A stretch of DNA of 64,000 nucleotides from NCBI RefSeq assembly GCF_004348535.1, contig NZ_SMJX01000003.1, positions 1 through 64,000 on the forward strand, read 5' to 3'. The position numbers were made by a program, and so were the translations under genes. Each line of letters begins with the position of its first letter. Within the stretch, counting starts at the first letter, position 1. The notes under the pieces are model-generated. The model was given only the letters and a program-made list of their open reading frames with translations. It had not been told where the DNA came from and did not search any database. This document shows positions 1 to 64,000 of the stretch, in pieces. Source of the stretch: Actinomadura sp. KC216. GTDB taxonomy: Bacteria > Actinomycetota > Actinomycetes > Streptosporangiales > Streptosporangiaceae.

Positions 1-59
1 GCCGCCACCACATTGAGCACCCCGCCGATCACCGGCGCCATCGCCACCACCGTCTGCAT
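1..59 (-). CDS. Partial N-terminus of a hydrophobic protein
   Basis: Only the first 19 codons lie inside the window. The ATG on the minus strand (57-59) opens a frame reading MQTVVAMAPVIGGVLNVVA, strongly hydrophobic, as in a first membrane helix or signal segment. A purine-rich stretch (gaggggt) precedes the ATG. The rest lies beyond the left edge, so the product cannot be named. It could also be an out-of-frame piece of another gene. Confidence 0.35.
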   Translation of the reverse strand, partial: MQTVVAMAPVIGGVLNVVA

Positions 60-220
60 GACCCCTCGTTCCCGTTCCGTACCGGACGAACGGGCTCATG
101 CTGACCCGGCTTCTTCGACCGTGGCCGTGCGCCGCTGTGACCTGTCGCGTGCGCTTCTTAGATCCCATCTCCGACCTGGACGTACGGCGGAGGAAAGCGC
201 ACGCGGGCGCATGCCGGGCG

Positions 221-811
221 TCACACGATGGCGTGGCCGTGGTCGGCAGCGAGCGACGTGAGATCCGGCTCCCCGTAGTGCTCGCGCATCGCCTGGAAAT
301 CCGCGATCTTCCGCTCACCGAACCGCCGCGCGCGGACGATGTAGGAGTCGGCGGTGACGAAGGTCGGCGGATCGGTCTTGCTGTGAAACCTGTCCGCGTA
401 CGCCACGAGCCGCTCCTCGGCGGACTCGGCGAGGTAGTCGCCGGCGGGTATCGGGAGCTGTTGCCGCTCGATGTCGTCCCGCGCCAGCCCGGTGTGGCGG
501 GAGCAGAACCGGCAGATCGGCTCGGGAAAGCCCTCGGCGTGCAGCAGCTCATGACCCAGCAGGCCGTGCTTGACGTAATTCTTGTGGTCGAGGGTTCCGG
601 CCGCGTCGTAGAGCCGGTAGACGCCGATGTCGTGCAGTAGGCACCCTGCCCGGACGAGGTCCTTGTCCACATCGAACCCGCCGCCGTCCATGACCTGTTC
701 GGCGATCTCGCAGACGATCGCGCAATGCGTCCAGACCAGCTCAAGGGCTTCCGCAGTCGGCGCATACCGCTCATGCAACGCCCGGATCTCGTCGTCCGTG
801 GGAATCCTCAT
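221..811 (-). CDS. HD-domain metal-dependent phosphohydrolase
   Basis: A 196-aa soluble protein with the HD superfamily metal-binding pattern: an upstream His (WTHCAIVC, about residue 28), the HD doublet in CLLHDIGVYR (about residue 60), and later His residues (HGLLGHELLH, CSRHTGLARD). HD proteins of this kind hydrolyse phosphate esters or nucleotides; the substrate here is unknown. The start lies 10 bp after the stop of the large Hsp90-like ATPase gene, so the two are very likely co-transcribed. That coupling suggests the HD enzyme is the effector or nucleotide-handling partner of the ATPase, although stand-alone HD hydrolases of this size are also common housekeeping proteins in actinomycetes. 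Confidence 0.85.
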   Translation of the reverse strand: MRIPTDDEIRALHERYAPTAEALELVWTHCAIVCEIAEQVMDGGGFDVDKDLVRAGCLLHDIGVYRLYDAAGTLDHKNYVKHGLLGHELLHAEGFPEPICRFCSRHTGLARDDIERQQLPIPAGDYLAESAEERLVAYADRFHSKTDPPTFVTADSYIVRARRFGERKIADFQAMREHYGEPDLTSLAADHGHAIV

Positions 812-821
812 TTGCGTGAGC

Positions 822-3800
822 CTACGCTCTAGGGAGCCTTTGCATGGCCCGCGCGACCATCTCGTCCAATGGCAAGCAATTCACACCTAGCCATCTCAAT
901 CGCTCCGCAACCTGCTCAACGCTCATGTCGGTTTCGCGCGCAATCAACATCAGGAGCTGCAACGACACCGGTTTCATCGTCTCAAGCCAGGAAGGCTCGC
1001 AATTACTCAGAAGGTCGAGATCGTTCGGCCCCACAGATTCCGGGAGGTCACTCGGGAGAGAGAACCGGCAGGCCGCGAGCCAGTCACCCGCCTCCCGCAA
1101 TCCAAATCCGCGTTCGGCCGCGCACATCGTCACATGCGCACGGGACAGCGGAACGCCGGGCGCCTGTTTTCGGATATCATTCCGCAATTGAAGGGAGAGA
1201 TCGGCAAGGCTGACACGTTCGGCGGAATCCAGCACCTCACAGGTCGGCACACCGAAGCCGTATTCTTCGAGTCGGGCGGCGATCGAACCTGGATCCTTAT
1301 CCATCTCGGCGCTGAGAATCATGAGCCAGTGCAGCGGGACCTCCTCCCCGGCGGACAATGACGGCGGCCAGCCATTCCCATCACGGCTGAGCAAGCGCAG
1401 GTCGCCGTCGTGGACCCGGTCCGGGACTCGCCCCGGTATCGGAACGCCATAGCCCGCCAGCCGCGCGGCCACCTCCGAAAGAGGAAGATCAAGCTCTAGA
1501 GCGGCGCGGACGAGATGAGCCGGCGGAAGCGGCGCGGTGGTATCGAAACGGCCGCGTTCCTCTCCCCCGAGCATCCAGTGGAACAGTTGCCGATCCTCTG
1601 CGGAAGGGTGCGCCGGCAACGCGAGAGGGTCGACGCGGAAGCCGTAATCGATCAGCCTTGCGCAGACATCCGGAACCGGCAGGTCCAGCTCTCGCGCGCA
1701 TTTGACCAAATGACTCGCCGGGATCGAAGAGCCATCGGCAATCGGATAACCCCGGCCGTCCCAGAACAGCAACTTCAGGTCGGCTGACCGCGGCGCGAGG
1801 TCCGGTGGAGCCTCCGTCGGCGCGGGAAAGCCATAGCGTTCAAGCCGCTGCCGCAATTCTGGAACACCGACGCCGTGTTCCAGCGCGATGGCGACGAGGT
1901 GGCCGAGGGGAACGATCTCATTTCGCCTCCACCACGGCGGACTGCCGTCGCCTTCGACACTGAGCAGTGCAAGGTCCAGGCCGGATGCATGGCCATCGTC
2001 GGGAAAACGATCCGGGTCGATTTCATGGACACCCAGGTCTACCGCACGGCGTGCGACGTCCCGTGGCCGGGCGCCGGTCAGGAGGGCCATCGAGACCACA
2101 TGCCCCGGGCAGCACCGCACGTCTTCAAAGCCCCAGGTGATTTCTCCAAGAAACTCCGGAACGTATCCATAGGGAATGGTCCCGAACAGCAGGGTGTCGG
2201 AGGGCCGCGCGCGGCGAACCGGTCCGGGGTCACCGATGCCGAGTTCGGCCAGTCGCGGGCGCAGTCGATGAGAGGCCATGCGCCAGAGCAGCACATGATC
2301 CGGAACGTCACCGTCGAAACTCTGCCGCCAGAACCTTCCCCCATCGGACTCGATACGAGTACGTGCTCGCGTGGCGCTGTGGTCAGCGTTCATGACCAGC
2401 GTGGAGTCCTGGAGGAAGCAGCCGACATCCGCGACGTCCAACGCGTCCTCGCCCATCGCGATGGACGCACCGGACTCGGCGGCCGCCTCACTGATGAGGT
2501 CCCCGAGTCTCGGGTTCGTCGCCGTGACGTCGCTGAGCCAGCGCACATCCAGCAGGTGGTTCCCTGCCGAGATCAGTTCGCCGACCGCCGACGAGAGCAG
2601 TTCCTCCGTCATGCTGGAAACGTCGGAAAGAACTCGCCTGCGGTCCACAGAAAGCCGTTCGGGCGCATGGCTGCCGACGAGATTGACGACCACGCCGCGC
2701 AGCGTCCCGTCTTCCGGTCCGGCGAATACTCCACGGTGGACGGCGGGCTGAACGTGGATACCGTCGACCAGGAGGCCCCCACCCTTCTCGCACCACACGA
2801 CCTGGCCCGCCACGTCGCCCTTCCCCGCCACGAGCTTGCCGTGCGCGTCGAGGCCGCCGCCCTCCTCCCAGCCCGGGCGCGCACGGCGCTGCAGTTCGCC
2901 CGGCCTCCAGATTTCGTCCTGCGAGTCATGCTCGGCCACCGTGCGGAATTCGGCGATGCCCAGGACGCGGCGCAATTCATCGACGCAGGACGGAGCTTCC
3001 TCGTTCTCGCGGAGATAGAGCTTCACCGAGGTCCCCGGGGAACGGTCGGCGGCGAGGTGTTCGATGCGGAACAGGTGGCCCGGGCCGAAGATCGAGACCT
3101 TCAGGGTGGGGTGTGGGCGGTGGCCGCGGTCCAGCGGCCGGGTCACGACCTCGATCTCGTCGGCGATCATGAAGTAGCTGAGGACGCCGATGCCGAAGCG
3201 GCTGTTCGCGTGGAACGGTATGGGCGGGTCGGCGTTCTTCCAGTCGGCCGACTCGACCAGGAATTCCGTGGTGTCGGTGAAGCGGGTGCCCGCCTGGGCG
3301 AAGACGTCGGTGAGGACGGACTCCGTCATGCCGATGCCGTTGTCGCGGCATTCGAGGTAGGCGCGGCCGTTCTCGTCCACCCCTTGGGTGAAGTGGATGC
3401 GGCCTTCCCAGTCGTCCAGCCAGTCGGCCCGGCTGCGGTAGGCGTGACGGGCGCGGCGGTATCGGCAGGCGTCGAGGGCGTTCTGGTACAGCTCGCGAAT
3501 GGCCAGCCCGCGATCCTGGTAGAGCTGCTCTCCCATCAGCAGGTCTTGGACGCGGCGTTCGTCCAGCCGGAATCGGCTGACGCGCTGGAAGAGCAGGCGT
3601 CCGTCATCGTCGGTACCCGGCCTGACATCGTCGGCGGACGCGCGGGCGGGCAACCGCGTGAGCACCTGCATCGTGGCATGGTCCCCGCAGCCCTGCCTGA
3701 TCGTGTGCAGAAGGGCGTCCACCTGGCTCGCGTATTGGCGCAGACCTTCGAGTTCCGCGGGGTGATGACAGTCCGCGCGCAGCACCAGGCAGTCCGACTG

Positions 3801-4976
3801 GAGCACCCATCTCGCTCCGCCCATCACCGTTTCCCGCAGCCCGGCGAGATCGACCGGATCAGGAATTCCCAGGTGGCGGACCACGATGTCCGGCAGCCGG
3901 GCCAGGTCGAGCGTGAGGGCGTAGGCGACCGTGAGGATCTGACCGATCAGCAGTTCCCGGACGTGCTGCTCATGCGGTTCGCCAACGAAGAGGATCGTCT
4001 CGAACTGCGGCGCGTTCTTCCGGTCCGTGTCGCCGAGTTCGGAGAGGTCGCGGTGCAGCGCGGCGAGGAACCGCTGGACGGCCTTGGCGTCCAGCACCTC
4101 GTCCCGCACGCGATCGTCCGCGATCTCCGCCTCGTTCAGCAGTTCGCGCACGGCCCCCAGCGCGTAGGCCTGCGGGAATCGGGCCGCCCAGCGGTGGAAC
4201 AGCCACCAGCCGATCTCTTCGGCCGCCGAGTCGCGATCCGGGAGGCTCCGGGCCTGTGCGCGGTCCACCAGCTCCCGTTGGCCGCCGAGGAATGCCTCGA
4301 ACTCGCGACGGCGTGGGCCGTCGCCCACCTCAGTGCTGAGGTGGAGCGGGTCGATCTCGCAGAATGCGGCAAGCGTCCTGGCCATGTGCGTGTGGTGCAC
4401 CAGCGGTACCAGGACCAGCAACGCAGCCTCGGCCGGGGACAGATCGCACAGCGACTCCGCGAACCGGGTGCGCAGAAGCCAATCCGTCCTCTTGCCGAAC
4501 CGGGTGGCGAGTTCCGCGTCGAACCAAGGGTCCTCCGCCAGGGCCGCCTCGGCCCCCTCGCTCAGGACGCCCAGCCGCCCGGCGATGCCGGTCGCCGCGT
4601 CCTTGAAGGCGGAGGCGTCGCGTTGCGGGTCGACCAGCGTCCACGCGAAGTGTCCTGTGACGTGGGCTGCCCAGGGATGCGGCTCCGGCTTGGCGGGCGG
4701 GGCCAGCGCGTACAGGCGGACGGCGGCGCGGGCGTCGTCCTCTCCCCCGCCGAGAGCCCGGACCAGGTCCCGGAGCTGCCGTTCGTCGGTGGGACGGCCC
4801 AATCCTCGAAGGAGGTCGTTGACGCGCGTGCGCGACTTCAAATGCATCTTGTCCGCGATGGCCTGGAGGCTCTTCCGGCCGTTGTCGAGGTAGACCGTTT
4901 CGAGGAGTTCGAGCAGTTGCCGGTAAGGCCCGTTCTCAGGCCACGCCTTCCGGTCGATGCGATGCCCACCCGCCAC
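822..4976 (-). CDS. Giant Hsp90/GHKL ATPase with C-terminal winged-helix-like repeats
   Basis: 1384 aa, GTG start with GGGAGG 7 nt upstream. The N-terminal ~70 residues contain an HTH-like segment (LQAIADKMHLKSRTRVNDLLRGL). The middle holds an Hsp90-type ATP site: N-box ELYQNALDACRYRRAR (about 494), G1 box DNGIGMTE (about 543), then AQAGTRF and FGIGVLSYFMIADEIEVVTR (about 590-610). The C-terminal ~450 residues are about seven diverged repeats of 55-65 aa with pattern DLxLLS...VPLxHLVxxAxE...V...RLxxYGFxxP. From memory, Hsp90-like ATPases with winged-helix repeats occur in actinobacterial conflict systems together with proteases or HD enzymes. Here the partner is the HD protein directly downstream. 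No protease, nuclease or TM segment is visible in the chain. Confidence 0.85.
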   Translation of the reverse strand: MAGGHRIDRKAWPENGPYRQLLELLETVYLDNGRKSLQAIADKMHLKSRTRVNDLLRGLGRPTDERQLRDLVRALGGGEDDARAAVRLYALAPPAKPEPHPWAAHVTGHFAWTLVDPQRDASAFKDAATGIAGRLGVLSEGAEAALAEDPWFDAELATRFGKRTDWLLRTRFAESLCDLSPAEAALLVLVPLVHHTHMARTLAAFCEIDPLHLSTEVGDGPRRREFEAFLGGQRELVDRAQARSLPDRDSAAEEIGWWLFHRWAARFPQAYALGAVRELLNEAEIADDRVRDEVLDAKAVQRFLAALHRDLSELGDTDRKNAPQFETILFVGEPHEQHVRELLIGQILTVAYALTLDLARLPDIVVRHLGIPDPVDLAGLRETVMGGARWVLQSDCLVLRADCHHPAELEGLRQYASQVDALLHTIRQGCGDHATMQVLTRLPARASADDVRPGTDDDGRLLFQRVSRFRLDERRVQDLLMGEQLYQDRGLAIRELYQNALDACRYRRARHAYRSRADWLDDWEGRIHFTQGVDENGRAYLECRDNGIGMTESVLTDVFAQAGTRFTDTTEFLVESADWKNADPPIPFHANSRFGIGVLSYFMIADEIEVVTRPLDRGHRPHPTLKVSIFGPGHLFRIEHLAADRSPGTSVKLYLRENEEAPSCVDELRRVLGIAEFRTVAEHDSQDEIWRPGELQRRARPGWEEGGGLDAHGKLVAGKGDVAGQVVWCEKGGGLLVDGIHVQPAVHRGVFAGPEDGTLRGVVVNLVGSHAPERLSVDRRRVLSDVSSMTEELLSSAVGELISAGNHLLDVRWLSDVTATNPRLGDLISEAAAESGASIAMGEDALDVADVGCFLQDSTLVMNADHSATRARTRIESDGGRFWRQSFDGDVPDHVLLWRMASHRLRPRLAELGIGDPGPVRRARPSDTLLFGTIPYGYVPEFLGEITWGFEDVRCCPGHVVSMALLTGARPRDVARRAVDLGVHEIDPDRFPDDGHASGLDLALLSVEGDGSPPWWRRNEIVPLGHLVAIALEHGVGVPELRQRLERYGFPAPTEAPPDLAPRSADLKLLFWDGRGYPIADGSSIPASHLVKCARELDLPVPDVCARLIDYGFRVDPLALPAHPSAEDRQLFHWMLGGEERGRFDTTAPLPPAHLVRAALELDLPLSEVAARLAGYGVPIPGRVPDRVHDGDLRLLSRDGNGWPPSLSAGEEVPLHWLMILSAEMDKDPGSIAARLEEYGFGVPTCEVLDSAERVSLADLSLQLRNDIRKQAPGVPLSRAHVTMCAAERGFGLREAGDWLAACRFSLPSDLPESVGPNDLDLLSNCEPSWLETMKPVSLQLLMLIARETDMSVEQVAERLRWLGVNCLPLDEMVARAMQRLPRA
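825..2201 (-). repeat. Array of about seven 55-65-aa winged-helix-like repeats within the Hsp90-like gene
   Basis: Read on the minus strand, the 3' third encodes successive units, for example LDLALLSVEGDGSPPWW..VPLGHLV..RLERYGF, ADLKLLFWDGRGYPI..IPASHLV..RLIDYGF, GDLRLLSRDGNGWPP..VPLHWLM..RLEEYGF and NDLDLLSNCEPSW..VSLQLLM..RLRWLGV. The units are well diverged in DNA and protein sequence, so they are old, functional repeats, not a recent tandem expansion. They look like protein-interaction or sensing modules. Confidence 0.7.
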
Positions 4977-5200
4977 GTCCGCCTCCCGTCGCCCTTAAAA
5001 CGTATCTACACGGCCCTTGCGCATGTCGGTCATTTGTCGAGCTTGAGGCCGGGAAGCGCGACCCGTATCGCGGTCTCGGCCGCATCCTTCCCCTCGTTGG
5101 GCGCAAGCCGGGGGTTTAGGGCGGGCTGTCCGGCAAGGAACGTCCGGGATGGGACGGGCCTCACGGGAAGCGGGGCCACCCGAGGGAAGGGGGCAGGGTC

Positions 5201-5386
5201 ATGGGGAAGAAGGGCGAGCCCGCGGAGCACGAGCCGGGCGCGAGTTCGGGGCTTGAGGACCGGCCGCACGAGCGGGTCGTCCCGGGGACGGACAGCGCCG
5301 CCGAAGGCTACGAGTCGGACGCCGAGAGCGGCACCCGGGAAGGCGATCCGATCGCCGGGGTCGAGCGGGACGCGGACGAGTCGTGA
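5201..5386 (+). CDS. Small acidic hydrophilic protein
   Basis: 61 aa, rich in Glu, Asp, Gly and Ser (MGKKGEPAEHEPGASS...GVERDADES), with no hydrophobic segment, so probably intrinsically disordered. A purine-rich RBS (gaagggggcagg) lies just upstream. Its stop overlaps the GTG start of the following SDR (GTGA), which indicates translational coupling. No family recognised. The 224 bp before it (from the Hsp90-like gene start) show no gene and presumably hold divergent promoters. Confidence 0.55.
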   Translation: MGKKGEPAEHEPGASSGLEDRPHERVVPGTDSAAEGYESDAESGTREGDPIAGVERDADES

Positions 5387-6106
5387 CCTACGACCGGGTC
5401 GCGGTGATCACGGGCGCCGACTCGGGGATCGGGAAGGCGACGGCGGTGGCGCTGGCCGGGAAGGGGTTCGATGTCGGGATCACCTACCGGACCGACCGCG
5501 AGGGGGCCGAGGGGACGGCGGCGGAGGTCGCGGAGGCGGGACGGCGGGCGGCCGTCCGGCGGGGTGCTGGTCAACAACGCCGGGACGGGGAGCATGCGGT
5601 CCCTCCTCGACATGGAGTTCGGGGAATGGCGCGAGGTCCTCTCGGTCGACCTGGACGGCGCGTTCCTGTGCGCCCAGCGGGCCGCCCGCCGGATGATCCG
5701 CAGGGGCGAGGGCGGACGCATCGTCAACGTGACGAGCGTGCACGAGGAGTACCCGCGGGTCGGGGCCGGGCCGTACTGCGCCGCGAAGGGCGGCCTGAAG
5801 ATGCTGGCCCGGACGCTGGCCCTGGAGCTGTCCGAGCACGGGATCACGGTGAACACGGTGGCGCCCGGGGAGATCGCGACGCCGATGACAGGGCAGCACG
5901 ACCAGCCGCCAGAGCCGGACAGCCGGGCCGGGTATCCGCTGGCCCGTCCCGGCCACGCCCGGGAGGTCGCCGAGGCGATCGCGTTCCTCGCCGGGCCGGA
6001 GGCGTCCTACGTCACCGGGGCCTCCCTGTTCGTCGACGGCGGGCTCGGCCTCATGGGCCCGCAGGCCGCCGGAGCCCTGGAGTCGTCCGGCTGGCGGGAG
6101 GGCTGA
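5383..6106 (+). pseudogene. SDR-family oxidoreductase broken by an internal frameshifting deletion
   Basis: The first part reads MTYDRVAVITGADSGIGKAT..., the Rossmann cofactor motif TGxxxGIG of short-chain dehydrogenases. Near 5555 the family homology jumps to another reading frame, which carries GGVLVNNAGTG, the catalytic YCAAK motif (GPYCAAKGGLK), TVAPGEIATP and a normal C-terminus ending at 6106. About 20-25 residues expected between the beta-4 region and NNAG are missing at the junction. The simplest reading is a deletion not divisible by three, giving a non-functional gene; a sequencing or assembly collapse in this G/C-rich stretch would look the same. The original frame continues as nonsense to 6168, overlapping the end of gnd. 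Confidence 0.75.
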
Positions 6107-6119
6107 GGCGCCCTCCGGC

Positions 6120-7538
6120 TCAGGAGGGGACTTCGGTGCGGTCGGGGGTGGACCAGAGGGTGTGGTAGGTGCCTTCCCGATCTGTGCGGCGGTAGGTGTG
6201 GGCGCCGAAATAGTCGCGCTGGCCCTGGGTCAGGGCTGCCGGGAGGCGCGGGGCGCGGAGCGAGTCGTAGTAGGCGAGGGCGGTGGAGAAGCCGGGGACC
6301 GGGATGCCGAGCTTGGCGGCGATGGCGACGACCTCGCGCCAGGCGTCCTGGGCGTCGCCCACCGCCTCGGTGAAGTGGGGGTCGGTCAGGAGGGTCGGGG
6401 TCTCCGGGTCGGCCTCGTAGGCGGCGCGGATGCGGTCGAGGAAGCGGGCGCGGATGATGCAGCCGCCGCGCCAGATGGTGGCCATGGCGCCGAGGTCGAT
6501 GTTCCAGCCGTATTCGGTGCTACCCGCCTGGATCTGGTGGAAGCCCTGGGCATAGGCGACGATCTTGGACGCGTACAGGGCCTTCTCCACGGCGTCGGGG
6601 AGGCCGACCGAGGCGAAGGCGTCGTTGCGGGACGGGCCCGGGAGGTTCTGGGCGGCTTCGCGTAGGGGGGCGTGGCCGGAGACGGAGCGGGCGAAGACCG
6701 CTTCGGCTATGCCGCCTACCGGGACGCCCAGGTCGAGGGCCGTCTGGACGGTCCAGCGGCCGGTGCCCTTCTGGTCGGCCTGGTCGAGGACGACGTCCAC
6801 GAACGGGCGCCCGGTGGCGGCGTCGGTGTGCGCGAGGACCTCGGCGGTGATCTCGATGAGGTAGGACTCCAGGCGGCCGGTGTTCCAGGTGCGGAAGACC
6901 TCGGCGATCTCCGCGGGGGCGAGGCCGGCGGCGCGGCGGAGGAGGTCGTAGGACTCGGCGATCAGCTGCATGTCGGCGTACTCGATGCCGTTGTGCACCA
7001 TTTTCACGAAGTGCCCGGCGCCGTCGGGGCCGACATGGGTGCAGCACGGCGTGCCGTCCACCTCGGCGGATATGTCCTCCAGGAGGGGGCCGAGGGCCTC
7101 GTAGGACTCGGCGGAGCCGCCGGGCATGATGCTCGGGCCGTGCAGGGCGCCCTCCTCGCCGCCGGAGATGCCGGTGCCGACGAAGTGGACGCCGCGTTCG
7201 CGGAGGGCCGACTCGCGGCGGCGGGTGTCGGCGAAGTTGGCGTTGCCGCCGTCGACGATCATGTCGCCAGGGTCGAGGAGCGGCGCGAACTCGCCGATGA
7301 CGGCGTCGGTCGGGGCGCCGGCCTTCACCATGATCACCAGGCGGCGCGGGCGTTCGAGGGACGCGACGAACTGCTCCGGCGTGTCGGCCGGGAGGAAGGC
7401 GCCCTCGTGGCCGAACTCGTCCACCAGAGCCTTCGTCCGTGCGGAAGTGCGGTTGTGGACGGCGACGCGATGTCCGTGTCGGGCCAGGTTGCGGCCCATC
7501 ACCGCGAGCCCCGTGACTCCGATACGCGCCGTTTCCAT
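6120..7538 (-). CDS. gnd: 6-phosphogluconate dehydrogenase, decarboxylating
   Basis: 472 aa, ATG preceded by GGAGGAG. Oxidises and decarboxylates 6-phosphogluconate to ribulose-5-phosphate with NADP in the oxidative pentose phosphate pathway. Motifs: N-terminal GVTGLAVMGRNLA, VDGGNANFADT, the substrate loop GISGGEEGALHGPSIMPGG, catalytic Lys/His region GAGHFVKMVHNGIEYADMQ, and C-terminal YYDSLRA...QGQRDYFGAHTYRR. Oddity: compared with the family pattern GRNLAxNxxxRGY, this protein reads GRNLARHGH, so four residues are missing from the first Rossmann helix. Divergent from the beta-phosphoglucomutase/GH65 pair, whose G6P product can feed the same pathway. Confidence 0.95.
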   Translation of the reverse strand: METARIGVTGLAVMGRNLARHGHRVAVHNRTSARTKALVDEFGHEGAFLPADTPEQFVASLERPRRLVIMVKAGAPTDAVIGEFAPLLDPGDMIVDGGNANFADTRRRESALRERGVHFVGTGISGGEEGALHGPSIMPGGSAESYEALGPLLEDISAEVDGTPCCTHVGPDGAGHFVKMVHNGIEYADMQLIAESYDLLRRAAGLAPAEIAEVFRTWNTGRLESYLIEITAEVLAHTDAATGRPFVDVVLDQADQKGTGRWTVQTALDLGVPVGGIAEAVFARSVSGHAPLREAAQNLPGPSRNDAFASVGLPDAVEKALYASKIVAYAQGFHQIQAGSTEYGWNIDLGAMATIWRGGCIIRARFLDRIRAAYEADPETPTLLTDPHFTEAVGDAQDAWREVVAIAAKLGIPVPGFSTALAYYDSLRAPRLPAALTQGQRDYFGAHTYRRTDREGTYHTLWSTPDRTEVPS

Positions 7539-7599
7539 TGGATCGCTCCTCCTCGTGTGCCACCCTGATCAAGGGGTTGTACGCGGGTCCTTGGTCCCC

Positions 7600-7619
7600 C
7601 GTTCGAGCGCCGGCGAACG
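7600..7619. promoter_or_regulatory. Inverted repeat in the gnd/pgmB divergent promoter region
   Basis: CGTTCG-N8-CGAACG is a perfect 6-bp inverted repeat in the 156-bp gap between gnd and the divergent beta-phosphoglucomutase gene. Position and symmetry suit a regulator site, but no cognate regulator is adjacent. Confidence 0.3.
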
Positions 7620-7694
7620 CATGCCCGCGCAGGCTGCGGGAACGGGACGCGCGGTGCCGATCTCTTCGATGGTGACATTCTCCAGGGGGTGCGA

Positions 7695-8444
7695 ATGCTG
7701 GGACTGCCGGACGATGCGGCGGCGTGTCTCTTCGATCTCGACGGGGTGCTGACCAGGACGGCGGCCGTGCACGCCGCCGCCTGGAAGGAGATGTTCGACG
7801 GCTACCTGCGCGAGCGGGCACGGCGCGACGGCGGGCCCTTCACCGAGTTCGACCCGGTCAAGGACTACGGCCGGTACGTCGACGGCAAGAAGCGCGAGGA
7901 CGGGACGCGCTCGTTCCTGCGGTCGCGCGGCATCGAGCTGCCGGAGGGCGACCCCGACGATCCGCCCGAGAACGAGACGGTCCGGGGGCTCGGCAACCGC
8001 AAGAACGCGCTCGTCCTGAAGCTGATCGAGGAGAAGGGCGTCGAGACGTTCGACGGGTCGATCGACTACGTGCGGGCGGCGCGCGCGGCGGGGCTGAAGA
8101 CGGCGGTGGTGTCGTCCAGCGCCAACACCGTGCAGGTGCTGCGGACGGTCGGCATCACCGACCTGTTCGACGCGCGGGTGGACGGTGTGATCGCCGCGGA
8201 GCGGAACCTGCCGGGCAAGCCCGCGCCCGACATGTTCCTCGCGGGGGCCGAGGAGGTGGGCGTCCCGGCCAAGCGGGCGGTGGTGTTCGAGGACGCGCTC
8301 GCGGGCGTCGAGGCGGGACGGGCCGGCGGGTTCGCCTACGTTGTGGGTGTGAACCGGGTGGACGGCGCGCACGCCCAGGCCCTCGCCGAGCACGGCGCCG
8401 ACATCGTGGTGTCCGACCTGTCCGAATTGATGGAGGGCAAGTGA
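7695..8444 (+). CDS. pgmB: Beta-phosphoglucomutase family HAD hydrolase
   Basis: About 250 aa HAD-superfamily enzyme. Motif [12 protein letters not shown] (Asp nucleophile and general acid), motif [10 protein letters not shown], motif III Lys in [10 protein letters not shown], motif [15 protein letters not shown]. It converts beta-glucose-1-phosphate to glucose-6-phosphate. The ATG at 7695 has AGGGGG six nt upstream and is preferred over the GTG at 7689, which would sit on the RBS. Its stop overlaps the GTG of the GH65 phosphorylase, the classic partner producing beta-glucose-1-phosphate from a disaccharide. Confidence 0.9.
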
Positions 8445-10840
8445 CTGACCGGGAAGGGCTGAACACGGCCGATCGGCCCGTGTTCACGGTGGAGCCCTGG
8501 TGCGTGCGGGAGCCGGAGCTGCGGCTGGACCGGCTGGCGCAGACCGAGTCGGTGTTCGCGCTGTCCAACGGGCATGTCGGGATGCGCGGCAACCTCGACG
8601 AGGGCGAGCCGCACGGGCTGCCGGGCACGTATCTGAACTCGTTCTACGAGCAGCGCCCGCTGCCGCACGCCGAGACGGCCTACGGGTATCCGGAGTCGGG
8701 GCAGACGGTCATCAACGTCACCAACGGCAAGGTGATCCGGCTGCTGGTGGACGACGAGCCGCTGGACGTGCGGTACGGGCGCGTCCTGCATCACGAGCGG
8801 AACCTGGACATGCGGGCGGGCACGCTGACCCGGCATGTGGAGTGGACGTCCCCCGCCGACAAGACGATCAAGGTGACCTCGGTCCGGATCGTGTCGCTGA
8901 CGCAGCGGGCCGTCGCGGCGGTCTGCTACGAGGTCGAGCCGGTGGACGAGGCCGTCCGGGTGGTCGCGCAGTCGGAGCTGGTCGCCAACGAGGCGCTGCC
9001 CGGCGGCGGGAAGGACCCGCGCGAGTCCGCGATCCTGGAGAGCCCGCTGGTCAGCGAGGAGCACGTCGCCAACGGCACGAAGGTCCTGCTGCTGCACCGG
9101 ACGCGGCGGAGCGGGCTGCGGATGGCGGCGGGCATGGCGCACAACATCGAGGGCCCGGAGTCGATGGCGATCGACACCGAGAGCTCCAAGGACGTGGGCC
9201 GGCTGACGGTCGCGACGCGGCTGGAGCCGGGGCAGCGGCTGCGCATCGTGAAGTACATCGCGTACGGGTGGTCGAGCCGGCGCTCCCGGCCCGCGCTGCA
9301 CGACCAGGTGGTCGGGGCGCTGGCGGGCGCGCGGCAGACCGGCTGGGACGGGCTCCTCGCCGAGCAGCGCGCCTACCTGGACGAGTTCTGGGAGGGCGCG
9401 GACGTCGAGGTCGAGGGCGACGCGGAGATCCAGCAGGCGGTCAGGTTCGGGCTGTTCCACGTCCTCCAGGCGGGGGCGCGCGCGGAGAGCCGCATGATCC
9501 CGGCCAAGGGCCTGACAGGCCCCGGCTACGACGGGCACACGTTCTGGGACACCGAGACGTTCGTCATGCCGGTACTGACGTACACGTCGCCGGGCGCGGC
9601 GAAGGACGCGCTGGCGTGGCGGCACCGGACGCTGCCGCTGGCGGTGGAGCGCGCGACGCAGCTCGGCCTGGACGGCGCCACCTTCCCGTGGCGGACGATC
9701 CGCGGCCACGAATGCTCGGGGTACTGGCCCGCAGGGACGGCCGCGTTCCACATCAACGCCGACATCTCCGACGCCGTCGTCCGGTACGTGGACGCGACGG
9801 AGGACGTGCAGTTCGAGCGGGAGATCGGCCTGGACATCCTGGTGCAGACCGCCCGGCTGTGGCGGAGCCTCGGCCACCACGACGTCGGCGGCGTGTTCCG
9901 CATCGACGGCGTCACCGGCCCCGACGAGTACAGCGCGATCGTGGACAACAACGTCTACACCAACCTCATGGCGCGCCGGAACCTGCAAGAGGCCGCGGAG
10001 ATGGCGATGCGCCACCCGGACGTGGCCGACCGGCTGGGCGTGGACGCCGAGGAGGCCGCGTCGTGGCGGGACGCTGCGGCGGCGATGCTGATCCCGTATG
10101 ACGACCGGCTCGGCGTCCACCCGCAGAGCGAGGGGTTCACCAACCACGCCCGCTGGGACTTCGCCGCCACCAAACCCGACCACTACCCGCTGCTGCTGAA
10201 CTTCCCGTACTTCGACCTGTACCGCAAGCAGGTCGTGAAGCAGGCCGACCTGGTGCTGGCGCTGCACCTGTGCGGGGAGGCGTTCACGGAGGAGCAGAAG
10301 ATCCGCGACTTCGCCTACTACGAGGGGCTGACCGTCCGCGACTCGTCGCTCTCGGCGCAGACGCAGGCGGTCGTGGCGGCGGAGGTCGGGCAGCTGGAGC
10401 TGGCGCACGACTACCTCGGCGAGACCGCGCTGATGGACCTGCACGACCTGAACCGCAACACCCGCGACGGGCTGCACATCGCCTCGATGGCGGGGGCGTG
10501 GAGCGGGCTCGTCGCCGGGTTCGGCGGGATGCGGGCGGGCGGCGGCAGGCTGCGGTTCGCGCCGCGGCTGCCGGGCGGGATCAGCCGGCTGGCGTTCCGG
10601 ATGCGGTACCGCGGCAGCCTGATCAAGGTCAACGTGGCGGGCGATGCCGCGACCTACGAGCTGCTGGACGGTCCCGGCATCAAGCTGTGGCACCACGGCG
10701 AGGAGTTCACGCTCGGGGACGAGCCGGTCGAGCTGCCGATCGAGCAGATCCAGCCGCGTCCGGCGGTGACGCAGCCGGCCGGCCGCGAGCCGATGCCGCG
10801 CCGCATCGACCCGCACGGCCGCGACCCGCGCCGCCGCTGA
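8441..10840 (+). CDS. Glycoside hydrolase family 65 disaccharide phosphorylase
   Basis: 799 aa. N-terminal beta-sandwich ([20 protein letters not shown]...[11 protein letters not shown]), then an (alpha/alpha)6 barrel with [23 protein letters not shown] and the catalytic acid Glu in VTGPDEYSA, then TVRDSSLS and a small C-terminal beta domain. GH65 phosphorylases split maltose, trehalose, kojibiose or nigerose with phosphate; the sequence alone does not tell which. GTG start overlaps the pgmB stop (GTGA), so the pair forms a coupled operon feeding glucose-6-phosphate into metabolism. Confidence 0.92.
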
Positions 10841-10852
10841 CCGGTCAGCCCT

Positions 10853-10889
10853 GTGACCGCTCACTCTCAGCCCGCGTGACCGCTCACTC
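10853..10889. repeat. 14-bp direct repeat between GH65 and soxR 3' ends
   Basis: GTGACCGCTCACTC occurs at 10853-10866 and 10876-10889, 23 bp apart, in the short gap between convergent genes and running into the soxR stop. Probably a small tandem duplication. Function unknown. Confidence 0.5.
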
Positions 10890-11432
10890 AGAGGGGCACG
10901 GTTCCGGGCGGCAGGGGTTCGGGGCGTCGCGCCCGCCCGTCTCGCCCGCCGCCGGCGGCGGGGCGGACGTGCCGCCGTGCCGGACGAGGAGCCGGCGCGG
11001 CCCGGGCCCCTCGTCGCCGAGCCGGTCGTAGGGGTTGGCGAGGGCGCACTTGCTGATCGACAGGCAGCCGCAGCCGATGCAGTCGGTGAGGTCGTCGCGG
11101 AGCCGTTCGAGCTGGCGGATGCGGTCGTCCAGGACGGTCCGCCAGTTCTCCGACAGGCGCGCCCAGTCGTCCACGGTCGGGGTGCGCTCCTCCGGGAGGG
11201 TGGCGAGCGCGTCGCGGATGTCGCTGAGCGGGATGCCGACGCGCTGGGAGACCTTGATGAACGACACGCGGCGGAGCGTGTCGCGGGTGAAGCGCCGCTG
11301 GTTGCCCGCCGTGCGGCGGCTGCTGATCAGGCCCTTGGACTCGTAGAAGTGCAGCGCCGAGACGGCCACGCCGCTCCGCTCGGCGAGCTGCCCGACGGTC
11401 AGTTCGTGCAACCGGTGCTCAAGCCGCGTCAT
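10884..11432 (-). CDS. soxR: Redox-sensitive transcriptional activator SoxR
   Basis: 182 aa MerR-family protein. N-terminal winged helix ([26 protein letters not shown]...[27 protein letters not shown]), dimerisation helix, then the [2Fe-2S] cysteine cluster [12 protein letters not shown] (about residues 117-128), diagnostic for SoxR. Longer C-terminal tail than the enterobacterial protein, Pro/Gly-rich. In actinomycetes SoxR typically responds to redox-active metabolites and controls oxidoreductases or transporters elsewhere. A palindromic site lies just upstream of its start. Confidence 0.93.
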
Positions 11433-11448
11433 GACCGCATCCTATGTG

Positions 11449-11468
11449 ACCTCAACCGCGGTCGAGGT
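11449..11468. promoter_or_regulatory. Putative SoxR operator
   Basis: ACCTCAACCGCGGTCGAGGT is a 20-bp dyad, 9 of 10 half-site positions symmetric, 17 bp upstream of the soxR start codon. It resembles the known SoxR box core CCTCAA...TTGAGG, with one arm altered to TCGAGG. Suggests autoregulation. Confidence 0.55.
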
Positions 11469-11496
11469 TTCCGGGGGAGCCCGCAGCGGCCAGAGT

Positions 11497-11537
11497 GAAG
11501 CGCCCGCCCGCCGAGGTCGCCGGCGGGCGGGCGCTTC
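11497..11537 (-). terminator. Strong hairpin terminator after pckG
   Basis: A perfect 17-bp inverted repeat: GAAGCGCCCGCCCGCCG at 11497-11513 and its exact complement at 11521-11537, with a 7-nt loop. It begins 13 bp beyond the pckG stop on the minus strand. There is no T-run, as is usual for high-GC actinomycete terminators. It separates pckG from the soxR promoter. Confidence 0.75.
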
Positions 11538-11550
11538 GTGGCCGTCCGGG

Positions 11551-13368
11551 CTAGTGCTCCAGGCGGCGGACCAGGTCGTGGTACTCGTCCCACAGCGCCT
11601 TCGGCATGTGGTCACCGAACTTCTCGAAGTGCTCGGGGACGAGCGCGGCCTCCTGCTTCCACACCTCGGTGTCGACCGACAGCAGCGTGTCGAGGTCGGC
11701 GTCGTCGATGTCGAGGCCCTCGGTGTCGAGCGCGTCCTTGGTCGGCAGGTGCCCGATCGGCGTCTTGACGGCGTCGGCCCGGCCGTTGAGCCGCTCCACG
11801 ATCCACTTGAGGACGCGGCTGTTCTCGCCGAAGCCCGGCCAGATGAACGTGCCGTCGGCGTTCTTGCGGAACCAGTTGACGTAGTAGATCCGCGGCAGCT
11901 TCTCGGCGTTGGTGGCCTTGCCGATGTCGAGCCAGTGTCCGAAGTAGTCGCCCATGTTGTAGCCGCAGAACGGCAGCATGGCGAACGGGTCGCGGCGCAG
12001 CTCGCCGACCGTGCCCTCGGCGGCGGCGGTCTTCTCGGACGCGACGTTCGCGCCCAGGAACACGCCCTGCTGCCAGTCGAAGGACTCGGTGACCAGCGGG
12101 ACCGCGGACGCGCGCCGCCCGCCGAACAGGATCGCGGAGATCGGGACGCCCTTCGGGTCCTCCCACTCGTCGGCGATGATCGGGCACTGCCCGGCCGGGG
12201 TGGTGAAGCGGGCGTTCGGGTGGGCCGCCGGGGTCTCCGACTCCGGGGTCCAGTCGTTGCCGCGCCAGTCGGTGAGGTGGGCCGGGGGCTCGTCGGTGAG
12301 GCCCTCCCACCACACGTCGCCGTCGTCGGTGAGCGCGACGTTGGTGAAGATGCTGTTGCCCCAGAGCGTCTTCACGGCGTTGGCGTTGGTGCTCGCGCCG
12401 GTGCCGGGCGCGACGCCGAAGAACCCGGCCTCCGGGTTGATCGCGTAGAGGCGGCCGTCGTCGCCGAACCGCATCCAGGCGATGTCGTCGCCGATCGTCT
12501 CGACCTTCCAGCCCGGGATGGTGGGCTCCAGCATGGCCAGGTTGGTCTTGCCGCACGCGGACGGGAACGCGGCGGCGACGTAGCGGGTCTCGCCCTCCGG
12601 CGGCGTGAGCTTGAGGATGAGCATGTGCTCGGCCATCCAGCCCTCGTCGCGCGCCATCGTGGACGCGATCCGCAGCGCGTAGCACTTCTTGCCGAGCAGC
12701 GCGTTGCCGCCGTACCCGGACCCGTACGACCAGATCTCCCGCGTCTCGGGGAAGTGCGTGATGTATTTGGTGGAATTGCACGGCCATTTGACGTCGGCTT
12801 GACCCGGTTCCAGCGGGGCGCCGACGGAGTGGACGGCCTTGACGAACGAGCCGCGCTCCTCGATCAAACGGAGTGCAGCCGTCCCCATCCGCGTCATGAT
12901 CCGCATGGACACCGCGACGTAGGCGGAGTCGGTGATCTCCACGCCGAGCTGGGAGATGTTGCCCCCGAGCGGGCCCATGCAGAACGGCACCACGTACATG
13001 GTGCGGCCCTTCATGCAGCCGTCGAACAGGCCGCCGAGGGTCGCGCGCATCTCGTCCGGCGCGATCCAGTTGTTGGTGGGACCGGCGTCCTCCTCCTTCT
13101 CGGAGCAGATGAACGTGCGGTCCTCGACGCGGGCGACGTCGGTGGGGTCGGACGCCGCGTAGAAGCTGTTCGGCCGTTTGGCGGGGTCGAGCCGCGTGAG
13201 CGTGCCCTGCTCGACGAGGACGCCGGTCAGGCGCTCCCATTCCTCGTCCGAGCCGTCGCACCACTCGACGCGGTCGGGCTTCGTCAGCTCGGCGATCCCG
13301 CGTACCCACTCAGTCAGTTCGGTGTGGCCGGTAGGGGCCTGGTCGGCCCCGGGGACCTGGTTGGACAC
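11551..13368 (-). CDS. pckG: Phosphoenolpyruvate carboxykinase (GTP)
   Basis: 605 aa. Converts oxaloacetate and GTP to PEP, GDP and CO2 at the start of gluconeogenesis. Motifs of the GTP-dependent class: substrate loop [22 protein letters not shown], kinase-1a P-loop [14 protein letters not shown], metal region [35 protein letters not shown]-type loop NSIFTNV, and the C-terminal [14 protein letters not shown]. Start chosen at GTG 13368 (SNQVPGADQ), with AAGGAG seven nt upstream; the frame is open to 13494 but lacks family homology there. Confidence 0.96.
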
Positions 13369-13546
13369 GGGCAACTCCTTCAGCTGTTCGCAGGATGTTT
13401 GCATGATGAACAAGACCCGCTGTTTTTGCCATTTGGTCTGGACCAATCCCGTCCGCCTTTGGCCGTTCATGCCCGATTTTGTGATAGATATCACCGGTCT
13501 GCGGGGATCTTGGGCGGTGCGCCGGGACTGTCCGGCCGGGACGCGC

Positions 13547-14602
13547 TCAAGCTGGGTAAACGTGGGTTTCGGTGGCCTTCACGGCCGCCCAGATCATGCT
13601 GCCCTCGGACAATTCGAGCTCCGCGACGGCCGCCGGAGTCACCTCCGCGACCGCGTCGAAAGGCGGCCCCGCCACCCGCACCCGGACCCGGTCGCCGTGC
13701 CGTTCGATCGCGGCGACGCGGGCGCGCCACAGGTTGCGGGGGCTGCCGTCGGGACGCGTCCGGTACAGCGCGACGGCGGACGGAGCGAAGGCCAGGAAGA
13801 CGTCACCTTCGAGAGAGTCGGCGGTGTCGAGCGTCCCGGCGCCGTCCCCGACCGTCACCGTCCCGCGCTCCGCGCGGCCCCGGTACAGGTTCAGGCCGAC
13901 CAGCCGCGCGACGTAGTCGGTGCGCGGGCGGCGGGCGACCTCGGCGGGCGTCCCCTCCTGGACGAGCCGTCCGCCCTCGATGACGACGATGCGGTCGGCG
14001 AGGACCATCGCGTCCAGCGGGTCGTGGGTGACGAGGACGGCCGCGCCCGCGAACCCGGCGAGATGGCGGCGGAGCGCGGCGCGGACGTCCATCCGGGTGT
14101 GGACGTCGAGGGCGGCGAGCGGCTCGTCCAGCAGGAGCAGCCCCGGATCGACGGCCAGCGCCCGGGCGAGCGCCACCCGCTGCGCCTGCCCGCCCGACAG
14201 GGCCCGGGGCCGCGCGGACGCGAACTCCGCCAGCCCGACGCGGTCGAGCCATCCGGCGGCCCGGCGGCGGGCGTCGCGGCGGCCCGCGCCCTGGCAGCGG
14301 AGCCCGAACGCGATGTTCTCCAGCGCGCTGAGGTGGGGGAACAGCAGGTAGTCCTGGAAGACCATGCCGATGCGGCGCCGGTCGGGCGGCAGCGGGCGCA
14401 GGTCGGCGCCGTCCACCCGGATGTGCCCGCCGGACATCGCGACCAGCCCGGCGAGGGCGCGCAGCGCGGTGCTCTTGCCCGCCCCGTTCGGGCCGAGCAG
14501 CGCGACCACCTCGCCGGGCGCGGCGGCGAGCGCGAGGTCGAGGTCGAACGCGCCGCGCCGCACCACGAGCCGCGCCTCCAGCCCCCGCCGCCGCCGCATC
14601 AT
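13547..14602 (-). CDS. modC: Molybdate ABC transporter ATP-binding protein ModC
   Basis: 351 aa. Walker [11 protein letters not shown]-loop [12 protein letters not shown], signature [15 protein letters not shown], Walker [14 protein letters not shown]-loop [10 protein letters not shown]-terminal regulatory region follows, ending in a TOBE/Mop-like stretch ([32 protein letters not shown]) typical of ModC. Start overlaps the modB stop (ATGA). Last gene of the four-gene molybdate operon. Confidence 0.93.
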
Positions 14603-15426
14603 GTGCTCATCCAGCGGTCTCTGAGCGCCGCCAGGACGATCACCGACACCGCCAGCAGGACGAGGCTGAGCACGATCGCGGCCTGCGGGTCGGTCTCCAG
14701 CGCCAGGTAGACGGCCAGCGGCATCGTCTGCGTCCGGCCCGGGAAGTTCCCCGCGAACGTGATCGTCGCGCCGAACTCGCCGAGCGCCCGCGCCCAGCAC
14801 AGCACCGCCCCGGCCGCGACGCCGGGCGCGACCAGCGGCAGCGTGACCCGGCGGAAGATCGTCCAGCGGTCCGCGCCGAGGGTGGCGGCGGCCTCCTCGT
14901 AGCGCAGGTCGGCGGCGCGCAGCGCGCCCTCCACGCTGATCACCAGGAACGGCATCGCCACGAACGTCTGGGCCAGCACGACCCCGGCGGTGGTGAACGG
15001 GAACGTGATCCCGAACGTGTCGTCCAGCCACCCGCCGACCAGCCCGCGCCGCCCGAGGACGAGCAGCAGCGCGACGCCGCCGACCACCGGCGGCAGCACC
15101 AGCGGCACGGTCACCAGGGCCCGGACGAGCCGGACGCCCCGGAACGGGACCCGGGCGAGCATCCACGCCAGCGGGACACCGAACAGCAGGCACAGGACGG
15201 TCGCGAGCGTCGCGGTGACCAGCGAGAGGCGGAGCGCGTCCAGCACCTGGTCCTGGACGAGGCGGCTGCCGAGCGTGGACCACGGGGCGCGGATGAGCAG
15301 CCCGGCGAGCGGCAGCACCAGGAAGGCGAGCCCGGCCAGCGCCGGCACCAGCAGGATCCACGGCGGACGCCCGACCAGCCTGTCGACGTCGGCGCCTGCG
15401 TCAGCGTCGGCGGCGGCGTGCTTCAC
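14599..15426 (-). CDS. modB: Molybdate ABC transporter permease ModB
   Basis: 275 aa, five to six TM segments. The inner-membrane EAA loop is visible (EEAAATLGADRWTIFRRVTLPLVAPGV). It forms the molybdate channel energised by ModC. The GTG at 15426 overlaps the modA stop. The open frame extends further upstream, but that part is Arg/Gly-rich shadow of modA. Confidence 0.92.
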   Translation of the reverse strand: MKHAAADADAGADVDRLVGRPPWILLVPALAGLAFLVLPLAGLLIRAPWSTLGSRLVQDQVLDALRLSLVTATLATVLCLLFGVPLAWMLARVPFRGVRLVRALVTVPLVLPPVVGGVALLLVLGRRGLVGGWLDDTFGITFPFTTAGVVLAQTFVAMPFLVISVEGALRAADLRYEEAAATLGADRWTIFRRVTLPLVAPGVAAGAVLCWARALGEFGATITFAGNFPGRTQTMPLAVYLALETDPQAAIVLSLVLLAVSVIVLAALRDRWMST

Positions 15427-16208
15427 GGTGCCTCGAAACCGGCCCGGTCCAGCGCCGTCCTGCCCTGCGGCCCCAGCACGAGCCGGATGAACTCCTTCGC
15501 GAGCGCGCCCTGCGGCGCCTCGGCCACCTCCGCGATCGGATAGTCGTTGACGGCCTGCGCCGCCTCCGGGAACTCGATGCCCCTGACCCTGTCCCCAGCC
15601 GCCCTGACGTCGGTGCGGTAGACGAGCCCGGCGTCCGCCTCCCCGAGCCCGACCTTGGTGAGGACGGCCTTGACGTCCTTCTCCCGCGACACCGGCTCGA
15701 CCTCGGCCCCGGCCGCACCGAGCGCCTTCGCCGCGGCGGCCCCGCACGGCACCTGCGCCGCGCACAGCACGACCTTGAGCCCCGGCCTCGACAGATCGCG
15801 CACCGTGGAGACCTTGCCGGGATAGTCCTTGGGGACGGCGATGACCAGGCGGTTCCGGGCGAACACCCGCGGTGCCCCGGACGCGTCACCCGCGTCCGTC
15901 ACGGTCTGCATCGTGGCGGGGCTCGCGGACGCGAACACGTCCGCCGGGGCGCCCTGCGTGATCTGCTGCGCGAGCGTCGAGCTGCCGCCGAAGTTGAACC
16001 TGACCTTCACGCCGGGCCGCCCCCTCTCGAACGTCGCGCCGAGCGCGGTGAACGCCTCGGTGAGCGAGGCCGCGGCGAACACCGTCAGCGTCCCGCCATC
16101 GCCGTCGCCGCCGCCCGTCCCGGACGCGCCGTCGCCGACCTCGCCGCAGCCCGCCGCGCCCGTACCGAGCAGGGTGGCGGCGGCCGCGATCGCGATCCAC
16201 GTGCGCAC
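15423..16208 (-). CDS. modA: Molybdate-binding lipoprotein ModA
   Basis: 261 aa, GTG start preceded by GAGGAGGGG. Lipoprotein signal peptide with lipobox-like LLGTGAAGC, then the ModA fold: TLTVFAAASLTEAF, FGGSSTLAQQI, GAPADVFASAS, FARNRLVIAVPKD, ADAGLVYRTDV and INDYPIA-like VNDYPIAEV. Captures molybdate or tungstate outside the membrane and delivers it to ModB. Located 12 bp after the HTH-Mop regulator gene. Confidence 0.94.
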   Translation of the reverse strand: MRTWIAIAAAATLLGTGAAGCGEVGDGASGTGGGDGDGGTLTVFAAASLTEAFTALGATFERGRPGVKVRFNFGGSSTLAQQITQGAPADVFASASPATMQTVTDAGDASGAPRVFARNRLVIAVPKDYPGKVSTVRDLSRPGLKVVLCAAQVPCGAAAAKALGAAGAEVEPVSREKDVKAVLTKVGLGEADAGLVYRTDVRAAGDRVRGIEFPEAAQAVNDYPIAEVAEAPQGALAKEFIRLVLGPQGRTALDRAGFEAP

Positions 16209-16220
16209 GGGAACCCCTCC

Positions 16221-16616
16221 TCAGTCCGGCAGCTCGACGATGACGTTGGTGGACTTCACGACCGCCTCCGCGACCACGCCCACGCGCAGCCCGAGATCGT
16301 CGGCGGCCTCGCGGCTCATCAGCGACACGACCCGGAACGGCCCCGCCTGGATCTCCACCTGCGCCATCACCCCGTCGCGGACGACGTCGGTCACGATGCC
16401 CCGCATCCGGTTGCGCGCCGAGGAGAACCGCTCGACCTGGTCGGACGTCCCGCGCGCCTGGTCCCGGACGAACGCCGCCAGTTCGGCGCCCGGCACCCGG
16501 CGGTGGCCGTGCTCGTCGCGGGACGCGGTGAGCCGCCCGCCGTCCACCCAGCGCCGGACCGTGTCCGCGCTGACCCCGAGCAGCGCCGCCGCCTCACTGA
16601 TCCTGAACGTCGTCAC
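16221..16616 (-). CDS. HTH-Mop (TOBE) molybdate-responsive regulator
   Basis: 131 aa. Residues 3-50 form an excisionase/MerR-like HTH (FRISEAAALLGVSADTVRRWVDGGRL...GHRRVPGAELAAFV). Residues ~68-130 form a single Mop/TOBE molybdate-binding domain (RNRMRGIVTDVV..VMAQVEIQAG..RVVSLMSREAADDLGL..GVVAEAVVKSTNVIVELP). First gene of the operon with modABC, so it probably senses molybdate and controls uptake, as a compact functional analogue of ModE. Confidence 0.85.
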   Translation of the reverse strand: MTTFRISEAAALLGVSADTVRRWVDGGRLTASRDEHGHRRVPGAELAAFVRDQARGTSDQVERFSSARNRMRGIVTDVVRDGVMAQVEIQAGPFRVVSLMSREAADDLGLRVGVVAEAVVKSTNVIVELPD

Positions 16617-16710
16617 GCGGCCAAGCCTAACGACCCGCAGTTGCGAGGAGAAGAGCGCGAAACCATGGAGAATGCAAGTCAGGAGTAGGAAAGCCCGTCG
16701 CAGTTGCGGG

Positions 16711-17853
16711 TCACTGCACGTCCAGCAGGACCTCTGTGATCATGCCGAGGCAGGCCCAGTCCACGAGGCGCTCGTGCCTGATCCGGCCGAACGCGGCGAT
16801 CTCCACGTAGGTGCGCTCGCTGTCGGCCGCGAGGCCGTGCGGGCCTGACGAGCGGAGCCGCGCCAGCTCGTCGCCGGTGACCGCGGCCGAGAACAGGTGC
16901 GCCCGGTGCCCGGACATCGTGGCGTTCACCTGCCGCGTCCCGTGCGCGCGCAGCCGCGCCGCGTCCAGGGTCAGGCCGGTCTCCTCCGCGACCTCGGCCA
17001 GCGCGACCTCGGCCGGGTCGCCCGCCCCCGAGCCGCCCGGCAGCTCGTGGACGAACCCGTTCACGCACGGGCTCCGGAACTCCCGGACGAGCACGACCTC
17101 CGTCTCGTCCAGCGTCTCCCCCGGCCTGTGCAGGACGACGACGGAGATGTCGGGCCGCCCGAAGACGACCTCGTTGTCCTTCACGCGGTCCTCGGCCGCT
17201 ATGTGCATCCGGACGTGCAGGCCCCAGTGGTTGCCGAACCGGAACACCACCCGCGCGCCGAGCAGGGCGCTGCCCGCCGCGCACTGGCCCGCGTACCACC
17301 GCTGCAGGGACTCCTCGCGCCACAGCAGCAGCGGGATCTCCCGCTCCCCGCCCGTCCGGGACGCGCCCGCGCCGATCCGGTCGAGCGCCGCCGCCACCGT
17401 CGCCGGGAGGTCGTGCGCCGTCGGCACGCCCGACTTGGCGGCGTAGTGCAGCAGGTAGCGGTTCTTCGGCGCCCGCGGCGGGGCGCCGAACACGGCCCGC
17501 CCGCTGTCGTGCCACATCCCCCACTCCACGTTCGTGGTGAACGCGGGCATGGTCGCCAGGTCGCGCGGCACGTAGAAGATCACCTCGTCGGACAGGTGCA
17601 GGCAGCGCTCCTCCCACTCGACCTGGCCGACGTAGTCGTCATAGACGCCGTGCCGGTGCTCCGGGACGAACACCACGAGCAGCCCAGGGCCCCGCCAACG
17701 TTCGCGCAACGCCGCGACCGCCGCCGGACGCCATGACTCGACCTCGGGCGTCCGGGGCGTCGGGCCGGCGAGGAAGACGGCGGCCTCCCAGCGGCCGGGC
17801 GGTTCCTCCTGCGCGTAGACGACCTCGAGGTCGGCACCCATGCGGGCTCCCAT
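16711..17853 (-). CDS. Nucleoside 2-deoxyribosyltransferase-like / Nudix fusion
   Basis: 380 aa. The N-terminal half resembles the nucleoside 2-deoxyribosyltransferase-like family (AAVFLAGPTPRTPEVESWRP..., VEWEERCLHLSDEVIFYVPRDLATMPAFTTNVEWGMWH). The C-terminal half is a Nudix fold (GRPDISVVVLHRPGETLDETEVVLVREFRSP...FVHELPGGSG...VAEETGL). The Nudix box is degenerate: the first conserved Glu and the Arg of REUxEExGU are not in place, though EVAEETGL is kept. Start chosen at ATG 17853 with GGAAGGA upstream. Function probably in modified-nucleotide metabolism or sensing; substrate unknown. Confidence 0.8.
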   Translation of the reverse strand: MGARMGADLEVVYAQEEPPGRWEAAVFLAGPTPRTPEVESWRPAAVAALRERWRGPGLLVVFVPEHRHGVYDDYVGQVEWEERCLHLSDEVIFYVPRDLATMPAFTTNVEWGMWHDSGRAVFGAPPRAPKNRYLLHYAAKSGVPTAHDLPATVAAALDRIGAGASRTGGEREIPLLLWREESLQRWYAGQCAAGSALLGARVVFRFGNHWGLHVRMHIAAEDRVKDNEVVFGRPDISVVVLHRPGETLDETEVVLVREFRSPCVNGFVHELPGGSGAGDPAEVALAEVAEETGLTLDAARLRAHGTRQVNATMSGHRAHLFSAAVTGDELARLRSSGPHGLAADSERTYVEIAAFGRIRHERLVDWACLGMITEVLLDVQ

Positions 17854-17947
17854 CCGGTTCGTTCCTTCCACCCCGCTGTGTGGAGTGGTCTGGTAGGGGT
17901 AATGGTGTCCTAAACAAGAATCACACGCCCGGTCAGGAGGATTGATC

Positions 17948-18559
17948 ATGACTGGGACCATGCGCGCTCCACGCTCCCGGGGCGGTCTGAGCGGCACGCT
18001 GCTGGTGCTGCTCGGCCTCTGGGGCGGCCTGCTCCCCTTCGTCGGGCCCTATGCCGGGTTCGGCTTCGCCCCGGACGACACCTGGGTGTACGACACCGAC
18101 CGGCTCCAGCTCGTGATCGCGCCCGCCGTGGCCGTCGCGCTCGGCGGGCTGATCGTGCTCGCCGCCGCCAACCGCGCGTTCGCCATGTTCGGCGCCTGGC
18201 TCGCCGCGCTCGGCGGCGCCTGGTTCGTGGTCGGGACGTCCGTCGCCACGCTCTGGGACGTGTCCGGCATCGGCGCCCCGCTCGGCTCGAGCGAGGAGCA
18301 GCGGCTCGCCGAGCAGCTGTCCGGGTTCACCGGGCTCGGCGTCGTCGCCGTGTTCCTGGCCGGGCTCGCGCTCGGCCGGTTCGCCGTGATCGGCGTCCGG
18401 GAGGCGACTCCGCCGGACGGCACCGGTTCGGCGGGCGCGACCACCACGCAGCCCCTGGTGTACGGGCGGTACGCGCGGGACAACCCTCCGGGGCCCGGTC
18501 CTGCGACCGCGCCGCCGGGCGACCGGCGCATCGCCGGTGAATCACGCCAGAATTCGTAG
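17948..18559 (+). CDS. Four-TM membrane protein
   Basis: 203 aa. Four hydrophobic segments (GTLLVLLGLWGGLLPFVG; LQLVIAPAVAVALGGLIVLAA; FGAWLAALGGAWFVVGTSVA; LGVVAVFLAGLALGRFAVIGV) and a Pro/Gly-rich cytoplasmic tail. ATG 17948 has CAGGAGG seven nt upstream; a TTG at 17942 is too close. Conserved-looking actinomycete membrane protein of unknown role, divergent from the Nudix fusion. Confidence 0.75.
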   Translation: MTGTMRAPRSRGGLSGTLLVLLGLWGGLLPFVGPYAGFGFAPDDTWVYDTDRLQLVIAPAVAVALGGLIVLAAANRAFAMFGAWLAALGGAWFVVGTSVATLWDVSGIGAPLGSSEEQRLAEQLSGFTGLGVVAVFLAGLALGRFAVIGVREATPPDGTGSAGATTTQPLVYGRYARDNPPGPGPATAPPGDRRIAGESRQNS

Positions 18560-18600
18560 CCGTCCCGCGATCAGCATCGCGACCGCCGGGACCGCCGCCG

Positions 18601-18813
18601 CTACGGCCGGTGGCGGTCCCGGCGTCGCATGTCGCGGACGGCCTTGGTCGTCTCGTAGCTGCCCCGCTCCTCGTCCAGCCGCACGTCGTCGCGGTCGGTG
18701 AACATGCCGACGAAGGCGACCAGCAGGCCGACGCCGCCGATCCACGGCTCGCGCCAGGCGAAGCTGAGCGCCACGCAGACGACGGCACAGGAGATGAGCA
18801 GCAAGAGCTTCAC
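18601..18813 (-). CDS. Small two-TM membrane protein
   Basis: 70 aa, GTG start with GAGGGGT upstream. Two short hydrophobic helices (KLLLLISCAVVCVALSFAW and GGVGLLVAFVGMF) followed by a charged tail (DRDDVRLDEERGSYETTKAVRDMRRRDR). No family recognised. It lies beyond the der terminator, so it is probably transcribed on its own. Confidence 0.6.
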   Translation of the reverse strand: MKLLLLISCAVVCVALSFAWREPWIGGVGLLVAFVGMFTDRDDVRLDEERGSYETTKAVRDMRRRDRHRP

Positions 18814-18901
18814 ACTTCACCCCTCGAACGCATGCGGGTGTCACCCGACTCAACGAGTAATGGAAGACTTACTCGCCGGTCGTAGAGGCATCCTGACACG
18901 C

Positions 18902-18936
18902 CGCGGCCCGCCGGGAAAGATCCCCAGCGGGCCGCG
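18902..18936 (-). terminator. Hairpin terminator after der
   Basis: CGCGGCCCGC (18902-18911) pairs exactly with GCGGGCCGCG (18927-18936), and the inner GGGA/TCCC adds four pairs around an AAGA loop. It lies 15 bp beyond the der stop on the minus strand. Confidence 0.7.
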
Positions 18937-18951
18937 TGCCGGATAATTCCG

Positions 18952-20340
18952 CTATTTCTTGCCCTTGCCGCGCTTCTCGCGGATCTTCATCGCGATGTCG
19001 AGGGGCGTCCCGTCGAACCCGAACTCCTCGCGCAGCCGCCGCTCGATGTAGCGCCGGTACCCCTCCTCCAGGAACCCGGACGTGAACAGCACGAACCGCG
19101 GCGGCCGCACGCCCGCCTGCGTCGCGAACAGCACGCGCGGCTGCTTGCCGCCGCGCACCGGATGCGGGTGCGAGCTGACCAGGTCGGCGAAGAACTGGTT
19201 GAGCTTGGACGTCGGGACGCGGGTCCCCCACCCGTCCAGGGCCGTCTCGATGGCCGGGACCAGCTTCTCCATGTGCCGCCCGGTCTTGGCGGAGACGTTC
19301 ACCCGCGGCGCCCAGCGCGCGTGGTGGAGCTGCCGGTCGATCTCCCGCTCCAGGTAGTGGCGGCGCTCCTCGTCCAGCAGGTCCCACTTGTTGTAGGCGA
19401 TGACCATCGCGCGGCCCGACGCGACGACCATCGAGATGATCCGCAGGTCCTGCTCGGCGAGGGGCTGGTCGGCGTCCACGAGCACGACCGCGACCTCGGC
19501 GCGCTCCAGCGCGGACTGGGTGCGCAGCGTCGCGTAGAAGTCGGCGCCCTGGTTCTCGCGGTGCCGCCGCCTGATCCCCGCGGTGTCGATGAACCGCCAG
19601 GTCCGGCCGCCGAGCTCGATCAGCTCGTCGACCGGGTCGCGGGTCGTGCCCGCCACCGCGTCCACGACCGCCCGGTTCTCCCCCGCCAGCTGGTTCAGCA
19701 GGCTCGACTTGCCGACGTTCGGGCGGCCCAGCAGCGCGATCCGGCGCGGCCCGCCCGTCTCCTCGCCGAAATCCTCCGGCGGCGCCTCCTCCGGCAGCGC
19801 GGCCAGCACCGCGTCGAGCAGGTCGCCGCTGCCGCGCCCGTGCAGCGCGCTGACCGGGTGCGGCTCGCCGATGCCGAGCGACCACAGCAGCGCCGCGTCC
19901 GCCTCGACGGCGGCGTTGTCGGCCTTGTTGGCGACCAGCACCACCGGCTTGCCGGAGCGGCGCAGGATCTCCACGACGGCCTCGTCCACGTCGGTGGCGC
20001 CGACGGTCGCGTCCACCACGAACATCACGACGTCGGCGAGCCCGACCGCGAGGCGGGCCTGCTCGGCGATCGCCGCGGCGAGCCCGGCCGAGTCGGGCAG
20101 CCAGCCGCCGGTGTCGACGACGGTGAACCGGCGGCCGCTCCACGACGCGTCGTAGGCGACCCGGTCGCGGGTCACGCCCGGGACGTCCTCCACGACCGCC
20201 TCGCGGCGCCCGAGGATCCGGTTGACCAGGGTGGACTTGCCGACGTTCGGCCGCCCGACCACCGCCACGACGGGCGCGGGCCCCTCGTCGGCGGCGACGT
20301 CCTCGACGACGTCGACGGTCTCGATCTCGTTATCGCTCAC
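18952..20340 (-). CDS. der: Ribosome biogenesis GTPase Der (EngA)
   Basis: About 462 aa with two tandem GTPase domains: G1 boxes [10 protein letters not shown] and [11 protein letters not shown]3 DTGG and DTAG, G4 NKAD and NKWD. A C-terminal KH-like domain follows ([31 protein letters not shown]...[27 protein letters not shown]) with a basic tail. Needed for 50S subunit maturation. GTG 20340 (SDNEIE) is preferred with GGGGAA upstream; GTG 20379, overlapping the cmk stop, is an alternative. Confidence 0.95.
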
Positions 20341-20375
20341 TGTGAATTCCCCGCGGGGGCCGCCAGGCCGCCCGT

Positions 20376-21038
20376 TCACTCATGCTCTTTGGCGAGGCGG
20401 ACGACCGCCTCGATGACCTCGGCGAGGCTCAGCTCCGTCGAGTCGATCTCGTACGCGTCGCCCGCCCTGGTGAGCGGCGACGCCTTCCGGGTCGAGTCGA
20501 GCCGGTCGCGGCGGGCCTGCTCGGCCTGCGTGACCGTGACCGACGCGCCCGGGTCGGCCGCGAGGTCCTTCGCGCGGCGCGCCGCCCGGATCTCCTCGCT
20601 GGCCGTCAGGTACACCTTGACCGGCGCGTCCGGCGCGACGACCGTGCCGATGTCGCGGCCCTCCACCACGATCCCGCCGGACCCGATGATCTCGCGCTGC
20701 AGCGCGACCATCCGGGCGCGGACCGCCGGGACGGAGCTGACCGCGCTGACCGCGTTCGTCACAGCGCGGGTGCGGATGGGGGCGGACACGTCCGTCCCGT
20801 CCACCGTGATCGTCGGCGCGTCCGGGTCGGTGCCGGACGCGATCGCCGGCTCCCCGGCGCGGGCCTCGACCGCCGCGGCGTCCTCGACCGGCACGCCGTT
20901 CTCCAGTAGCCACCACGTCACGGCGCGGTACATGGCGCCCGTGTCCAGGTAGCGGAGCCCGAGCGCGCGGGCGACGCCCTTGGACGCGCTGGACTTGCCC
21001 GACCCGGAGGGTCCGTCCATGGCGATGACGAGCGGCAC
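20376..21038 (-). CDS. cmk: Cytidylate kinase
   Basis: 220 aa. P-loop [12 protein letters not shown] at the N-terminus, then [41 protein letters not shown] and the lid region RRAKDLA. Phosphorylates CMP and dCMP. The cmk-der order is conserved in actinomycetes and the two ends nearly touch here. Confidence 0.96.
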
Positions 21039-21122
21039 GATCGATCCCTCTCTAGTCCGTCGGGCGCGCTGTGTCCCCCGGCGCGAGCCCCAGCGAACCA
21101 GGCTACCGGCCTCGCGGCACCG

Positions 21123-22259
21123 TCACGTCCCGGCGCTCCCGGCGGTCCCCGTCCCCCCGCTTCCGGCCGGGGACGGGACGGACCAGCCGCGGGCGCGCAG
21201 CTCCTCGGCCAGCGCCTCGGCCGACTCCGGCACCACGGCCAGCTCCAGCACGCCGAGCGGGCGGCCCGGCGAGTGCTCGATCGTCACGTCCTCGATGTTG
21301 ACCTGCGCGATCCCGGCCGCCTGGAAGATCATCGCGAGCTCGCCGGGACGGTCCGGGATGACGACCTGGACGGTCGCGTACGCGGGCTGGTCGCCGCCGT
21401 GCTTGCCCGGGATCCGGGACCGGCCCGCGTTCCCGCGCAGCAGCAGGTCGGCCACGTGCGCGGCGGCCTCCTCGCTGCCGTCGCGCAGCAGCGACGCGGC
21501 CACGGCCAGGTCGGTCGCGACGGCCTCCAGCACGTCCGCGACGGGCTGGGAGTTCGCCGACAGGATGCCGATCCACAGCCGGGGGTCGCTCGCCGCGATC
21601 CGGGTGACGTCCCGGACGCCCTGCCCGGACAGGCCGAGCGCGACGTCGTCCGCGCCGGTGAGCCGGGCGGCGACCGCGGCCGACACCACGTGCGGGCCGT
21701 GCGACACGAGCGCGACGGCCCGGTCGTGCTCGGCGGCGTCCACCTCGACGGGCATCGCGCCGCACGCCTGCGCCAGCGCCCGGACCGCGGCCACGGCCTC
21801 CGGCCTCGACTGCGGCGCCGCGCACAGCGCCCACGGGCGGCCGAGGAACAGGTCGGCGCGCGCCGCGCCCGGACCGGACCGCTCGCTGCCCGCGAGCGGA
21901 TGCCCAGCCACGAACGTCGCCAGGTCGCAGCCCAGGTCGGCGGCCTGCGCCAGCGGCAGCGCCTTCACGCTCGCGACATCGGTGTAGGCGGCGGCGAGGC
22001 GGCGCTTCTGCGCGTCCAGCAGCGTGACGGCCACCGCCGCGGGCGGCACCGCGAGCACCGCCAGGTCGGCGGGCTCGTCCAGCGGCCCGTCGGGGAGCGG
22101 CTCGCCGGCGTCCAGCTCGACCGCCAGCCGCAGCGCGGCCTCGTCCCGGTCGGCCAGCAGCACCTCGGCGCCGCGCTCCCGCATCGCCAGGGCGATCGAC
22201 GTCCCGATCAGGCCCGTCCCGACGACGACGATCCGCTGCGGCACCACGTCCTCACTCAC
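21123..22259 (-). CDS. tyrA: Prephenate dehydrogenase with ACT domain
   Basis: 378 aa from GTG 22259. N-terminal NAD-binding Rossmann motif (RIVVVGTGLIGTSIALAM), then VASVKALPL, the catalytic-region motif FVAGHPLAGSERSGPGAARADLF and SHGPHVVSAAVAARL. The C-terminal ~80 residues form an ACT domain (YATVQVVIPDRPGELAMIFQAAGIAQVNIEDVTIEHSPG) for tyrosine feedback. Immediately follows the AroH-type chorismate mutase gene, so the pair performs chorismate to prephenate to 4-hydroxyphenylpyruvate. Confidence 0.94.
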   Translation of the reverse strand: MSEDVVPQRIVVVGTGLIGTSIALAMRERGAEVLLADRDEAALRLAVELDAGEPLPDGPLDEPADLAVLAVPPAAVAVTLLDAQKRRLAAAYTDVASVKALPLAQAADLGCDLATFVAGHPLAGSERSGPGAARADLFLGRPWALCAAPQSRPEAVAAVRALAQACGAMPVEVDAAEHDRAVALVSHGPHVVSAAVAARLTGADDVALGLSGQGVRDVTRIAASDPRLWIGILSANSQPVADVLEAVATDLAVAASLLRDGSEEAAAHVADLLLRGNAGRSRIPGKHGGDQPAYATVQVVIPDRPGELAMIFQAAGIAQVNIEDVTIEHSPGRPLGVLELAVVPESAEALAEELRARGWSVPSPAGSGGTGTAGSAGT

Positions 22260-22285
22260 GCCCACAAACCCTACTGTCGTGACCC

Positions 22286-22648
22286 CTACTGTGCGATATC
22301 GAGGCGGAGCGCCGTCGCGCCGCGCAGGTAGACGTGCTGGACGTCCGCGCGGGGCCGGTCCGTCTCGATGTGCGCCATGAGCCGGATCACCCGGGGCAGC
22401 GCGCCCGGCACGCCGATCTCCGTCGCGCACAGCAGCGGCACCTCGTGGAAGCCGAGCTTGCGGGCGGCGAGCGCCGGGAACTCCGCCGTCAGGTCCGGCG
22501 TCACCGTGAAGATGACGCTGATCACGTCGTCGGTGCTCAGCTCGTTGCGGGACATCACCTCGGTGACGAGCTCCGTCGTCGCCTCCAGGATCTGCCCCCG
22601 CTCGTCGGCGTCGATCTGCGTCGCCCCGCGGACCGCCCGTACCGTCAC
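22286..22648 (-). CDS. aroH: Chorismate mutase, AroH type
   Basis: 120 aa; the compact AroH fold (VRAVRGATQIDADERGQILEATTELVTEVMSRNEL...VISVIFTVTPDLTAEFPALAARKLGF...LLCATEIGVPGALPRVIRLMAH...VYLRGATALR). Key Arg (VRGAT), Glu (TEI) and Arg (YLRGA) positions are kept. GTG start with GAGGGGGAG upstream. Operon with tyrA. Confidence 0.93.
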   Translation of the reverse strand: MTVRAVRGATQIDADERGQILEATTELVTEVMSRNELSTDDVISVIFTVTPDLTAEFPALAARKLGFHEVPLLCATEIGVPGALPRVIRLMAHIETDRPRADVQHVYLRGATALRLDIAQ

Positions 22649-22701
22649 AGCCTGCTCCCCCTCCTCGGAGTCCGTCCTGCCATCCAGCCCGCGTCCTGCC
22701 G

Positions 22702-23433
22702 CTACAGGTCGACCGCCTTGTACAGGTCGCCGACCTCGTGCACGGACAGCGCCCGCATCGTGCCCGGCTTCAGCGAGCCCAGCTTGATCGGCCCGAACTC
22801 TATGCGCGCGAGCTGCTGGACGGGGAACCCGACCTCCTTCAGCAGCCGCCGGACGATGTGCTTGCGCCCCTCGTGCAGCGTGATCTCCACCAGGACGCGC
22901 CTGCCGACCTGGTCGAAGATCCGGAACTTGTCGGCCTTGGCGGGGCCGTCCTCCAGCGTCACGCCCGCCCGCAGCCGCTTGCCGAGGTCGCGCGGGATCG
23001 GGCCGTGGATCTCCGCCAGGTAGGTCTTCTGCACCCCGTAGGACGGGTGCGTGAGGCGGTGCGACAGCTCCCCGTCGTTGGTGAGCAGGATCAGGCCCTC
23101 GGTGTCGGTGTCGAGCCGCCCGACGTGGAACAGCCGCTCGGGCACCTCCACGTAGTCGGCGAGGGACTTGCGGCCCCGCTCGTCCGACATGGTCGACACC
23201 ACGCCGCGCGGCTTGTTGATCGCGTAGTAGCGCATCTCGGCGCGGGTCTCGACGCGCTTGCCGTCCACGTGGATGACGGCGCGGCGCGGGTCGACGCGCT
23301 CGCCGAACCGGAACACCCGCTTCCCGTCGACGGTGACGCGGCCCTCGCCGATCAGTTCCTCGCAGTGGCGGCGGCTGCCGATCCCGGCCTCGGCCAGGAC
23401 CTTCTGCAGCCGCACGCCCTCGTTCTCGCTCAC
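22702..23433 (-). CDS. rluB: rRNA pseudouridine synthase RluB/RsuA family
   Basis: 243 aa. N-terminal S4 RNA-binding domain (VRLQKVLAEAGIGSRRHCEELIGEGRVTVDGK), then the catalytic motif HVGRLDTDTEGLILLTNDG with the nucleophilic Asp, and KTYLAEI, RKHIVRRLLKEVGFPV. Isomerises a uridine in 23S rRNA. GTG start overlaps the scpB stop, the usual actinomycete order. Confidence 0.93.
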   Translation of the reverse strand: MSENEGVRLQKVLAEAGIGSRRHCEELIGEGRVTVDGKRVFRFGERVDPRRAVIHVDGKRVETRAEMRYYAINKPRGVVSTMSDERGRKSLADYVEVPERLFHVGRLDTDTEGLILLTNDGELSHRLTHPSYGVQKTYLAEIHGPIPRDLGKRLRAGVTLEDGPAKADKFRIFDQVGRRVLVEITLHEGRKHIVRRLLKEVGFPVQQLARIEFGPIKLGSLKPGTMRALSVHEVGDLYKAVDL

Positions 23434-24071
23434 GTGTCCTCAACTATGTCGTCAGGCAGGTCGTCGGGCAGGTAGGGGGCGAGCTCGGGGAGCTCGTCGA
23501 GGTCGCGGAGCCCGAGCCGCTCCAGGAAGTACCCGGTGGTGCGGTACAGGTGCGCCTGGGACTCGGGGTCCTGCCCGGCGTCCTCGATCAGGCCGCGCAG
23601 CGTCAGCGTCCGCATGACGCCGTCGCTGTTGACGCCCCGGATCGCCGACACGCGCGCCCGGCTCACCGGCTGCCGGTAGGCGACGACGGCGAGCGTCTCC
23701 AGCGCGGCCTGCGTGAGCCGCGCCTGCTGCCCGTCGGTGACGAACCGCTCCACGACGGGCGCGCACGCGTCCCGGGTGTAGAAGCGCCAGCCGCCGGCGA
23801 CCTCCCTGAGATCGAACCCGCGGCCCTGCTCGGTGTATTCCGCGGCCAGCTCCCGCAGCGTCTCCGCGACCTCGCCGCGCGGGCGCTCCAGCAGCTGCGC
23901 GAGGGTCATCTCGGTGACGGGCTCGTCCACCACCAGCAGGATCGCCTCGATGGACGCGCGCAGCCGGGGAAACTCCGGAGGCTCCGCCGGCGTCTCCGGC
24001 TCCGGCGTCTCCGGCTCCGGCGTCTCCGGCTCCGGCGTTTCCGGCGCGGCCTCGCCGGGGTCGTCACTCAT
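23430..24071 (-). CDS. scpB: Segregation and condensation protein B
   Basis: 213 aa. Two winged-helix domains (FPRLRASIEAILLVVDEPVTEMTLAQLL...; QAALETLAVVAYRQPVSRARVSAIRGVNSDGVMRTLTLRGLIEDAG). Partner of ScpA and the SMC kleisin complex in chromosome condensation. The N-terminus carries a low-complexity PETPE repeat encoded by a 15-bp tandem repeat. Overlaps scpA by 8 bp. Confidence 0.94.
   Translation of the reverse strand: MSDDPGEAAPETPEPETPEPETPEPETPAEPPEFPRLRASIEAILLVVDEPVTEMTLAQLLERPRGEVAETLRELAAEYTEQGRGFDLREVAGGWRFYTRDACAPVVERFVTDGQQARLTQAALETLAVVAYRQPVSRARVSAIRGVNSDGVMRTLTLRGLIEDAGQDPESQAHLYRTTGYFLERLGLRDLDELPELAPYLPDDLPDDIVEDT
23989..24043 (-). repeat. 15-bp tandem repeat in scpB encoding (PETPE)n
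   Basis: The plus-strand unit GGCGTCTCCGGCTCC repeats three times perfectly (23989-24033) and then partly. In the protein it gives PETPEPETPEPETPEPETP near the N-terminus, outside the winged-helix domains. Likely length-variable between strains. Confidence 0.85.
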
Positions 24072-24975
24072 CGTCCGCCTCGTCCTTCTTCTTCGGGTCT
24101 TCGCCGTCCGGCCGGGGTGAGCCCTCGTAGTCGTCGCCGACCTCGACGTCGCCCTCGTCGGCGCCGGTCCACGTGACGCGCAGCTCGCCGAGCGGCTCGT
24201 CCTGCTCGAACGCGACGTTCTGCTCCCGGTACAGCTCCAGCAGCGCCAGGAACCGCGCGACGACCTCGTAGGTGCCCTCGGCGTCGGAGGCGAGGACGCG
24301 GAACGTCGTCCGGCGGAGCCGCCGGAGCCGCTCCACGACGATCGCGGCCTGCTCCTTGACGCTGGCCTTCGGCTGGTAGATGTGCTCGACGGAGACCGAC
24401 GGCGGCTCCTTCGGCGTGAACGCCTTGGCGGCGAGCCGGGCGAACTCGTCCGGGCCGAGGCCGAGCAGCACCTCCGGCAGCACGTTCGCGAACCTCGGCT
24501 CCATCGGCACGATCCGCGGGAACCGCCGGGACGCCTCGGCGATCCGCGCCGCGATCACCTGCGCGACCTCCTTGTAGGCGCGGTACTGCAGGAGCCGCGC
24601 GAACAGCAGGTCGCGGGCGTCCAGGAGGGCGAGGTCGTCCTCGTCGTCGACCTCGCCGGACGGCAGCAGCCGCGCGGCCTTGAGGTCGAGGAGGGTCGCG
24701 GCGACCAGCAGGAAGTGGCTGGCCTGGTCGAGGTCCCAGTCCTGGCCGTGCGCGTGGATGTGGGCGATGAAGTCGTCGGTGACCTTGTGCAGCGACACCT
24801 CGGTGATGTCGAGCTTGTGCTTGGAGATCAGGCCGAGCAGCAGGTCGAACGGGCCCTCGAAGTTGTCCAGGTGGACGCGGAAGCCGTGCTCCTCCTCGGC
24901 CTCGTGCCCCGGCCGGGGCGACGTCTCGTCCACGTCGCTCACGGTAGCGGAGGACGTCTCCTGCACTGTGCTCAC
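24064..24975 (-). CDS. scpA: Segregation and condensation protein A (kleisin)
   Basis: 303 aa from GTG 24975. N-terminal kleisin region FRVHLDNFEGPFDLLLGLISKHKLDITEVSLHKVTDDFIAHI, helical middle (FLLVAATLLDLKAARLLP), and a C-terminal winged helix (LRRTTFRVLASDAEGTYEVVARFLALLELYREQNVAFEQDEPLGELRVTW). An acidic, Lys-rich tail (DGEDPKKKDEADDE) follows. Bridges SMC heads with ScpB. Confidence 0.94.
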   Translation of the reverse strand: MSTVQETSSATVSDVDETSPRPGHEAEEEHGFRVHLDNFEGPFDLLLGLISKHKLDITEVSLHKVTDDFIAHIHAHGQDWDLDQASHFLLVAATLLDLKAARLLPSGEVDDEDDLALLDARDLLFARLLQYRAYKEVAQVIAARIAEASRRFPRIVPMEPRFANVLPEVLLGLGPDEFARLAAKAFTPKEPPSVSVEHIYQPKASVKEQAAIVVERLRRLRRTTFRVLASDAEGTYEVVARFLALLELYREQNVAFEQDEPLGELRVTWTGADEGDVEVGDDYEGSPRPDGEDPKKKDEADDE

Positions 24976-25050
24976 CGGCCATATCGTCCCACGCGCGGCG
25001 CGTGCTCGCACCACGGCCGGTCACGAGCCGTGACGGCGCGCCGCGGCCCG

Positions 25051-25707
25051 CTACCTACCGATCAGCCGCCGGACGATGCCCTCCACGTGCGCCTGGGTGA
25101 ACGTCTCCGGCGGACCGTCGATGGAGACCTCGCTGCCGGTGATGGGCGCGGTCACCTGGGCGGGCGACGACACCAGCGCGCCGCCGACGATCATGCCCAT
25201 GTTCCCGGCGGGAAGCCGGGACTGGAACGCCTGCGCGGCCTTGCCGGTCAGGGCCGCGAAGCCGGAGGCGTCCCCGGGCGCCAGCGTCAGCGCGACGCTC
25301 CAGCCGGCGGCGCCCCGCGCGGGGTCGGGCGGCACCGCCGCTACCTTCTCGAGCCGCCGCACCGTCAGCGCCTCCGGGCCGAACTGGTAGCAGTTGGACT
25401 TGTCGGGCGGGGCGAGGGCGCCACCGGTGCAGGGCGGCGGCGACTCCTGCGCGACCAGCCTGAACGTCAGCGGCTCGCGCAGGTCGACGGGCCCGGAGGA
25501 GAGCGGCTTGGACGACTCGTCGTCCTCCCCCAGCACCAGGATCGCGACGGCCGTCACGGCGAGGACGGCCACGACCACCGCCGCGACCGCCGCGATCACC
25601 ACGACGGCAACCGGCCTCGGGCCCCGCCCTTGCGGCGGCGGCTGCGGCGGGATCGGCTGCGGAGGCGGGACGGCCGCGGGCGGGGGCTCGCCGGGGGGCT
25701 GGCTCAC
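25051..25707 (-). CDS. Membrane-anchored SecDF P1-head-like protein
   Basis: 218 aa. Pro-rich cytoplasmic N-terminus (residues 1-30), one TM helix (VAVVVIAAVAAVVVAVLAVTAVAILVLG), then an extracytoplasmic domain resembling the P1 head subdomain of SecD (YQFGPEALTVRRLEKVAAV...WSVALTLAPGDASGFAALTGKAA...MGMIVGGALVSSPAQVTAPITGSEVSIDGP.FTQAHVEGIVRRL). Probably an accessory envelope protein; not SecD itself because the other TM segments are absent. Confidence 0.75.
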   Translation of the reverse strand: MSQPPGEPPPAAVPPPQPIPPQPPPQGRGPRPVAVVVIAAVAAVVVAVLAVTAVAILVLGEDDESSKPLSSGPVDLREPLTFRLVAQESPPPCTGGALAPPDKSNCYQFGPEALTVRRLEKVAAVPPDPARGAAGWSVALTLAPGDASGFAALTGKAAQAFQSRLPAGNMGMIVGGALVSSPAQVTAPITGSEVSIDGPPETFTQAHVEGIVRRLIGR

Positions 25708-25786
25708 GTTGTGTCCGTTCGTCAGGAGCGGCGTGTCCGCGCGTCACGAGCGGGGCGGGGCGCCGCCACGGGCCCGCGTAACGGGC

Positions 25787-26698
25787 TCACGCGACCTCCG
25801 CCCACCGGGCGAGCACCTCCCGGGCCAGAGCGCGGTAGGCGTTCGCGCCCATCGAGTTGGGGTCGAAGAACGTGATCGGCTCGCCGGCGACGGTCGCGTC
25901 CGGGAACCGCACGGTGCGGTTGATGACGGTGTGGAACACCTGGTCGCCGAACGCCTCGACGATGCGGCCGAGGACCTCCCGCGTGTGCAGGGTCCGCGAG
26001 TCGTACATCGTGCCGAGGACGCCGTCGATCACCAGGCTCGGGTTGATCCGGCCCTGCACCTTCTCGATGGTCTCCATCAGCAGCGCCACGCCGCGCATCG
26101 CGAAGTACTCGCACTCCAGCGGGATCAGCACGCCCTCGCTGGCGGCCAGCGCGTTGATGGTGAGCAGGCCGAGCGACGGCTGGCAGTCGATGAGGACATA
26201 GTCGTAGTGCTCGACGGCCGACTTCAGCGCGCCCTGCAGGATGTACTCGCGGCCGACCTCGTGGACGAGCTGGACCTCCGCGCCGGACAGGTCGATGTTG
26301 CTCGGCAGCAGCTCCATCCCGTCGACGCCGGTCTCGATGACGACGTCCTCCCACTCGACGTCGCGTTCGAGCAGCATGTTGTGGACCGTCACGTCCAGCT
26401 GGCGCGGGTCGCCCTTGCCGAGGCCGACCGAGAGCGCGCCCTGCGGGTCGAAGTCGACGAGCAGGACACGGCGGCCGAACTCGGCGAGCGCGGCGCCCAG
26501 GTTGATCGTCGTGGTGGTCTTGCCGACGCCGCCCTTCTGGTTGCAGACGGCGACGATCCGCGCCGGCCCGTGCTCGTCCAGGGGTTCCGGTTCGGGGAAC
26601 ACCGGCACGGGTCTCTGCGTGGGCCCGAGGGCCCGGCTCGGATCGGTCTCGATGGTGGCGGAGGAAAGGACTCCATCCGCACCGTTAGTGCTGGTCAC
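25787..26698 (-). CDS. parA: ParA/Soj family chromosome-partitioning ATPase
   Basis: 303 aa. Deviant Walker A CNQKGGVGKTTTTINLG, Walker A' LLVDFDPQGALSVGLG and Walker B DYVLIDCQPSLGLLTINAL. GTG 26698 is preceded by GGGAGGGATCTG. No parB is next to it, so this is the extra ParA that sits between scpA and xerD in actinomycetes, not the origin-proximal parAB pair. Confidence 0.92.
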   Translation of the reverse strand: MTSTNGADGVLSSATIETDPSRALGPTQRPVPVFPEPEPLDEHGPARIVAVCNQKGGVGKTTTTINLGAALAEFGRRVLLVDFDPQGALSVGLGKGDPRQLDVTVHNMLLERDVEWEDVVIETGVDGMELLPSNIDLSGAEVQLVHEVGREYILQGALKSAVEHYDYVLIDCQPSLGLLTINALAASEGVLIPLECEYFAMRGVALLMETIEKVQGRINPSLVIDGVLGTMYDSRTLHTREVLGRIVEAFGDQVFHTVINRTVRFPDATVAGEPITFFDPNSMGANAYRALAREVLARWAEVA

Positions 26699-26843
26699 CA
26701 GATCCCTCCCCGGCGGCCCGGAAATGCCATCCAGAACGGGGACTCTAGGCCCGTACCTCCCCGGTCTCAAGCCGACGCGCGCCGATCGTCGCGATTTGTC
26801 AGCTCCTCGGCGCGCGGCTTGTCAGGTTCGGAAGGCGCGGATG

Positions 26844-27893
26844 TCAGGTGCGGGCGCGGGGATGGGAGGTCGCGTAGACCTCGCGCAGGAGCTGGACGGT
26901 CACCAGCGTGTAGACCTGCGTCGTGGTGACGGACGCGTGCCCCAGCAGCTCCTGGACGACGCGGACGTCGGCTCCCCCGTCCAGCAGATGCGTGGCGAAC
27001 GAGTGCCGCAGCGTGTGCGGCGACACCTCCGACAGGTGCGCGCGGTCGGCGGCGGCGCGCAGCACCATCCACGCGCCCTGCCGCGACAGCCGCCCGCCGC
27101 GCGCGTTCAGGAACAGCGCGGGGCCGCCCCGCCCGGCCGCCGCGAGTTCGGGACGGGCCCGGACCAGGTAGGCGTCCACGGCCTCGCGGGCGTAGTCGCC
27201 GATCGGCACGACCCGGGCCTTGCCGCCCTTGCCGGCGACGCGGACGAACCCGTCCGCCAGGTCGAGGTCGTCGACGTCGAGGCCGACGGCCTCGGAGATC
27301 CGCGCGCCCGACCCGTACAGCAGCTCCAGCAGCGCCCGGTCGCGCAGCCCGCGGGCCGTGCCGGGATCGCCGGGCGCGGACGCGGCGGCGAGGAGCCGTT
27401 CGACCTCGTCCAGCGAGATGGCCTTGGGCAGGCGGCGCGGCGGCGTCGGGGGCTTGACGTCGGCGGCGGGGTCGTGGGCGGCGAGGCCCTCGCGCAGCGC
27501 GAAGCGGTGCAGCCCGCGGACGGCGACGAGTGCCCGTGCCGCGGAGCCGGCCGACAGCGGCGGATGGTCGTCGTCGCCCTCCCGCAGCGTCAGCAGGTAC
27601 GCGCGGACGTCGTCCTCGGTGACGTCGCCGATGGCCCCGCGGCCCCGCCCGTCCTGGATCTGCACGTAGCGGCGCAGGTCGCGGCGGTAGGAGCTGAGCG
27701 TGTTCGCCGCCAGGCCCCGCTCGACCGCGAGGTGCCCCAGGTAGGTGCCCACGGCGGAGCCGAGCGCGGAACCGGTGTCGGGCGCGGGAGCGGGGGTCCG
27801 CGCGGCGCTCCGGGGGGTCGGCGACGGGGACAGTGCGGCACCTCTTCCGGCCGTGGGCTCCGGGGACCCGCCCATCATGCCCCCTCCGGCCAC
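26844..27893 (-). CDS. xerD: Site-specific tyrosine recombinase XerD
   Basis: 349 aa. N-terminal SAM-like domain ([27 protein letters not shown]), catalytic domain with Arg in [16 protein letters not shown], Lys in [12 protein letters not shown], HxxR in [14 protein letters not shown], His in [11 protein letters not shown] and the Tyr nucleophile in VYTLV. Resolves chromosome dimers with XerC at dif. A 45-residue Pro/Ala-rich leader precedes the fold; an internal start is possible. Confidence 0.93.
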
Positions 27894-27936
27894 CGGAGGG
27901 GGATCTCATCCGGCTCAGCCCTCCGGCGCGTCGGGC

Positions 27937-28566
27937 TCAGTCCTCCGGCGCGTCGGGCGGGCGCAGGCCCGCGAACCCGGACGCGCGGGCCGCGTGCGCC
28001 GCGAGGACGCCCATGCAGGCGATCGCGTTGTGCACCTCGCCCGCCAGCACCTTGCGGACGGCCTCGTCCAGCGGCACCCACACCACCGGCATGTCGGCCT
28101 CCTCGTGGACGCGCTCGAAGTCGATCTCGTCGGCGGGCACCTCGGTGAGGCCGCGGGCCAGGAAGATCCGGACGCGCTCGTCGGTCATGCCGGGCGAGGT
28201 GAACACGTCGAGGAGGGTGTCCCACCGGTCGGCGCGGTACCCGGCCTCCTCCAGCAGCTCCCGCTCGGCGAGCTTGTGCAGCGGCTCGCCGTGCACGTCC
28301 CGCAGCCCGGCGGGCGCCTCCCACAGCAGCCGCGACACCGGATGCCGGTACTGCCGCAGCAGCATCGCCCGGTCATCGTCGTCGAGCGCGAGGACGCCCA
28401 CGGACCCGACGTGCGCGATCACGTCCCGGGTGACGACCTCGGTGCCGTCGCCGCGCGGCATCTCGACCCTGTCCTGCCGGACGCCGAACACGCGCCCCTG
28501 AAAGACGGTGCTCCGCTCCACGACCGTCCAGCGTTCGGGCCGGTCGCGGACGTCGTCCGGCGTCAC
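27937..28566 (-). CDS. Nudix hydrolase, ADP-ribose pyrophosphatase type
   Basis: 209 aa from GTG 28566. Nudix box in [28 protein letters not shown], with the REUxEExGU core intact (RELLEEAGY), preceded by VLLRQYRHP-type [16 protein letters not shown]. Likely hydrolyses ADP-ribose. Start overlaps the pyrG stop (GTGA), so it is coupled to CTP synthase. Confidence 0.9.
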
Positions 28567-30269
28567 GGCGCGGTCACCTTCCCGGCGGCGCCGCCCGCCG
28601 CGCCGCCGCCCGCGCGGGCCTCGGCGTAGGCGAGCGCGGCGGAGACGAGGCCGGTGAACAGCGGGTGCGGGCGCGTCGGCCGGGACCGGAACTCCGGGTG
28701 CGCCTGCGTCCCGACGAAGAACGGGTGCTGCTCGCGCGGCAGCTCGACGTACTCGACGAGCCGGCCGTCGGGCGACAGGCCGGAGAACCGCAGCCCGGCC
28801 TTCTCCAGCCGGTCGCGGTAGGAGTTGTTGACCTCGTACCGGTGCCGGTGCCGCTCGGACACCTTCGCCTCCCCGTACAGCTCCCGGACGACGGACCCGT
28901 CGGCGAGGTCGGCCGGGTACAGGCCGAGCCGCATCGTGCCGCCCATGTCCCGCTCCCCGGCGACGACGTCGACCTGCTCGGCCATCGTCGCGACGACGGG
29001 GTCGGCGGTGGTGGCGTCGAACTCGGCGCTGCCCGCGTCGGCGAGCCCGCCGAGCGTCCGCGCCGCCTCGATGACCATGCACTGCAGGCCGAGGCAGATG
29101 CCGAGCAGCGGGAGCCGGTTCTCGCGGGAGTACCGCACCGCGCCGATCTTCCCCTCGATGCCGCGGACGCCGAACCCGCCGGGGATGAGGACGCCGTCGA
29201 CGCCGTCCAGCTCCCGCTTGGCGCCCTCGGGCGTCTCGCAGTCGTCGCTCTTCACCCAGCGGATGCGGACCTTGGCGTCGTTGCCGAACCCGCCGTGCCG
29301 CAGCGCCTCGGTGACCGACAGGTACGCGTCGGGCAGGTCGATGTACTTGCCGACCAGCGCGATCGTGACCTCCCGCGCGGGCTTGTGGACGCGGCGCAGC
29401 AGCTCGTCCCAGGCGCCCCAGTCGACGTCGCGGAACGGCAGGTCGAGGCGGCGCACCACGTAGGCGTCCAGGCCCTCGGAGTGCAGCACCTTCGGGATGT
29501 CGTAGATGCTCGCGGCGTCGACCGCGGACACCACCGCCTCCCGGTCCACGTCGCACATCAGGCTGATCTTGTGCTTGAGCCCGTCGGTGATCGGCCGGTC
29601 GGAGCGGCACACGATCGCGTCGGGCTGGATGCCGATGGAGCGCAGCGCGGCCACCGAGTGCTGCGTCGGCTTGGTCTTCAGCTCCCCGGACGGCCCGATG
29701 TAGGGCAGCAGCGACACGTGCAGGAAGAAGCAGTTCTCGCGGCCGATCTCGTGCCGGATCTGCCGCACCGACTCCAGGAACGGCAGGGACTCGATGTCGC
29801 CGACCGTCCCGCCGACCTCGGTGATGACGACGTCCACCTGTTCGTCGTCGGCCATCCCCCGGATGCGGTCCTTGATCTCGTTGGTGATGTGCGGGATCAC
29901 CTGCACGGTGTCGCCGAGGTACTCCCCGCGCCGCTCCCTGGCGATGACGCTGGAGTACACCTGCCCGGTCGTGACGTTCGCCGACCCGTGCAGCTCGGTG
30001 TCGAGGAACCGCTCGTAGTGCCCGATGTCGAGGTCGGTCTCGGCGCCGTCGTCGGTGACGAAGACCTCGCCGTGCTGGAACGGGTTCATCGTCCCGGGGT
30101 CGACGTTCAGGTACGGGTCGAGCTTCTGCATGGTGACCCGCAGGCCGCGGAGGGTGAGAAGCCGTCCCAGGCTGGACGCCGTCAGCCCCTTGCCGAGGCT
30201 GGAGGCGACGCCGCCGGTGACGAACAGATGCTTGGTAGGACGTGATCTACCAGTGGCTGCCGATGGCAA
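28563..30269 (-). CDS. pyrG: CTP synthase
   Basis: 568 aa. N-terminal amidoligase domain ([66 protein letters not shown]) and C-terminal glutamine amidotransferase ([19 protein letters not shown], nucleophile Cys in [25 protein letters not shown]). Makes CTP from UTP with glutamine and ATP. TTG 30269 with GGGAGCA upstream gives the usual short leader; GTG 30311 is an alternative. Confidence 0.95.
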
Positions 30270-30433
30270 AGAGGTGCTCCCGTGGTCGTTGCGAGGCGGA
30301 CGAATGCTCACTGTCCACGGGCCACCAGGATAACAGCCACCAACGACCAAACCGCGTTTGCCCAGGAAACACGGCCAATACCACCGCCCGAGCCCCCGGA
30401 TCGGCCGCCGCTCACGACGATGCGGCGGCCTCC

Positions 30434-32083
30434 CTAGGGCCCGAAGGAGGAGGGCAGTGCATTCGACCCGGCCGGCATGATCGTGCGGAGCTGGCGGGTC
30501 AGCTCGTCGATCAGGGAGCGGGCCTGGTCGGCGGCGTTGCGGGCGGCGTCGCGCTCCTGGGACAGCTCGGCGATCTGGGCGCGCTGCTCGGTGACGGCCT
30601 GGGCGAGCTGGTCGACCCACTGGTCGCGCTCGGCGAGCTTCTCGGCGACGGCGTCGCGCTCGGCGGCGAGCTGCCGCATCGCCGCGACGGTCTTGTCGCG
30701 TTCCCTGCCCGCCTGGTCGGCCCGGCCGCGGGCCAGGGTCAGCTCGGACTCGGCGCGTGCCTGGGCCTGGACGGCGGCCTCGCGGGCCCGTTCGGCGGCC
30801 TCGCGGCCCTTGGCGTTGGCGTCGCGCTCCCGTTCGGCCTTCTTGGCGGCCTCCAGGGACTGCGCGGCGGTGTCGAGGGCCTGCTGGCGCTCGGCCTCGG
30901 CGGCCTCGGCGCGCCCGGCCGCCTCCTGGGCGCGGCGCTCGGCGTCCTGGGCGCGGCGGTCGGCGTCCTGCGCGCGGCGCTCGTTCTCCTGGGCGCGGCG
31001 CTCGGCGACCTCGGCGCGGCGGCGGGACTCCTCGGCCTCCTTCCCGGCGCCGACGACGGCGTGCTGCAGGTTCTGCGCGGTCATCTCGGCGTCGGTGAGC
31101 TTGGCGCGCAGCGCCGACAGCTCGGCGTGCGCGGCCTCCAGGCCCCGGGACAGCTCCGCGGCCTGCTCGGCGACGCGGTCGCGCTCGGACTCGGCGGCGC
31201 GGCGGCCGTTGACGGCGTCCTCGACGGCGCGCAGCGCGTCGTCGCGGGCCTCGCTCATCGCGTCGCGCTGCTGGATGGCCTGCCGGACGGTCGCCTCGGC
31301 CTCGGCGACCCGGCGCTCGGCCTGCTCGACCTGGGCCTGGATCTGCTCCATCTGCGCGCGCGCCTGGTCGGCCTGGGCGCGGGCCTGGTCGGCCTGGGCG
31401 CGCCCCTGCTGGGCCTGGTTCCAGGCGGCGGCCGCGTCCCGCTGCGCGTTCTCCTTCTCGGTCTGCAGCGCGGCGATCTGCGCGACGGCCTCGTTCTGCG
31501 CCTCGACGGCGCGGCGCTCGGCCTGCTCGGCCTGGCCACGGGCGCGCTGCACCTCGCCCCACGCGGCGGCGGCGTCGCGCTGCGCGTTCTCCTTCTCCGC
31601 GGTGACGGCCGCGATCTGCTGGGCCGACTCGTTCTGCGCCTCGACGGCGCGGCGCTCGGCCTGCTCGGCCTGACCGCGGGCGCGCTGCACCTCGCCCCAC
31701 GCGGCGGCGGCGTCGCGCTGCGCGGACTCCTTCTCCGCCGTGACGGCCGCGACCTGCTGCGCGATCTCGCTCTGCGCCTCGTTGACCTTGCGCTCGCCGG
31801 CGGCGAGGGCGTCGCCGATGAGGTCGGCCATCTGGCGGAGCCGCTCGACGATGTCCCACGGCTGCGCCTCGGGCTGCTCGACGTCGGGACGCCCGGCCTC
31901 GCGCGGGCGGCCTGGCTGCGCGCCGGGGCGGCCGGGCTGCGGGGGCTTGGACATCTGGATCGGCTGCTGCGCGGCCGGCACCGGTGTCTCGGGTGCGCGG
32001 CCCGGGTCGCGTCCCATGGGCGGCCAGGGGGTCCCCGCGTCGGGGCCGCCGCGGGCGCCGCCCGATCCGTTCAGCTCGCTCAC
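30434..32083 (-). CDS. Alanine-rich coiled-coil repeat protein
   Basis: 549 aa from GTG 32083 (GGGGAGA upstream; an ATG at 32203 would add 40 residues). Residues 1-75 are Pro/Gly-rich and disordered. Residues ~80-530 are nearly continuous heptad-like coiled coil rich in Ala, Glu, Arg and Gln, beginning with three 46-residue repeats and later short [11 protein letters not shown] repeats. There is no TM segment or catalytic motif. It resembles cytoskeletal or polar scaffold proteins of actinomycetes (Scy/FilP-like architecture) by composition only; homology is not claimed. Located upstream of pyrG on the same strand, separated by 164 bp with no visible gene. Confidence 0.75.
31358..31771 (-). 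repeat. Three 138-bp tandem repeats in the coiled-coil gene
   Basis: Two near-identical 46-codon units (core [20 protein letters not shown]) at 31634-31771 and 31496-31633, then a third, partly diverged unit ([20 protein letters not shown]...) towards 31358. The near identity of the DNA shows a recent duplication. Length may vary among strains and complicate assembly. Confidence 0.85.
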
Positions 32084-33415
<1,332 letters not shown>

Positions 33416-34030
33416 CCGGAGAGGGCGTGCGCCCCATAGCTCCCAGAGAACCTTAAAGCGGACATGCCGGAAGGCCGGTGGCGGCGGGACCCGAATCGCG
33501 GGGCCGGGCGCGTCGCCGCGACCCGGTCGGCCGCCTTATCAGCGGGCCGAAATGCCATGATTCTTACTGTTTCACCACCCAAGTCTTACCGTCAGGGAGG
33601 TAAACATGCCCCTTGATGGCCAGTCCTACCGCCCTCACAGTGCCCGCGTACCACGCCTTGGCTCACACGCGTCCCAGCATGCCCGCGACCGCGCGACCAC
33701 GCGCGATGCGACGTGACGCTCACCGCACCGGACGCGTTGACATGAAATCTGAGTGACTTACCTCACACAACCGATACACAAAACGCCGCGCCCGCTCACG
33801 ACGGAACATTAAGCTGGCGTTCAGGAAGCGTCCGGGCGGCGGCGGCGCCGAAACCGGCAGTACCTCCTGCGTATCACGGGGAAAGGCGGACAATCGCCGG
33901 CGCGGCCCTCCCCGGAATTGCACCGAATTCGGCAAAGCGTTTAACCCTACCCACTGCGGTACCCGGCTAAACATCTCGCCGATAACATTCCCCTGCGATC
34001 ACGGCGCGCGATTCGCTAAGTTGCCTGGAC
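33416..34030. other. 615-bp intergenic region upstream of the ectoine locus
   Basis: The left part is G/C-rich and may form a weak terminator for pip. The right part (about 33735-34025) is clearly AT-richer than the surrounding genes, as expected for promoters. TTGACA occurs at 33737-33742, but no good -10 hexamer is found 16-18 bp downstream, so no promoter is called. One small ORF with a strong RBS is listed separately. Confidence 0.5.
33606..33716 (+). CDS. Possible 36-aa small protein
   Basis: An ATG preceded by AGGGAGGTAAAC (an unusually good RBS, 5-6 nt spacing) opens a 36-codon frame starting MPLDGQSYRPHSARVPRLG and ending ATTRDAT. Basic, hydrophilic, no known motif. It lies alone upstream of the ectoine locus and could be a leader peptide, a small protein or chance. 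Confidence 0.3.
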   Translation: MPLDGQSYRPHSARVPRLGSHASQHARDRATTRDAT

Positions 34031-34579
34031 ATGGCAGCGCAACCCCTGGAATCACCGACACGGCGCCCAGGCGCAAGCGAGACGAACGCGGACGTGCAAC
34101 TCCAGGAGCCGAGCCTCTCCGACGGTCCGGAGCTTTGGCGGCTCGCCCGCGAATCACGGGTCCTGGACGTCAACTCGCCTTACAGCTACACGCTTTGGTG
34201 CCGCGATTTCGCGGACACTTCCGTCGTCGCGCGCGACTGCGGCGTCCCCTGCGGATTCATCACCGGATACGTTCGCCCGTCCCGGCCCGACACGTTCTTC
34301 GTGTGGCAGGTCGCCGTGGGCCGCGACCACCGCGGCCAGGGACTGGCCCACCGCATGCTGGACCGCCTCGCGGACCGCCTGGCGGCGCGCGGCGCCCGGT
34401 ACCTCGAGGCCACGGTCACACCGGACAACACCGCTTCCACCGCGATGTTCGAAGCGTTCGCGCGGCGTCGCGGGTGCGATGTCACCCGCACCCCGCTGTT
34501 CGGCGCGGAGCACTTCCCCGAGGGGGAACACGAGCCCGAGGTGCTCTTCAGGATCGGCCCGATCGCCGACGCGAACTGA
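34031..34579 (+). CDS. ectA: L-2,4-diaminobutyrate acetyltransferase
   Basis: 182 aa GNAT enzyme. Acetylates 2,4-diaminobutyrate at N-gamma, second step of ectoine synthesis. Motifs: SRVLDVNSPYSYTLWCRDFADTSVVA, GFITGYVRPSRPDTFFVWQVAV and the acetyl-CoA loop RDHRGQGLAHRMLD. First gene of ectABCD; an AT-rich promoter region lies upstream. Confidence 0.96.
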   Translation: MAAQPLESPTRRPGASETNADVQLQEPSLSDGPELWRLARESRVLDVNSPYSYTLWCRDFADTSVVARDCGVPCGFITGYVRPSRPDTFFVWQVAVGRDHRGQGLAHRMLDRLADRLAARGARYLEATVTPDNTASTAMFEAFARRRGCDVTRTPLFGAEHFPEGEHEPEVLFRIGPIADAN

Positions 34580-34631
34580 CCCCGTTCAACTCCTCCGTCC
34601 GCTCCCCCACCGACCTGCCTGGAGGCAGAAA

Positions 34632-35894
34632 ATGGACGTTTTCGCCCGCTTGGAATCGGAAGTCCGCGGCTACTGCCGAGGCTGGCCCACGGTGTTCACC
34701 ACGGCGCGTGGCAGCCACATGACCGACGAGAACGGAAAGACCTACCTGGATTTCTTCGCCGGCGCGGGAACGCTCAACTACGGGCACAACAACCCGCAGC
34801 TGAAACGCAGGCTCCTGGAGTATCTCGCCGAGGACAGCGTCGTCCACAGCCTCGACATGTACACCGCGGCCAAGCGGGAGTTCCTGGAACGATTCAACGA
34901 GTACGTGCTCGCGCCCCGGGGGCTCGACTACAAGGTCCAGTTCCCCGGCCCCGCGGGCAACAACTCGGTCGAGGCCGCGCTGAAACTCGCCCGCAAGTAC
35001 ACCGGCCGGGAGACCGTCGTCAGCTTCACCAATGCCTTTCACGGGATGACGCTCGGCGCCCTCGCCGTCACGGGCAATTCGATGAAGCGCACCGGCGCCG
35101 GCGTGCCGCTCGGCCACGGCGTGGCGATGCCCTACGACAACTACCTCGACGGCAGGACGCCCGATTTCCTGCTCTTCGAGACGATGCTCGACGACAGCGG
35201 CAGCGGCCTGGACAAGCCCGCCGCCGTGATCGTGGAGACCGTGCAGGGCGAGGGCGGCATCAACGTCGCCACCGCCGAGTGGCTGCGCGGCCTGGCGGAC
35301 CTGTGCCGCCGGCACGACATCCTCCTCATCGTCGACGACGTCCAGATGGGCTGCGGGCGCACCGGGCCGTTCTTCAGCTTCGAGGAGGCGGGGATCGTCC
35401 CCGACATCGTCTGCCTGTCCAAGTCCCTCAGCGGCTACGGGCTGCCGATGGCGATCACGCTGATGAAGCGCGAGCTGGACGTGTGGGAACCGGGCGAGCA
35501 CAACGGCACCTTCCGCGGCTTCAACCCCGCGTTCGTCACCGCCGTCGCCGCGCTGGAGGACTACTGGACCGGCGACGGCCTGGAGAAGGAGACGATCGCC
35601 AAGGGCCAGCAGGTCCAGGCGGCGCTGGAGTCGATCGCGCTCCGGCACGCCGGCGCCGTCGACTCCGTCCGCGGCCGCGGCCTGGCGTGGGGCCTGGTGA
35701 TGAACGACGCGGAGATGGCGCCGAAGGTGTGCGCCGAGGCGTTCGGGCGCGGGCTGCTGATGGAGACCTCGGGCCCGGAGGGCGAGGTGGTCAAGCTGCT
35801 GCCGCCGCTCACCACGACCGAGGCCGAGCTGGACCGGGGCCTGGAGATCATCGCGGACTCGCTGGAGGCCGTCCGCCAGAAGGTCGCCGTCTGA
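34632..35894 (+). CDS. ectB: Diaminobutyrate-2-oxoglutarate transaminase
   Basis: 420 aa class-III PLP aminotransferase. [39 protein letters not shown], the PLP-contact motif [13 protein letters not shown], Schiff-base Lys in [14 protein letters not shown]. Makes 2,4-diaminobutyrate from aspartate semialdehyde and glutamate. ATG 34632 lies eight nt after GGAGG. Confidence 0.96.
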
Positions 35895-36063
35895 TCCGGA
35901 CCGCCGAGGCGGCCGAGGCGGCCCGTCCCGCCCCGCACCGCCCTCCTGTCCGTTTCGTCCACTCCGTCCATGCCGTCCATGCCATCCACGCCGTCTACGC
36001 CGCCTGAGGCGCGCCGGGCCCCGCGCGGGCCCGGCCCCGGGCACCGCTGAAAAGAGGAGATTC

Positions 36064-36459
36064 ATGATCGTTCGTTCCCTTGACGAGATCATCGGCACCG
36101 AGCGCGACGTGCAGGCGCCGACCTGGTGCAGCCGCCGGTTCGTGCTCGCCAAGGAGGGCGTCGGCTTCTCGATGCACGAGACGATCCTGTACGCGGGCAC
36201 CGAGACCAAGATGTGGTACGCGAACCACGTCGAGGCCGTCTACTGCATCGAGGGCCAAGGGGAACTGACCAACGACGAGACCGGCGAGAAGCACAAGATC
36301 GAGCCGGGCGTCATGTACCTGCTCGACGGCCACGAGCATCACACTCTGCGCGCTCACACGGACGTGCGGACCGTCTGCGTGTTCAACCCGCCCTGCACCG
36401 GACGGGAGGTCCATGACGAGAACGGGGTGTATCCGCTGCTGACCGAGGAGGACGCATGA
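36064..36459 (+). CDS. ectC: L-ectoine synthase
   Basis: 131 aa cupin-fold enzyme that cyclises N-gamma-acetyl-diaminobutyrate to ectoine. [50 protein letters not shown] and [45 protein letters not shown]-type motifs are complete, with metal ligands (Glu, Tyr, His) present. AAAAGAGGAG precedes the ATG. The 169 bp after ectB contain T/C-rich short repeats (tccatgccatccacgccgtc) and no gene. Confidence 0.96.
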
Positions 36460-37421
36460 GCATCATCGAGTCCCATCCGACGATCGACGACGCGTACCCC
36501 ACCCGCAAGTGCGCCGAGGCGGCGCTGCTGTACCGGCAGGACCTGGTCGTTCACGGCGAGGCCGGGGACGGGCCGATCGACGCCGCCACCCTCGACGCCT
36601 ACGAGGCGAACGGCTTCCTGTCCGTCGACCAGCTGCTCGCGCCCGACGAGGTCGAGGACTACCGCGCCGAGCTGCGCAGGCTGTCGGCCGACCCGGAGGT
36701 CCTCGCCGACGAGCGGACGGTCACCGAACGCGGCTCGGACGAGGTCCGCTCCATCTTCGAGGTGCACAAGATCAGCGAGGTCTTCGCCGGGCTCGTCCGC
36801 GACCCGCGCGTGGTGGGCCGGGCCAGGCAGATTCTCGGCTCGGAGGTTTACGTCCATCAGAGCCGGGTCAACTACAAGCCAGGATTCACTGGCAAGGACT
36901 TCTATTGGCACTCGGATTTCGAGACCTGGCACGCGGAGGACGGCATGCCCCGGATGCGCGCGGTGAGCATATCCATCGCGCTCACCGAGAATTTCGTGCA
37001 CAATGGCGGGCTCATGATCATGCCTGGCTCGCACAAGACCTTCGTGGCCTGTGTCGGGGAGACCCCGGACGACCACTACAAGGAGTCCCTGCGCGGGCAG
37101 GAGATCGGGACGCCCGACTCGGCGAGCCTTTCGATCCTGGCCGACAAACACGGGATCGAGCTGTTCACAGGGCCTGCGGGCTCTGCCACCATGTTCGACT
37201 GCAACTGCATGCACGGCTCCAATGGGAACATCACCCCGTTCCCCCGCTCCAACGTGTTCATCGTGTTCAACAGCGTCGAGAACACGTGCGTCGAGCCGTT
37301 CTCCGCCCCCGCACCGCGTCCGGAGTTCATCGGCGCCCGGGACTTCACCCCTGTTTCCGCCGGAGGCGGACCGGGGGGCGTGGGGGGTCGTCCCCCCTCG
37401 AATGGACCCGTCGGCGGCTGA
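36456..37421 (+). CDS. ectD: Ectoine hydroxylase
   Basis: 321 aa PhyH-family Fe(II)/2-oxoglutarate dioxygenase, makes 5-hydroxyectoine. Iron ligands His and Asp in [20 protein letters not shown] and distal His in [10 protein letters not shown]; 2OG-binding Arg region [11 protein letters not shown]. Overlaps ectC by 4 bp. Oddity: after the normal family end (about ARDFTPV) the protein continues with a Gly/Pro tail, [19 protein letters not shown], encoded by a G/C-rich hairpin repeat that also occurs in ehuA. Confidence 0.95.
37368..37400. repeat. 33-bp GC-rich hairpin repeat, copy 1 (end of ectD)
   Basis: Contains GGGGGG-TCGT-CCCCCC, a tight hairpin, and encodes [11 protein letters not shown] in the ectD frame. 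It matches 39808-39840 at 30 of 33 positions. The neighbours share no other similarity, so this is a small dispersed palindromic element inserted in frame near a gene end. Confidence 0.85.
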
Positions 37422-37458
37422 ATGAACACAACAATTCGATAACCCGACACACGTCAGG

Positions 37459-37503
37459 CCCGCGCCCGCGGGGGGCCGTCCTCCGGTCCCCCGCGGGCGC
37501 GGG
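37459..37503 (+). terminator. Hairpin between ectD and ehuB
   Basis: A perfect 16-bp stem: CCCGCGCCCGCGGGGG at 37459-37474 pairs with 37488-37503 around a 13-nt loop. It ends 21 bp before the ehuB start. It probably terminates or attenuates ectABCD transcription, or protects the processed mRNA end, so that synthesis and uptake genes can be expressed at different levels. Confidence 0.7.
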
Positions 37504-37524
37504 GTTCACACATCCAGGAGTTCG

Positions 37525-38421
37525 ATGATGACTTCCTCGAGACGCGACTTCCTGCGCACCGCCGTGTTGCTGTCCGCCGCGGTACCGCTGGCCGCGGCGG
37601 GCTGCTCCACGACGGATCCGGAAGAGGAGAAGGCGGGCGGGGGCACGCTGCAGAAGGCCAAGGACGCCGGGACGATCACGGTGGGCTTCGCCAACGAGGC
37701 GCCCTACGGCTACACCGACAAATCGGGGAAGCTGACCGGCGAGGCCCCCGAGCTCGCCCGGGTCATCTTCAAGCAGCTCGGGATCGACGAGGTCAAGGGC
37801 GTCCAGGTCGACTTCGGCGGCCTGATCGGCGGCCTGAACGCCAAGCGGTTCGACGCGATCGCCGCGGGCATGTTCATCACTCCGGAGCGCTGCGCCTCGG
37901 CGGCGTTCGCGAACCCCGAGTACGTCGCCAAGAGCGCCTTCATGGTTCCCGAGGGCAACCCGAAGGGCCTCAAGGGCGCCAACGACCCGGCCGCGAAGGG
38001 CGTCCGCGTCGGCGTCATGACCGGCGCGGTCGAGGCCGGCTACGCCGAGAAGACCGGCGTCAAGAAGAGCAACATCAAGACCTACGCCGACCAGCCGAGC
38101 GCGTTCGAGGGGCTCAAGGCCGGGCGCATCGACTGCATTTGGCTGACCCGCATCTCGCTGGCCGACCTGGCGTCCAAGCACCAGGGCGAGGGTTTCGAGG
38201 TGACCGACCCGTTCGTCCCGGTCATCGACGGCAAGGAGCAGTTCGGCGCGGGCGCGTTCGCGTTCCGCAAGGCCGACTCGGACCTGCTGAACGCCTGGAA
38301 CGGCGAGCTCGACAAGCTCAAGCAGCAGAACAAGCTGCTGCCGATCCTGCGGCCGTTCGGGTTCACCCAGGCGGAGATCCCCACCGCGGGCGACACGGCC
38401 GCCAAGTTCTGCCAGGGCTGA
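37525..38421 (+). CDS. ehuB: Ectoine/hydroxyectoine ABC transporter substrate-binding protein
   Basis: 298 aa. Twin-Arg signal SRRDFLRTA and lipobox AAGC, so probably a Tat-exported lipoprotein. Type-2 periplasmic-binding fold: GTITVGFANEAPYGYTDKSGKLTGEAPELARVI, DFGGLIGGLNAKRFDAIAAGMFITPERC, GVMTGAVEAGYAE. Matches the EhuB family; binds ectoine or hydroxyectoine. GGAG lies 4-7 nt before two consecutive ATGs (37525/37528). Confidence 0.94.
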   Translation: MMTSSRRDFLRTAVLLSAAVPLAAAGCSTTDPEEEKAGGGTLQKAKDAGTITVGFANEAPYGYTDKSGKLTGEAPELARVIFKQLGIDEVKGVQVDFGGLIGGLNAKRFDAIAAGMFITPERCASAAFANPEYVAKSAFMVPEGNPKGLKGANDPAAKGVRVGVMTGAVEAGYAEKTGVKKSNIKTYADQPSAFEGLKAGRIDCIWLTRISLADLASKHQGEGFEVTDPFVPVIDGKEQFGAGAFAFRKADSDLLNAWNGELDKLKQQNKLLPILRPFGFTQAEIPTAGDTAAKFCQG

Positions 38422-38424
38422 CCC

Positions 38425-39141
38425 GTGGCTGACGTCCTCGACAGCTACAACCAGTGGCTGGACGGCGCGTGGCTCACCATCCAGCTCACGATATTCGGCG
38501 GCGCGGTGGCGCTGGTGCTCGCCCTGATCTTCGGGCTGGCGGGCACCTCGCGCCACGCCTGGGTGCGCGTGCTGAACCGGGTGTACGTGGAGTTCTTCCG
38601 CGGGAACGCGACACTGGTGCTCCTGTACTGGTTCTTCTACGCGCTGCCGCTGGTCGGGCTGCGGTTCACCACCATGTTCGCGGCGGTCCTCGCGCTCGGC
38701 CTGAACGTCGGCGCCTACGGCGCCGAGGTGGTCCGCGGCTCGATCAACGCCGTCCCGAAGGCGCAGTACGAGGCGACGGTGGCGCTGAACTTCACGCCGT
38801 ACCAGCGGATGCGGCGGGTGCTGCTGCCGCAGGGGTTCGCGCTGATGCTGCCGCCGTTCGGGAACCTGATCATCGAGCTGATGAAGGGGACGGCGATCGT
38901 GTCCCTGGTCGGCCTGGTCGACCTGACCCGCGTGTCGAAGAACATCCAGGGCAGCACGGGCGAGACCGTCGCGGCGTTCACGGTGGTGCTCGTCCTGTAC
39001 TTCGTGATCGCGCAGATCCTGCAGCTGTTCGTCCGCTACGCCGAGCGCCGCGTGGACCGCATGCTGGGCCGTAAGCTGCCCAGTGAGCCGTCCCTCGGCA
39101 CGATCGCGGCCGGCGCTCCCGGAGCGGGGGTGGGCAGCTGA
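38425..39141 (+). CDS. ehuC: Ectoine ABC transporter permease EhuC
   Basis: 238 aa polar-amino-acid-type permease with five hydrophobic segments and EAA-loop motif AVPKAQYEATVALNFTPYQRMRRVLLPQGFALMLPP. GTG start 3 nt after the ehuB stop. Ends by overlapping ehuD by one base. Confidence 0.93.
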   Translation: MADVLDSYNQWLDGAWLTIQLTIFGGAVALVLALIFGLAGTSRHAWVRVLNRVYVEFFRGNATLVLLYWFFYALPLVGLRFTTMFAAVLALGLNVGAYGAEVVRGSINAVPKAQYEATVALNFTPYQRMRRVLLPQGFALMLPPFGNLIIELMKGTAIVSLVGLVDLTRVSKNIQGSTGETVAAFTVVLVLYFVIAQILQLFVRYAERRVDRMLGRKLPSEPSLGTIAAGAPGAGVGS

Positions 39142-39794
39142 TGGACTGGGACTGGCAGTACTCCGGGGACATCCTCCCCGACCTGCTCGACGGGCTGCGC
39201 TACACCGTCATCGCGACGCTGGCCGGCTATGTGATCGCCCTGCTCCTCGGGCTCGTGTGGACGCTGCTGCGCCGCACCCCGAGCCGGGCCTTCAACCAGG
39301 CGATCCGGTGGATCACCGAGTTCATCCGGTCGACGCCGCTGATCCCGCAGCTGTACTTCGTGTTCTTCGTCCTGCCCGCGTGGGGCATCACGATCGGGTC
39401 GCTGACGGCCGGGATCATCACGCTCGGGATCCACTACTCGACCTACACCGCCGAGGTGTACCGGGCCGGGATCGCCGACGTCCCGAAGGGGCAGTGGGAG
39501 GCGTGCACCGCGCTGAACCTGCCGCGGTCGCGGGTGTGGCTGGACGTGATCCTGCCGCAGGCGATCCGCCGGGTGATCCCGACGCTCGGCAACTACCTGA
39601 TCGCGATGTTCAAGGACTCGCCGATGCTGCTGGCGATCAACGTCGCGGAACTGCTGTTCTCCGCCTACCAGGTGGGGTCGAGGAGCCTGCAGTTCCTGGA
39701 GCCGATCACGATGGTCGGCCTGTTGTTCGTCGTGGTCAGCGTCATATCCTCGATACTCGTCCGCCGCTTGGAGAGGCGTTATGCCACCAACTGA
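39141..39794 (+). CDS. ehuD: Ectoine ABC transporter permease EhuD
   Basis: 217 aa permease of the His/Glu family (GLRYTVIATLAGYVIALLLGLVWTLLRR; EFIRSTPLIPQLYFVFFVLP; EAA loop DVPKGQWEACTALNLPRSRVWLDVILPQAIRRVIPTLGNYLIAMFKDSPML). Forms a heterodimeric channel with EhuC. Its last 14 bases overlap ehuA. Confidence 0.93.
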   Translation: MDWDWQYSGDILPDLLDGLRYTVIATLAGYVIALLLGLVWTLLRRTPSRAFNQAIRWITEFIRSTPLIPQLYFVFFVLPAWGITIGSLTAGIITLGIHYSTYTAEVYRAGIADVPKGQWEACTALNLPRSRVWLDVILPQAIRRVIPTLGNYLIAMFKDSPMLLAINVAELLFSAYQVGSRSLQFLEPITMVGLLFVVVSVISSILVRRLERRYATN

Positions 39795-40722
39795 ATCCGA
39801 CGAAGTCGGCCCGGGGGGAGTGGGGGGTCGCCCCCCCTCGGAGAAAACTGATACGACACCGGATGCTCCGGCCCCGAAGGGCGAGGGCGTTTCCACGGAG
39901 AAGGGCGCCCCCACGGAGAAGGGCAAGACCGCCGCGCCGCTGCCGAAGGGCGACGCGCCGGGCATCCGCTTCGAGAAGGTGGTCAAGCGGTTCGGCCACA
40001 ACGTCGTGCTCCGCGAGCTCGACTTCACCGTGGCGCCGGGCGAGCGGGTGACGCTCATCGGGCCGAGCGGGTCGGGCAAGACGACCATCCTGCGGCTGCT
40101 GATGACGCTGGAGAAGCTCGACGAGGGCCTCATCTGGATCGGCGACGAGACGCTGTGGCACATGGAGCGCGGCGGCAAGCGCGTCCCGGCCAACCAGAAG
40201 CACCTGCACGAGATGCGCAAGCAGGTCGGCATGGTGTTCCAGCAATTCAACCTGTTCCCGAACATGAACGTCCTGCGCAACCTCACCGAGGGGCCGGTGC
40301 GGGTGCTCGGGGTGTCCAAGGACGAAGCGGTCGAACGGGCGCGGGACCTGCTGGACCTGGTCGGGCTCGGCGACAAGATCGACGCGCATCCGTCGCAGCT
40401 GTCGGGCGGCCAGCAGCAGCGGGTGGCGATCGCGCGGGCGCTCGCCATGCAGCCGAGGGTGCTGCTGCTGGACGAGGTCACCTCCGCCCTGGACCCGGAG
40501 CTCGTCGTCGGCGTCCAGGACCTGCTGCGCGACATCGCCCGGCAGAGCGACCTGACCCTGCTGTGCGTCACCCACGAGATGACCTTCGCCAAGGACATCT
40601 CCGACCGGGTCCTCATGTTCGACGGGGGCCAGATCGTCGAGGAGGGCCCGCCGGACCGGATCTTCGGCGAGCCGTCCGAGCAGCGCACCCGGGACTTCCT
40701 CCAGGCCGTCCTGGCGTCCTGA
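39781..40722 (+). CDS. ehuA: Ectoine ABC transporter ATP-binding protein EhuA
   Basis: 313 aa. Walker A GPSGSGKTTILRLL, Q-loop VFQQFNLFPNMNVLRN, signature LSGGQQQRVAIARAL, Walker B VLLLDEVTSALDPE, H-loop VTHEMTFA. Unusual: about 60 residues precede the ABC fold (GIRFEKVVKRFG). They include [11 protein letters not shown], encoded by the same hairpin repeat as in ectD, and a Lys/Gly/Glu-rich stretch (KGEGVSTEKGAPTEKGK). The GGAGAGG before ATG 39781 supports translation of this extension. Confidence 0.94.
   Translation: MPPTESDEVGPGGVGGRPPSEKTDTTPDAPAPKGEGVSTEKGAPTEKGKTAAPLPKGDAPGIRFEKVVKRFGHNVVLRELDFTVAPGERVTLIGPSGSGKTTILRLLMTLEKLDEGLIWIGDETLWHMERGGKRVPANQKHLHEMRKQVGMVFQQFNLFPNMNVLRNLTEGPVRVLGVSKDEAVERARDLLDLVGLGDKIDAHPSQLSGGQQQRVAIARALAMQPRVLLLDEVTSALDPELVVGVQDLLRDIARQSDLTLLCVTHEMTFAKDISDRVLMFDGGQIVEEGPPDRIFGEPSEQRTRDFLQAVLAS
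39808..39840. repeat. 33-bp GC-rich hairpin repeat, copy 2 (start of ehuA)
   Basis: Same element as 37368-37400 with three substitutions; hairpin GGGGGG-TCG-CCCCCC. It begins 27 nt after the ehuA start codon and is read in the frame that gives [11 protein letters not shown], as in ectD. Confidence 0.85.
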
Positions 40723-40739
40723 CCGGCCGAGAAGGTTCC

Positions 40740-40777
40740 GCCGCCCGCGCCCCCGACGCCCCGGGGACGCGGGCGGC
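40740..40777. terminator. Bidirectional terminator between ehuA and HD gene
   Basis: GCCGCCCGCG (40740-40749) pairs exactly with CGCGGGCGGC (40768-40777), and an inner CCCC/GGGG extends the stem. It lies in the 61-bp gap between two convergent genes, so it can serve both strands. Confidence 0.7.
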
Positions 40778-40783
40778 CCGCTG

Positions 40784-41437
40784 TCAACGCACGCCGGGCC
40801 AGGCGGCGGCGACGAGCTCCGCCCATTCGGGGACGGGGGCGCCCGCCCCGTGCTGGCGGGCGAGTTCGCCGGGGAACGACCCGAGCGGGGCCTTGGCCGG
40901 GTTCCGGATGATCTGGTCGATGATGATCCCGGTCAGGCGGCGGCCCGCGTCGTCGCGGGGAAAGGCGGCGTGCGCGCGGTCGGCGAGACCTTCGGGCAGC
41001 GCCCCGGCGCCCAGCGCGACGATGTCGGCGCCGCTCCCGGCGTGGGTGAGCGCGATCTCGGGGCGCATCCGGTGCGCGATCCCCACGCTGGTGTGCAGCG
41101 CGATCGCCTCCCAGACGACGCGGACGCGCTCGCCGTCCAGGCCGTTCCGGCTCAGGAACTCCGCGGCGAGGTCGGCGCCGTCCACCTCGAAGCGGCCGGC
41201 GCCGTCGCCGCGCTCGGTGAGGCCCGCGTCGTGCAGGAGGCACGCCAGGAACAGCGTCTCGTCGTCGTAGTCGGCTCCCGCACGCACGCCCTGCGCCTCT
41301 CCGATGGCGCGCCCGAACAGGTACGTGCGGACGCTGTGGCGCGCGAGCGGCTCGGGCCCCAGGGAGAACACCAGGTCGTAGGCCATGCGGGTCAGGTCGG
41401 TGTCGGGCATCGAGAATTCGGCGAAGTGGTCGGTCAT
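40784..41437 (-). CDS. HD-domain protein, cyanamide hydratase-like
   Basis: 217 aa. HD pattern: His in LARHSVRTYLFGRAIG, HD doublet in FLACLLHDAGLTE, then RFEVDGADLAAEFL, WEAIALHTSVGIAHR and PEIALTHAGSGADIVALGA. The overall pattern resembles the cyanamide hydratase-like branch of HD proteins, from memory. Start at ATG 41437; the reading frame continues open far upstream, but that part is the antisense of the next genes. Divergent from a GlxA-type regulator, 54 bp apart, which probably controls it. Confidence 0.85.
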   Translation of the reverse strand: MTDHFAEFSMPDTDLTRMAYDLVFSLGPEPLARHSVRTYLFGRAIGEAQGVRAGADYDDETLFLACLLHDAGLTERGDGAGRFEVDGADLAAEFLSRNGLDGERVRVVWEAIALHTSVGIAHRMRPEIALTHAGSGADIVALGAGALPEGLADRAHAAFPRDDAGRRLTGIIIDQIIRNPAKAPLGSFPGELARQHGAGAPVPEWAELVAAAWPGVR

Positions 41438-41491
41438 GCCGTTGATCGTCCGGTGCAGGCCGGGGTTCCCGGAAGTGTCCAGACCGCCGAT

Positions 41492-42463
41492 ATGCGCTAC
41501 GTTCTGGCCATGCATGTGGTCGCGGTGCTCGCCATGGACGGTGTGGTGGCGTTCGACCTCGCCGTCCCCGGCCAGGTGTTCGGGGTGACGACCACGTCCG
41601 GCGACGTCCCGCTGTACGAGGTGCGGGTGTGCACGGAGCCCGGCGGGGCGCGGACGTCCCCGTTCCTCGGTCACATGCGCGTGGACAGCCCGTACGGGCT
41701 CGACGCCCTCGCCGCCGCCGACACGATCGTCGTCCCCGGGCATCAGGACGTGCGCGCCGATCCGCCCGCCGAGGTGCTGGACGCCTTGCGCGGCGCGGCG
41801 TCGCGCGGCGCCCGGATCGCGTCGATCTGCGTGGGCGCGTTCGTGCTCGCCGCCGCCGGCCTGCTGGACGGACGGCGGGCGACCACGCACTGGCGGTACG
41901 CGGCCTCGCTGGCCCGCCGCCATCCGGACGTCGAAGTCGACCCGGCCGTGCTGTACGTGGACGGCGGCCACGTGCTCACGTCGGCGGGCGTCGCCGCGGG
42001 AATCGATCTGTGCCTGCACCTCGTCCGCCGCGACCACGGCTCGGCGACCGCGGCCCGGACCGCGCGCCGGATCGTCATGCCGCCGCAGCGGGACGGCGGC
42101 CAGGCCCAGTTCATCCGCCATGAGGACCCGGAGCACGGCGAGACGGCCCTCCAGCCGACGCTGGCCTGGCTGGAGGCCAACCTTCACCGTCCGCTGACGC
42201 TGGACGACGTCGCGCGGCAGGCGTCGGTCAGCGTCCGGACGCTGACACGCCGGTTCCGCGAGCAGGCGGGCACGACGCCGCTGCAGTGGCTGTCGCGCGC
42301 CCGCGTCCACCGCGCGCAGCAGCTCCTGGAGAGCACGGATCTGCCGGTCGAGCGCGTCGCGGCCGAGGCCGGGTTCGGCTCGCCGGTGACGCTGCGCGCC
42401 CATTTCGCCCGCCGCGTCGGCGCGTCGCCGCTGGCGTACCGCAACGCGTTCCGCGCCCGCTGA
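41492..42463 (+). CDS. GlxA-type transcriptional regulator (DJ-1/PfpI + AraC)
   Basis: 323 aa. N-terminal DJ-1/PfpI-like domain (VVAVLAMDGVVAFDLAVPGQVFG, nucleophile-elbow IASICVGAFVLAAAGLLDGRRATTHW), then two AraC helix-turn-helices (LTLDDVARQASVSVRTLTRRFREQAGTTPLQWL; VERVAAEAGFGSPVTLRAHFARRVGASPLAYR). A second ATG at 41510 (MHVVAVLAMDG) is an equally likely start. Likely regulates the divergent HD gene in response to an unknown small molecule. Confidence 0.88.
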   Translation: MRYVLAMHVVAVLAMDGVVAFDLAVPGQVFGVTTTSGDVPLYEVRVCTEPGGARTSPFLGHMRVDSPYGLDALAAADTIVVPGHQDVRADPPAEVLDALRGAASRGARIASICVGAFVLAAAGLLDGRRATTHWRYAASLARRHPDVEVDPAVLYVDGGHVLTSAGVAAGIDLCLHLVRRDHGSATAARTARRIVMPPQRDGGQAQFIRHEDPEHGETALQPTLAWLEANLHRPLTLDDVARQASVSVRTLTRRFREQAGTTPLQWLSRARVHRAQQLLESTDLPVERVAAEAGFGSPVTLRAHFARRVGASPLAYRNAFRAR

Positions 42464-42496
42464 ACGGCGTGCCGAATGCCGTTCGGTACGGTGGGA

Positions 42497-43663
42497 ATGA
42501 TGAACGCTGCGATCGTGGGGCTCGGCATGACCGAGCTCGGCAAGGTGTACGGGCGGAGCCCTCGGCGGCTCGCCGCCGACGCGGTGCGGCTCGCCGCCGC
42601 CGACGCGGGCCTGACCACCGCCGACCTGGACGGGCTGCTCGTCAGCCACGGCATGGGCGGCTCCCCCGGTATCGAGCTGGCCGAAACCCTCGGGCTCCGC
42701 GACCTGCGCCTGCTCTCCCAGATCAACTCCTTCGGCGCGACCGCCGGAGCGATGGTGTCGTACGCCGCGACGGCGGTGCTGAGCGGGTCGGCGAGCGCCG
42801 TCGCCTGCGTGTTCGCCGACGCGCCGCTCAAGCCGAAGCAGCCGTCCGGCTCGGCCTACGACCGCGACGCCCGCGAGTGGTACGGCTTCGGCGGGATGAC
42901 GGCCGCGCTGGGCCTGCGCAGCGTGAACTCGTACTACGCCCTGGCGGCCCAGCGGCACATGGCCCGCTACGGCACCACCAGCGAGCAGCTCGGCGCGATC
43001 GCCGTCTCGACCCGCGGCTGGGCGACCCGCAACCCGCTCGCCCAGATGCGCGACCCGATCACCCTCGACGACCACCAGAACTCCCGCTGGGTGTCGGAGC
43101 CCCTGCACCTCCTCGACTGCTGCCTCGTCTCCAACGGCGCGATCGCCGTCATCGTGACGAGCTCCGGCAGGGCCCGCGATCTGGCGCGCCCGCCCGTCCA
43201 CCTGTGGGGCTGGGGGCAGGGGCATCCCGGGCACCGCAAGGAGCGCGGCAGCGACTTCGGCCTGACGACGGGCGCCGCGGCGTCCGGTGCGGCGGCGATG
43301 AAGATGGCCGGGATCACGGTCTCGGACGTCGACGTCTGCGAGCTGTACGACTGCTACACCTACACCGTCCTCGTGTCGCTGGAGGACTACGGGTTCTGCG
43401 CCAAGGGCGAGGGCGGCGCGTTCGCCGCGTCCGGCGCGCTCGGGCCCGGCGGGTCGCTGCCGACCAACACCGGCGGCGGGCAGCTGTCCGCCTACTACAT
43501 GTGGGGCATGACGCCGCTGTCGGAGGCCGTGATCCAGGCGCGCGGGGACGGCGGCGAGCGGCAGGCGCCGTCCACGGACGTGATCCTCGTCAGCGGCAAC
43601 GGCGGCATCCTCGACCACCACTCGACGCTGATCGTCAGCCCGCACGCGAAGGGGGCGGTCTAG
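42497..43663 (+). CDS. Thiolase-like protein lacking the catalytic cysteines (Ltp2-type)
   Basis: 388 aa with the thiolase fold of the SCP-x/nonspecific lipid-transfer class (AAIVGLGMTELGKVYGRSPRRLAADAVRLAAADAG; ELYDCYTYTVLVSLEDYGFC; GGSLPTNTGGGQLSAYYMWGMTPLSEAVIQARG). The nucleophilic Cys region reads NSFGATAGAM and the C-terminal CxG motif reads SGNGG, so ordinary thiolysis is not expected. With its DUF35 partner it resembles the Ltp2/ChsH2-type retro-aldolases of steroid side-chain degradation, which use Tyr residues. Substrate unknown. ATG 42497 has GGTGGGA upstream. Confidence 0.82.
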   Translation: MMNAAIVGLGMTELGKVYGRSPRRLAADAVRLAAADAGLTTADLDGLLVSHGMGGSPGIELAETLGLRDLRLLSQINSFGATAGAMVSYAATAVLSGSASAVACVFADAPLKPKQPSGSAYDRDAREWYGFGGMTAALGLRSVNSYYALAAQRHMARYGTTSEQLGAIAVSTRGWATRNPLAQMRDPITLDDHQNSRWVSEPLHLLDCCLVSNGAIAVIVTSSGRARDLARPPVHLWGWGQGHPGHRKERGSDFGLTTGAAASGAAAMKMAGITVSDVDVCELYDCYTYTVLVSLEDYGFCAKGEGGAFAASGALGPGGSLPTNTGGGQLSAYYMWGMTPLSEAVIQARGDGGERQAPSTDVILVSGNGGILDHHSTLIVSPHAKGAV

Positions 43664-43665
43664 CC

Positions 43666-44061
43666 ATGCGGATCGGCGTCCTCCGGCGCGACGGCCGGAC
43701 CGACCCGTTCTTCGACGGCACCGCCGCCGGCCGGCTGGTCGTCAGGCGCTGCGCGCCCTGCGACCGCTGGCTCGCACCGGACGCGGCGGCCTGCCCCGGC
43801 TGCGGCGACGAGGACCCGGGCTGGGCCGAGGCGAGCGGCGAGGCGACCCTCGTGACCTGGACGATCGTCCACCGCCCCGACGAGCCGCCCGCCTTCCTCG
43901 CGCTGGTCGAACTGGCCGAGGGCCCGTGGCTGCACGCCCGCCTGGACGGCGTCGACCGCGACGGCCTGCGCGAGGGCCTCCCCCTCCGCGCGGCCTTCGT
44001 CCACCCGGACGAGGGCGAGTCGTACGTCCTCTTCCGCCCCCAGAGCACTTCCGACCTCTAG
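43666..44061 (+). CDS. Zinc-ribbon OB-fold protein (DUF35), thiolase partner
   Basis: 131 aa. Rubredoxin-like zinc ribbon with four Cys (CAPCDRWLAPDAAACPGCG), then an OB-fold acyl-CoA-binding domain (ATLVTWTIVHRPDEPPAFLALVELAEGPWLHARLDG). Starts 3 nt after the thiolase-like gene; the two products are expected to form a complex in which DUF35 binds or channels the CoA substrate. Confidence 0.88.
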   Translation: MRIGVLRRDGRTDPFFDGTAAGRLVVRRCAPCDRWLAPDAAACPGCGDEDPGWAEASGEATLVTWTIVHRPDEPPAFLALVELAEGPWLHARLDGVDRDGLREGLPLRAAFVHPDEGESYVLFRPQSTSDL

Positions 44062-44094
44062 ACCGAATACGGTTCGGTCATCTAGCGTCTGGGC

Positions 44095-45231
44095 ATGAAC
44101 ACCGAGGTCTGCGCGCGGTTCGGCATCGAGTTCCCGCTGTTCGCCTTCAGCCACTGCCGGGACGTCGTCGCGGCCGTCACCAACGCGGGCGGCTTCGGCG
44201 TCCTCGGCGCCGTCGCCTACTCCCCCGACCGGCTCGAAGAGGAGCTGCGGTGGATCGACGAGCACGTGCACGGCCGCCCGTACGGCGTGGACGTCCTCGT
44301 CCCCGGCAAGATCGACAAGGCGGCGGAGGGCGGCGGGGGCCTGGACGCCCTGCTCGCCGCCATCCCCGACGAGCACTGGACGTTCCTCATCGGCCTGTTC
44401 GCCAAGTACGACGTCCCGCTGCCCGACTTCGAGCGGGCCAGGCGGTCCAACGCGCGCGGCGGCACGCAGGTCACGCACCAGGGCGCGACCGAGCTGATCG
44501 ACGTGTCCCTCGCCCACCCGGTCGGCCTCATCGCCAGCGCCCTCGGCACCCCGCCGCCGCTCATGGTGGAGAAGGCGAGGGCGGCCGGGATCCCGGTGGC
44601 GGCGCTGGTCGGGACGTCCGAGCACGCCCGCCGCCAGGTCGCCGCCGGAGCCGACCTGATCGTCGCGCAGGGCGGCGAGGCGGGCGGGCACACCGGCGAG
44701 GTCTCCACGATGGTCCTGGTCCCGGAGGTGGTCGACACCGTCGCGCCGGTCCCCGTCCTCGCCGCGGGCGGCATCGCCACGGGGCGCCAGATGGCCGCCG
44801 CGCTGGCCCTCGGCGCGTCCGGCGTGTGGTGCGGGTCCGTCTGGCTCACCACCGAGGAGGCGGAGACGTCCCCGGCGGTCAAGGAGAAGATGCTCGCCGC
44901 CACGTCCCGCGACACGGTCCGCTCGCGCTCCCGCACCGGGAAGCCCGCCCGCCAGCTCCGCTCCGCCTGGACCGACGAGTGGGAGGCACCGTCCAGCCCC
45001 GGCCCGCTCGGCATGCCGCTCCAGATGATCGTCGCCGAGGGCGCCATGCGGCAGATCACCAAGATCGCCGAGTCGGGCAACCCGGGCGCGCGGGCCCTCG
45101 CCAACTACTTCGTCGGCCAGTGCGTCGGCCTGATGAACACCGTCAAGCCCGCCCGCCAGGTCGTCTACGACATGGTCGACGACTTCGCCACCGCCGTCGA
45201 CCGCCTCAACGCCATCACCAGGGCGGACTGA
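44095..45231 (+). CDS. Nitronate monooxygenase family flavoprotein
   Basis: 378 aa TIM-barrel FMN enzyme. FGIEFPLFAFSHCRDVVAAVTNAGGFGVLGA, VAAGADLIVAQGGEAGGHTGEVSTMVLVPEVVD, PVLAAGGIATGRQMAAALALGASGVWCGSVWL. Oxidises nitronates, or in related enzymes unsaturated acyl-CoA. Placed 33 bp after the thiolase/DUF35 pair on the same strand, so it may belong to the same catabolic operon. Confidence 0.87.
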   Translation: MNTEVCARFGIEFPLFAFSHCRDVVAAVTNAGGFGVLGAVAYSPDRLEEELRWIDEHVHGRPYGVDVLVPGKIDKAAEGGGGLDALLAAIPDEHWTFLIGLFAKYDVPLPDFERARRSNARGGTQVTHQGATELIDVSLAHPVGLIASALGTPPPLMVEKARAAGIPVAALVGTSEHARRQVAAGADLIVAQGGEAGGHTGEVSTMVLVPEVVDTVAPVPVLAAGGIATGRQMAAALALGASGVWCGSVWLTTEEAETSPAVKEKMLAATSRDTVRSRSRTGKPARQLRSAWTDEWEAPSSPGPLGMPLQMIVAEGAMRQITKIAESGNPGARALANYFVGQCVGLMNTVKPARQVVYDMVDDFATAVDRLNAITRAD

Positions 45232-45243
45232 CCTGTCGCCCGT

Positions 45244-46218
45244 TCAGGCGAGGGTCAGGTGGGCGGCGACCGGGAGGTGGTCGCTGCCCGTGGCGGGCAG
45301 GGTGCGGATGTGGCGGACGGTCGCCGACCGGGCCATGACCTGGTCGATCCGGGCCACCGGGAACGATGCGGGGTAGCTGAAGGCCAGGCCGCGCTTCGCC
45401 CCGTCCAGGCGTGCGGTGAGCGGGGACAGGCCGCGGTCGTCGACCGTGCCGTTGAGGTCGCCCAGCAGGATCACGGTCTTGAGTTCCTCGGCGGTGAGGG
45501 CCGTGCCCAGCCGGTGGGCGCTCTCGTCCCGCCAGGTGGACGCGAGCCCGCTCGGCCGGACGCGGACCGAGGGCAGGTGCGCGACGTACACGGCGACCTG
45601 GCCGTGCGGTGTGCGGGCCACGGCCCGCAGCGCGCGGTCCCAGGACTCCGTGATGCCCGGGGGTTTGACGTCCAGCGGCCGGACGCCGGTCAGCGGGTGC
45701 CTCGACCACAGGCCGAAGGTGCCGTGGACCGCCCGGTACGGGAACCCGGCGGCGAGGGTCTTCTCGTAGACGGACAGGGCCGGGGGCTCCAGTTCCTCCA
45801 TCGCGATGAGGTCGGGCTTGGCGTCGGCCAGGGCACGGGCGGTCCCGGCGGGGTCGCGGTTCTCGTCGCTGACGTTGTGCTGGACGACGACCAGGCTTTT
45901 CGCGCCGGGATCGTGCACCGGGAGCAGCAGCCCGCCGAACTGGTACGCCCAGGCCGCCACGGGGAGGAGCAGGGCCGCCAGCGCCAGGGCCGAACGGCGC
46001 AGCAGTGCCGCGACGAGCAGGACGGCGACCAAGAGGCCCAGCCAGGGCAGGAACGTCTCCAGCAGGCTGCCCAGGCGGCCCACGGTGTTGGGGACGGCCC
46101 GATGGAACGCCAGCAGCCCGGCCGTCAACGCCGAGAGCGCGGCGAGGACCCGGCCCCGCGTCCAGGCCGACCGGTCGTCGTCCGCCTCCGCGCCGTCCGG
46201 TCGGGACTGTTCCACCAC
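45244..46218 (-). CDS. Endonuclease/exonuclease/phosphatase family membrane protein
   Basis: 324 aa. Three N-terminal TM segments (ALSALTAGLLAF; FLPWLGLLVAVLLVAALL; LALAALLLPVAAWAYQF), then an extracytoplasmic EEP domain: VVQHNVSDENRD, catalytic Glu in IAMEELEPP, VYVAHLPSVR, ILLGDLNGTVDD and GSDHLPVAAHLTL. Acts on an unknown phosphoester outside the membrane. Two GTG starts in tandem (46218/46215) after AGGATCC. Confidence 0.85.
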   Translation of the reverse strand: MVEQSRPDGAEADDDRSAWTRGRVLAALSALTAGLLAFHRAVPNTVGRLGSLLETFLPWLGLLVAVLLVAALLRRSALALAALLLPVAAWAYQFGGLLLPVHDPGAKSLVVVQHNVSDENRDPAGTARALADAKPDLIAMEELEPPALSVYEKTLAAGFPYRAVHGTFGLWSRHPLTGVRPLDVKPPGITESWDRALRAVARTPHGQVAVYVAHLPSVRVRPSGLASTWRDESAHRLGTALTAEELKTVILLGDLNGTVDDRGLSPLTARLDGAKRGLAFSYPASFPVARIDQVMARSATVRHIRTLPATGSDHLPVAAHLTLA

Positions 46219-46337
46219 GGATCCTGATCCACTCGACGAACGGCCTGGTCGCGGCATCTTCTCACGGGACGGATTCCAAGGTCGTTCCGCGGCGCGTGCC
46301 CTCGCGGAGCCGGTCCACCGCCGGGCATGTGGTTTAA

Positions 46338-46355
46338 TAAATGTACGTTCATTTA
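46338..46355. promoter_or_regulatory. Putative TetR operator upstream of the TetR-SDR operon
   Basis: TAAATGTACGTTCATTTA is an 18-bp dyad (16 of 18 positions symmetric) in an AT-rich island 18 bp before the TetR start codon. Its form, ATG...TTCAT, is typical of TetR-family operators. Points to autorepression of the regulator and the downstream SDR. Confidence 0.65.
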
Positions 46356-46373
46356 CTAATGAGGGGGTCGAGG

Positions 46374-46970
46374 ATGGCGGGTCGGCCGCGAGGGGTCGAT
46401 GACGCGGTGATCCTGCGGGCGGTGGTCGAGGTGATCGGGCGGGTCGGTCCGGCGAGGCTGACGCTCGCGGCGGTGGCCGACGAGGTGGGCCTGGTGCCGG
46501 GGACGCTCGTCCAGCGGTTCGGGTCCAAGCGGGGGCTGCTGCTCGCGCTGGCCGCCCGGTCCGTCCCGGACGCGCAGGTCCTTCAGGAGCGGGCGCGCGA
46601 GGAGTGCGATTCGGCCTTGGCCGCGGTGTTCGCGCTGGCACGGGAGTGGGTGTCGGACGTCGCCACGCCGCAGAAGTACGCCAACCACCTCGCCCTTCTC
46701 TGCATGGACCTCACCGACCCCGAGTTCTACGAGCACGCCCTCGCCATGCACCGGGCGCAGCGGCGGGCGATCGAGATGCTCCTCGAAGCGGCCGTGTCCG
46801 GCGGCGAGCTGCGGGACGGGGCGGACGCGGCGCTGCTCGCCGGGTCGGTCCACGCGGCCGTCGCCGGGGCCGGGCTGACCTGGGCGCTCGACCGGCAGGG
46901 CACGCTCGCGGAGCGGGTCGAACACGAGATCGGCACAGTTCTGGCACCACACGTTCGGAGGAAGTCATGA
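46374..46970 (+). CDS. TetR-family transcriptional regulator
   Basis: 198 aa. HTH near residues 10-55 (DDAVILRAVVEVIGRVGPARLTLAAVADEVGLVPGTLVQRFGSKRGLLLAL), then a helical ligand-binding domain. Start at ATG 46374 (GAGGGGGTCGAGG upstream). Its stop overlaps the ATG of the following SDR, so it is likely a local regulator of that enzyme. Confidence 0.88.
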   Translation: MAGRPRGVDDAVILRAVVEVIGRVGPARLTLAAVADEVGLVPGTLVQRFGSKRGLLLALAARSVPDAQVLQERAREECDSALAAVFALAREWVSDVATPQKYANHLALLCMDLTDPEFYEHALAMHRAQRRAIEMLLEAAVSGGELRDGADAALLAGSVHAAVAGAGLTWALDRQGTLAERVEHEIGTVLAPHVRRKS

Positions 46971-47878
46971 CCGTGGAGAAGCGTCCGCTGAGCGGCGCCG
47001 TGGCCCTGGTCGCGGGCGGGACACGCGGAGGCGGGCGGGGCATCGCCGTCCAGCTCGGGGCCGCGGGCGCGACCGTGTACGTGACGGGCCGCAGCAGCGG
47101 GGCCGCGAGTTCGGACATCGGGCGCCCGGAGACCATCGAGGACACCGCCGAGAAGGTCACCGCGGCGGGCGGGACGGGCATCCCCGTCCGCACCGACCAC
47201 AGCCGCCCGGACGAGGTCCGGGCGCTGGTCGACCGGATCGCGCGGGAGCAGGACGGGCGGCTCGACGTGCTCGTCAACTCCGTGTGGGGCGGCGACCCGC
47301 TGACCGACTGGGAGCATCCGCTGTGGGAGCAGGACCTCGGCACCGGGCTGCGGCTGCTGCGGCAGGCCGTGGAGACCCACGTGATCACCAGCCGGTTCGC
47401 GCTGCCGCTGATGGTCGCCCGCCGCCGGGGCCTCGTGGTGGAGGTCACCGACGGCAACACCGCCCGCTACCGCGGCTCGTTCTTCTACGATCTCGCGAAG
47501 TCGGCGGTGATCCGGCTGGCGTTCGCGCAGGCCGCCGAGCTGAAGCCGCACGGTGTCGCGGCCGTGGCCATCACGCCCGGCTTCCTGCGCTCGGAGGCCG
47601 TCCTGGACCATTTCGGCGTCACCGAGGACAACTGGCGGGACGCCATCGCCAAGGACCCGCACTTCGCCTACTCCGAGACCCCCGCCTACGTCGGACGGGC
47701 CGTCGCCGCCCTCGCCGCCGACCCCGGCGTCATGGCCAAGACCGGGCGGGCCCTCGCCACCTGGGGCCTCTACAAGGAGTACGGGTTCACCGACGTGGAC
47801 GGGACGCAGCCCGACTTCGCCGCCCACTGGGCCGAAGCCCTCGTGGACGAGTACGGCCCGCTCGGCGACCCGCTATGA
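46967..47878 (+). CDS. SDR-family oxidoreductase
   Basis: 303 aa. Cofactor motif VALVAGGTRGGGRGIAVQLG, a variant of TGxxxGxG, then RLDVLVNSVWGG and catalytic YDLAK (GSFFYDLAKSAVIRLAF). Longer than a classical SDR; resembles actinomycete SDRs annotated as of unknown substrate. GGAGGAAG precedes the start; translationally coupled to TetR. Converges with capA-like gene and overlaps it by 6 bp. Confidence 0.88.
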   Translation: MTVEKRPLSGAVALVAGGTRGGGRGIAVQLGAAGATVYVTGRSSGAASSDIGRPETIEDTAEKVTAAGGTGIPVRTDHSRPDEVRALVDRIAREQDGRLDVLVNSVWGGDPLTDWEHPLWEQDLGTGLRLLRQAVETHVITSRFALPLMVARRRGLVVEVTDGNTARYRGSFFYDLAKSAVIRLAFAQAAELKPHGVAAVAITPGFLRSEAVLDHFGVTEDNWRDAIAKDPHFAYSETPAYVGRAVAALAADPGVMAKTGRALATWGLYKEYGFTDVDGTQPDFAAHWAEALVDEYGPLGDPL

Positions 47879-48841
47879 CGGCCGGTCGATGACCAGCCGG
47901 TCGCCGCGGGGCTCGACGCGCGTGCCGAAGGCGGCGCAGGCGCGGGTGAAGCGGTCGGTGATCCAGCGGTGGTCGCCGTCCGCGGCCAGGCGGGTGCGGC
48001 AGTAGTCGAGGCGCAGCGGCACCGCCTCGATCCGGGTCGGGCCCGAGCCGTCCAGCGTGATCAGGAACAGCAGCCCGAGGTCGTTGCGGCGCCGCTCGTC
48101 GACGGCGTAGTCGTCGATGAAGTCGCCCATGTCGAAGATGACGGGCCAGGCCACGCCGTGGAAGACGTGCGCCGAGGACCCCGCGACGAGGGTCGCGCCG
48201 GCGTCCAGGAGCCTTCGGGCCGCGCGCCGGATGTAGTGCAGCGGCTCGGTCGTCATGTTCGGGCCCCAGTGCGGCAGGACGAGCACGGCGTCGTTGTCCG
48301 CGCGGAGGCGGCCGATCTGCTCCAGCAGGTCGCCCGGCACGCCCTTTTCGAGGTCGGCAAGGGCGACGCCGGGACGGCCCGGCCCCGCGGCGAAGTCGGA
48401 CGGGTGGTCGGTGACGCCTACCACCGCGACCCGGAGGCCGTCCGCCTCCAGGACGACGCTCCGCCGCGCCTCTTCGGCGTCGGTGCCTGCGCCCACGCAG
48501 CCGATCCCTGCCCGTTCCAGGATGTCGAGGGAGTCCTGGAGCGCGTCCGGCCCGTAGTCGAGGGCGTGGTTGTTCGCGAGGGTCACGCAGTCGACGCCGA
48601 GGTCGGTGAGGGCTTCGGCGGCGTCCGGGGGCGCCCGGAAATGGAAGGGCTTGCCCGGCGCCGCCCATTTCTCGCCGCGCGCGGAGACGCAGCATTCCAG
48701 GTTCAGGAGTGCGAGGTCCGCCTCCGCGAACGCCTCGCGGACGCCGCCGGAGAACAGGACGTGCGGACCGGACAGGGCGATCTCGTCCGCCACGCCGCGT
48801 CCGAGCATGGTGTCTCCGGCGAGCGCCATGGTGACGGTCAT
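47873..48841 (-). CDS. CapA-family metallophosphatase-like protein
   Basis: 322 aa from ATG 48841. Poly-gamma-glutamate synthesis CapA fold: MALAGDTMLGRGVAD, ADLALLNLECCVSARG, VTLANNHALDYG, VLPHWGPNMTTEP, GSSAHVFHGVAWP. No capB/capC is nearby and no signal peptide is present, so it is a stand-alone cytoplasmic member whose substrate is unknown. Confidence 0.86.
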   Translation of the reverse strand: MTVTMALAGDTMLGRGVADEIALSGPHVLFSGGVREAFAEADLALLNLECCVSARGEKWAAPGKPFHFRAPPDAAEALTDLGVDCVTLANNHALDYGPDALQDSLDILERAGIGCVGAGTDAEEARRSVVLEADGLRVAVVGVTDHPSDFAAGPGRPGVALADLEKGVPGDLLEQIGRLRADNDAVLVLPHWGPNMTTEPLHYIRRAARRLLDAGATLVAGSSAHVFHGVAWPVIFDMGDFIDDYAVDERRRNDLGLLFLITLDGSGPTRIEAVPLRLDYCRTRLAADGDHRWITDRFTRACAAFGTRVEPRGDRLVIDRPS

Positions 48842-48877
48842 CGCGGCCCCCAATCGACGGGAGTTCCGCCGTCCAGC

Positions 48878-49453
48878 CTACGAAGCGCGGGTGAACCAGG
48901 TGACCTGGGCGCCGTTGCCGAACGACTCCTGCCGGGTGGGCGTGAAGAGGGTCGGACGGAACTCGCCGGAGAAGACGGGGACACCCGTCCCGGCGACGAC
49001 CGGATAGCTCTTGAGGATCAGCTCGTCGATCTCGGGGAGCAGCGCGGCGGCGAGCCTGCCTCCCCCGCAGAGCCAGATGTCCTTGTCGCCGTCCTCGGCC
49101 TTGAGGTCGCGGACGAGCCCGGCCGGTTCCCTGACCAGTTCCACGGACGGGTCGGCGATCTCGTCCAGCGTGGTGGACACGGCGTACTGCCGGACGTGCG
49201 CGTACGGGCTGGTCACGTTGATGTCCAGTGCGGGCTGATAGGTGCCGAGGCCCATCACCAGCGTGTCGAACCGCTGGTTCGGCGCGCCCTCCAGGCCGAC
49301 CTGCGCGCGGATGTGCGTGGGAAGGGTCTCCGGATAGCGCTCGTTGATCCAGGCCATCATGTCGTCGCCGAGCGGGTAGAAGTCGAACTCGCCGCCGGGC
49401 CCGGCGATGTAGCCGTCGAGGCTGGCACCGACGTAGTACACGAGCTTTCGCAT
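48878..49453 (-). CDS. Dihydrofolate reductase / RibD C-terminal-like protein
   Basis: 191 aa. RKLVYYVGASLDGYIAGPGGEFDF at the N-terminus, [34 protein letters not shown] and PVFSG: the DHFR-like fold of RibD C-terminal homologues. An NAD(P)H-dependent reductase of unknown substrate. Divergent from a TetR gene with a strong palindrome between them, so probably repressed by it. Confidence 0.87.
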   Translation of the reverse strand: MRKLVYYVGASLDGYIAGPGGEFDFYPLGDDMMAWINERYPETLPTHIRAQVGLEGAPNQRFDTLVMGLGTYQPALDINVTSPYAHVRQYAVSTTLDEIADPSVELVREPAGLVRDLKAEDGDKDIWLCGGGRLAAALLPEIDELILKSYPVVAGTGVPVFSGEFRPTLFTPTRQESFGNGAQVTWFTRAS

Positions 49454-49467
49454 ATTGACACTCCGTT

Positions 49468-49507
49468 CGTAGTACTCTATATGAAGTGGTTTGAAAGTAG
49501 TACTACG
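49468..49507. promoter_or_regulatory. Paired operator between DHFR-like gene and TetR
   Basis: CGTAGTACT (49468-49476) and AGTACTACG (49499-49507) form a perfect 9-bp inverted repeat. The right half lies in the perfect 10-bp palindrome GTAGTACTAC. The GTAGTACT cores are 28 bp apart. Location in the short divergent promoter region makes this a convincing TetR binding site. Confidence 0.7.
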
Positions 49508-49525
49508 GATGGAGTGGTGTCAACC

Positions 49526-50098
49526 ATGCGGAGGAACGTCGAACGGAGGGCGGCGCTCGTCGACGCCGCGATCGAGGTGCTGGCCAGGGAGGGCGCCCGC
49601 GGGCTGACGTTCCGGGCGGTGGACGCCGAAGCGGGCGTGCCCGTAGGGACCGCGTCCAACTACTTCGCCAACCGCGACGACCTGTTCACGCAGGCGGGCC
49701 GGCGCATCTACGAGCGCCTGCAGCCGGACGCGTCCGTCCTCGCCGGACGGCTCGAAGGCCCGCGCGACCTGGCCAAGGTCACCGAACTGCTGCGCGAGAC
49801 CGTCGGCCGGATCGCCGACTTCCGCACCGGCTACCTGGCGCTGCTGGAACTGCGGCTGGAGGCGACACGGCGTCCCGAGCTGCGGGCCGTCCTGACCGAG
49901 CGGGTCCGCGCGGACGTCGAGGCCAACATCGCCTACCACCTGGACTCCGGGCTGCCCGGCGACGCCACCACGGTCCGGCTGCTCTACCTGGCCCTCAACT
50001 GGCTGATCGTGGAGCACCTCACCCTGCCGGGCGTGTTCACCGACGAGGACGTCCAGGACCTGGTGGCCCTCGCCGTGGAACGCGCCGTCCCGCGCTAG
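49526..50098 (+). CDS. TetR-family transcriptional regulator
   Basis: 190 aa. HTH near residues 5-50 (RRAALVDAAIEVLAREGARGLTFRAVDAEAGVPVGTASNYFANRDDLF), with a C-terminal TetR effector domain. ATG 49526 has GGAG upstream at suitable distance. Likely represses itself and the divergent DHFR-like gene via the GTAGTACTAC sites. Confidence 0.88.
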   Translation: MRRNVERRAALVDAAIEVLAREGARGLTFRAVDAEAGVPVGTASNYFANRDDLFTQAGRRIYERLQPDASVLAGRLEGPRDLAKVTELLRETVGRIADFRTGYLALLELRLEATRRPELRAVLTERVRADVEANIAYHLDSGLPGDATTVRLLYLALNWLIVEHLTLPGVFTDEDVQDLVALAVERAVPR

Positions 50099-50113
50099 GC
50101 GGACCCTCCCGGT

Positions 50114-51151
50114 TCAGGCCAGCGGGCGGCCGGGGCCCTTCTTGATCTGCTCGATGAACAGGCCGGCCAGGGCGCGCTGGCCCGCGATGGTCGGGTGGTA
50201 GCTGCGCGGCTCCGCAGAGAACGCCGACAGGTTCAGCAGCAGCCCGTTCATGTACGCGTGCCTGCTGCCCACCTCGTGACCGGCGAACGCGCTGTAGGCG
50301 TCGACGAACTCGACGCTGCCCTGCCCGTTCCGCGCCGCGATCCGCGCGTCGGCCTCCTGCGCGGACTGGCGGATCAGCCGGCTCAGGTCGTAGGCGCGCG
50401 CGTTCAGCCACCGCTGGTCGGCGACGGTGATGTTGTCCCCGTCCACACCGCTGACCTCGGAGAACGCCTTCGGATACCCCATGAGCACCACCCGCGCCCT
50501 GGGCGCCCGCGCGGTGATCTTGTCGAGCAGGTCGGGCAGGCTCCGCCGGAGCTCGGCCATCCGCCCGGCGACGTCCTCGCCCTGCCGGGTGCATCCCTTG
50601 CTCCACGGCATCTTCACCACGCATCCGGACAGGACGGTGGAGAACCCGACGTCGTTGCCGCCGATGCTCAGGGTGACGAGGCTGGTGTCGGCGCTGATGC
50701 GCCCGAGCTGCGACGGCTCTCCGTTCCGCCCGTTCAGGAAGTCGTTGATGGTCGCGCCGGAGCAGGCCCAGAACGAGGTGCCCTTCGCGAACCGGAACGA
50801 CCGCGCCACCTCGTGGTAGTACGCCTTCGACGTCCGGTGGCACCGGGCGAGCGGGTTCCTGTCGGCCACGGTCGCCTCCGCGCCGAGCCCCGCCGAGTAC
50901 GAGTCGCCGAGGGCCACGTAGGAGCCGCGCGTCGCCGCCTCGATCGGCGTCGGCGCCCTCCGCTGCGCGACCGGATCGGCGCGCACCTCCCCCGGCGCCG
51001 GCTCGCGGCAGCCGGCGCCGAACACCTCGCAGCGCACGGCGGGCAGCGCCACCAGCGGGACGACGGCCAGCGCCAGCAGTCCCACGAGCACGGCGAGCCC
51101 GGGACCCCGTTCGCCGAGACGGTCCCGCAGCCACGACACCGGGCTGATCAT
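50114..51151 (-). CDS. Secreted SGNH/GDSL hydrolase
   Basis: 345 aa. N-terminal TM/signal anchor (GLAVLVGLLALAVVPLVALPAV), then the four SGNH blocks: GDSYSAGLG (catalytic Ser), WACSGAT (Gly), SIGGNDVGF (Asn) and the C-terminal SYHPTIAGQRALA (His). Paired Cys suggest disulfides in an extracellular lipase/esterase such as the Streptomyces SGNH lipases. Confidence 0.9.
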   Translation of the reverse strand: MISPVSWLRDRLGERGPGLAVLVGLLALAVVPLVALPAVRCEVFGAGCREPAPGEVRADPVAQRRAPTPIEAATRGSYVALGDSYSAGLGAEATVADRNPLARCHRTSKAYYHEVARSFRFAKGTSFWACSGATINDFLNGRNGEPSQLGRISADTSLVTLSIGGNDVGFSTVLSGCVVKMPWSKGCTRQGEDVAGRMAELRRSLPDLLDKITARAPRARVVLMGYPKAFSEVSGVDGDNITVADQRWLNARAYDLSRLIRQSAQEADARIAARNGQGSVEFVDAYSAFAGHEVGSRHAYMNGLLLNLSAFSAEPRSYHPTIAGQRALAGLFIEQIKKGPGRPLA

Positions 51152-51239
51152 CGTCCTCCTTCGCTGTACATGGGCGAGACGTCCGTGCCGCCGTCCCGGT
51201 TCCCGCCTTTACGTTGTAGATTTCTAAGGTTCCCGGCCG

Positions 51240-51737
51240 TCACGCGAGCGGCGCCCACATGACGAGGCGCGGGCCGAGCTCGTGCAGCCCGGCCTTGACC
51301 TCGGCGTCCCAGTACGAGCGGATCTCCGGGCCCCAGCGCTCCTCGGGCAGGTCCACGAACCCGTGCCTGGCGTACCAGGGGCCGTTCCATGGGACGTCCC
51401 GGAACGTCAGGAGGCTCACCCCGGGCGATCCCGCCGCGGCGGCCCGCGCCTTGACCTCGTCCAGCAGGCGGGCGCCGATGCCGCGCCCGGCCAGGTCGCC
51501 GCGCACCGATATCTGCTCCAGATGGACGGCCCCGTCGACCTCCTCCACCGCCGCGAACCCGACCGGCGGGTCCCCGGCCACGAGAATCTCCGCGCCCTTC
51601 CCGATCATCTGCTCCACCACGGTCGGCGCGGGCGGGAACACGATGCCGATCTCCGCGAACATCGCGTCCCCGGAACTCTCGATCGCCGGCAGCCCCGCCA
51701 AGTCCCCGGGCCGCGCCGCCCGGACCTCGTACCCCAT
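51240..51737 (-). CDS. GNAT-family N-acetyltransferase
   Basis: 165 aa from ATG 51737 (MGYEVRAARPGDLAGLPAIE). Acetyl-CoA loop ISVRGDLAGRGIGARLLDEVKARA, then VSLLTFRDVPWNGPWYARHGFVDLPEERWGPE. Substrate unknown; small-molecule or amino-acid acetylation is typical. Confidence 0.85.
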   Translation of the reverse strand: MGYEVRAARPGDLAGLPAIESSGDAMFAEIGIVFPPAPTVVEQMIGKGAEILVAGDPPVGFAAVEEVDGAVHLEQISVRGDLAGRGIGARLLDEVKARAAAAGSPGVSLLTFRDVPWNGPWYARHGFVDLPEERWGPEIRSYWDAEVKAGLHELGPRLVMWAPLA

Positions 51738-51921
51738 CCCATGATCGTAGGTCGTCCCCGCCGCCCCGGTCCCTCCCCTCAAGGACAGATTCGGCCATGC
51801 ACCCGCGAAGGAGGGAGCTCGGAATGGTCCGCTTCACCGCCTGAAGCGCGATATGGCGGGACGGGCCGCCCCTTTGATCGCCATTGCCGGGACACTGCGG
51901 CTTGGCCCCCATTTCGGTGCG

Positions 51922-51941
51922 ACGGGAATCAAAATTCCCGT
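51922..51941. promoter_or_regulatory. Perfect 8-bp inverted repeat upstream of lasso genes
   Basis: ACGGGAAT-CAAA-ATTCCCGT, a perfect stem of eight with a 4-nt loop. Not followed by a T-run. Could be a terminator for the upstream region or an operator for the lasso promoter. Confidence 0.4.
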
Positions 51942-52052
51942 GCCATGGCACTGGCGTGCGGTCGAAGCGTGATGCACCGGATGGTCATCGAAAAATATCC
52001 GCCAGGCTAGCCGTATCGCCCTATCGGACGCGCTTATACGAGACGATTCAGT

Positions 52053-52064
52053 CGAATTTATTCG
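52053..52064. promoter_or_regulatory. Palindrome CGAATTTATTCG in lasso promoter region
   Basis: CGAAT-TT-ATTCG is a perfect 5-bp inverted repeat with a 2-nt centre, inside the AT-rich stretch about 180 bp before the precursor gene. Possible operator. Confidence 0.35.
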
Positions 52065-52245
52065 CATACTTCGGATTTGTCCGGTCTGGTTCGGTCACAT
52101 CGGACGTGCGGCACCGTCCGAGGTCATCGGGACGGAAGGGTGGCCAGACCGTTCCCGCCGTGCGATGCTTCAGCGCGTTTCGCCATTCGCGAGGGCGAAA
52201 CAGGGAGCTCCCCAAAGGGAAATCACGACGAGAAAAGGAGAGAAG

Positions 52246-52353
52246 ATGAAGCGTTACGAAACGCCCGTCCTCGTGGCGGCGGGCTCCTTCCGCAAGGTGA
52301 CCGGCCTCCTCCAGACCAGCGGCAACGACCGTCTGATCCTCAGCAAGAACTGA
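52246..52353 (+). CDS. Lasso peptide precursor, citrulassin-like
   Basis: 35 aa, RBS AGGAGAG. The leader, MKRYETPVLVAAGSFRKVTG, carries the YxxPxLxxxG motif recognised by the B1 protein and Thr at -2. The predicted core is LLQTSGNDRLILSKN (15 aa). Asp8 can close an 8-residue macrolactam with the Leu1 amine, leaving the tail RLILSKN. The core closely resembles citrulassin A as I recall it (LLGLAGNDRLVLSKN), sharing Leu1-Leu2, GNDRL and LSKN but with polar QTS in place of GLA. In that family Arg9 may be converted to citrulline. An alternative cut one residue earlier would give a Gly1-Asp9 ring. Followed by all expected processing genes. Confidence 0.93.
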   Translation: MKRYETPVLVAAGSFRKVTGLLQTSGNDRLILSKN

Positions 52354-52370
52354 CGACGGCGCCCTCCACC

Positions 52371-54257
52371 ATGCCAATGTCCGAGCACAGCGGCATGCCG
52401 GGTCACGGCGAGGCGTTCTTCGTGGTCCTGCCGGACCACGAGGCCGCCCTCGCCGTGGCCGCGGGCGTGCCCCACGTCCGCACGCTGCGGCACCCCTCCG
52501 GGCGGCCGTGGCTGATCGGGAACTGGACGGACGCCGAGATCACCGCGGCCGGGGCGGGCGACGCCCGGCTGGCGCTGATCGGCACCCGCCCACACGACGT
52601 CGAGCGGATCGAGCGGGAGGCGGAGCGGCTCACGGCCCTCACCACGCTCGACCGGCTCGCTCACACACTGCCCGGCAGCTTCCACCTGGTCGCCGCCCTC
52701 GGCGGCCGGACCCGCGTGCAGGGCGACGCGGCCGGGCTGCGACTGGTCTTCCACGCGCGGGTGGACGGCGTCACGGTGGCGGCCGACCGCGCCGACGTCC
52801 TCGCCGCGCTGGCCGGCGCCGAGCTGGACGAACGGCAGATCGCGGTGCGGCTGATGTGGCCCGTCCCCCATCCGCTCACCCACACGCCGATGTGGCGGGA
52901 CGTCCACGGCGTCGAGCCGGGCGCCCACCTCCTCCTGGACGCGGAGGGCCGCGCCCGGACGCGCCGCTGGTGGTCGCCGCCCGAACCCGAGCAGCCCCTG
53001 GCCGCCGGGGCCGCCGAGCTGCGCACCGCGCTCGCCCGGGCGGTCGGGGTGCGCACGGAGGGCGGCGGCACCATGAGCTGCGACCTGTCCGGCGGGCTGG
53101 ACTCCACGTCGGTCTGCTTCCTCGCCGCCCGCGGCCCCGCCGAGCTCATCGCCAGTACGTGGCCGGGTCGCGACCCCATCGACGAGGACCTGCTGTGGGC
53201 CCGCCGGGCTCACGAGCACCTGCCCGGCGTCGAGCACGCGGTATGGCCCGCGGACGAGTCGCCCCTGGTCTACGCGGGCCTCCTCGACATCGACGACCCC
53301 CTGGACGAGCCGACCATCGGAATGATGGACCGGGCCCGCGTCCTCAGCCACATCCCCCGGCTGGTCGCGAAGGGCAGCCGCCTGCACCTGACGGGCATCG
53401 GCGGCGACCAGCTCGCCTGGTGCTCGGAGGCGCACTACCACGGGCTGCTGCGCCGCCGGCCGCTGCCCGCGCTGGGCCGGCTCCGCGGGTTCCGGGCGCT
53501 GTTCGACTGGCCGCTCGGCCCGACGGCGCGGGCGCTGGCCGACGGCCGCCCGTACCGGCGCTGGCTGGCCGGCGCGGCGGCGGACCTCCGCCGCCCCCCG
53601 GAGCCGACCGTGGTCGGCGCGCTCGGCTGGGACATGGCACCCCGGCTCTTCGACTGGGTGACGCCCGACGCGGAGCACGCCGCCAAGGAGCTGATCCGGG
53701 ACGCCGCCCGGACCGCCGAGCCGCTGGCGCCGGACCGCGGGCAGCACGCCGACCTGCAGAGCGTCCGGATGTGCACCCGCATCATCCGGCAGTGGGAGCA
53801 GATGAGCGCCCGCGCCGGGCTCCCGATGTCCTCCCCCTTCCTGGACGACCGGGTGATCGAGGCCTCCCTCGCCGTCCGTCCCGAGGAGAGGGTCACGCCG
53901 TGGCGGTACAAGCCGCTCCTGGTCGCGGCGATGCGGGGCATCGTCCCCGACGAGTGCCTGGCGCGGTCGAACAAGGCGGAGGCGTCGATGGACGCCGCCG
54001 ACGGCCTGCGCGCCCACCAGGGCGACCTCATGGAGCTGTGGGACGGCTCCCGGCTGGCCCGGCTCGGGCTGGTCGACGCCGCCCGGCTGCGGGCGCTGGC
54101 CGCGCGTCCCGCGACCCCCGAGCTGCGTGACGCGATCCTGTACTCCACCGTCGGCTGCGAAGTCTGGCTCCGCACCCTGGACCGGCCCGCCGCGACCACC
54201 GCCGCCTCGCCGCCCGCCGCCGCGCCCTCCCCCGGCGGCGGCACCCCTTCCACCTGA
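52371..54257 (+). CDS. Lasso cyclase (asparagine synthetase-like, protein C)
   Basis: About 628 aa. N-terminal degenerate glutaminase-like domain without Cys2, then the AsnB synthetase domain with PPi loop CDLSGGLDSTSVCFLAA, LTGIGGDQLAWCS and SSPFLDDRVIEASLAV. Adenylates Asp8 and closes the isopeptide bond to Leu1. Start uncertain: ATG 52371, 52377 or later, none with a strong RBS, probably coupled to the precursor 17 bp upstream. A Pro/Ala/Gly tail ends the protein. Confidence 0.93.
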   Translation: MPMSEHSGMPGHGEAFFVVLPDHEAALAVAAGVPHVRTLRHPSGRPWLIGNWTDAEITAAGAGDARLALIGTRPHDVERIEREAERLTALTTLDRLAHTLPGSFHLVAALGGRTRVQGDAAGLRLVFHARVDGVTVAADRADVLAALAGAELDERQIAVRLMWPVPHPLTHTPMWRDVHGVEPGAHLLLDAEGRARTRRWWSPPEPEQPLAAGAAELRTALARAVGVRTEGGGTMSCDLSGGLDSTSVCFLAARGPAELIASTWPGRDPIDEDLLWARRAHEHLPGVEHAVWPADESPLVYAGLLDIDDPLDEPTIGMMDRARVLSHIPRLVAKGSRLHLTGIGGDQLAWCSEAHYHGLLRRRPLPALGRLRGFRALFDWPLGPTARALADGRPYRRWLAGAAADLRRPPEPTVVGALGWDMAPRLFDWVTPDAEHAAKELIRDAARTAEPLAPDRGQHADLQSVRMCTRIIRQWEQMSARAGLPMSSPFLDDRVIEASLAVRPEERVTPWRYKPLLVAAMRGIVPDECLARSNKAEASMDAADGLRAHQGDLMELWDGSRLARLGLVDAARLRALAARPATPELRDAILYSTVGCEVWLRTLDRPAATTAASPPAAAPSPGGGTPST

Positions 54258-54268
54258 GAGGAGACCGG

Positions 54269-54526
54269 ATGACACTGCGACTGCGTCCCGGCGTGTCCAC
54301 GGCGGACACCGCGTACGGGACCGTCCTGCTCGACGAGCGCAGCGGAGACTACTGGCAGCTCAACCCGACCGCGGCGACGGTGTTCAGGCGGCTGGCGGCG
54401 GGCGACAGCGAGACGCAGGCCGCCGCGGCCCTCGCCGACGAGTTCGACGTCGACCCGGCGCAGGCGCTGCAGGACGTGACCGCGCTGGTGGAACACCTGC
54501 GGACGGCCCGGCTGGTGACCTCGTGA
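54269..54526 (+). CDS. Lasso leader-recognition protein B1 (PqqD-like RRE)
   Basis: 85 aa PqqD-family winged helix (LRLRPGVSTADTAYGTVLLDERSGDYWQLNPTAATVFRRLAAGDSETQAAAALADEFDVDPAQALQDVTALVEHLRTARLV). Binds the precursor leader and presents it to the B2 protease. GAGAGGAGA precedes the ATG. Overlaps B2 by 4 bp. Confidence 0.93.
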   Translation: MTLRLRPGVSTADTAYGTVLLDERSGDYWQLNPTAATVFRRLAAGDSETQAAAALADEFDVDPAQALQDVTALVEHLRTARLVTS

Positions 54527-54969
54527 CCGTGCCGAGCGCGCTGCACCGCCCGTCCGGGGGCCCGCCGGCGCGGCGCGCGGCGGCCAGGGTCGCGGTGTCG
54601 CTGGCCCGGCTCCTCGCCCACCTGCCGCCCGGTCGCATCCAGACGGTCCTCGCCGTCCTGCGCGCGGGCGCCCGGCCCGCCACCTACGAGCAGGCGCGGG
54701 CGGCGCGCGACGCGGTGACCGGCGTCAGCCTCACCTGCCTCGGTCCCCGCGGCTGCCTGCCCCGGTCCCTCGCGACGGCGCTGCTGTGCCGGCTGTGGGG
54801 CGGCTGGCCGACGTGGTGCGTCGGCGCGCGGACGCTGCCCCCCTTCGGCGCGCACGCGTGGGTGGAGGCGGAGGGGCGGCTCGTCGAGGAGAACGTCCCG
54901 GACGGCTACCTCGTCCCGCTGATCTCCGTCCCGCCGCGTCCCCGCCGGCGCGACCGCCCGGCGCCGTGA
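54523..54969 (+). CDS. Lasso leader peptidase B2 (transglutaminase-like)
   Basis: 148 aa from GTG 54523. Papain/transglutaminase-like fold with catalytic Cys in RGCLPRSLATALLCRL and His in PPFGAHAWVEAEGRLVEE, typical of lasso B2 proteins. Removes the leader after Thr-Gly so the core amine is free for cyclisation. Stop overlaps the ABC transporter start. Confidence 0.92.
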   Translation: MTVPSALHRPSGGPPARRAAARVAVSLARLLAHLPPGRIQTVLAVLRAGARPATYEQARAARDAVTGVSLTCLGPRGCLPRSLATALLCRLWGGWPTWCVGARTLPPFGAHAWVEAEGRLVEENVPDGYLVPLISVPPRPRRRDRPAP

Positions 54970-56738
54970 CCTCCGGCGCGCCCGGCGGGTTGCGCGACGT
55001 GCTGCGGCTGGCCGCCGGGCACCGCGGCCCGATCGCCGCCACCGTGGCGCTGACCCTCGCCGCGTCGGCGCTGGGGCTGGCCCAGCCGCTGGTCGCGCGG
55101 GACGTGATCGACGCCGCGGGAGCGGGCCGGACGGTGTGGGGAGGGGTGGCGGCGCTGGTCGGGCTGTTCGCCGTCCAGGCACTGGTCCAGGCGCTGGTCC
55201 GGTTCCAGCTCGGGCGCACCGGCGAGGGGATCGTGCTCGGCATCCGGCTCAACCTGATCGACCGGCTGCTGCGGCTCCGCATGCCCGCCTACGACCGGCA
55301 CCGGGTCGGCGACCTGATCTCCCGGACGGACGCGGACACCTACGCGCTGCGGCAGATCGTCGCGGGCGGCCTCACCGACGCCGTGACGGGGAGCGTCGGC
55401 CTGGCCGCCACGATCGCGCTGATGCTCTGGCTCGACTGGACGCTGTTCGCGTGCGTCGCCGCCGTCGTCCTGATCGCCGGGACGGCGCTCGCCGCGGCGC
55501 TGCGCGGGATGCGGGCCGCGTCGCTGCGCGGCCGGCGGGCGACCGGCGAGATGGCCGCCGACATGGAGCGGGCGCTGAGCGCGATCCGGACCGTCAAGGC
55601 CGCGCGGGCCGAGGCGCGGGAGAGCGAGCGCATCGGCGGCCGGGCCCGGGCCGCCCACGCCGCCGGCGTCCGGATGGCCGGGTTCGACGCGCTGGTCGCG
55701 CCCGCGACGGAGCTGGCGGTGACGGGGTCGTTCCTGCTGGTGCTGCTGATCGGCGGGGCGCGCGTCGCGGGCGGGGCCGGCTCCGTCGGCGATCTCGTCG
55801 CGTTCCTGCTCTACATGCTCTATCTGACGGGGCCGCTGGGCGCGCTGTTCGAGTCGCTCAGCGCCGTCCAGCAGGGGACGGGCGCCGCGCACCGCATCAC
55901 CGAGGCCCTCGCCCTCCCGCGGGAGACCGGCGCACGGGAGACCGGCGGCGATCCGCCGCAGGCGCTCGACGCGGCTCCGGAGGACGGGCGTCACCCGGCG
56001 CTGGAGTTCCGCGACGTCCGGTTCGGCTACCAGCCGGAGCGGCCGGTCCTGCGAGGCGTGTCGTTCGAGGTGCCGCGGCACGGCCATGTGGCGCTGATCG
56101 GCCCGTCCGGCGCGGGCAAGTCGACGATCTTCGCGCTGGCCGCGCGCTTCTACGACCCGGACGGCGGGGAGGTACTGGCCGGCGGGGTGGCGGCCGGCGC
56201 GACGGGCAGGTCCCGCCACCGGGCCGGGATCGGGCTCGTCGAGCAGGAGTGCCCGATCCTGGACGGCACCCTCCGCGACAACCTGGTCTACGCCGCTCCG
56301 CACGCCGGGGACGGCGAGATCCGCGAAGTGATCGGCATGACCAACCTGGGGGGCCTCGTCGCGCGGCTCCCCCACGGCCTGGACACCCGCGTCGGCGAGC
56401 ACGGGCGGGAGCTGTCGGGCGGCGAACGGCAGCGCATGGCGATCGCCCGCGCGCTCCTCCCCCGGCCGCGGCTCCTGCTGCTGGACGAGCCCACGTCCCA
56501 CCTCGACCTGGAGAGCGAGCTGGCGCTGCACCGGACGCTCGGCGAGGTCGCGCGGCGGTGCGCGCTCCTGGTGATCGCGCACCGGTTCACCACCGTCCGT
56601 GCCGCCGCCCAGGTCATCGTCCTGGACGGGGGCAGGATCGTCGCGTCCGGCGGGCACGAGGAGCTCATGGAGGCCAGCCCCTACTACCGCGGCCTCGCCA
56701 CCGCGTGGCCCCGCGAGGACGCACCCGCGCACCCCTGA
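54966..56738 (+). CDS. Lasso peptide ABC exporter (protein D)
   Basis: 590 aa fused permease-ATPase. N-terminal TM domain with six helices, then Walker A GPSGAGKSTIFALAARF, Q-loop VEQECPILDGTLRDNL, signature LSGGERQRMAIARALL, Walker B LLLLDEPTSHLD and H-loop IAHRFTTV. Exports the mature lasso peptide and gives self-immunity. GTG start overlaps B2. Last gene of the operon; no isopeptidase or kinase follows. Confidence 0.92.
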   Translation: MTSGAPGGLRDVLRLAAGHRGPIAATVALTLAASALGLAQPLVARDVIDAAGAGRTVWGGVAALVGLFAVQALVQALVRFQLGRTGEGIVLGIRLNLIDRLLRLRMPAYDRHRVGDLISRTDADTYALRQIVAGGLTDAVTGSVGLAATIALMLWLDWTLFACVAAVVLIAGTALAAALRGMRAASLRGRRATGEMAADMERALSAIRTVKAARAEARESERIGGRARAAHAAGVRMAGFDALVAPATELAVTGSFLLVLLIGGARVAGGAGSVGDLVAFLLYMLYLTGPLGALFESLSAVQQGTGAAHRITEALALPRETGARETGGDPPQALDAAPEDGRHPALEFRDVRFGYQPERPVLRGVSFEVPRHGHVALIGPSGAGKSTIFALAARFYDPDGGEVLAGGVAAGATGRSRHRAGIGLVEQECPILDGTLRDNLVYAAPHAGDGEIREVIGMTNLGGLVARLPHGLDTRVGEHGRELSGGERQRMAIARALLPRPRLLLLDEPTSHLDLESELALHRTLGEVARRCALLVIAHRFTTVRAAAQVIVLDGGRIVASGGHEELMEASPYYRGLATAWPREDAPAHP

Positions 56739-56876
56739 CCGCCGCCGGCCGTCCGGTGGGACGAGGACCGTTCACCCGGTGAGGGGAGCGGGATCACGCC
56801 CGGGAGGGAGGCCCGGCGCCGGGTGCGGGCCGTTCACTTGCGGTGGGCGGTTCACACGTGATCGGAAGGTTTCGCA

Positions 56877-57458
56877 GTGGCGGGGAAACTGATGTCGGGC
56901 ATTCGCCGGGTGCATGGGAGGACCGTCGAGGGCGTCCCCCGGTGGGCGGTGATCGCGGCCTATGCGGCGAGCCTGACCGTGCTGCCGTCCTGCGTCTGGC
57001 GGATCGCGCTCGGCTTCGGCGCCCCGATCGGCCCGTTCACGGGCGACGTCGGCGACATGCGCGGCGATCTGCCCGCATGGATGCCCATGTGGGGCTACAC
57101 GATCCTGCTGAGCGTCCTCAGCGAGGCGCTGGCGCTCCTGGCCGTCGGGCTGGTCAGCCAGTGGGGGGAGGTGTTCCCCCGCTGGGTCCCGCTGCTGCGC
57201 GGGCGCAGGGTGCCGACCCTGGCCGCCGTGATCCCCGCGGGCGTGGGCGCGGCCGTCCTCACCCTGGCGACACTGGCGATGACGCCGACCTTCGACGAGT
57301 TCACCGCACCGGACGGCACCATCGTGCACCTCGAAGGGTGGAGGCTCGGGCTGTTCGTCGCGTCCTACGGGCCGCTGCTGCTCTGGGGCCCGCTGCTGGC
57401 GGTCGCGACCGTCGCCTACTACCTCCGCCGGACGCGCACGTCCCTCGCCCAGGCATGA
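56877..57458 (+). CDS. Four-TM membrane protein
   Basis: 193 aa, GTG start with GGAAGG seven nt upstream (ATG 56892 is an alternative). Four hydrophobic helices (WAVIAAYAASLTVLPSCVW; GYTILLSVLSEALALLAVGLV; LAAVIPAGVGAAVLTLATLAM; LFVASYGPLLLWGPLLAVATVAYYL). Unknown function, and not a known lasso tailoring enzyme; 138 bp separate it from the exporter gene. Confidence 0.72.
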   Translation: MAGKLMSGIRRVHGRTVEGVPRWAVIAAYAASLTVLPSCVWRIALGFGAPIGPFTGDVGDMRGDLPAWMPMWGYTILLSVLSEALALLAVGLVSQWGEVFPRWVPLLRGRRVPTLAAVIPAGVGAAVLTLATLAMTPTFDEFTAPDGTIVHLEGWRLGLFVASYGPLLLWGPLLAVATVAYYLRRTRTSLAQA

Positions 57459-57508
57459 GCGCGGGAAATCAAGGTGCGGACGGGCCGCCCAAATGGCCAT
57501 GCTGAGGC

Positions 57509-58345
57509 ATGGGTTGGACGCTCACTGACGATCTCCAAGAATTCCTTGCACGGGCGGACGGCTTCCTTCGCCGCGACCCCGTCGCGAACACCGTGGCGCT
57601 CACCGTGACCGGCACCCTGCGCGAGCAGGGCCCCGGCGTCTACGGCAAGACGCTCTTCGGCTGGTGGGCGGACGGCGGGCCCGTCGAAGGCACGGTCCTG
57701 CGGACGGGCGCCTATCCGCCGCTGCTGAGCGCGATGCCCGAACGGGCCGCGCAGGAGCTGGCGCGGGCGCTGGCCCGGCGGGGCGAGGCGGTGCCCGACG
57801 TCAACGGGGCGCGGGCGGCCGCCGGCGCGTTCGCCGGGACGTGGCTGGACGAGACGGGCGCGGCGGGACGCGTGACGATGCGGCAGCGGCTCTACCGGCT
57901 GGACCGGCTGCGCGTCCCCGACCCGCCGCCGGACGGCGCCGCGCGCGTCGCGGGCGGCGCCGACCGTGCGCTGCTGCGGGAATGGTTCGCGGCGTTCGAC
58001 CGGGAGGCCGGCGGGCACGGCGGCGTGAACCCGGCGGTGCTCGACCGCAGGCTCGCGGACGGCTGCATCACGTTCTGGGAGGTCGGCGGCCGTCCCGTGG
58101 CGGTGGCCGGGCGGACGCAGGCCGTCGCCGGGGTGGCGCGGGTCGCGCCCGTGTACACGCCGGCGGGGCACCGGCGCCGCGGCTACGGGGCGGCGGTCAC
58201 GGCCGCGGTCACGCGGGCCGCGCTGGACGCGGGCGCCGCCGGGGTCGTGCTGTTCACCGACCTCGCCAACCCGACCAGCAACGGCGTGTACCAGCGCCTC
58301 GGCTACCGTCCGGTCGAGGACCGCGTGGTACTGACCTTCGCCTGA
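57509..58345 (+). CDS. GNAT-family N-acetyltransferase, two-domain
   Basis: 278 aa. The C-terminal GNAT core is clear (GCITFWEVGGRPVAVAGRTQAVAGVARVAPVYTPAGHRRRGYGAAVTAAVTRAALDAGAAGVVLFTDLANPTSNGVYQRLGYRPVEDRVVLTF), with the acetyl-CoA loop GHRRRGYGAAV. The N-terminal half resembles the degenerate GNAT-like domain of FR47-type proteins. Substrate unknown. Confidence 0.85.
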   Translation: MGWTLTDDLQEFLARADGFLRRDPVANTVALTVTGTLREQGPGVYGKTLFGWWADGGPVEGTVLRTGAYPPLLSAMPERAAQELARALARRGEAVPDVNGARAAAGAFAGTWLDETGAAGRVTMRQRLYRLDRLRVPDPPPDGAARVAGGADRALLREWFAAFDREAGGHGGVNPAVLDRRLADGCITFWEVGGRPVAVAGRTQAVAGVARVAPVYTPAGHRRRGYGAAVTAAVTRAALDAGAAGVVLFTDLANPTSNGVYQRLGYRPVEDRVVLTFA

Positions 58346-58376
58346 TCCGGGCGCGGGTGGCGCGCGGGCGCGGCGG

Positions 58377-60494
58377 CTACTTGACGCCCGCCTCCTTCAT
58401 CTCGCGGAGCTCGCGCTTGAGTTCCTTGATCTCGTCGCGGAGCCGGGCGGCGAGCTCGAACTGCAGGTCGGCGGCGGCCTGGTGCATCTGGGCGGTCATC
58501 TCCTCGATGATCGCCTCCAGCTCCTCGCGGGGGCGCTCGCCGACCAGGTCGGCGGCGTGCCGGCCCACCTCCCTGGTGCGGGACGCGAGGCCGGGGACGG
58601 GCGCCTTGCCGCGGCTCTGCTGGCGTCCGGCGCCGCCGATCAGGGTCTCGGTGTCGGCGTCCTCGCGGGCGAGGGAGTCGAGGATGTCGGCGATGCGCTT
58701 GCGGAGCGCGGTCGGCTCGATGCCGTGCTCGGCGTTGTAGGCCTGCTGCTTGGCGCGGCGCCGGTTGGTCTCGTCGATCGCGCGCTCCATCGACGGGGTG
58801 ACCGTGTCGGCGTACATGTGGACCTGGCCGGACACGTTGCGGGCCGCGCGGCCGATCGTCTGGATGAGGGACGTCTCCGAGCGCAGGAAGCCCTCCTTGT
58901 CGGCGTCCAGGATCGCGACGAGGGACACCTCGGGCAGGTCGAGGCCCTCGCGGAGCAGGTTGATGCCCACCAGGACGTCGTACTCGCCGGCGCGCAGCTC
59001 GCGGAGCAGCTCGATGCGGCGCAGCGTGTCGACCTCGCTGTGCAGGTAGCGGACCTGGATGCCGAGTTCGAGGAGGTAGTCGGTGAGGTCCTCGGCCATC
59101 TTCTTGGTGAGGGTGGTGACGAGGACGCGCTCGTCCCGCTCGGTGCGCTCGCGGATCTCGTGGATGAGGTCGTCGATCTGGCCCTTGGTGGGCTTGACGA
59201 CGACCTCGGGGTCGATGAGGCCCGTCGGGCGGATGACCTGCTCGACGACGTCGCCCTTGACGCGGTTCATCTCGTACGTGCCGGGCGTCGCGGACAGGTA
59301 GACGGTCTGGCCGATGCGGTCGAGGAACTCCTCCCACTTGAGGGGGCGGTTGTCCATGGCGGACGGCAGCCGGAAGCCGTGCTCGACCAGCATCCGCTTG
59401 CGGGACGCGTCGCCCTCGTACATCGCGCCGATCTGCGGCACGGTCTGGTGGGACTCGTCGATGACGAGGAGGAAGTCTTCGGGGAAGTAGTCGAGGAGGG
59501 TGTTGGGGGCGGTGCCGGGGCCGCGGCCGTCGATGTGGCGGGAGTAGTTCTCGATGCCGGAGCAGGTGCCGACCTGCCGCATCATCTCGACGTCGTAGCT
59601 GGTGCGCATCCGCAGGCGCTGCGCCTCCAGCATCTTGCCCTGCCGCTCCATCACGGCGAGCGTCTCCTCCAGCTCGGCCTCGATGTCGCGGATGGCCCGC
59701 TCCATCCGCTCTGGGCCGGCGACGTAGTGGGACGCGGGGAAGACGTACAGCTCCTCGTCCTCGGTGATCAGCTCGCCGGTGAGCGGGTGCAGGGTGGCGA
59801 GCTTCTCGATCTCGTCGCCGAACATCTCGATGCGGACGGCGAGCTCCTCGTACTGCGGGATGATCTCGATCGTGTCGCCGCGGACGCGGAACGTGCCGCG
59901 GGTGAACGCGAGGTCGTTGCGCGTGTACTGCATGGCGACGAGCTGGCGGAGCAGGTCGTCGCGCTCGATCTCCTGGCCGACGTTGAGCCGGACCATCCGG
60001 TCGACGTACTCCTGCGGGGTGCCGAGGCCGTAGATGCAGGACACGGACGCGACGACGACGGTGTCGCGGCGGGTGAGCAGCGAGTTGGTGGCCGAGTGGC
60101 GGAGCCGGTCGACCTCGTCGTTGATCGAGGAGTCCTTCTCGATGTAGGTGTCGGTCTGCGGGATGTACGCCTCGGGCTGGTAGTAGTCGTAGTACGAGAC
60201 GAAGTACTCGACGGCGTTGTGCGGCAGCATCTCGCGCAGCTCGTTGGCGAACTGCGCGGCGAGGGTCTTGTTCGGCTGCATGACCAGGACGGGCCGCTGC
60301 ACCTTCTCCACTAGCCACGCGATCGTGGCGGTCTTGCCCGTGCCGGTGGCGCCGAGGAGCACCGAGTCCTTCTCGCCGGCCTGGACGCGGGCGGCGAGCT
60401 CGGCGATCGCCTGCGGCTGGTCGCCCGACGGCGTCATCTCGGTGACGACCTCGAACGGCGCCACGCGCCGCCGCAGATCCGTGATCGGCCGCAT
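58377..60494 (-). CDS. uvrB: Excinuclease ABC subunit B
   Basis: 705 aa from ATG 60494 (GGGGAGGGG upstream). Helicase motif [15 protein letters not shown], beta-hairpin region [36 protein letters not shown], motif II DESHQT, motifs [33 protein letters not shown] and [11 protein letters not shown]-terminal UVR motif ([33 protein letters not shown]) binds UvrC. Nucleotide-excision repair damage verification. Confidence 0.97.
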
Positions 60495-60602
60495 CGCCGC
60501 CCCTCCCCCTCGTCCGGCGTTCTCCCGTGCTTCCCCAACAGTACGCAAGCCCTCAGACATTCCGTATCGGAGCAGGTCAGCCGCTCTGGAGCGGCGGCTG
60601 GG

Positions 60603-61754
60603 TCAGGAGGCGGGGAGCGGGATCCTGGCGCGGACGGCGTAGCCGCCCCTGCGGGGCCCGGCCTCGAAGCTGCCGCCGAGGGCCGTGACGCGCTCGCGGA
60701 GCCCGACCAGGCCGTTCCCGCCGCTCGGCAGGCGGTGCTCCGGGCGGGCGGTGGGCGGGTCGTTGGCGATCTCGACCTCGATGGCCTCCGGGAGCAGGTC
60801 GAGACCGACGCGGGTGTCGGCGGCGCCCGCGTGCTTGTGGACGTTGGTGAGCGCCTCTTGGACGAGGCGGTAGACCGTCCGTCCCACGGCGGCGGGCATG
60901 GGGCGCTCCTCCCCGCGGATCGCCAGGTCGACGCGGAGGCCCGCCGCGCCCGACTGCCCGACCAGCTCCCGGACGTGCGCCAGCGTCACCGCCTCCTGGG
61001 GCAGCACCTCCTCGCCCTGCCGCAGGACGCCGATGACGTGGCGGAGTTCCTCCAGCGCCTGCCGTCCCATGTCGCCGATGACGCCTGCGGTCTCGGCGGC
61101 CCGGCTCGGGTCGCGGACGGCGATCGCCTTCAGGGCCCCGGCGTGGACGACCATGACGCTGATCCTGTTGGCGACCACGTCGTGCATCTCCCGGGCGATA
61201 CGGGTGCGTTCCTCGCCCCGCGCGCGCTCTGCGAGGAGGTGCTGTTCCCGTTCGAGGCGCGCCGCCCGCTCCTGGAGCGAGGCCACGAGCTGCTTGCGTG
61301 CGCCCATGTAAAGGCCGAGCAGGACGGGGACGGCGACGAACGCGACCCCGAAGATGGCCTGCGCCGGGAAGGACTCCTTCGACGACGTCGGCCCGGGGAA
61401 GGCGAGCGAGCTGATGTACCCGATCACCGCGAGCCCCACGACCGTCCTGCGGGACGTGGTGTACGCGGCGAGCGAGTACACGATGACGAGCGCCGCGAAC
61501 GCGCCCGCTCCGGTGATCGTGCCGAAGACGAGCAGGAAGAACATCAGGCCGACCGGGTAGACGCGCCGCACGACCGTGGCGAGGCCGAGGATGACGCTGG
61601 ACACCGACACGACCGGCGGCGGCAGCCAGAAGCTCTGGTCGACGAACCACAGGAAACAGCCGTCCAACGCGGCGAGCGTGACGGCGATGGCAATGTCGAG
61701 CGCGCGTGACCGCTGCGAAGGCCACGCGGACGACCACCAGCCCCGCACGTGCAT
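60603..61754 (-). CDS. NarL-family sensor histidine kinase
   Basis: 383 aa from ATG 61754. About five N-terminal TM helices (VTLAALDGCFLWFVDQ; VSVSSVILGLATVV; VGLMFFLLVFGTITGAGAFAALVIVYSLAAY; AIFGVAFVAVPVLLGLY). Then HisKA_3 with the phospho-His in RTRIAREMHDVVANRISVMVVHAGAL and an HATPase domain (VYRLVQEALTNVHKHAG; PSGGNGLVGLRERVTALGGSF). No response regulator is adjacent in the window, so it is an orphan here. Confidence 0.9.
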   Translation of the reverse strand: MHVRGWWSSAWPSQRSRALDIAIAVTLAALDGCFLWFVDQSFWLPPPVVSVSSVILGLATVVRRVYPVGLMFFLLVFGTITGAGAFAALVIVYSLAAYTTSRRTVVGLAVIGYISSLAFPGPTSSKESFPAQAIFGVAFVAVPVLLGLYMGARKQLVASLQERAARLEREQHLLAERARGEERTRIAREMHDVVANRISVMVVHAGALKAIAVRDPSRAAETAGVIGDMGRQALEELRHVIGVLRQGEEVLPQEAVTLAHVRELVGQSGAAGLRVDLAIRGEERPMPAAVGRTVYRLVQEALTNVHKHAGAADTRVGLDLLPEAIEVEIANDPPTARPEHRLPSGGNGLVGLRERVTALGGSFEAGPRRGGYAVRARIPLPAS

Positions 61755-61776
61755 GCGACGAAGCCTATAGCGACCG

Positions 61777-61805
61777 CTGGGTAGCAAAGGTCGTCCTGGT
61801 AGCAA
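61777..61805. promoter_or_regulatory. Direct repeats upstream of the sensor kinase
   Basis: CTGGGTAGCAA (61777-61787) and CCTGGTAGCAA (61795-61805) are 18 bp apart, centred about 40 bp upstream of the kinase start. Same-face spacing suits binding of a response-regulator dimer. The rest of the 244-bp gap to the divergent gene shows no small gene. Confidence 0.35.
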
Positions 61806-61998
61806 CGGCGACATGCGGGGGCGCACCGCCGCAGAGGCACGCGAATCCCCCTGTCCGCGGGACTTTCCCGGGCTCCGGGTGCTGTGGTTACGATGACGGC
61901 GCCGACCGTGCTGTTCGACAGGGACGACCCCCGCACGCCCCCGAACCGCGCCCCGAAGCGCCTCCCGGCGCCGACCCAGGACGGGGTAACCGCAGAAC

Positions 61999-63012
61999 AT
62001 GACCCGCTTCACCAATTGGTTCGGGAAGAACGCCGACGCCGTGATCGCGCTGATCCTCGCCGTCGTCGTCGCGGTGATCGGACTCGGTGTGCAGTTCGAC
62101 AACGAGGCGGAGATCACCAACAGCGCGATCCTGGCGGTGATCGGCCTGCTGGCGACGTCGGTGCTGCGGGACCGCGGGCGCCGCGTTCCCGTCGAGGCGG
62201 AGGTGCGCGACACGCTGCGGGCGTCCTCGTCCACGCTGGACGACCTGAGCGGCAGGCTGTCCCATATCGAGGCGTTCGAGGGCGTCCTGTCCGACACCAA
62301 GCGTGCGCTGGACGAGACCACGGTCGTCCGCGTCATCAGCGGCGCGCAGGTGGCGCAGGTGCTCGAAGAGGCCCGCCGCGACACCGACCGGTGGTTCTTC
62401 AAGGGCGGGACGGGCACCTACATCCGGGCGCGGACGCTGCCCGAGTGCGTGGCGGCGGCGCGCAGGGAGCGCCGGACGCTGCTGTTCCGCCTGGAGATCC
62501 TCGACCCCACCGACGTGGAGGTCTGCGAGGCGTATGCGCGGCACCGCCGTTCGGTGTCGGACGGCCCGGACGCGACGGGCGAGCCGTGGACGCTGGAGCG
62601 CACCCGCAAGGAGGCGTACGCGACGATCCTGGCGGCGTGCTGGCACAAGCAGCGGTTCGCCATGCTCGACATCGACATCGGCCTGGCGCGGACCATGACG
62701 ACGCTGCGCTACGACCTCGCGGCGTCGCGGGTCGTGGTCACCCGCGACGACCCGCGCGGTGAGGCGCTCGTCATCGACAGCAACAAGTTCTATTACAGCT
62801 GGGTGAGCGCGGAGCTGCAGACCAGCCTGGACCAGGCGCGCCGCGTCCCCGTCGAGCAGGCGCGGCTGGCTCCGCTGGACGACGAGCCGACCGTCGAGGA
62901 GGTCCGCAAGCTCTTCGAGGTGATCGGGATCGACCTCGCGCAGGGCTACACCGACCGCGACGTGATCGAGATCATCCGGAAGGCGCTGCGGGCCAGAGAC
63001 CCCTACGAGTGA
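61999..63012 (+). CDS. Two-TM protein with unknown cytoplasmic domain
   Basis: 337 aa. Two TM helices at the N-terminus (VIALILAVVVAVIGLGV and NSAILAVIGLLATSVL), then a coiled segment (LSHIEAFEGVLSDTKRAL) and a ~220-residue soluble domain of no fold I recognise. Noticeable motifs: RWFFKGGTGTYIRARTLPE, LLFRLEILDPTD, CWHKQRFAMLDIDIGL and IDSNKFYYSWVSAEL. The C-terminus is helical. Followed closely by a cupin-like gene and an inositol-monophosphatase-family gene. The layout (membrane anchor plus unknown domain next to small enzymes) suggests a sensor or effector in a signalling or conflict system. Confidence 0.8.
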   Translation: MTRFTNWFGKNADAVIALILAVVVAVIGLGVQFDNEAEITNSAILAVIGLLATSVLRDRGRRVPVEAEVRDTLRASSSTLDDLSGRLSHIEAFEGVLSDTKRALDETTVVRVISGAQVAQVLEEARRDTDRWFFKGGTGTYIRARTLPECVAAARRERRTLLFRLEILDPTDVEVCEAYARHRRSVSDGPDATGEPWTLERTRKEAYATILAACWHKQRFAMLDIDIGLARTMTTLRYDLAASRVVVTRDDPRGEALVIDSNKFYYSWVSAELQTSLDQARRVPVEQARLAPLDDEPTVEEVRKLFEVIGIDLAQGYTDRDVIEIIRKALRARDPYE

Positions 63013-63056
63013 CGGTGATCACGAGTGCCGACGAGTGACCGTGAACTGGTGACGAA

Positions 63057-63776
63057 GTGAGGTACGAGGACATCCGCCGGGAGATCGACGCCGGTACCGC
63101 GGCGCGGACGCTCCCGGCCTGGGCCAGAGGCGTCCTGGACGACGTCGCGGCAGGTCGTTCCCCTGTCCCGGCCCTACGGCATCCCCTGGGTTTCGTGTGC
63201 CTTCCCGTGGAGCGCGAGGGCGATTTCGGCGTGTGCCTGCACATCTGGACGCCGGAGGTGAGCCCGGCGCCGTCCACCACGTCGCTGGTGCACTGCCACA
63301 GCTGGGATCTGCTGAGCTTCGTCCTGTACGGGACGGTGCGGAACGTGCGGATGGACATCCGGGCGAACGCCGGCGCAGAGTCCCAGGGTGATGCGACGCA
63401 GCAGATATTCGAGGTCGTGAGCCAGGGCGACGTGGACGAGCTGAGGGCCACCGGACGCGCCGTCCGGTACGCGCCGGGCCGTTCCAGCGCCCACCGGACC
63501 GGCGAGTCGTACACCCTGCCGGCCGGTGTGTTCCACACCACGCTCATCGAGGACGGCAAGGAGGCGGCCACGGTCGCCCTGGGCCGGCAGACGCCCGGCG
63601 GTGGCGATCTGTCGCTCGGCCCTCTGGACACGCCCACTCACCGGGTGCATCGTGCACGTTCCGACCATGCCGACACGGTGCGGGCCCTGCGGCGCTCCGC
63701 CCGCAGCATCGCCTCCGCTCATCCGTCCCGTGCACCGGCCCCATCCGCACCCGACCCGGCTGGAAAGGCCCGATGA
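63057..63776 (+). CDS. Cupin-like protein
   Basis: 239 aa, GTG start. A cupin-type metal centre is suggested by STTSLVHCHSWDLLSFVLYGTVRNVRMDI (HxH) and later LPAGVFHTTLIEDGKEAATVALG (His), as in dioxygenases or isomerases. The C-terminal 60 residues are low-complexity, Arg/Ser/Ala/Pro-rich. It lies 44 bp after the two-TM protein and overlaps the next gene by 4 bp. Substrate unknown. Confidence 0.75.
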   Translation: MRYEDIRREIDAGTAARTLPAWARGVLDDVAAGRSPVPALRHPLGFVCLPVEREGDFGVCLHIWTPEVSPAPSTTSLVHCHSWDLLSFVLYGTVRNVRMDIRANAGAESQGDATQQIFEVVSQGDVDELRATGRAVRYAPGRSSAHRTGESYTLPAGVFHTTLIEDGKEAATVALGRQTPGGGDLSLGPLDTPTHRVHRARSDHADTVRALRRSARSIASAHPSRAPAPSAPDPAGKAR

Positions 63777-64000
63777 GATCCATGACCCCGTCCCCGGCCC
63801 TTCCCGTCGATCTGTCGGCGGCCCGCCGCGTGGCCGTGGCGGCCGCCGAGGCGGCGGGCGAACTGCTCAGCGCCGGTGTGGGCGGGCCCCTGGCCGTCAC
63901 CGCGAAGGGCACGGGCGCGGACGTGGTGACCGATCTCGACCTGGCCGCCGAGGAGCTGATCGTCGGCGTGCTTCGGGACGCGTACCCGGGGCATCGCATC
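63773..64000 (+). CDS. Inositol monophosphatase family protein (partial)
   Basis: First 76 codons only. GGAAAGG precedes the ATG, which overlaps the cupin stop (ATGA). The N-terminal pattern AARRVAVAAAEAAGELLSAG...VTAKGTGADVVTDLDLAAEELIVGVLRDAYPGHRI is that of the FIG/IMPase superfamily: the Lys-gly-ADVVT-D segment before the metal site, with GHRI leading to the GEE motif beyond the edge. Could act on inositol phosphate, fructose bisphosphate or 3'-phosphoadenosine nucleotides. Confidence 0.82.
   Translation, partial: MRSMTPSPALPVDLSAARRVAVAAAEAAGELLSAGVGGPLAVTAKGTGADVVTDLDLAAEELIVGVLRDAYPGHRI

Follow-up and report, generated by a model that had tools for sequence, protein, structure and literature searches.

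A genus-level family of short, very probably mobile repeats accounts for in-frame insertions in ectD and ehuA of Actinomadura

The analyzed window, a 64-kb stretch of an Actinomadura genome to which all coordinates given here refer, encodes the ectoine hydroxylase EctD and the ATPase EhuA of the ectoine/hydroxyectoine ABC transporter, each carrying a copy of the same short repeat (Table 1). An earlier note on this sequence had described two 33-bp copies (37368–37400 and 39808–39840), and these are indeed identical at 30 of 33 bases, with 3 differing, and are read by the EctD and EhuA ORFs as the same 11-residue peptide. Although the copies are real, 33 bp is not the full unit: they represent the cores of longer units, and comparison with empty orthologues defines inserts of 57 bp in each gene, with boundaries uncertain by a few bases. 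The ectD insert (residues 301–319) lies beyond the conserved domain, because the TIGR02408 match spans residues 27–300, and the ehuA insert (residues 5–23) resides in a variable N-terminal leader, since the TIGR03005 match starts at residue 62. In both cases, the copy is most likely a passenger in a protein end that tolerates it. Comparison with empty orthologues revealed no clear flanking duplication around the ectD copy. Folding of either copy was no better than that of shuffled sequences, and an Rfam scan of positions 36300–40900 identified no family, the lone match being below the gathering score and outside the copies.

Table 1 The two repeat copies of the window, their host genes, and associated features
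Feature	Position	Strand	Description and basis
ectD, ectoine hydroxylase, host of copy 1	36456..37421	+	321 aa; TIGR02408 457.8 bits, cut-off 336.5 (NCBIfam)
ectD insert	37356..37412	+	In-frame addition of 57 bp (19 codons) near the ectD 3′ end; aligned with empty orthologues ending FTPVGG followed by the stop
ectD copy, 5′ hairpin TCCGCC-GGA-GGCGGA	37356..37370	+	Sequence; present in predicted fold
ectD copy, main hairpin GGGGGG-TCGT-CCCCCC	37382..37397	+	Sequence, predicted fold, family alignment
ehuA, ectoine/hydroxyectoine ABC transporter ATPase, host of copy 2	39781..40722	+	313 aa; TIGR03005 367.2 bits, cut-off 345.4
ehuA insertion, left direct repeat AACTGA	39789..39794	+	Sequence; single AACTGA in the empty allele of genome G013
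ehuA insert	39793..39849	+	57 bp in frame after codon 4, 19 codons; aligned with empty orthologues beginning MPPTDTTP
ehuA copy, 5′ hairpin CCGAC-GAA-GTCGG	39797..39809	+	Sequence; present in predicted fold
ehuA copy, main hairpin GGGGGG-TCGC-CCCCCC	39822..39837	+	Sequence; predicted fold
ehuA insertion, right direct repeat AACTGA	39846..39851	+	Sequence; comparison with the G013 empty allele

The earlier note had proposed a genome-wide search for the element, and further copies were found in abundance. The pattern GGGGNGTGGGGGGTCGNCCCCCC occurs at 25 exact places in the 9.06-Mb genome and the 24-mer GGGGGTGTGGGGGGTCGTCCCCCC at 55 places with up to 3 mismatches, the reversed-pattern control yielding 0 in each case; two near-identical C6 neighbors were counted once, leaving 54 copies. 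The bare hairpin GGGGGG-N4-CCCCCC is not rarer than chance in the window (14 matches with up to 2 mismatches versus 24.5 expected), and the family is therefore recognized by its fuller sequence. Allowing up to 2 mismatches, the core was found in 62 of 64 congeners, with 0–82 copies per genome (0 in G027 and G058, 82 in G008, 63 in G038, and 57 in G007). Outside Actinomadura, single copies were recorded in 2 of 7 genomes from other genera of the family and in 1 of 47 that are more distant; the reversed control matched one place in each of 3 out of 119 genomes. Hits of a covariance model were obtained in 50 of 119 genomes, every one in Actinomadura, and at least 114 stretches were recovered in a scan of named genomes, with 80 out of 80 among the matches listed belonging to this genus. 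The left motif is found at 13 places in the genome under study; of 295 other genomes of the class, 8 contain it a single time and 4 match the reversed control. Judged by these sequence matches, the repeat family is largely genus-specific. A search of a plasmid collection returned one partial Streptomyces match only (E 0.3), and no title among the matches listed in a literature search that covered subscription papers thinly dealt with repeats of this kind in Actinomadura. Chance or an assembly artefact was rejected, because copies also occur in single-contig genomes (G005, G056, G059, and G064), although several copies of the draft genome are located at contig ends (C170:7, C664:13, and C487:50).

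The repeat consists of two hairpins within roughly 45–57 bases. Its left part is variable, being represented by a hairpin with a GNA loop, a TGAGCG(A/G)AGCGAACCG form, or a form ending in TTCCG/TTGCCG, and is typically followed by CCGGGGGG and then by a hairpin of up to 9 bp, TGTGGGGGG-TCGT-CCCCCCACA. Units with ends set by clear direct repeats measure 45–48 bp, and the insertions add 42–60 bp, most commonly 54 or 57. Covariation was assessed on 51 of the 54 copies, as L009, L025, and L059 at contig ends lack flanks. Some covariation is evident in the hairpin: 17 cells changed on both sides versus 6.6 in shuffles, with neither this count nor the covariation score equaled in any of 500 shuffles. 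Two of five measures did not rise above the shuffles: 4 pairs had changed on both sides, a count reached by 62 of 500 shuffles, and the 11 further pair types were reached by 223 of 500. In 22 of 51 copies, pairing is lost at the outermost position. Among 28 copies, terminal inverted repeats were not detected (mean match of 2.96 out of 6 versus 3.00 when swapped). An outer stem GTTCC...GGAAC, suspected by eye, is not claimed here, because the right-hand GGAAC is so seldom present (6 of 62 TTCCG/TTGCCG copies and 2 of 38 AACCG copies). The left GNA hairpin was found in 9 of 27 copies of the TCG class versus 22 of 146, in slightly different tests, so that its link to this class is only suggestive. 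The bodies of 35 out of 51 copies are free of stops in all six frames, compared with 35.5% of composition shuffles, and a gene read through the repeat gains a peptide rich in Gly and Pro, whichever of the six frames is used.

Direct repeats of at least 8 surround 36 copies versus 7.4 with flanks swapped, most commonly with periods of 54 and 57, among 173 of 234 non-redundant copies from which those with a second hairpin or tandem unit in the flanks had been removed, albeit incompletely. The excess persists when flanks are swapped within classes (22 versus 6.6, n = 43; 10 versus 3.2, n = 108; 4 versus 0.45, n = 22). A putative target-site duplication would measure somewhere from 3 to 9 nt. Exact repeats of 9 nt or longer flank several copies (e.g., L071, L091, L106, and L142), and often only TGA is shared: out of 36 NTGA pairs, 8 match at all 9 positions, and in 4 of these 8 (L102, L147, L193, and L220) the left flank contains a further unit.

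The ends of ectD and ehuA were compared with those of relatives, as the earlier note had suggested. For each of the two genes, the insert or its remnant is present in 11 of 63 orthologous loci and the remaining 52 lack it, with peptides judged by eye; the 63 loci derive from 65 genomes of the genus, G023 and G035 having been left out for their weak matches to the ectoine region only. Given that most loci are empty, the inserted peptide is not ancestral. Neither observation that the earlier note would have taken as a refutation, a peptide carried by all orthologues or a lack of additional copies, was therefore made. Contrasts between empty and filled alleles were found at six loci, namely ectD, ehuA, a kinase gene (42-bp insertion; G013 empty), an SDR gene (54-bp antisense insertion, empty in relatives), and two gene junctions. 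One of the latter, C188, contains a 54-bp insertion and is empty in relatives, 5 of 10 of which could be aligned, and a tandem array at the C6 junction comprises three units in the genome under study and one in G013, G026, and G062. Tandem arrays are also seen in the genomes of relatives. In some cases, a close relative lacks a copy in a way that resembles clean loss; otherwise, copies are eroded in frame. Together with the genome-wide copies, these sites bear out the idea of a small palindromic mobile repeat.

The copies favor called gene boundaries. In the genome under study, 30 of 46 copies lie within 60 bp of a called gene boundary, compared with 238 of 1620 random positions (15%), and in the named genomes 53 of 104 versus 440 of 2400; copies less than 300 bases from a locus end were left out of these counts, and boundaries came from a simple home-made caller, which missed the ehuA start by 39 bp. 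Combined with reading frames that stay open, this bias agrees with the proposal that the repeat has colonized gene ends without breaking genes. Either orientation and a wide range of positions are represented. Genes that contain or adjoin a copy include those for a pyruvate dehydrogenase E1 subunit, a protein kinase, an alpha-amylase, NRPS-type enzymes, and the SDR. An NTGA site underlies 13 of the 54 copies, which form short leader ORFs or N-terminal extensions, and leaders of 18–19 codons ending at the new NTGA were observed for L010, L015, L024, and L050.

The presence of two copies in one cluster could be taken to indicate a conserved RNA regulatory element, that is, a hairpin that tunes translation and is common to ectD and ehuA as members of a regulon. 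Such an element would fit the compensatory changes in the hairpin and the start of the ehuA insert after codon 4, and 5 of 11 filled ehuA alleles retain the hairpin with up to 2 mismatches; among filled ectD alleles, however, 2 of 11 do so, and either insert is confined to the small share of orthologous loci reported above. For the earlier suggestion that the hairpin could tune ehuA translation, this degree of retention counts neither way. Furthermore, the 110-nt ehuA start region folds no differently from dinucleotide shuffles (z = 0.00), the host genes are unrelated, with copies in either orientation and at varied positions, and pairs of copies 0.1–2.5 kb apart number 2 versus 0.79 expected under uniform scatter. 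We thus rejected a regulon-specific motif, together with the earlier confinement of the repeat to one regulon, and regard the RNA element as quite improbable. The window copies look like ordinary family members, not like something peculiar to the ectoine genes. A Gly/Pro linker of low complexity inherited from an ancestor, or G- and C-runs arising by chance at high GC content, would agree with the frequency of the bare hairpin in the window, yet is hardly credible given the 55 places against 0 in the reversed control and is refuted by the empty sites at six loci.

Among mobile-element explanations, a MITE derived by internal deletion from a DDE insertion sequence with 8–9-bp target duplications would account for the empty sites and for the exact repeats of 9 nt or longer, but is unlikely, considering that terminal inverted repeats went undetected among 28 copies and that most NTGA copies have little in common beyond NTGA itself. 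REP elements moved by a RAYT/Y1 (HUH) transposase resemble the family in being short, palindromic, often at gene ends, and present in tens of copies per genome, and a Y1 match exists in some high-copy genomes (G064, G060, G042, G048, and G032). No mobilizing enzyme was found, however, in the draft genome, where the search for Y1_Tnp (PF01797) gave 0 matches, and this profile is likewise unmatched in 46 of 65 genus genomes, including the high-copy G008, G038, and G007. The insertions are, moreover, flanked by direct repeats. HUH transposition is not expected to produce these, and we consider this origin very improbable.

Collectively, the results favor, with a probability of roughly 0.83, the assignment of the ectD and ehuA copies to a genus-level family of short non-autonomous mobile repeats that work in a MIRU- and RPE-like manner. 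The unit would insert either way round, preferentially at junctions between genes, and would recurrently target NTGA, in many cases an ATGA at which stop and start overlap; at an ATGA junction, it would supply a short ORF running from the old overlap to the new NTGA, or fuse to the next gene. Mobilization might occur in trans by an enzyme or through host replication or repair acting on the hairpin, and the survivors would chiefly be insertions that leave frame and coupling intact. More tentatively, the element may be built to suit coding sequence: the usual unit and its target duplication together add 54 or 57 bp, bodies tend to be stop-free, and ATGA coupling would be rebuilt, which could make it a near-silent colonist of coding DNA that generates linkers in frame and extended N termini, even within catalytic domains. 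The family would account for unusual peptides, rich in Gly and Pro, in Actinomadura proteins. Enough orthologous sites are filled, eroded, or empty to measure the rise, decay, and loss of insertions, and the spread of copy numbers renders the question of how so short a repeat moves approachable.

Several known repeat systems invite comparison. REP elements are short palindromes at gene ends present in tens of copies, whereas the Actinomadura repeat is often found in coding sequence, has direct repeats, and occurs in a genome lacking a Y1 match. ERIC, RUP, YPAL, and other bacterial MITEs are, in the part of the source consulted, about 100–200 bp long, most with terminal inverted repeats, and share with our family the non-autonomous, stem-loop character and, in some cases, in-frame fusion (PMC2229807). 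Neither their size nor their terminal inverted repeats were found in the Actinomadura repeat. The mycobacterial interspersed repetitive units (MIRUs) were reportedly introduced by Supply et al. in 1997. Excerpts of two papers describe units of 40–100 bp (55 and 79 bp at the fpg1 locus), variable-number tandem arrays, and start-codon insertion in which an internal ORF is coupled, at −4 nt, to the following gene (PMC12548453, PMC2734929). By description in those excerpts, the likeness to our repeat extends to unit size and to tandem arrays, which vary in copy number between genomes here as well (three units versus one at C6), and for a subset of copies may extend to start-codon insertion with an internal ORF. 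In contrast to MIRUs, 13 of 54 copies are of the NTGA type, others being inside coding sequence in either orientation, and the core is nearly confined to Actinomadura among the genomes searched. RPEs, as far as the excerpts describe them, are palindromic repeats that measure 105–150 bp and end in 12-bp terminal inverted repeats; they enter unrelated protein genes in frame, adding a peptide, and are shared or absent among species (PMC2229807, PMC10969869). The Actinomadura inserts differ in their 42–60 bp, in the lack of detectable terminal inverted repeats, and in read-through in all six frames; in-frame insertion with empty orthologues is nevertheless observed in ectD, ehuA, the kinase gene, and the SDR gene. 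MIRU-type coupling-preserving insertion and RPE-type in-frame gene invasion, known separately, would thereby be united in a single element of very small size within a large genus.

Both 33-bp copies that the earlier note had placed in ectD and ehuA are present at those positions, differ from each other at three bases, and encode a common peptide of 11 residues within the EctD and EhuA open reading frames (ORFs). NCBIfam identifies the two products as ectoine hydroxylase and EhuA, and likewise recognizes ectoine synthase, EhuB, EhuC, and EhuD. A 17-bp inverted repeat with a 5-base loop, distinct from the element and terminator-like without a T run, lies 3′ of ectD. An Rfam search of window 36300-40900 returned no family above threshold.

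Coordinates of element copies, tandem arrays, and a neighboring inverted repeat
Feature	Location	Description
Copy in ectD	window 37368-37400	core of a 57-bp in-frame insert
Copy in ehuA	window 39808-39840	core of a 57-bp in-frame insert
Inverted repeat	window 37462-37500	
Kinase copy L067 (G000:C209)	residues 86-100 of 321-aa frame	in-frame, inside Ser/Thr kinase domain
Tandem array	G010:C29:25684-25869	
Tandem array	G006:C1:2264273-2264530	
Tandem array	G042:C29:74841-75017	

Further copies were found by a genome-wide search. In the KC216 genome (9.06 Mb, 667 contigs, 98.4% complete), a 24-mer occurs at 55 places with up to three mismatches (31 versus 24 by strand), the same 24-mer read backwards at none, and a 23-base pattern at 25 exact places. 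With up to two mismatches, copies were found in 62 of 64 congeneric genomes, ranging from 0 in G027 and G058 to 82 in G008; in two of seven genomes from other genera of the family, one copy apiece; and in one of 47 more distant genomes, at a single place. The reversed control matched three genomes of the same set, at one place apiece. A scan of the named collection yielded at least 114 stretches, and all 80 among the matches listed are from Actinomadura. A covariance model trained on 51 KC216 copies matches at least 50 of 119 genomes, all within the genus, a lower bound given its stricter filters. The left motif TGAGCGNAGCGAACCG occurs at 13 places in KC216; among 295 other genomes belonging to the class, eight have it, once each, a level near that of its reversed control (once each in four).

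The aligned copies share a core composed of CCGGGGGG, three variable bases, GGGGGG, TCGN, CCCCCC, and three more variable bases, and the variable bases tend to pair across the hairpin (TGT..ACA, TCT..AGA, TTC..GAA). Among the 51 KC216 copies, 88.9% of cells are paired versus 85.9% in shuffles, and 17 cells are changed on both sides versus 6.6, neither value being reached in any of 500 shuffles; slid versions of the alignment gave at most six such cells. The numbers of pairs with both-side change (4; 62 of 500 shuffles as high) and of further pair types (11; 223 of 500) show no excess, and the outermost hairpin bases do not pair in 22 of the 51 copies. By eye, the left part takes three recurring forms. 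One is TGAGCG(A/G)AGCGAACCG, and another ends in TTCCG or TTGCCG. The third, seen in both window copies, is a GNA-loop hairpin with CCG after it and TCG at the right side. No terminal inverted repeats were detected in the 28 copies compared. Two KC216 copies (L052 and L073) have an identical 40-base left flank, which suggests a larger repeat enclosing the element.

That the two window copies are insertions, as proposed, is upheld by 63 orthologous ectoine loci, read by eye from peptides as filled or empty: an insert or remnant is present in 11 at ectD and in 11 at ehuA. Eight of the 11 ectD inserts have 19 residues, the one in G064 has 15, and those in G032 and G059 have 10. A recognizable hairpin (up to two mismatches) persists in two of the ectD inserts (KC216, G026) and five of the ehuA inserts (KC216, G026, G062, G014, G040). 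Without the insert, EctD terminates in FTPVGG, FTPVGD, FTPVA, or similar, directly before the stop, and EhuA starts with MPPTDTTPEAP or similar, with a leader of variable length. The EctD C-terminus of G057 (L357) is unlike the other 62, as if frameshifted. On the ehuBCD tree, at least four changes are needed for ectD and six for ehuA; G013, empty at both sites, stands beside G026, filled at both (support 98/80), so that a clean loss in G013, or replacement of its alleles, is likely.

Filled and empty sites recur elsewhere. A 54-bp antisense in-frame insert follows codon 3 of an SDR gene in KC216; the site holds 60 bp in G026 and is empty in G013, G010, G062, and G005. On contig C188, 54 bp are inserted at a stop codon; among the five relatives aligned, G026 and G004 lack this insert. 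A tandem array on contig C6 has three units in KC216 versus one in G013, G026, and G062, with a truncated remnant in G010 and no unit in six other relatives. In the kinase, the loop before VPYVVMELL reads YGEH-TAASGGSEGSSPQRQG-VPY in KC216 and is filled in G026; G013 has YGEHSHIPY, 42 bp shorter, and other relatives have many different lengths, perhaps through repeated insertion and decay. G013 is empty and G026 filled at four sites (ectD, ehuA, SDR, kinase), which may reflect precise excision, replacement of alleles, or an incorrect local tree. Units of the tandem arrays in G010, G006, and G042 are spaced by 54 or 78 bp, and these arrays could allow strain typing in the manner of MIRU-VNTR.

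The claimed preference for gene ends holds: of 46 KC216 copies, 30 are no more than 60 bp from a called gene end, versus 238 of 1620 positions drawn at random from these loci, and in named genomes the counts are 53 of 104 versus 440 of 2400. The element is present in both orientations, and through-running frames were seen for all six frames, with at least one candidate in 47 of 51 copies; the GC-position test behind this is crude and lets spurious frames through. In 35 of the 51 copies, the 45-base body is stop-free in all six frames, versus 35.5% of same-composition shuffles, and Pfam places copies within E1 dehydrogenase, kinase, AMP-binding, WS/DGAT, and alpha-amylase domains. Direct repeats of at least eight bases surround 36 of 173 copies versus 7.4 with swapped flanks, an excess that persists in each of three classes when swaps are confined within class. 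Repeats of at least seven occur at 53 copies, of which 14 have a period of 54, 10 a period of 57, and 34 a period divisible by three.

The left form with the target tetranucleotide NTGA is found in 13 of 54 KC216 copies, and in nine of these the TGA closes an upstream stop-free frame exceeding 240 codons. The ORF opened by the element, usually MS(E/G/A)ANRGVWG..., ends at a new NTGA after 18-19 codons in L010, L015, L024, and L050, spans 35-36 codons in L006 and L062, and in L017, L060, L066, L071, and L072 continues over 283 to 475 codons; that of L009 is truncated where its contig stops, and L057 has a long frame that runs off the locus and is probably non-coding. Only 8 of 36 pairs in the NTGA class match over nine bases, four of them adjoining another unit; hence, the target duplication may comprise no more than NTGA itself.

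The notion that the element colonized one regulon is not supported: non-tandem pairs of copies spaced by 2.5 kb or less number two, versus 0.79 expected under uniform scatter, so the ectoine-cluster pair needs no special cause. Both window hairpins appear in predicted structures, and the ehuA start (z 0.00) and ectD end (z 0.33) fold no better than dinucleotide shuffles; a putative effect on ehuA translation is possible. As for movement, the direct repeats point to either a staggered break or a template switch at NTGA. A Y1 transposase has no match in KC216 and none in 46 of 65 genomes of the genus, high-copy ones included, although some high-copy genomes do have one. The favored scheme is that the element would be moved in trans by some enzyme, or by host replication and repair acting at the hairpin, and that surviving insertions would be filtered for those leaving frame and coupling intact. 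The 54/57-bp length may be either an intrinsic property or a product of selection.

In the NTGA subset of copies, the ORF opened by the element resembles the arrangement that a 2025 review describes for MIRU (PMC12548453; unit sizes in PMC2734929). Rickettsia palindromic elements (PMC2229807, PMC10969869) are known for fusing in frame with protein genes, as the Actinomadura element does.
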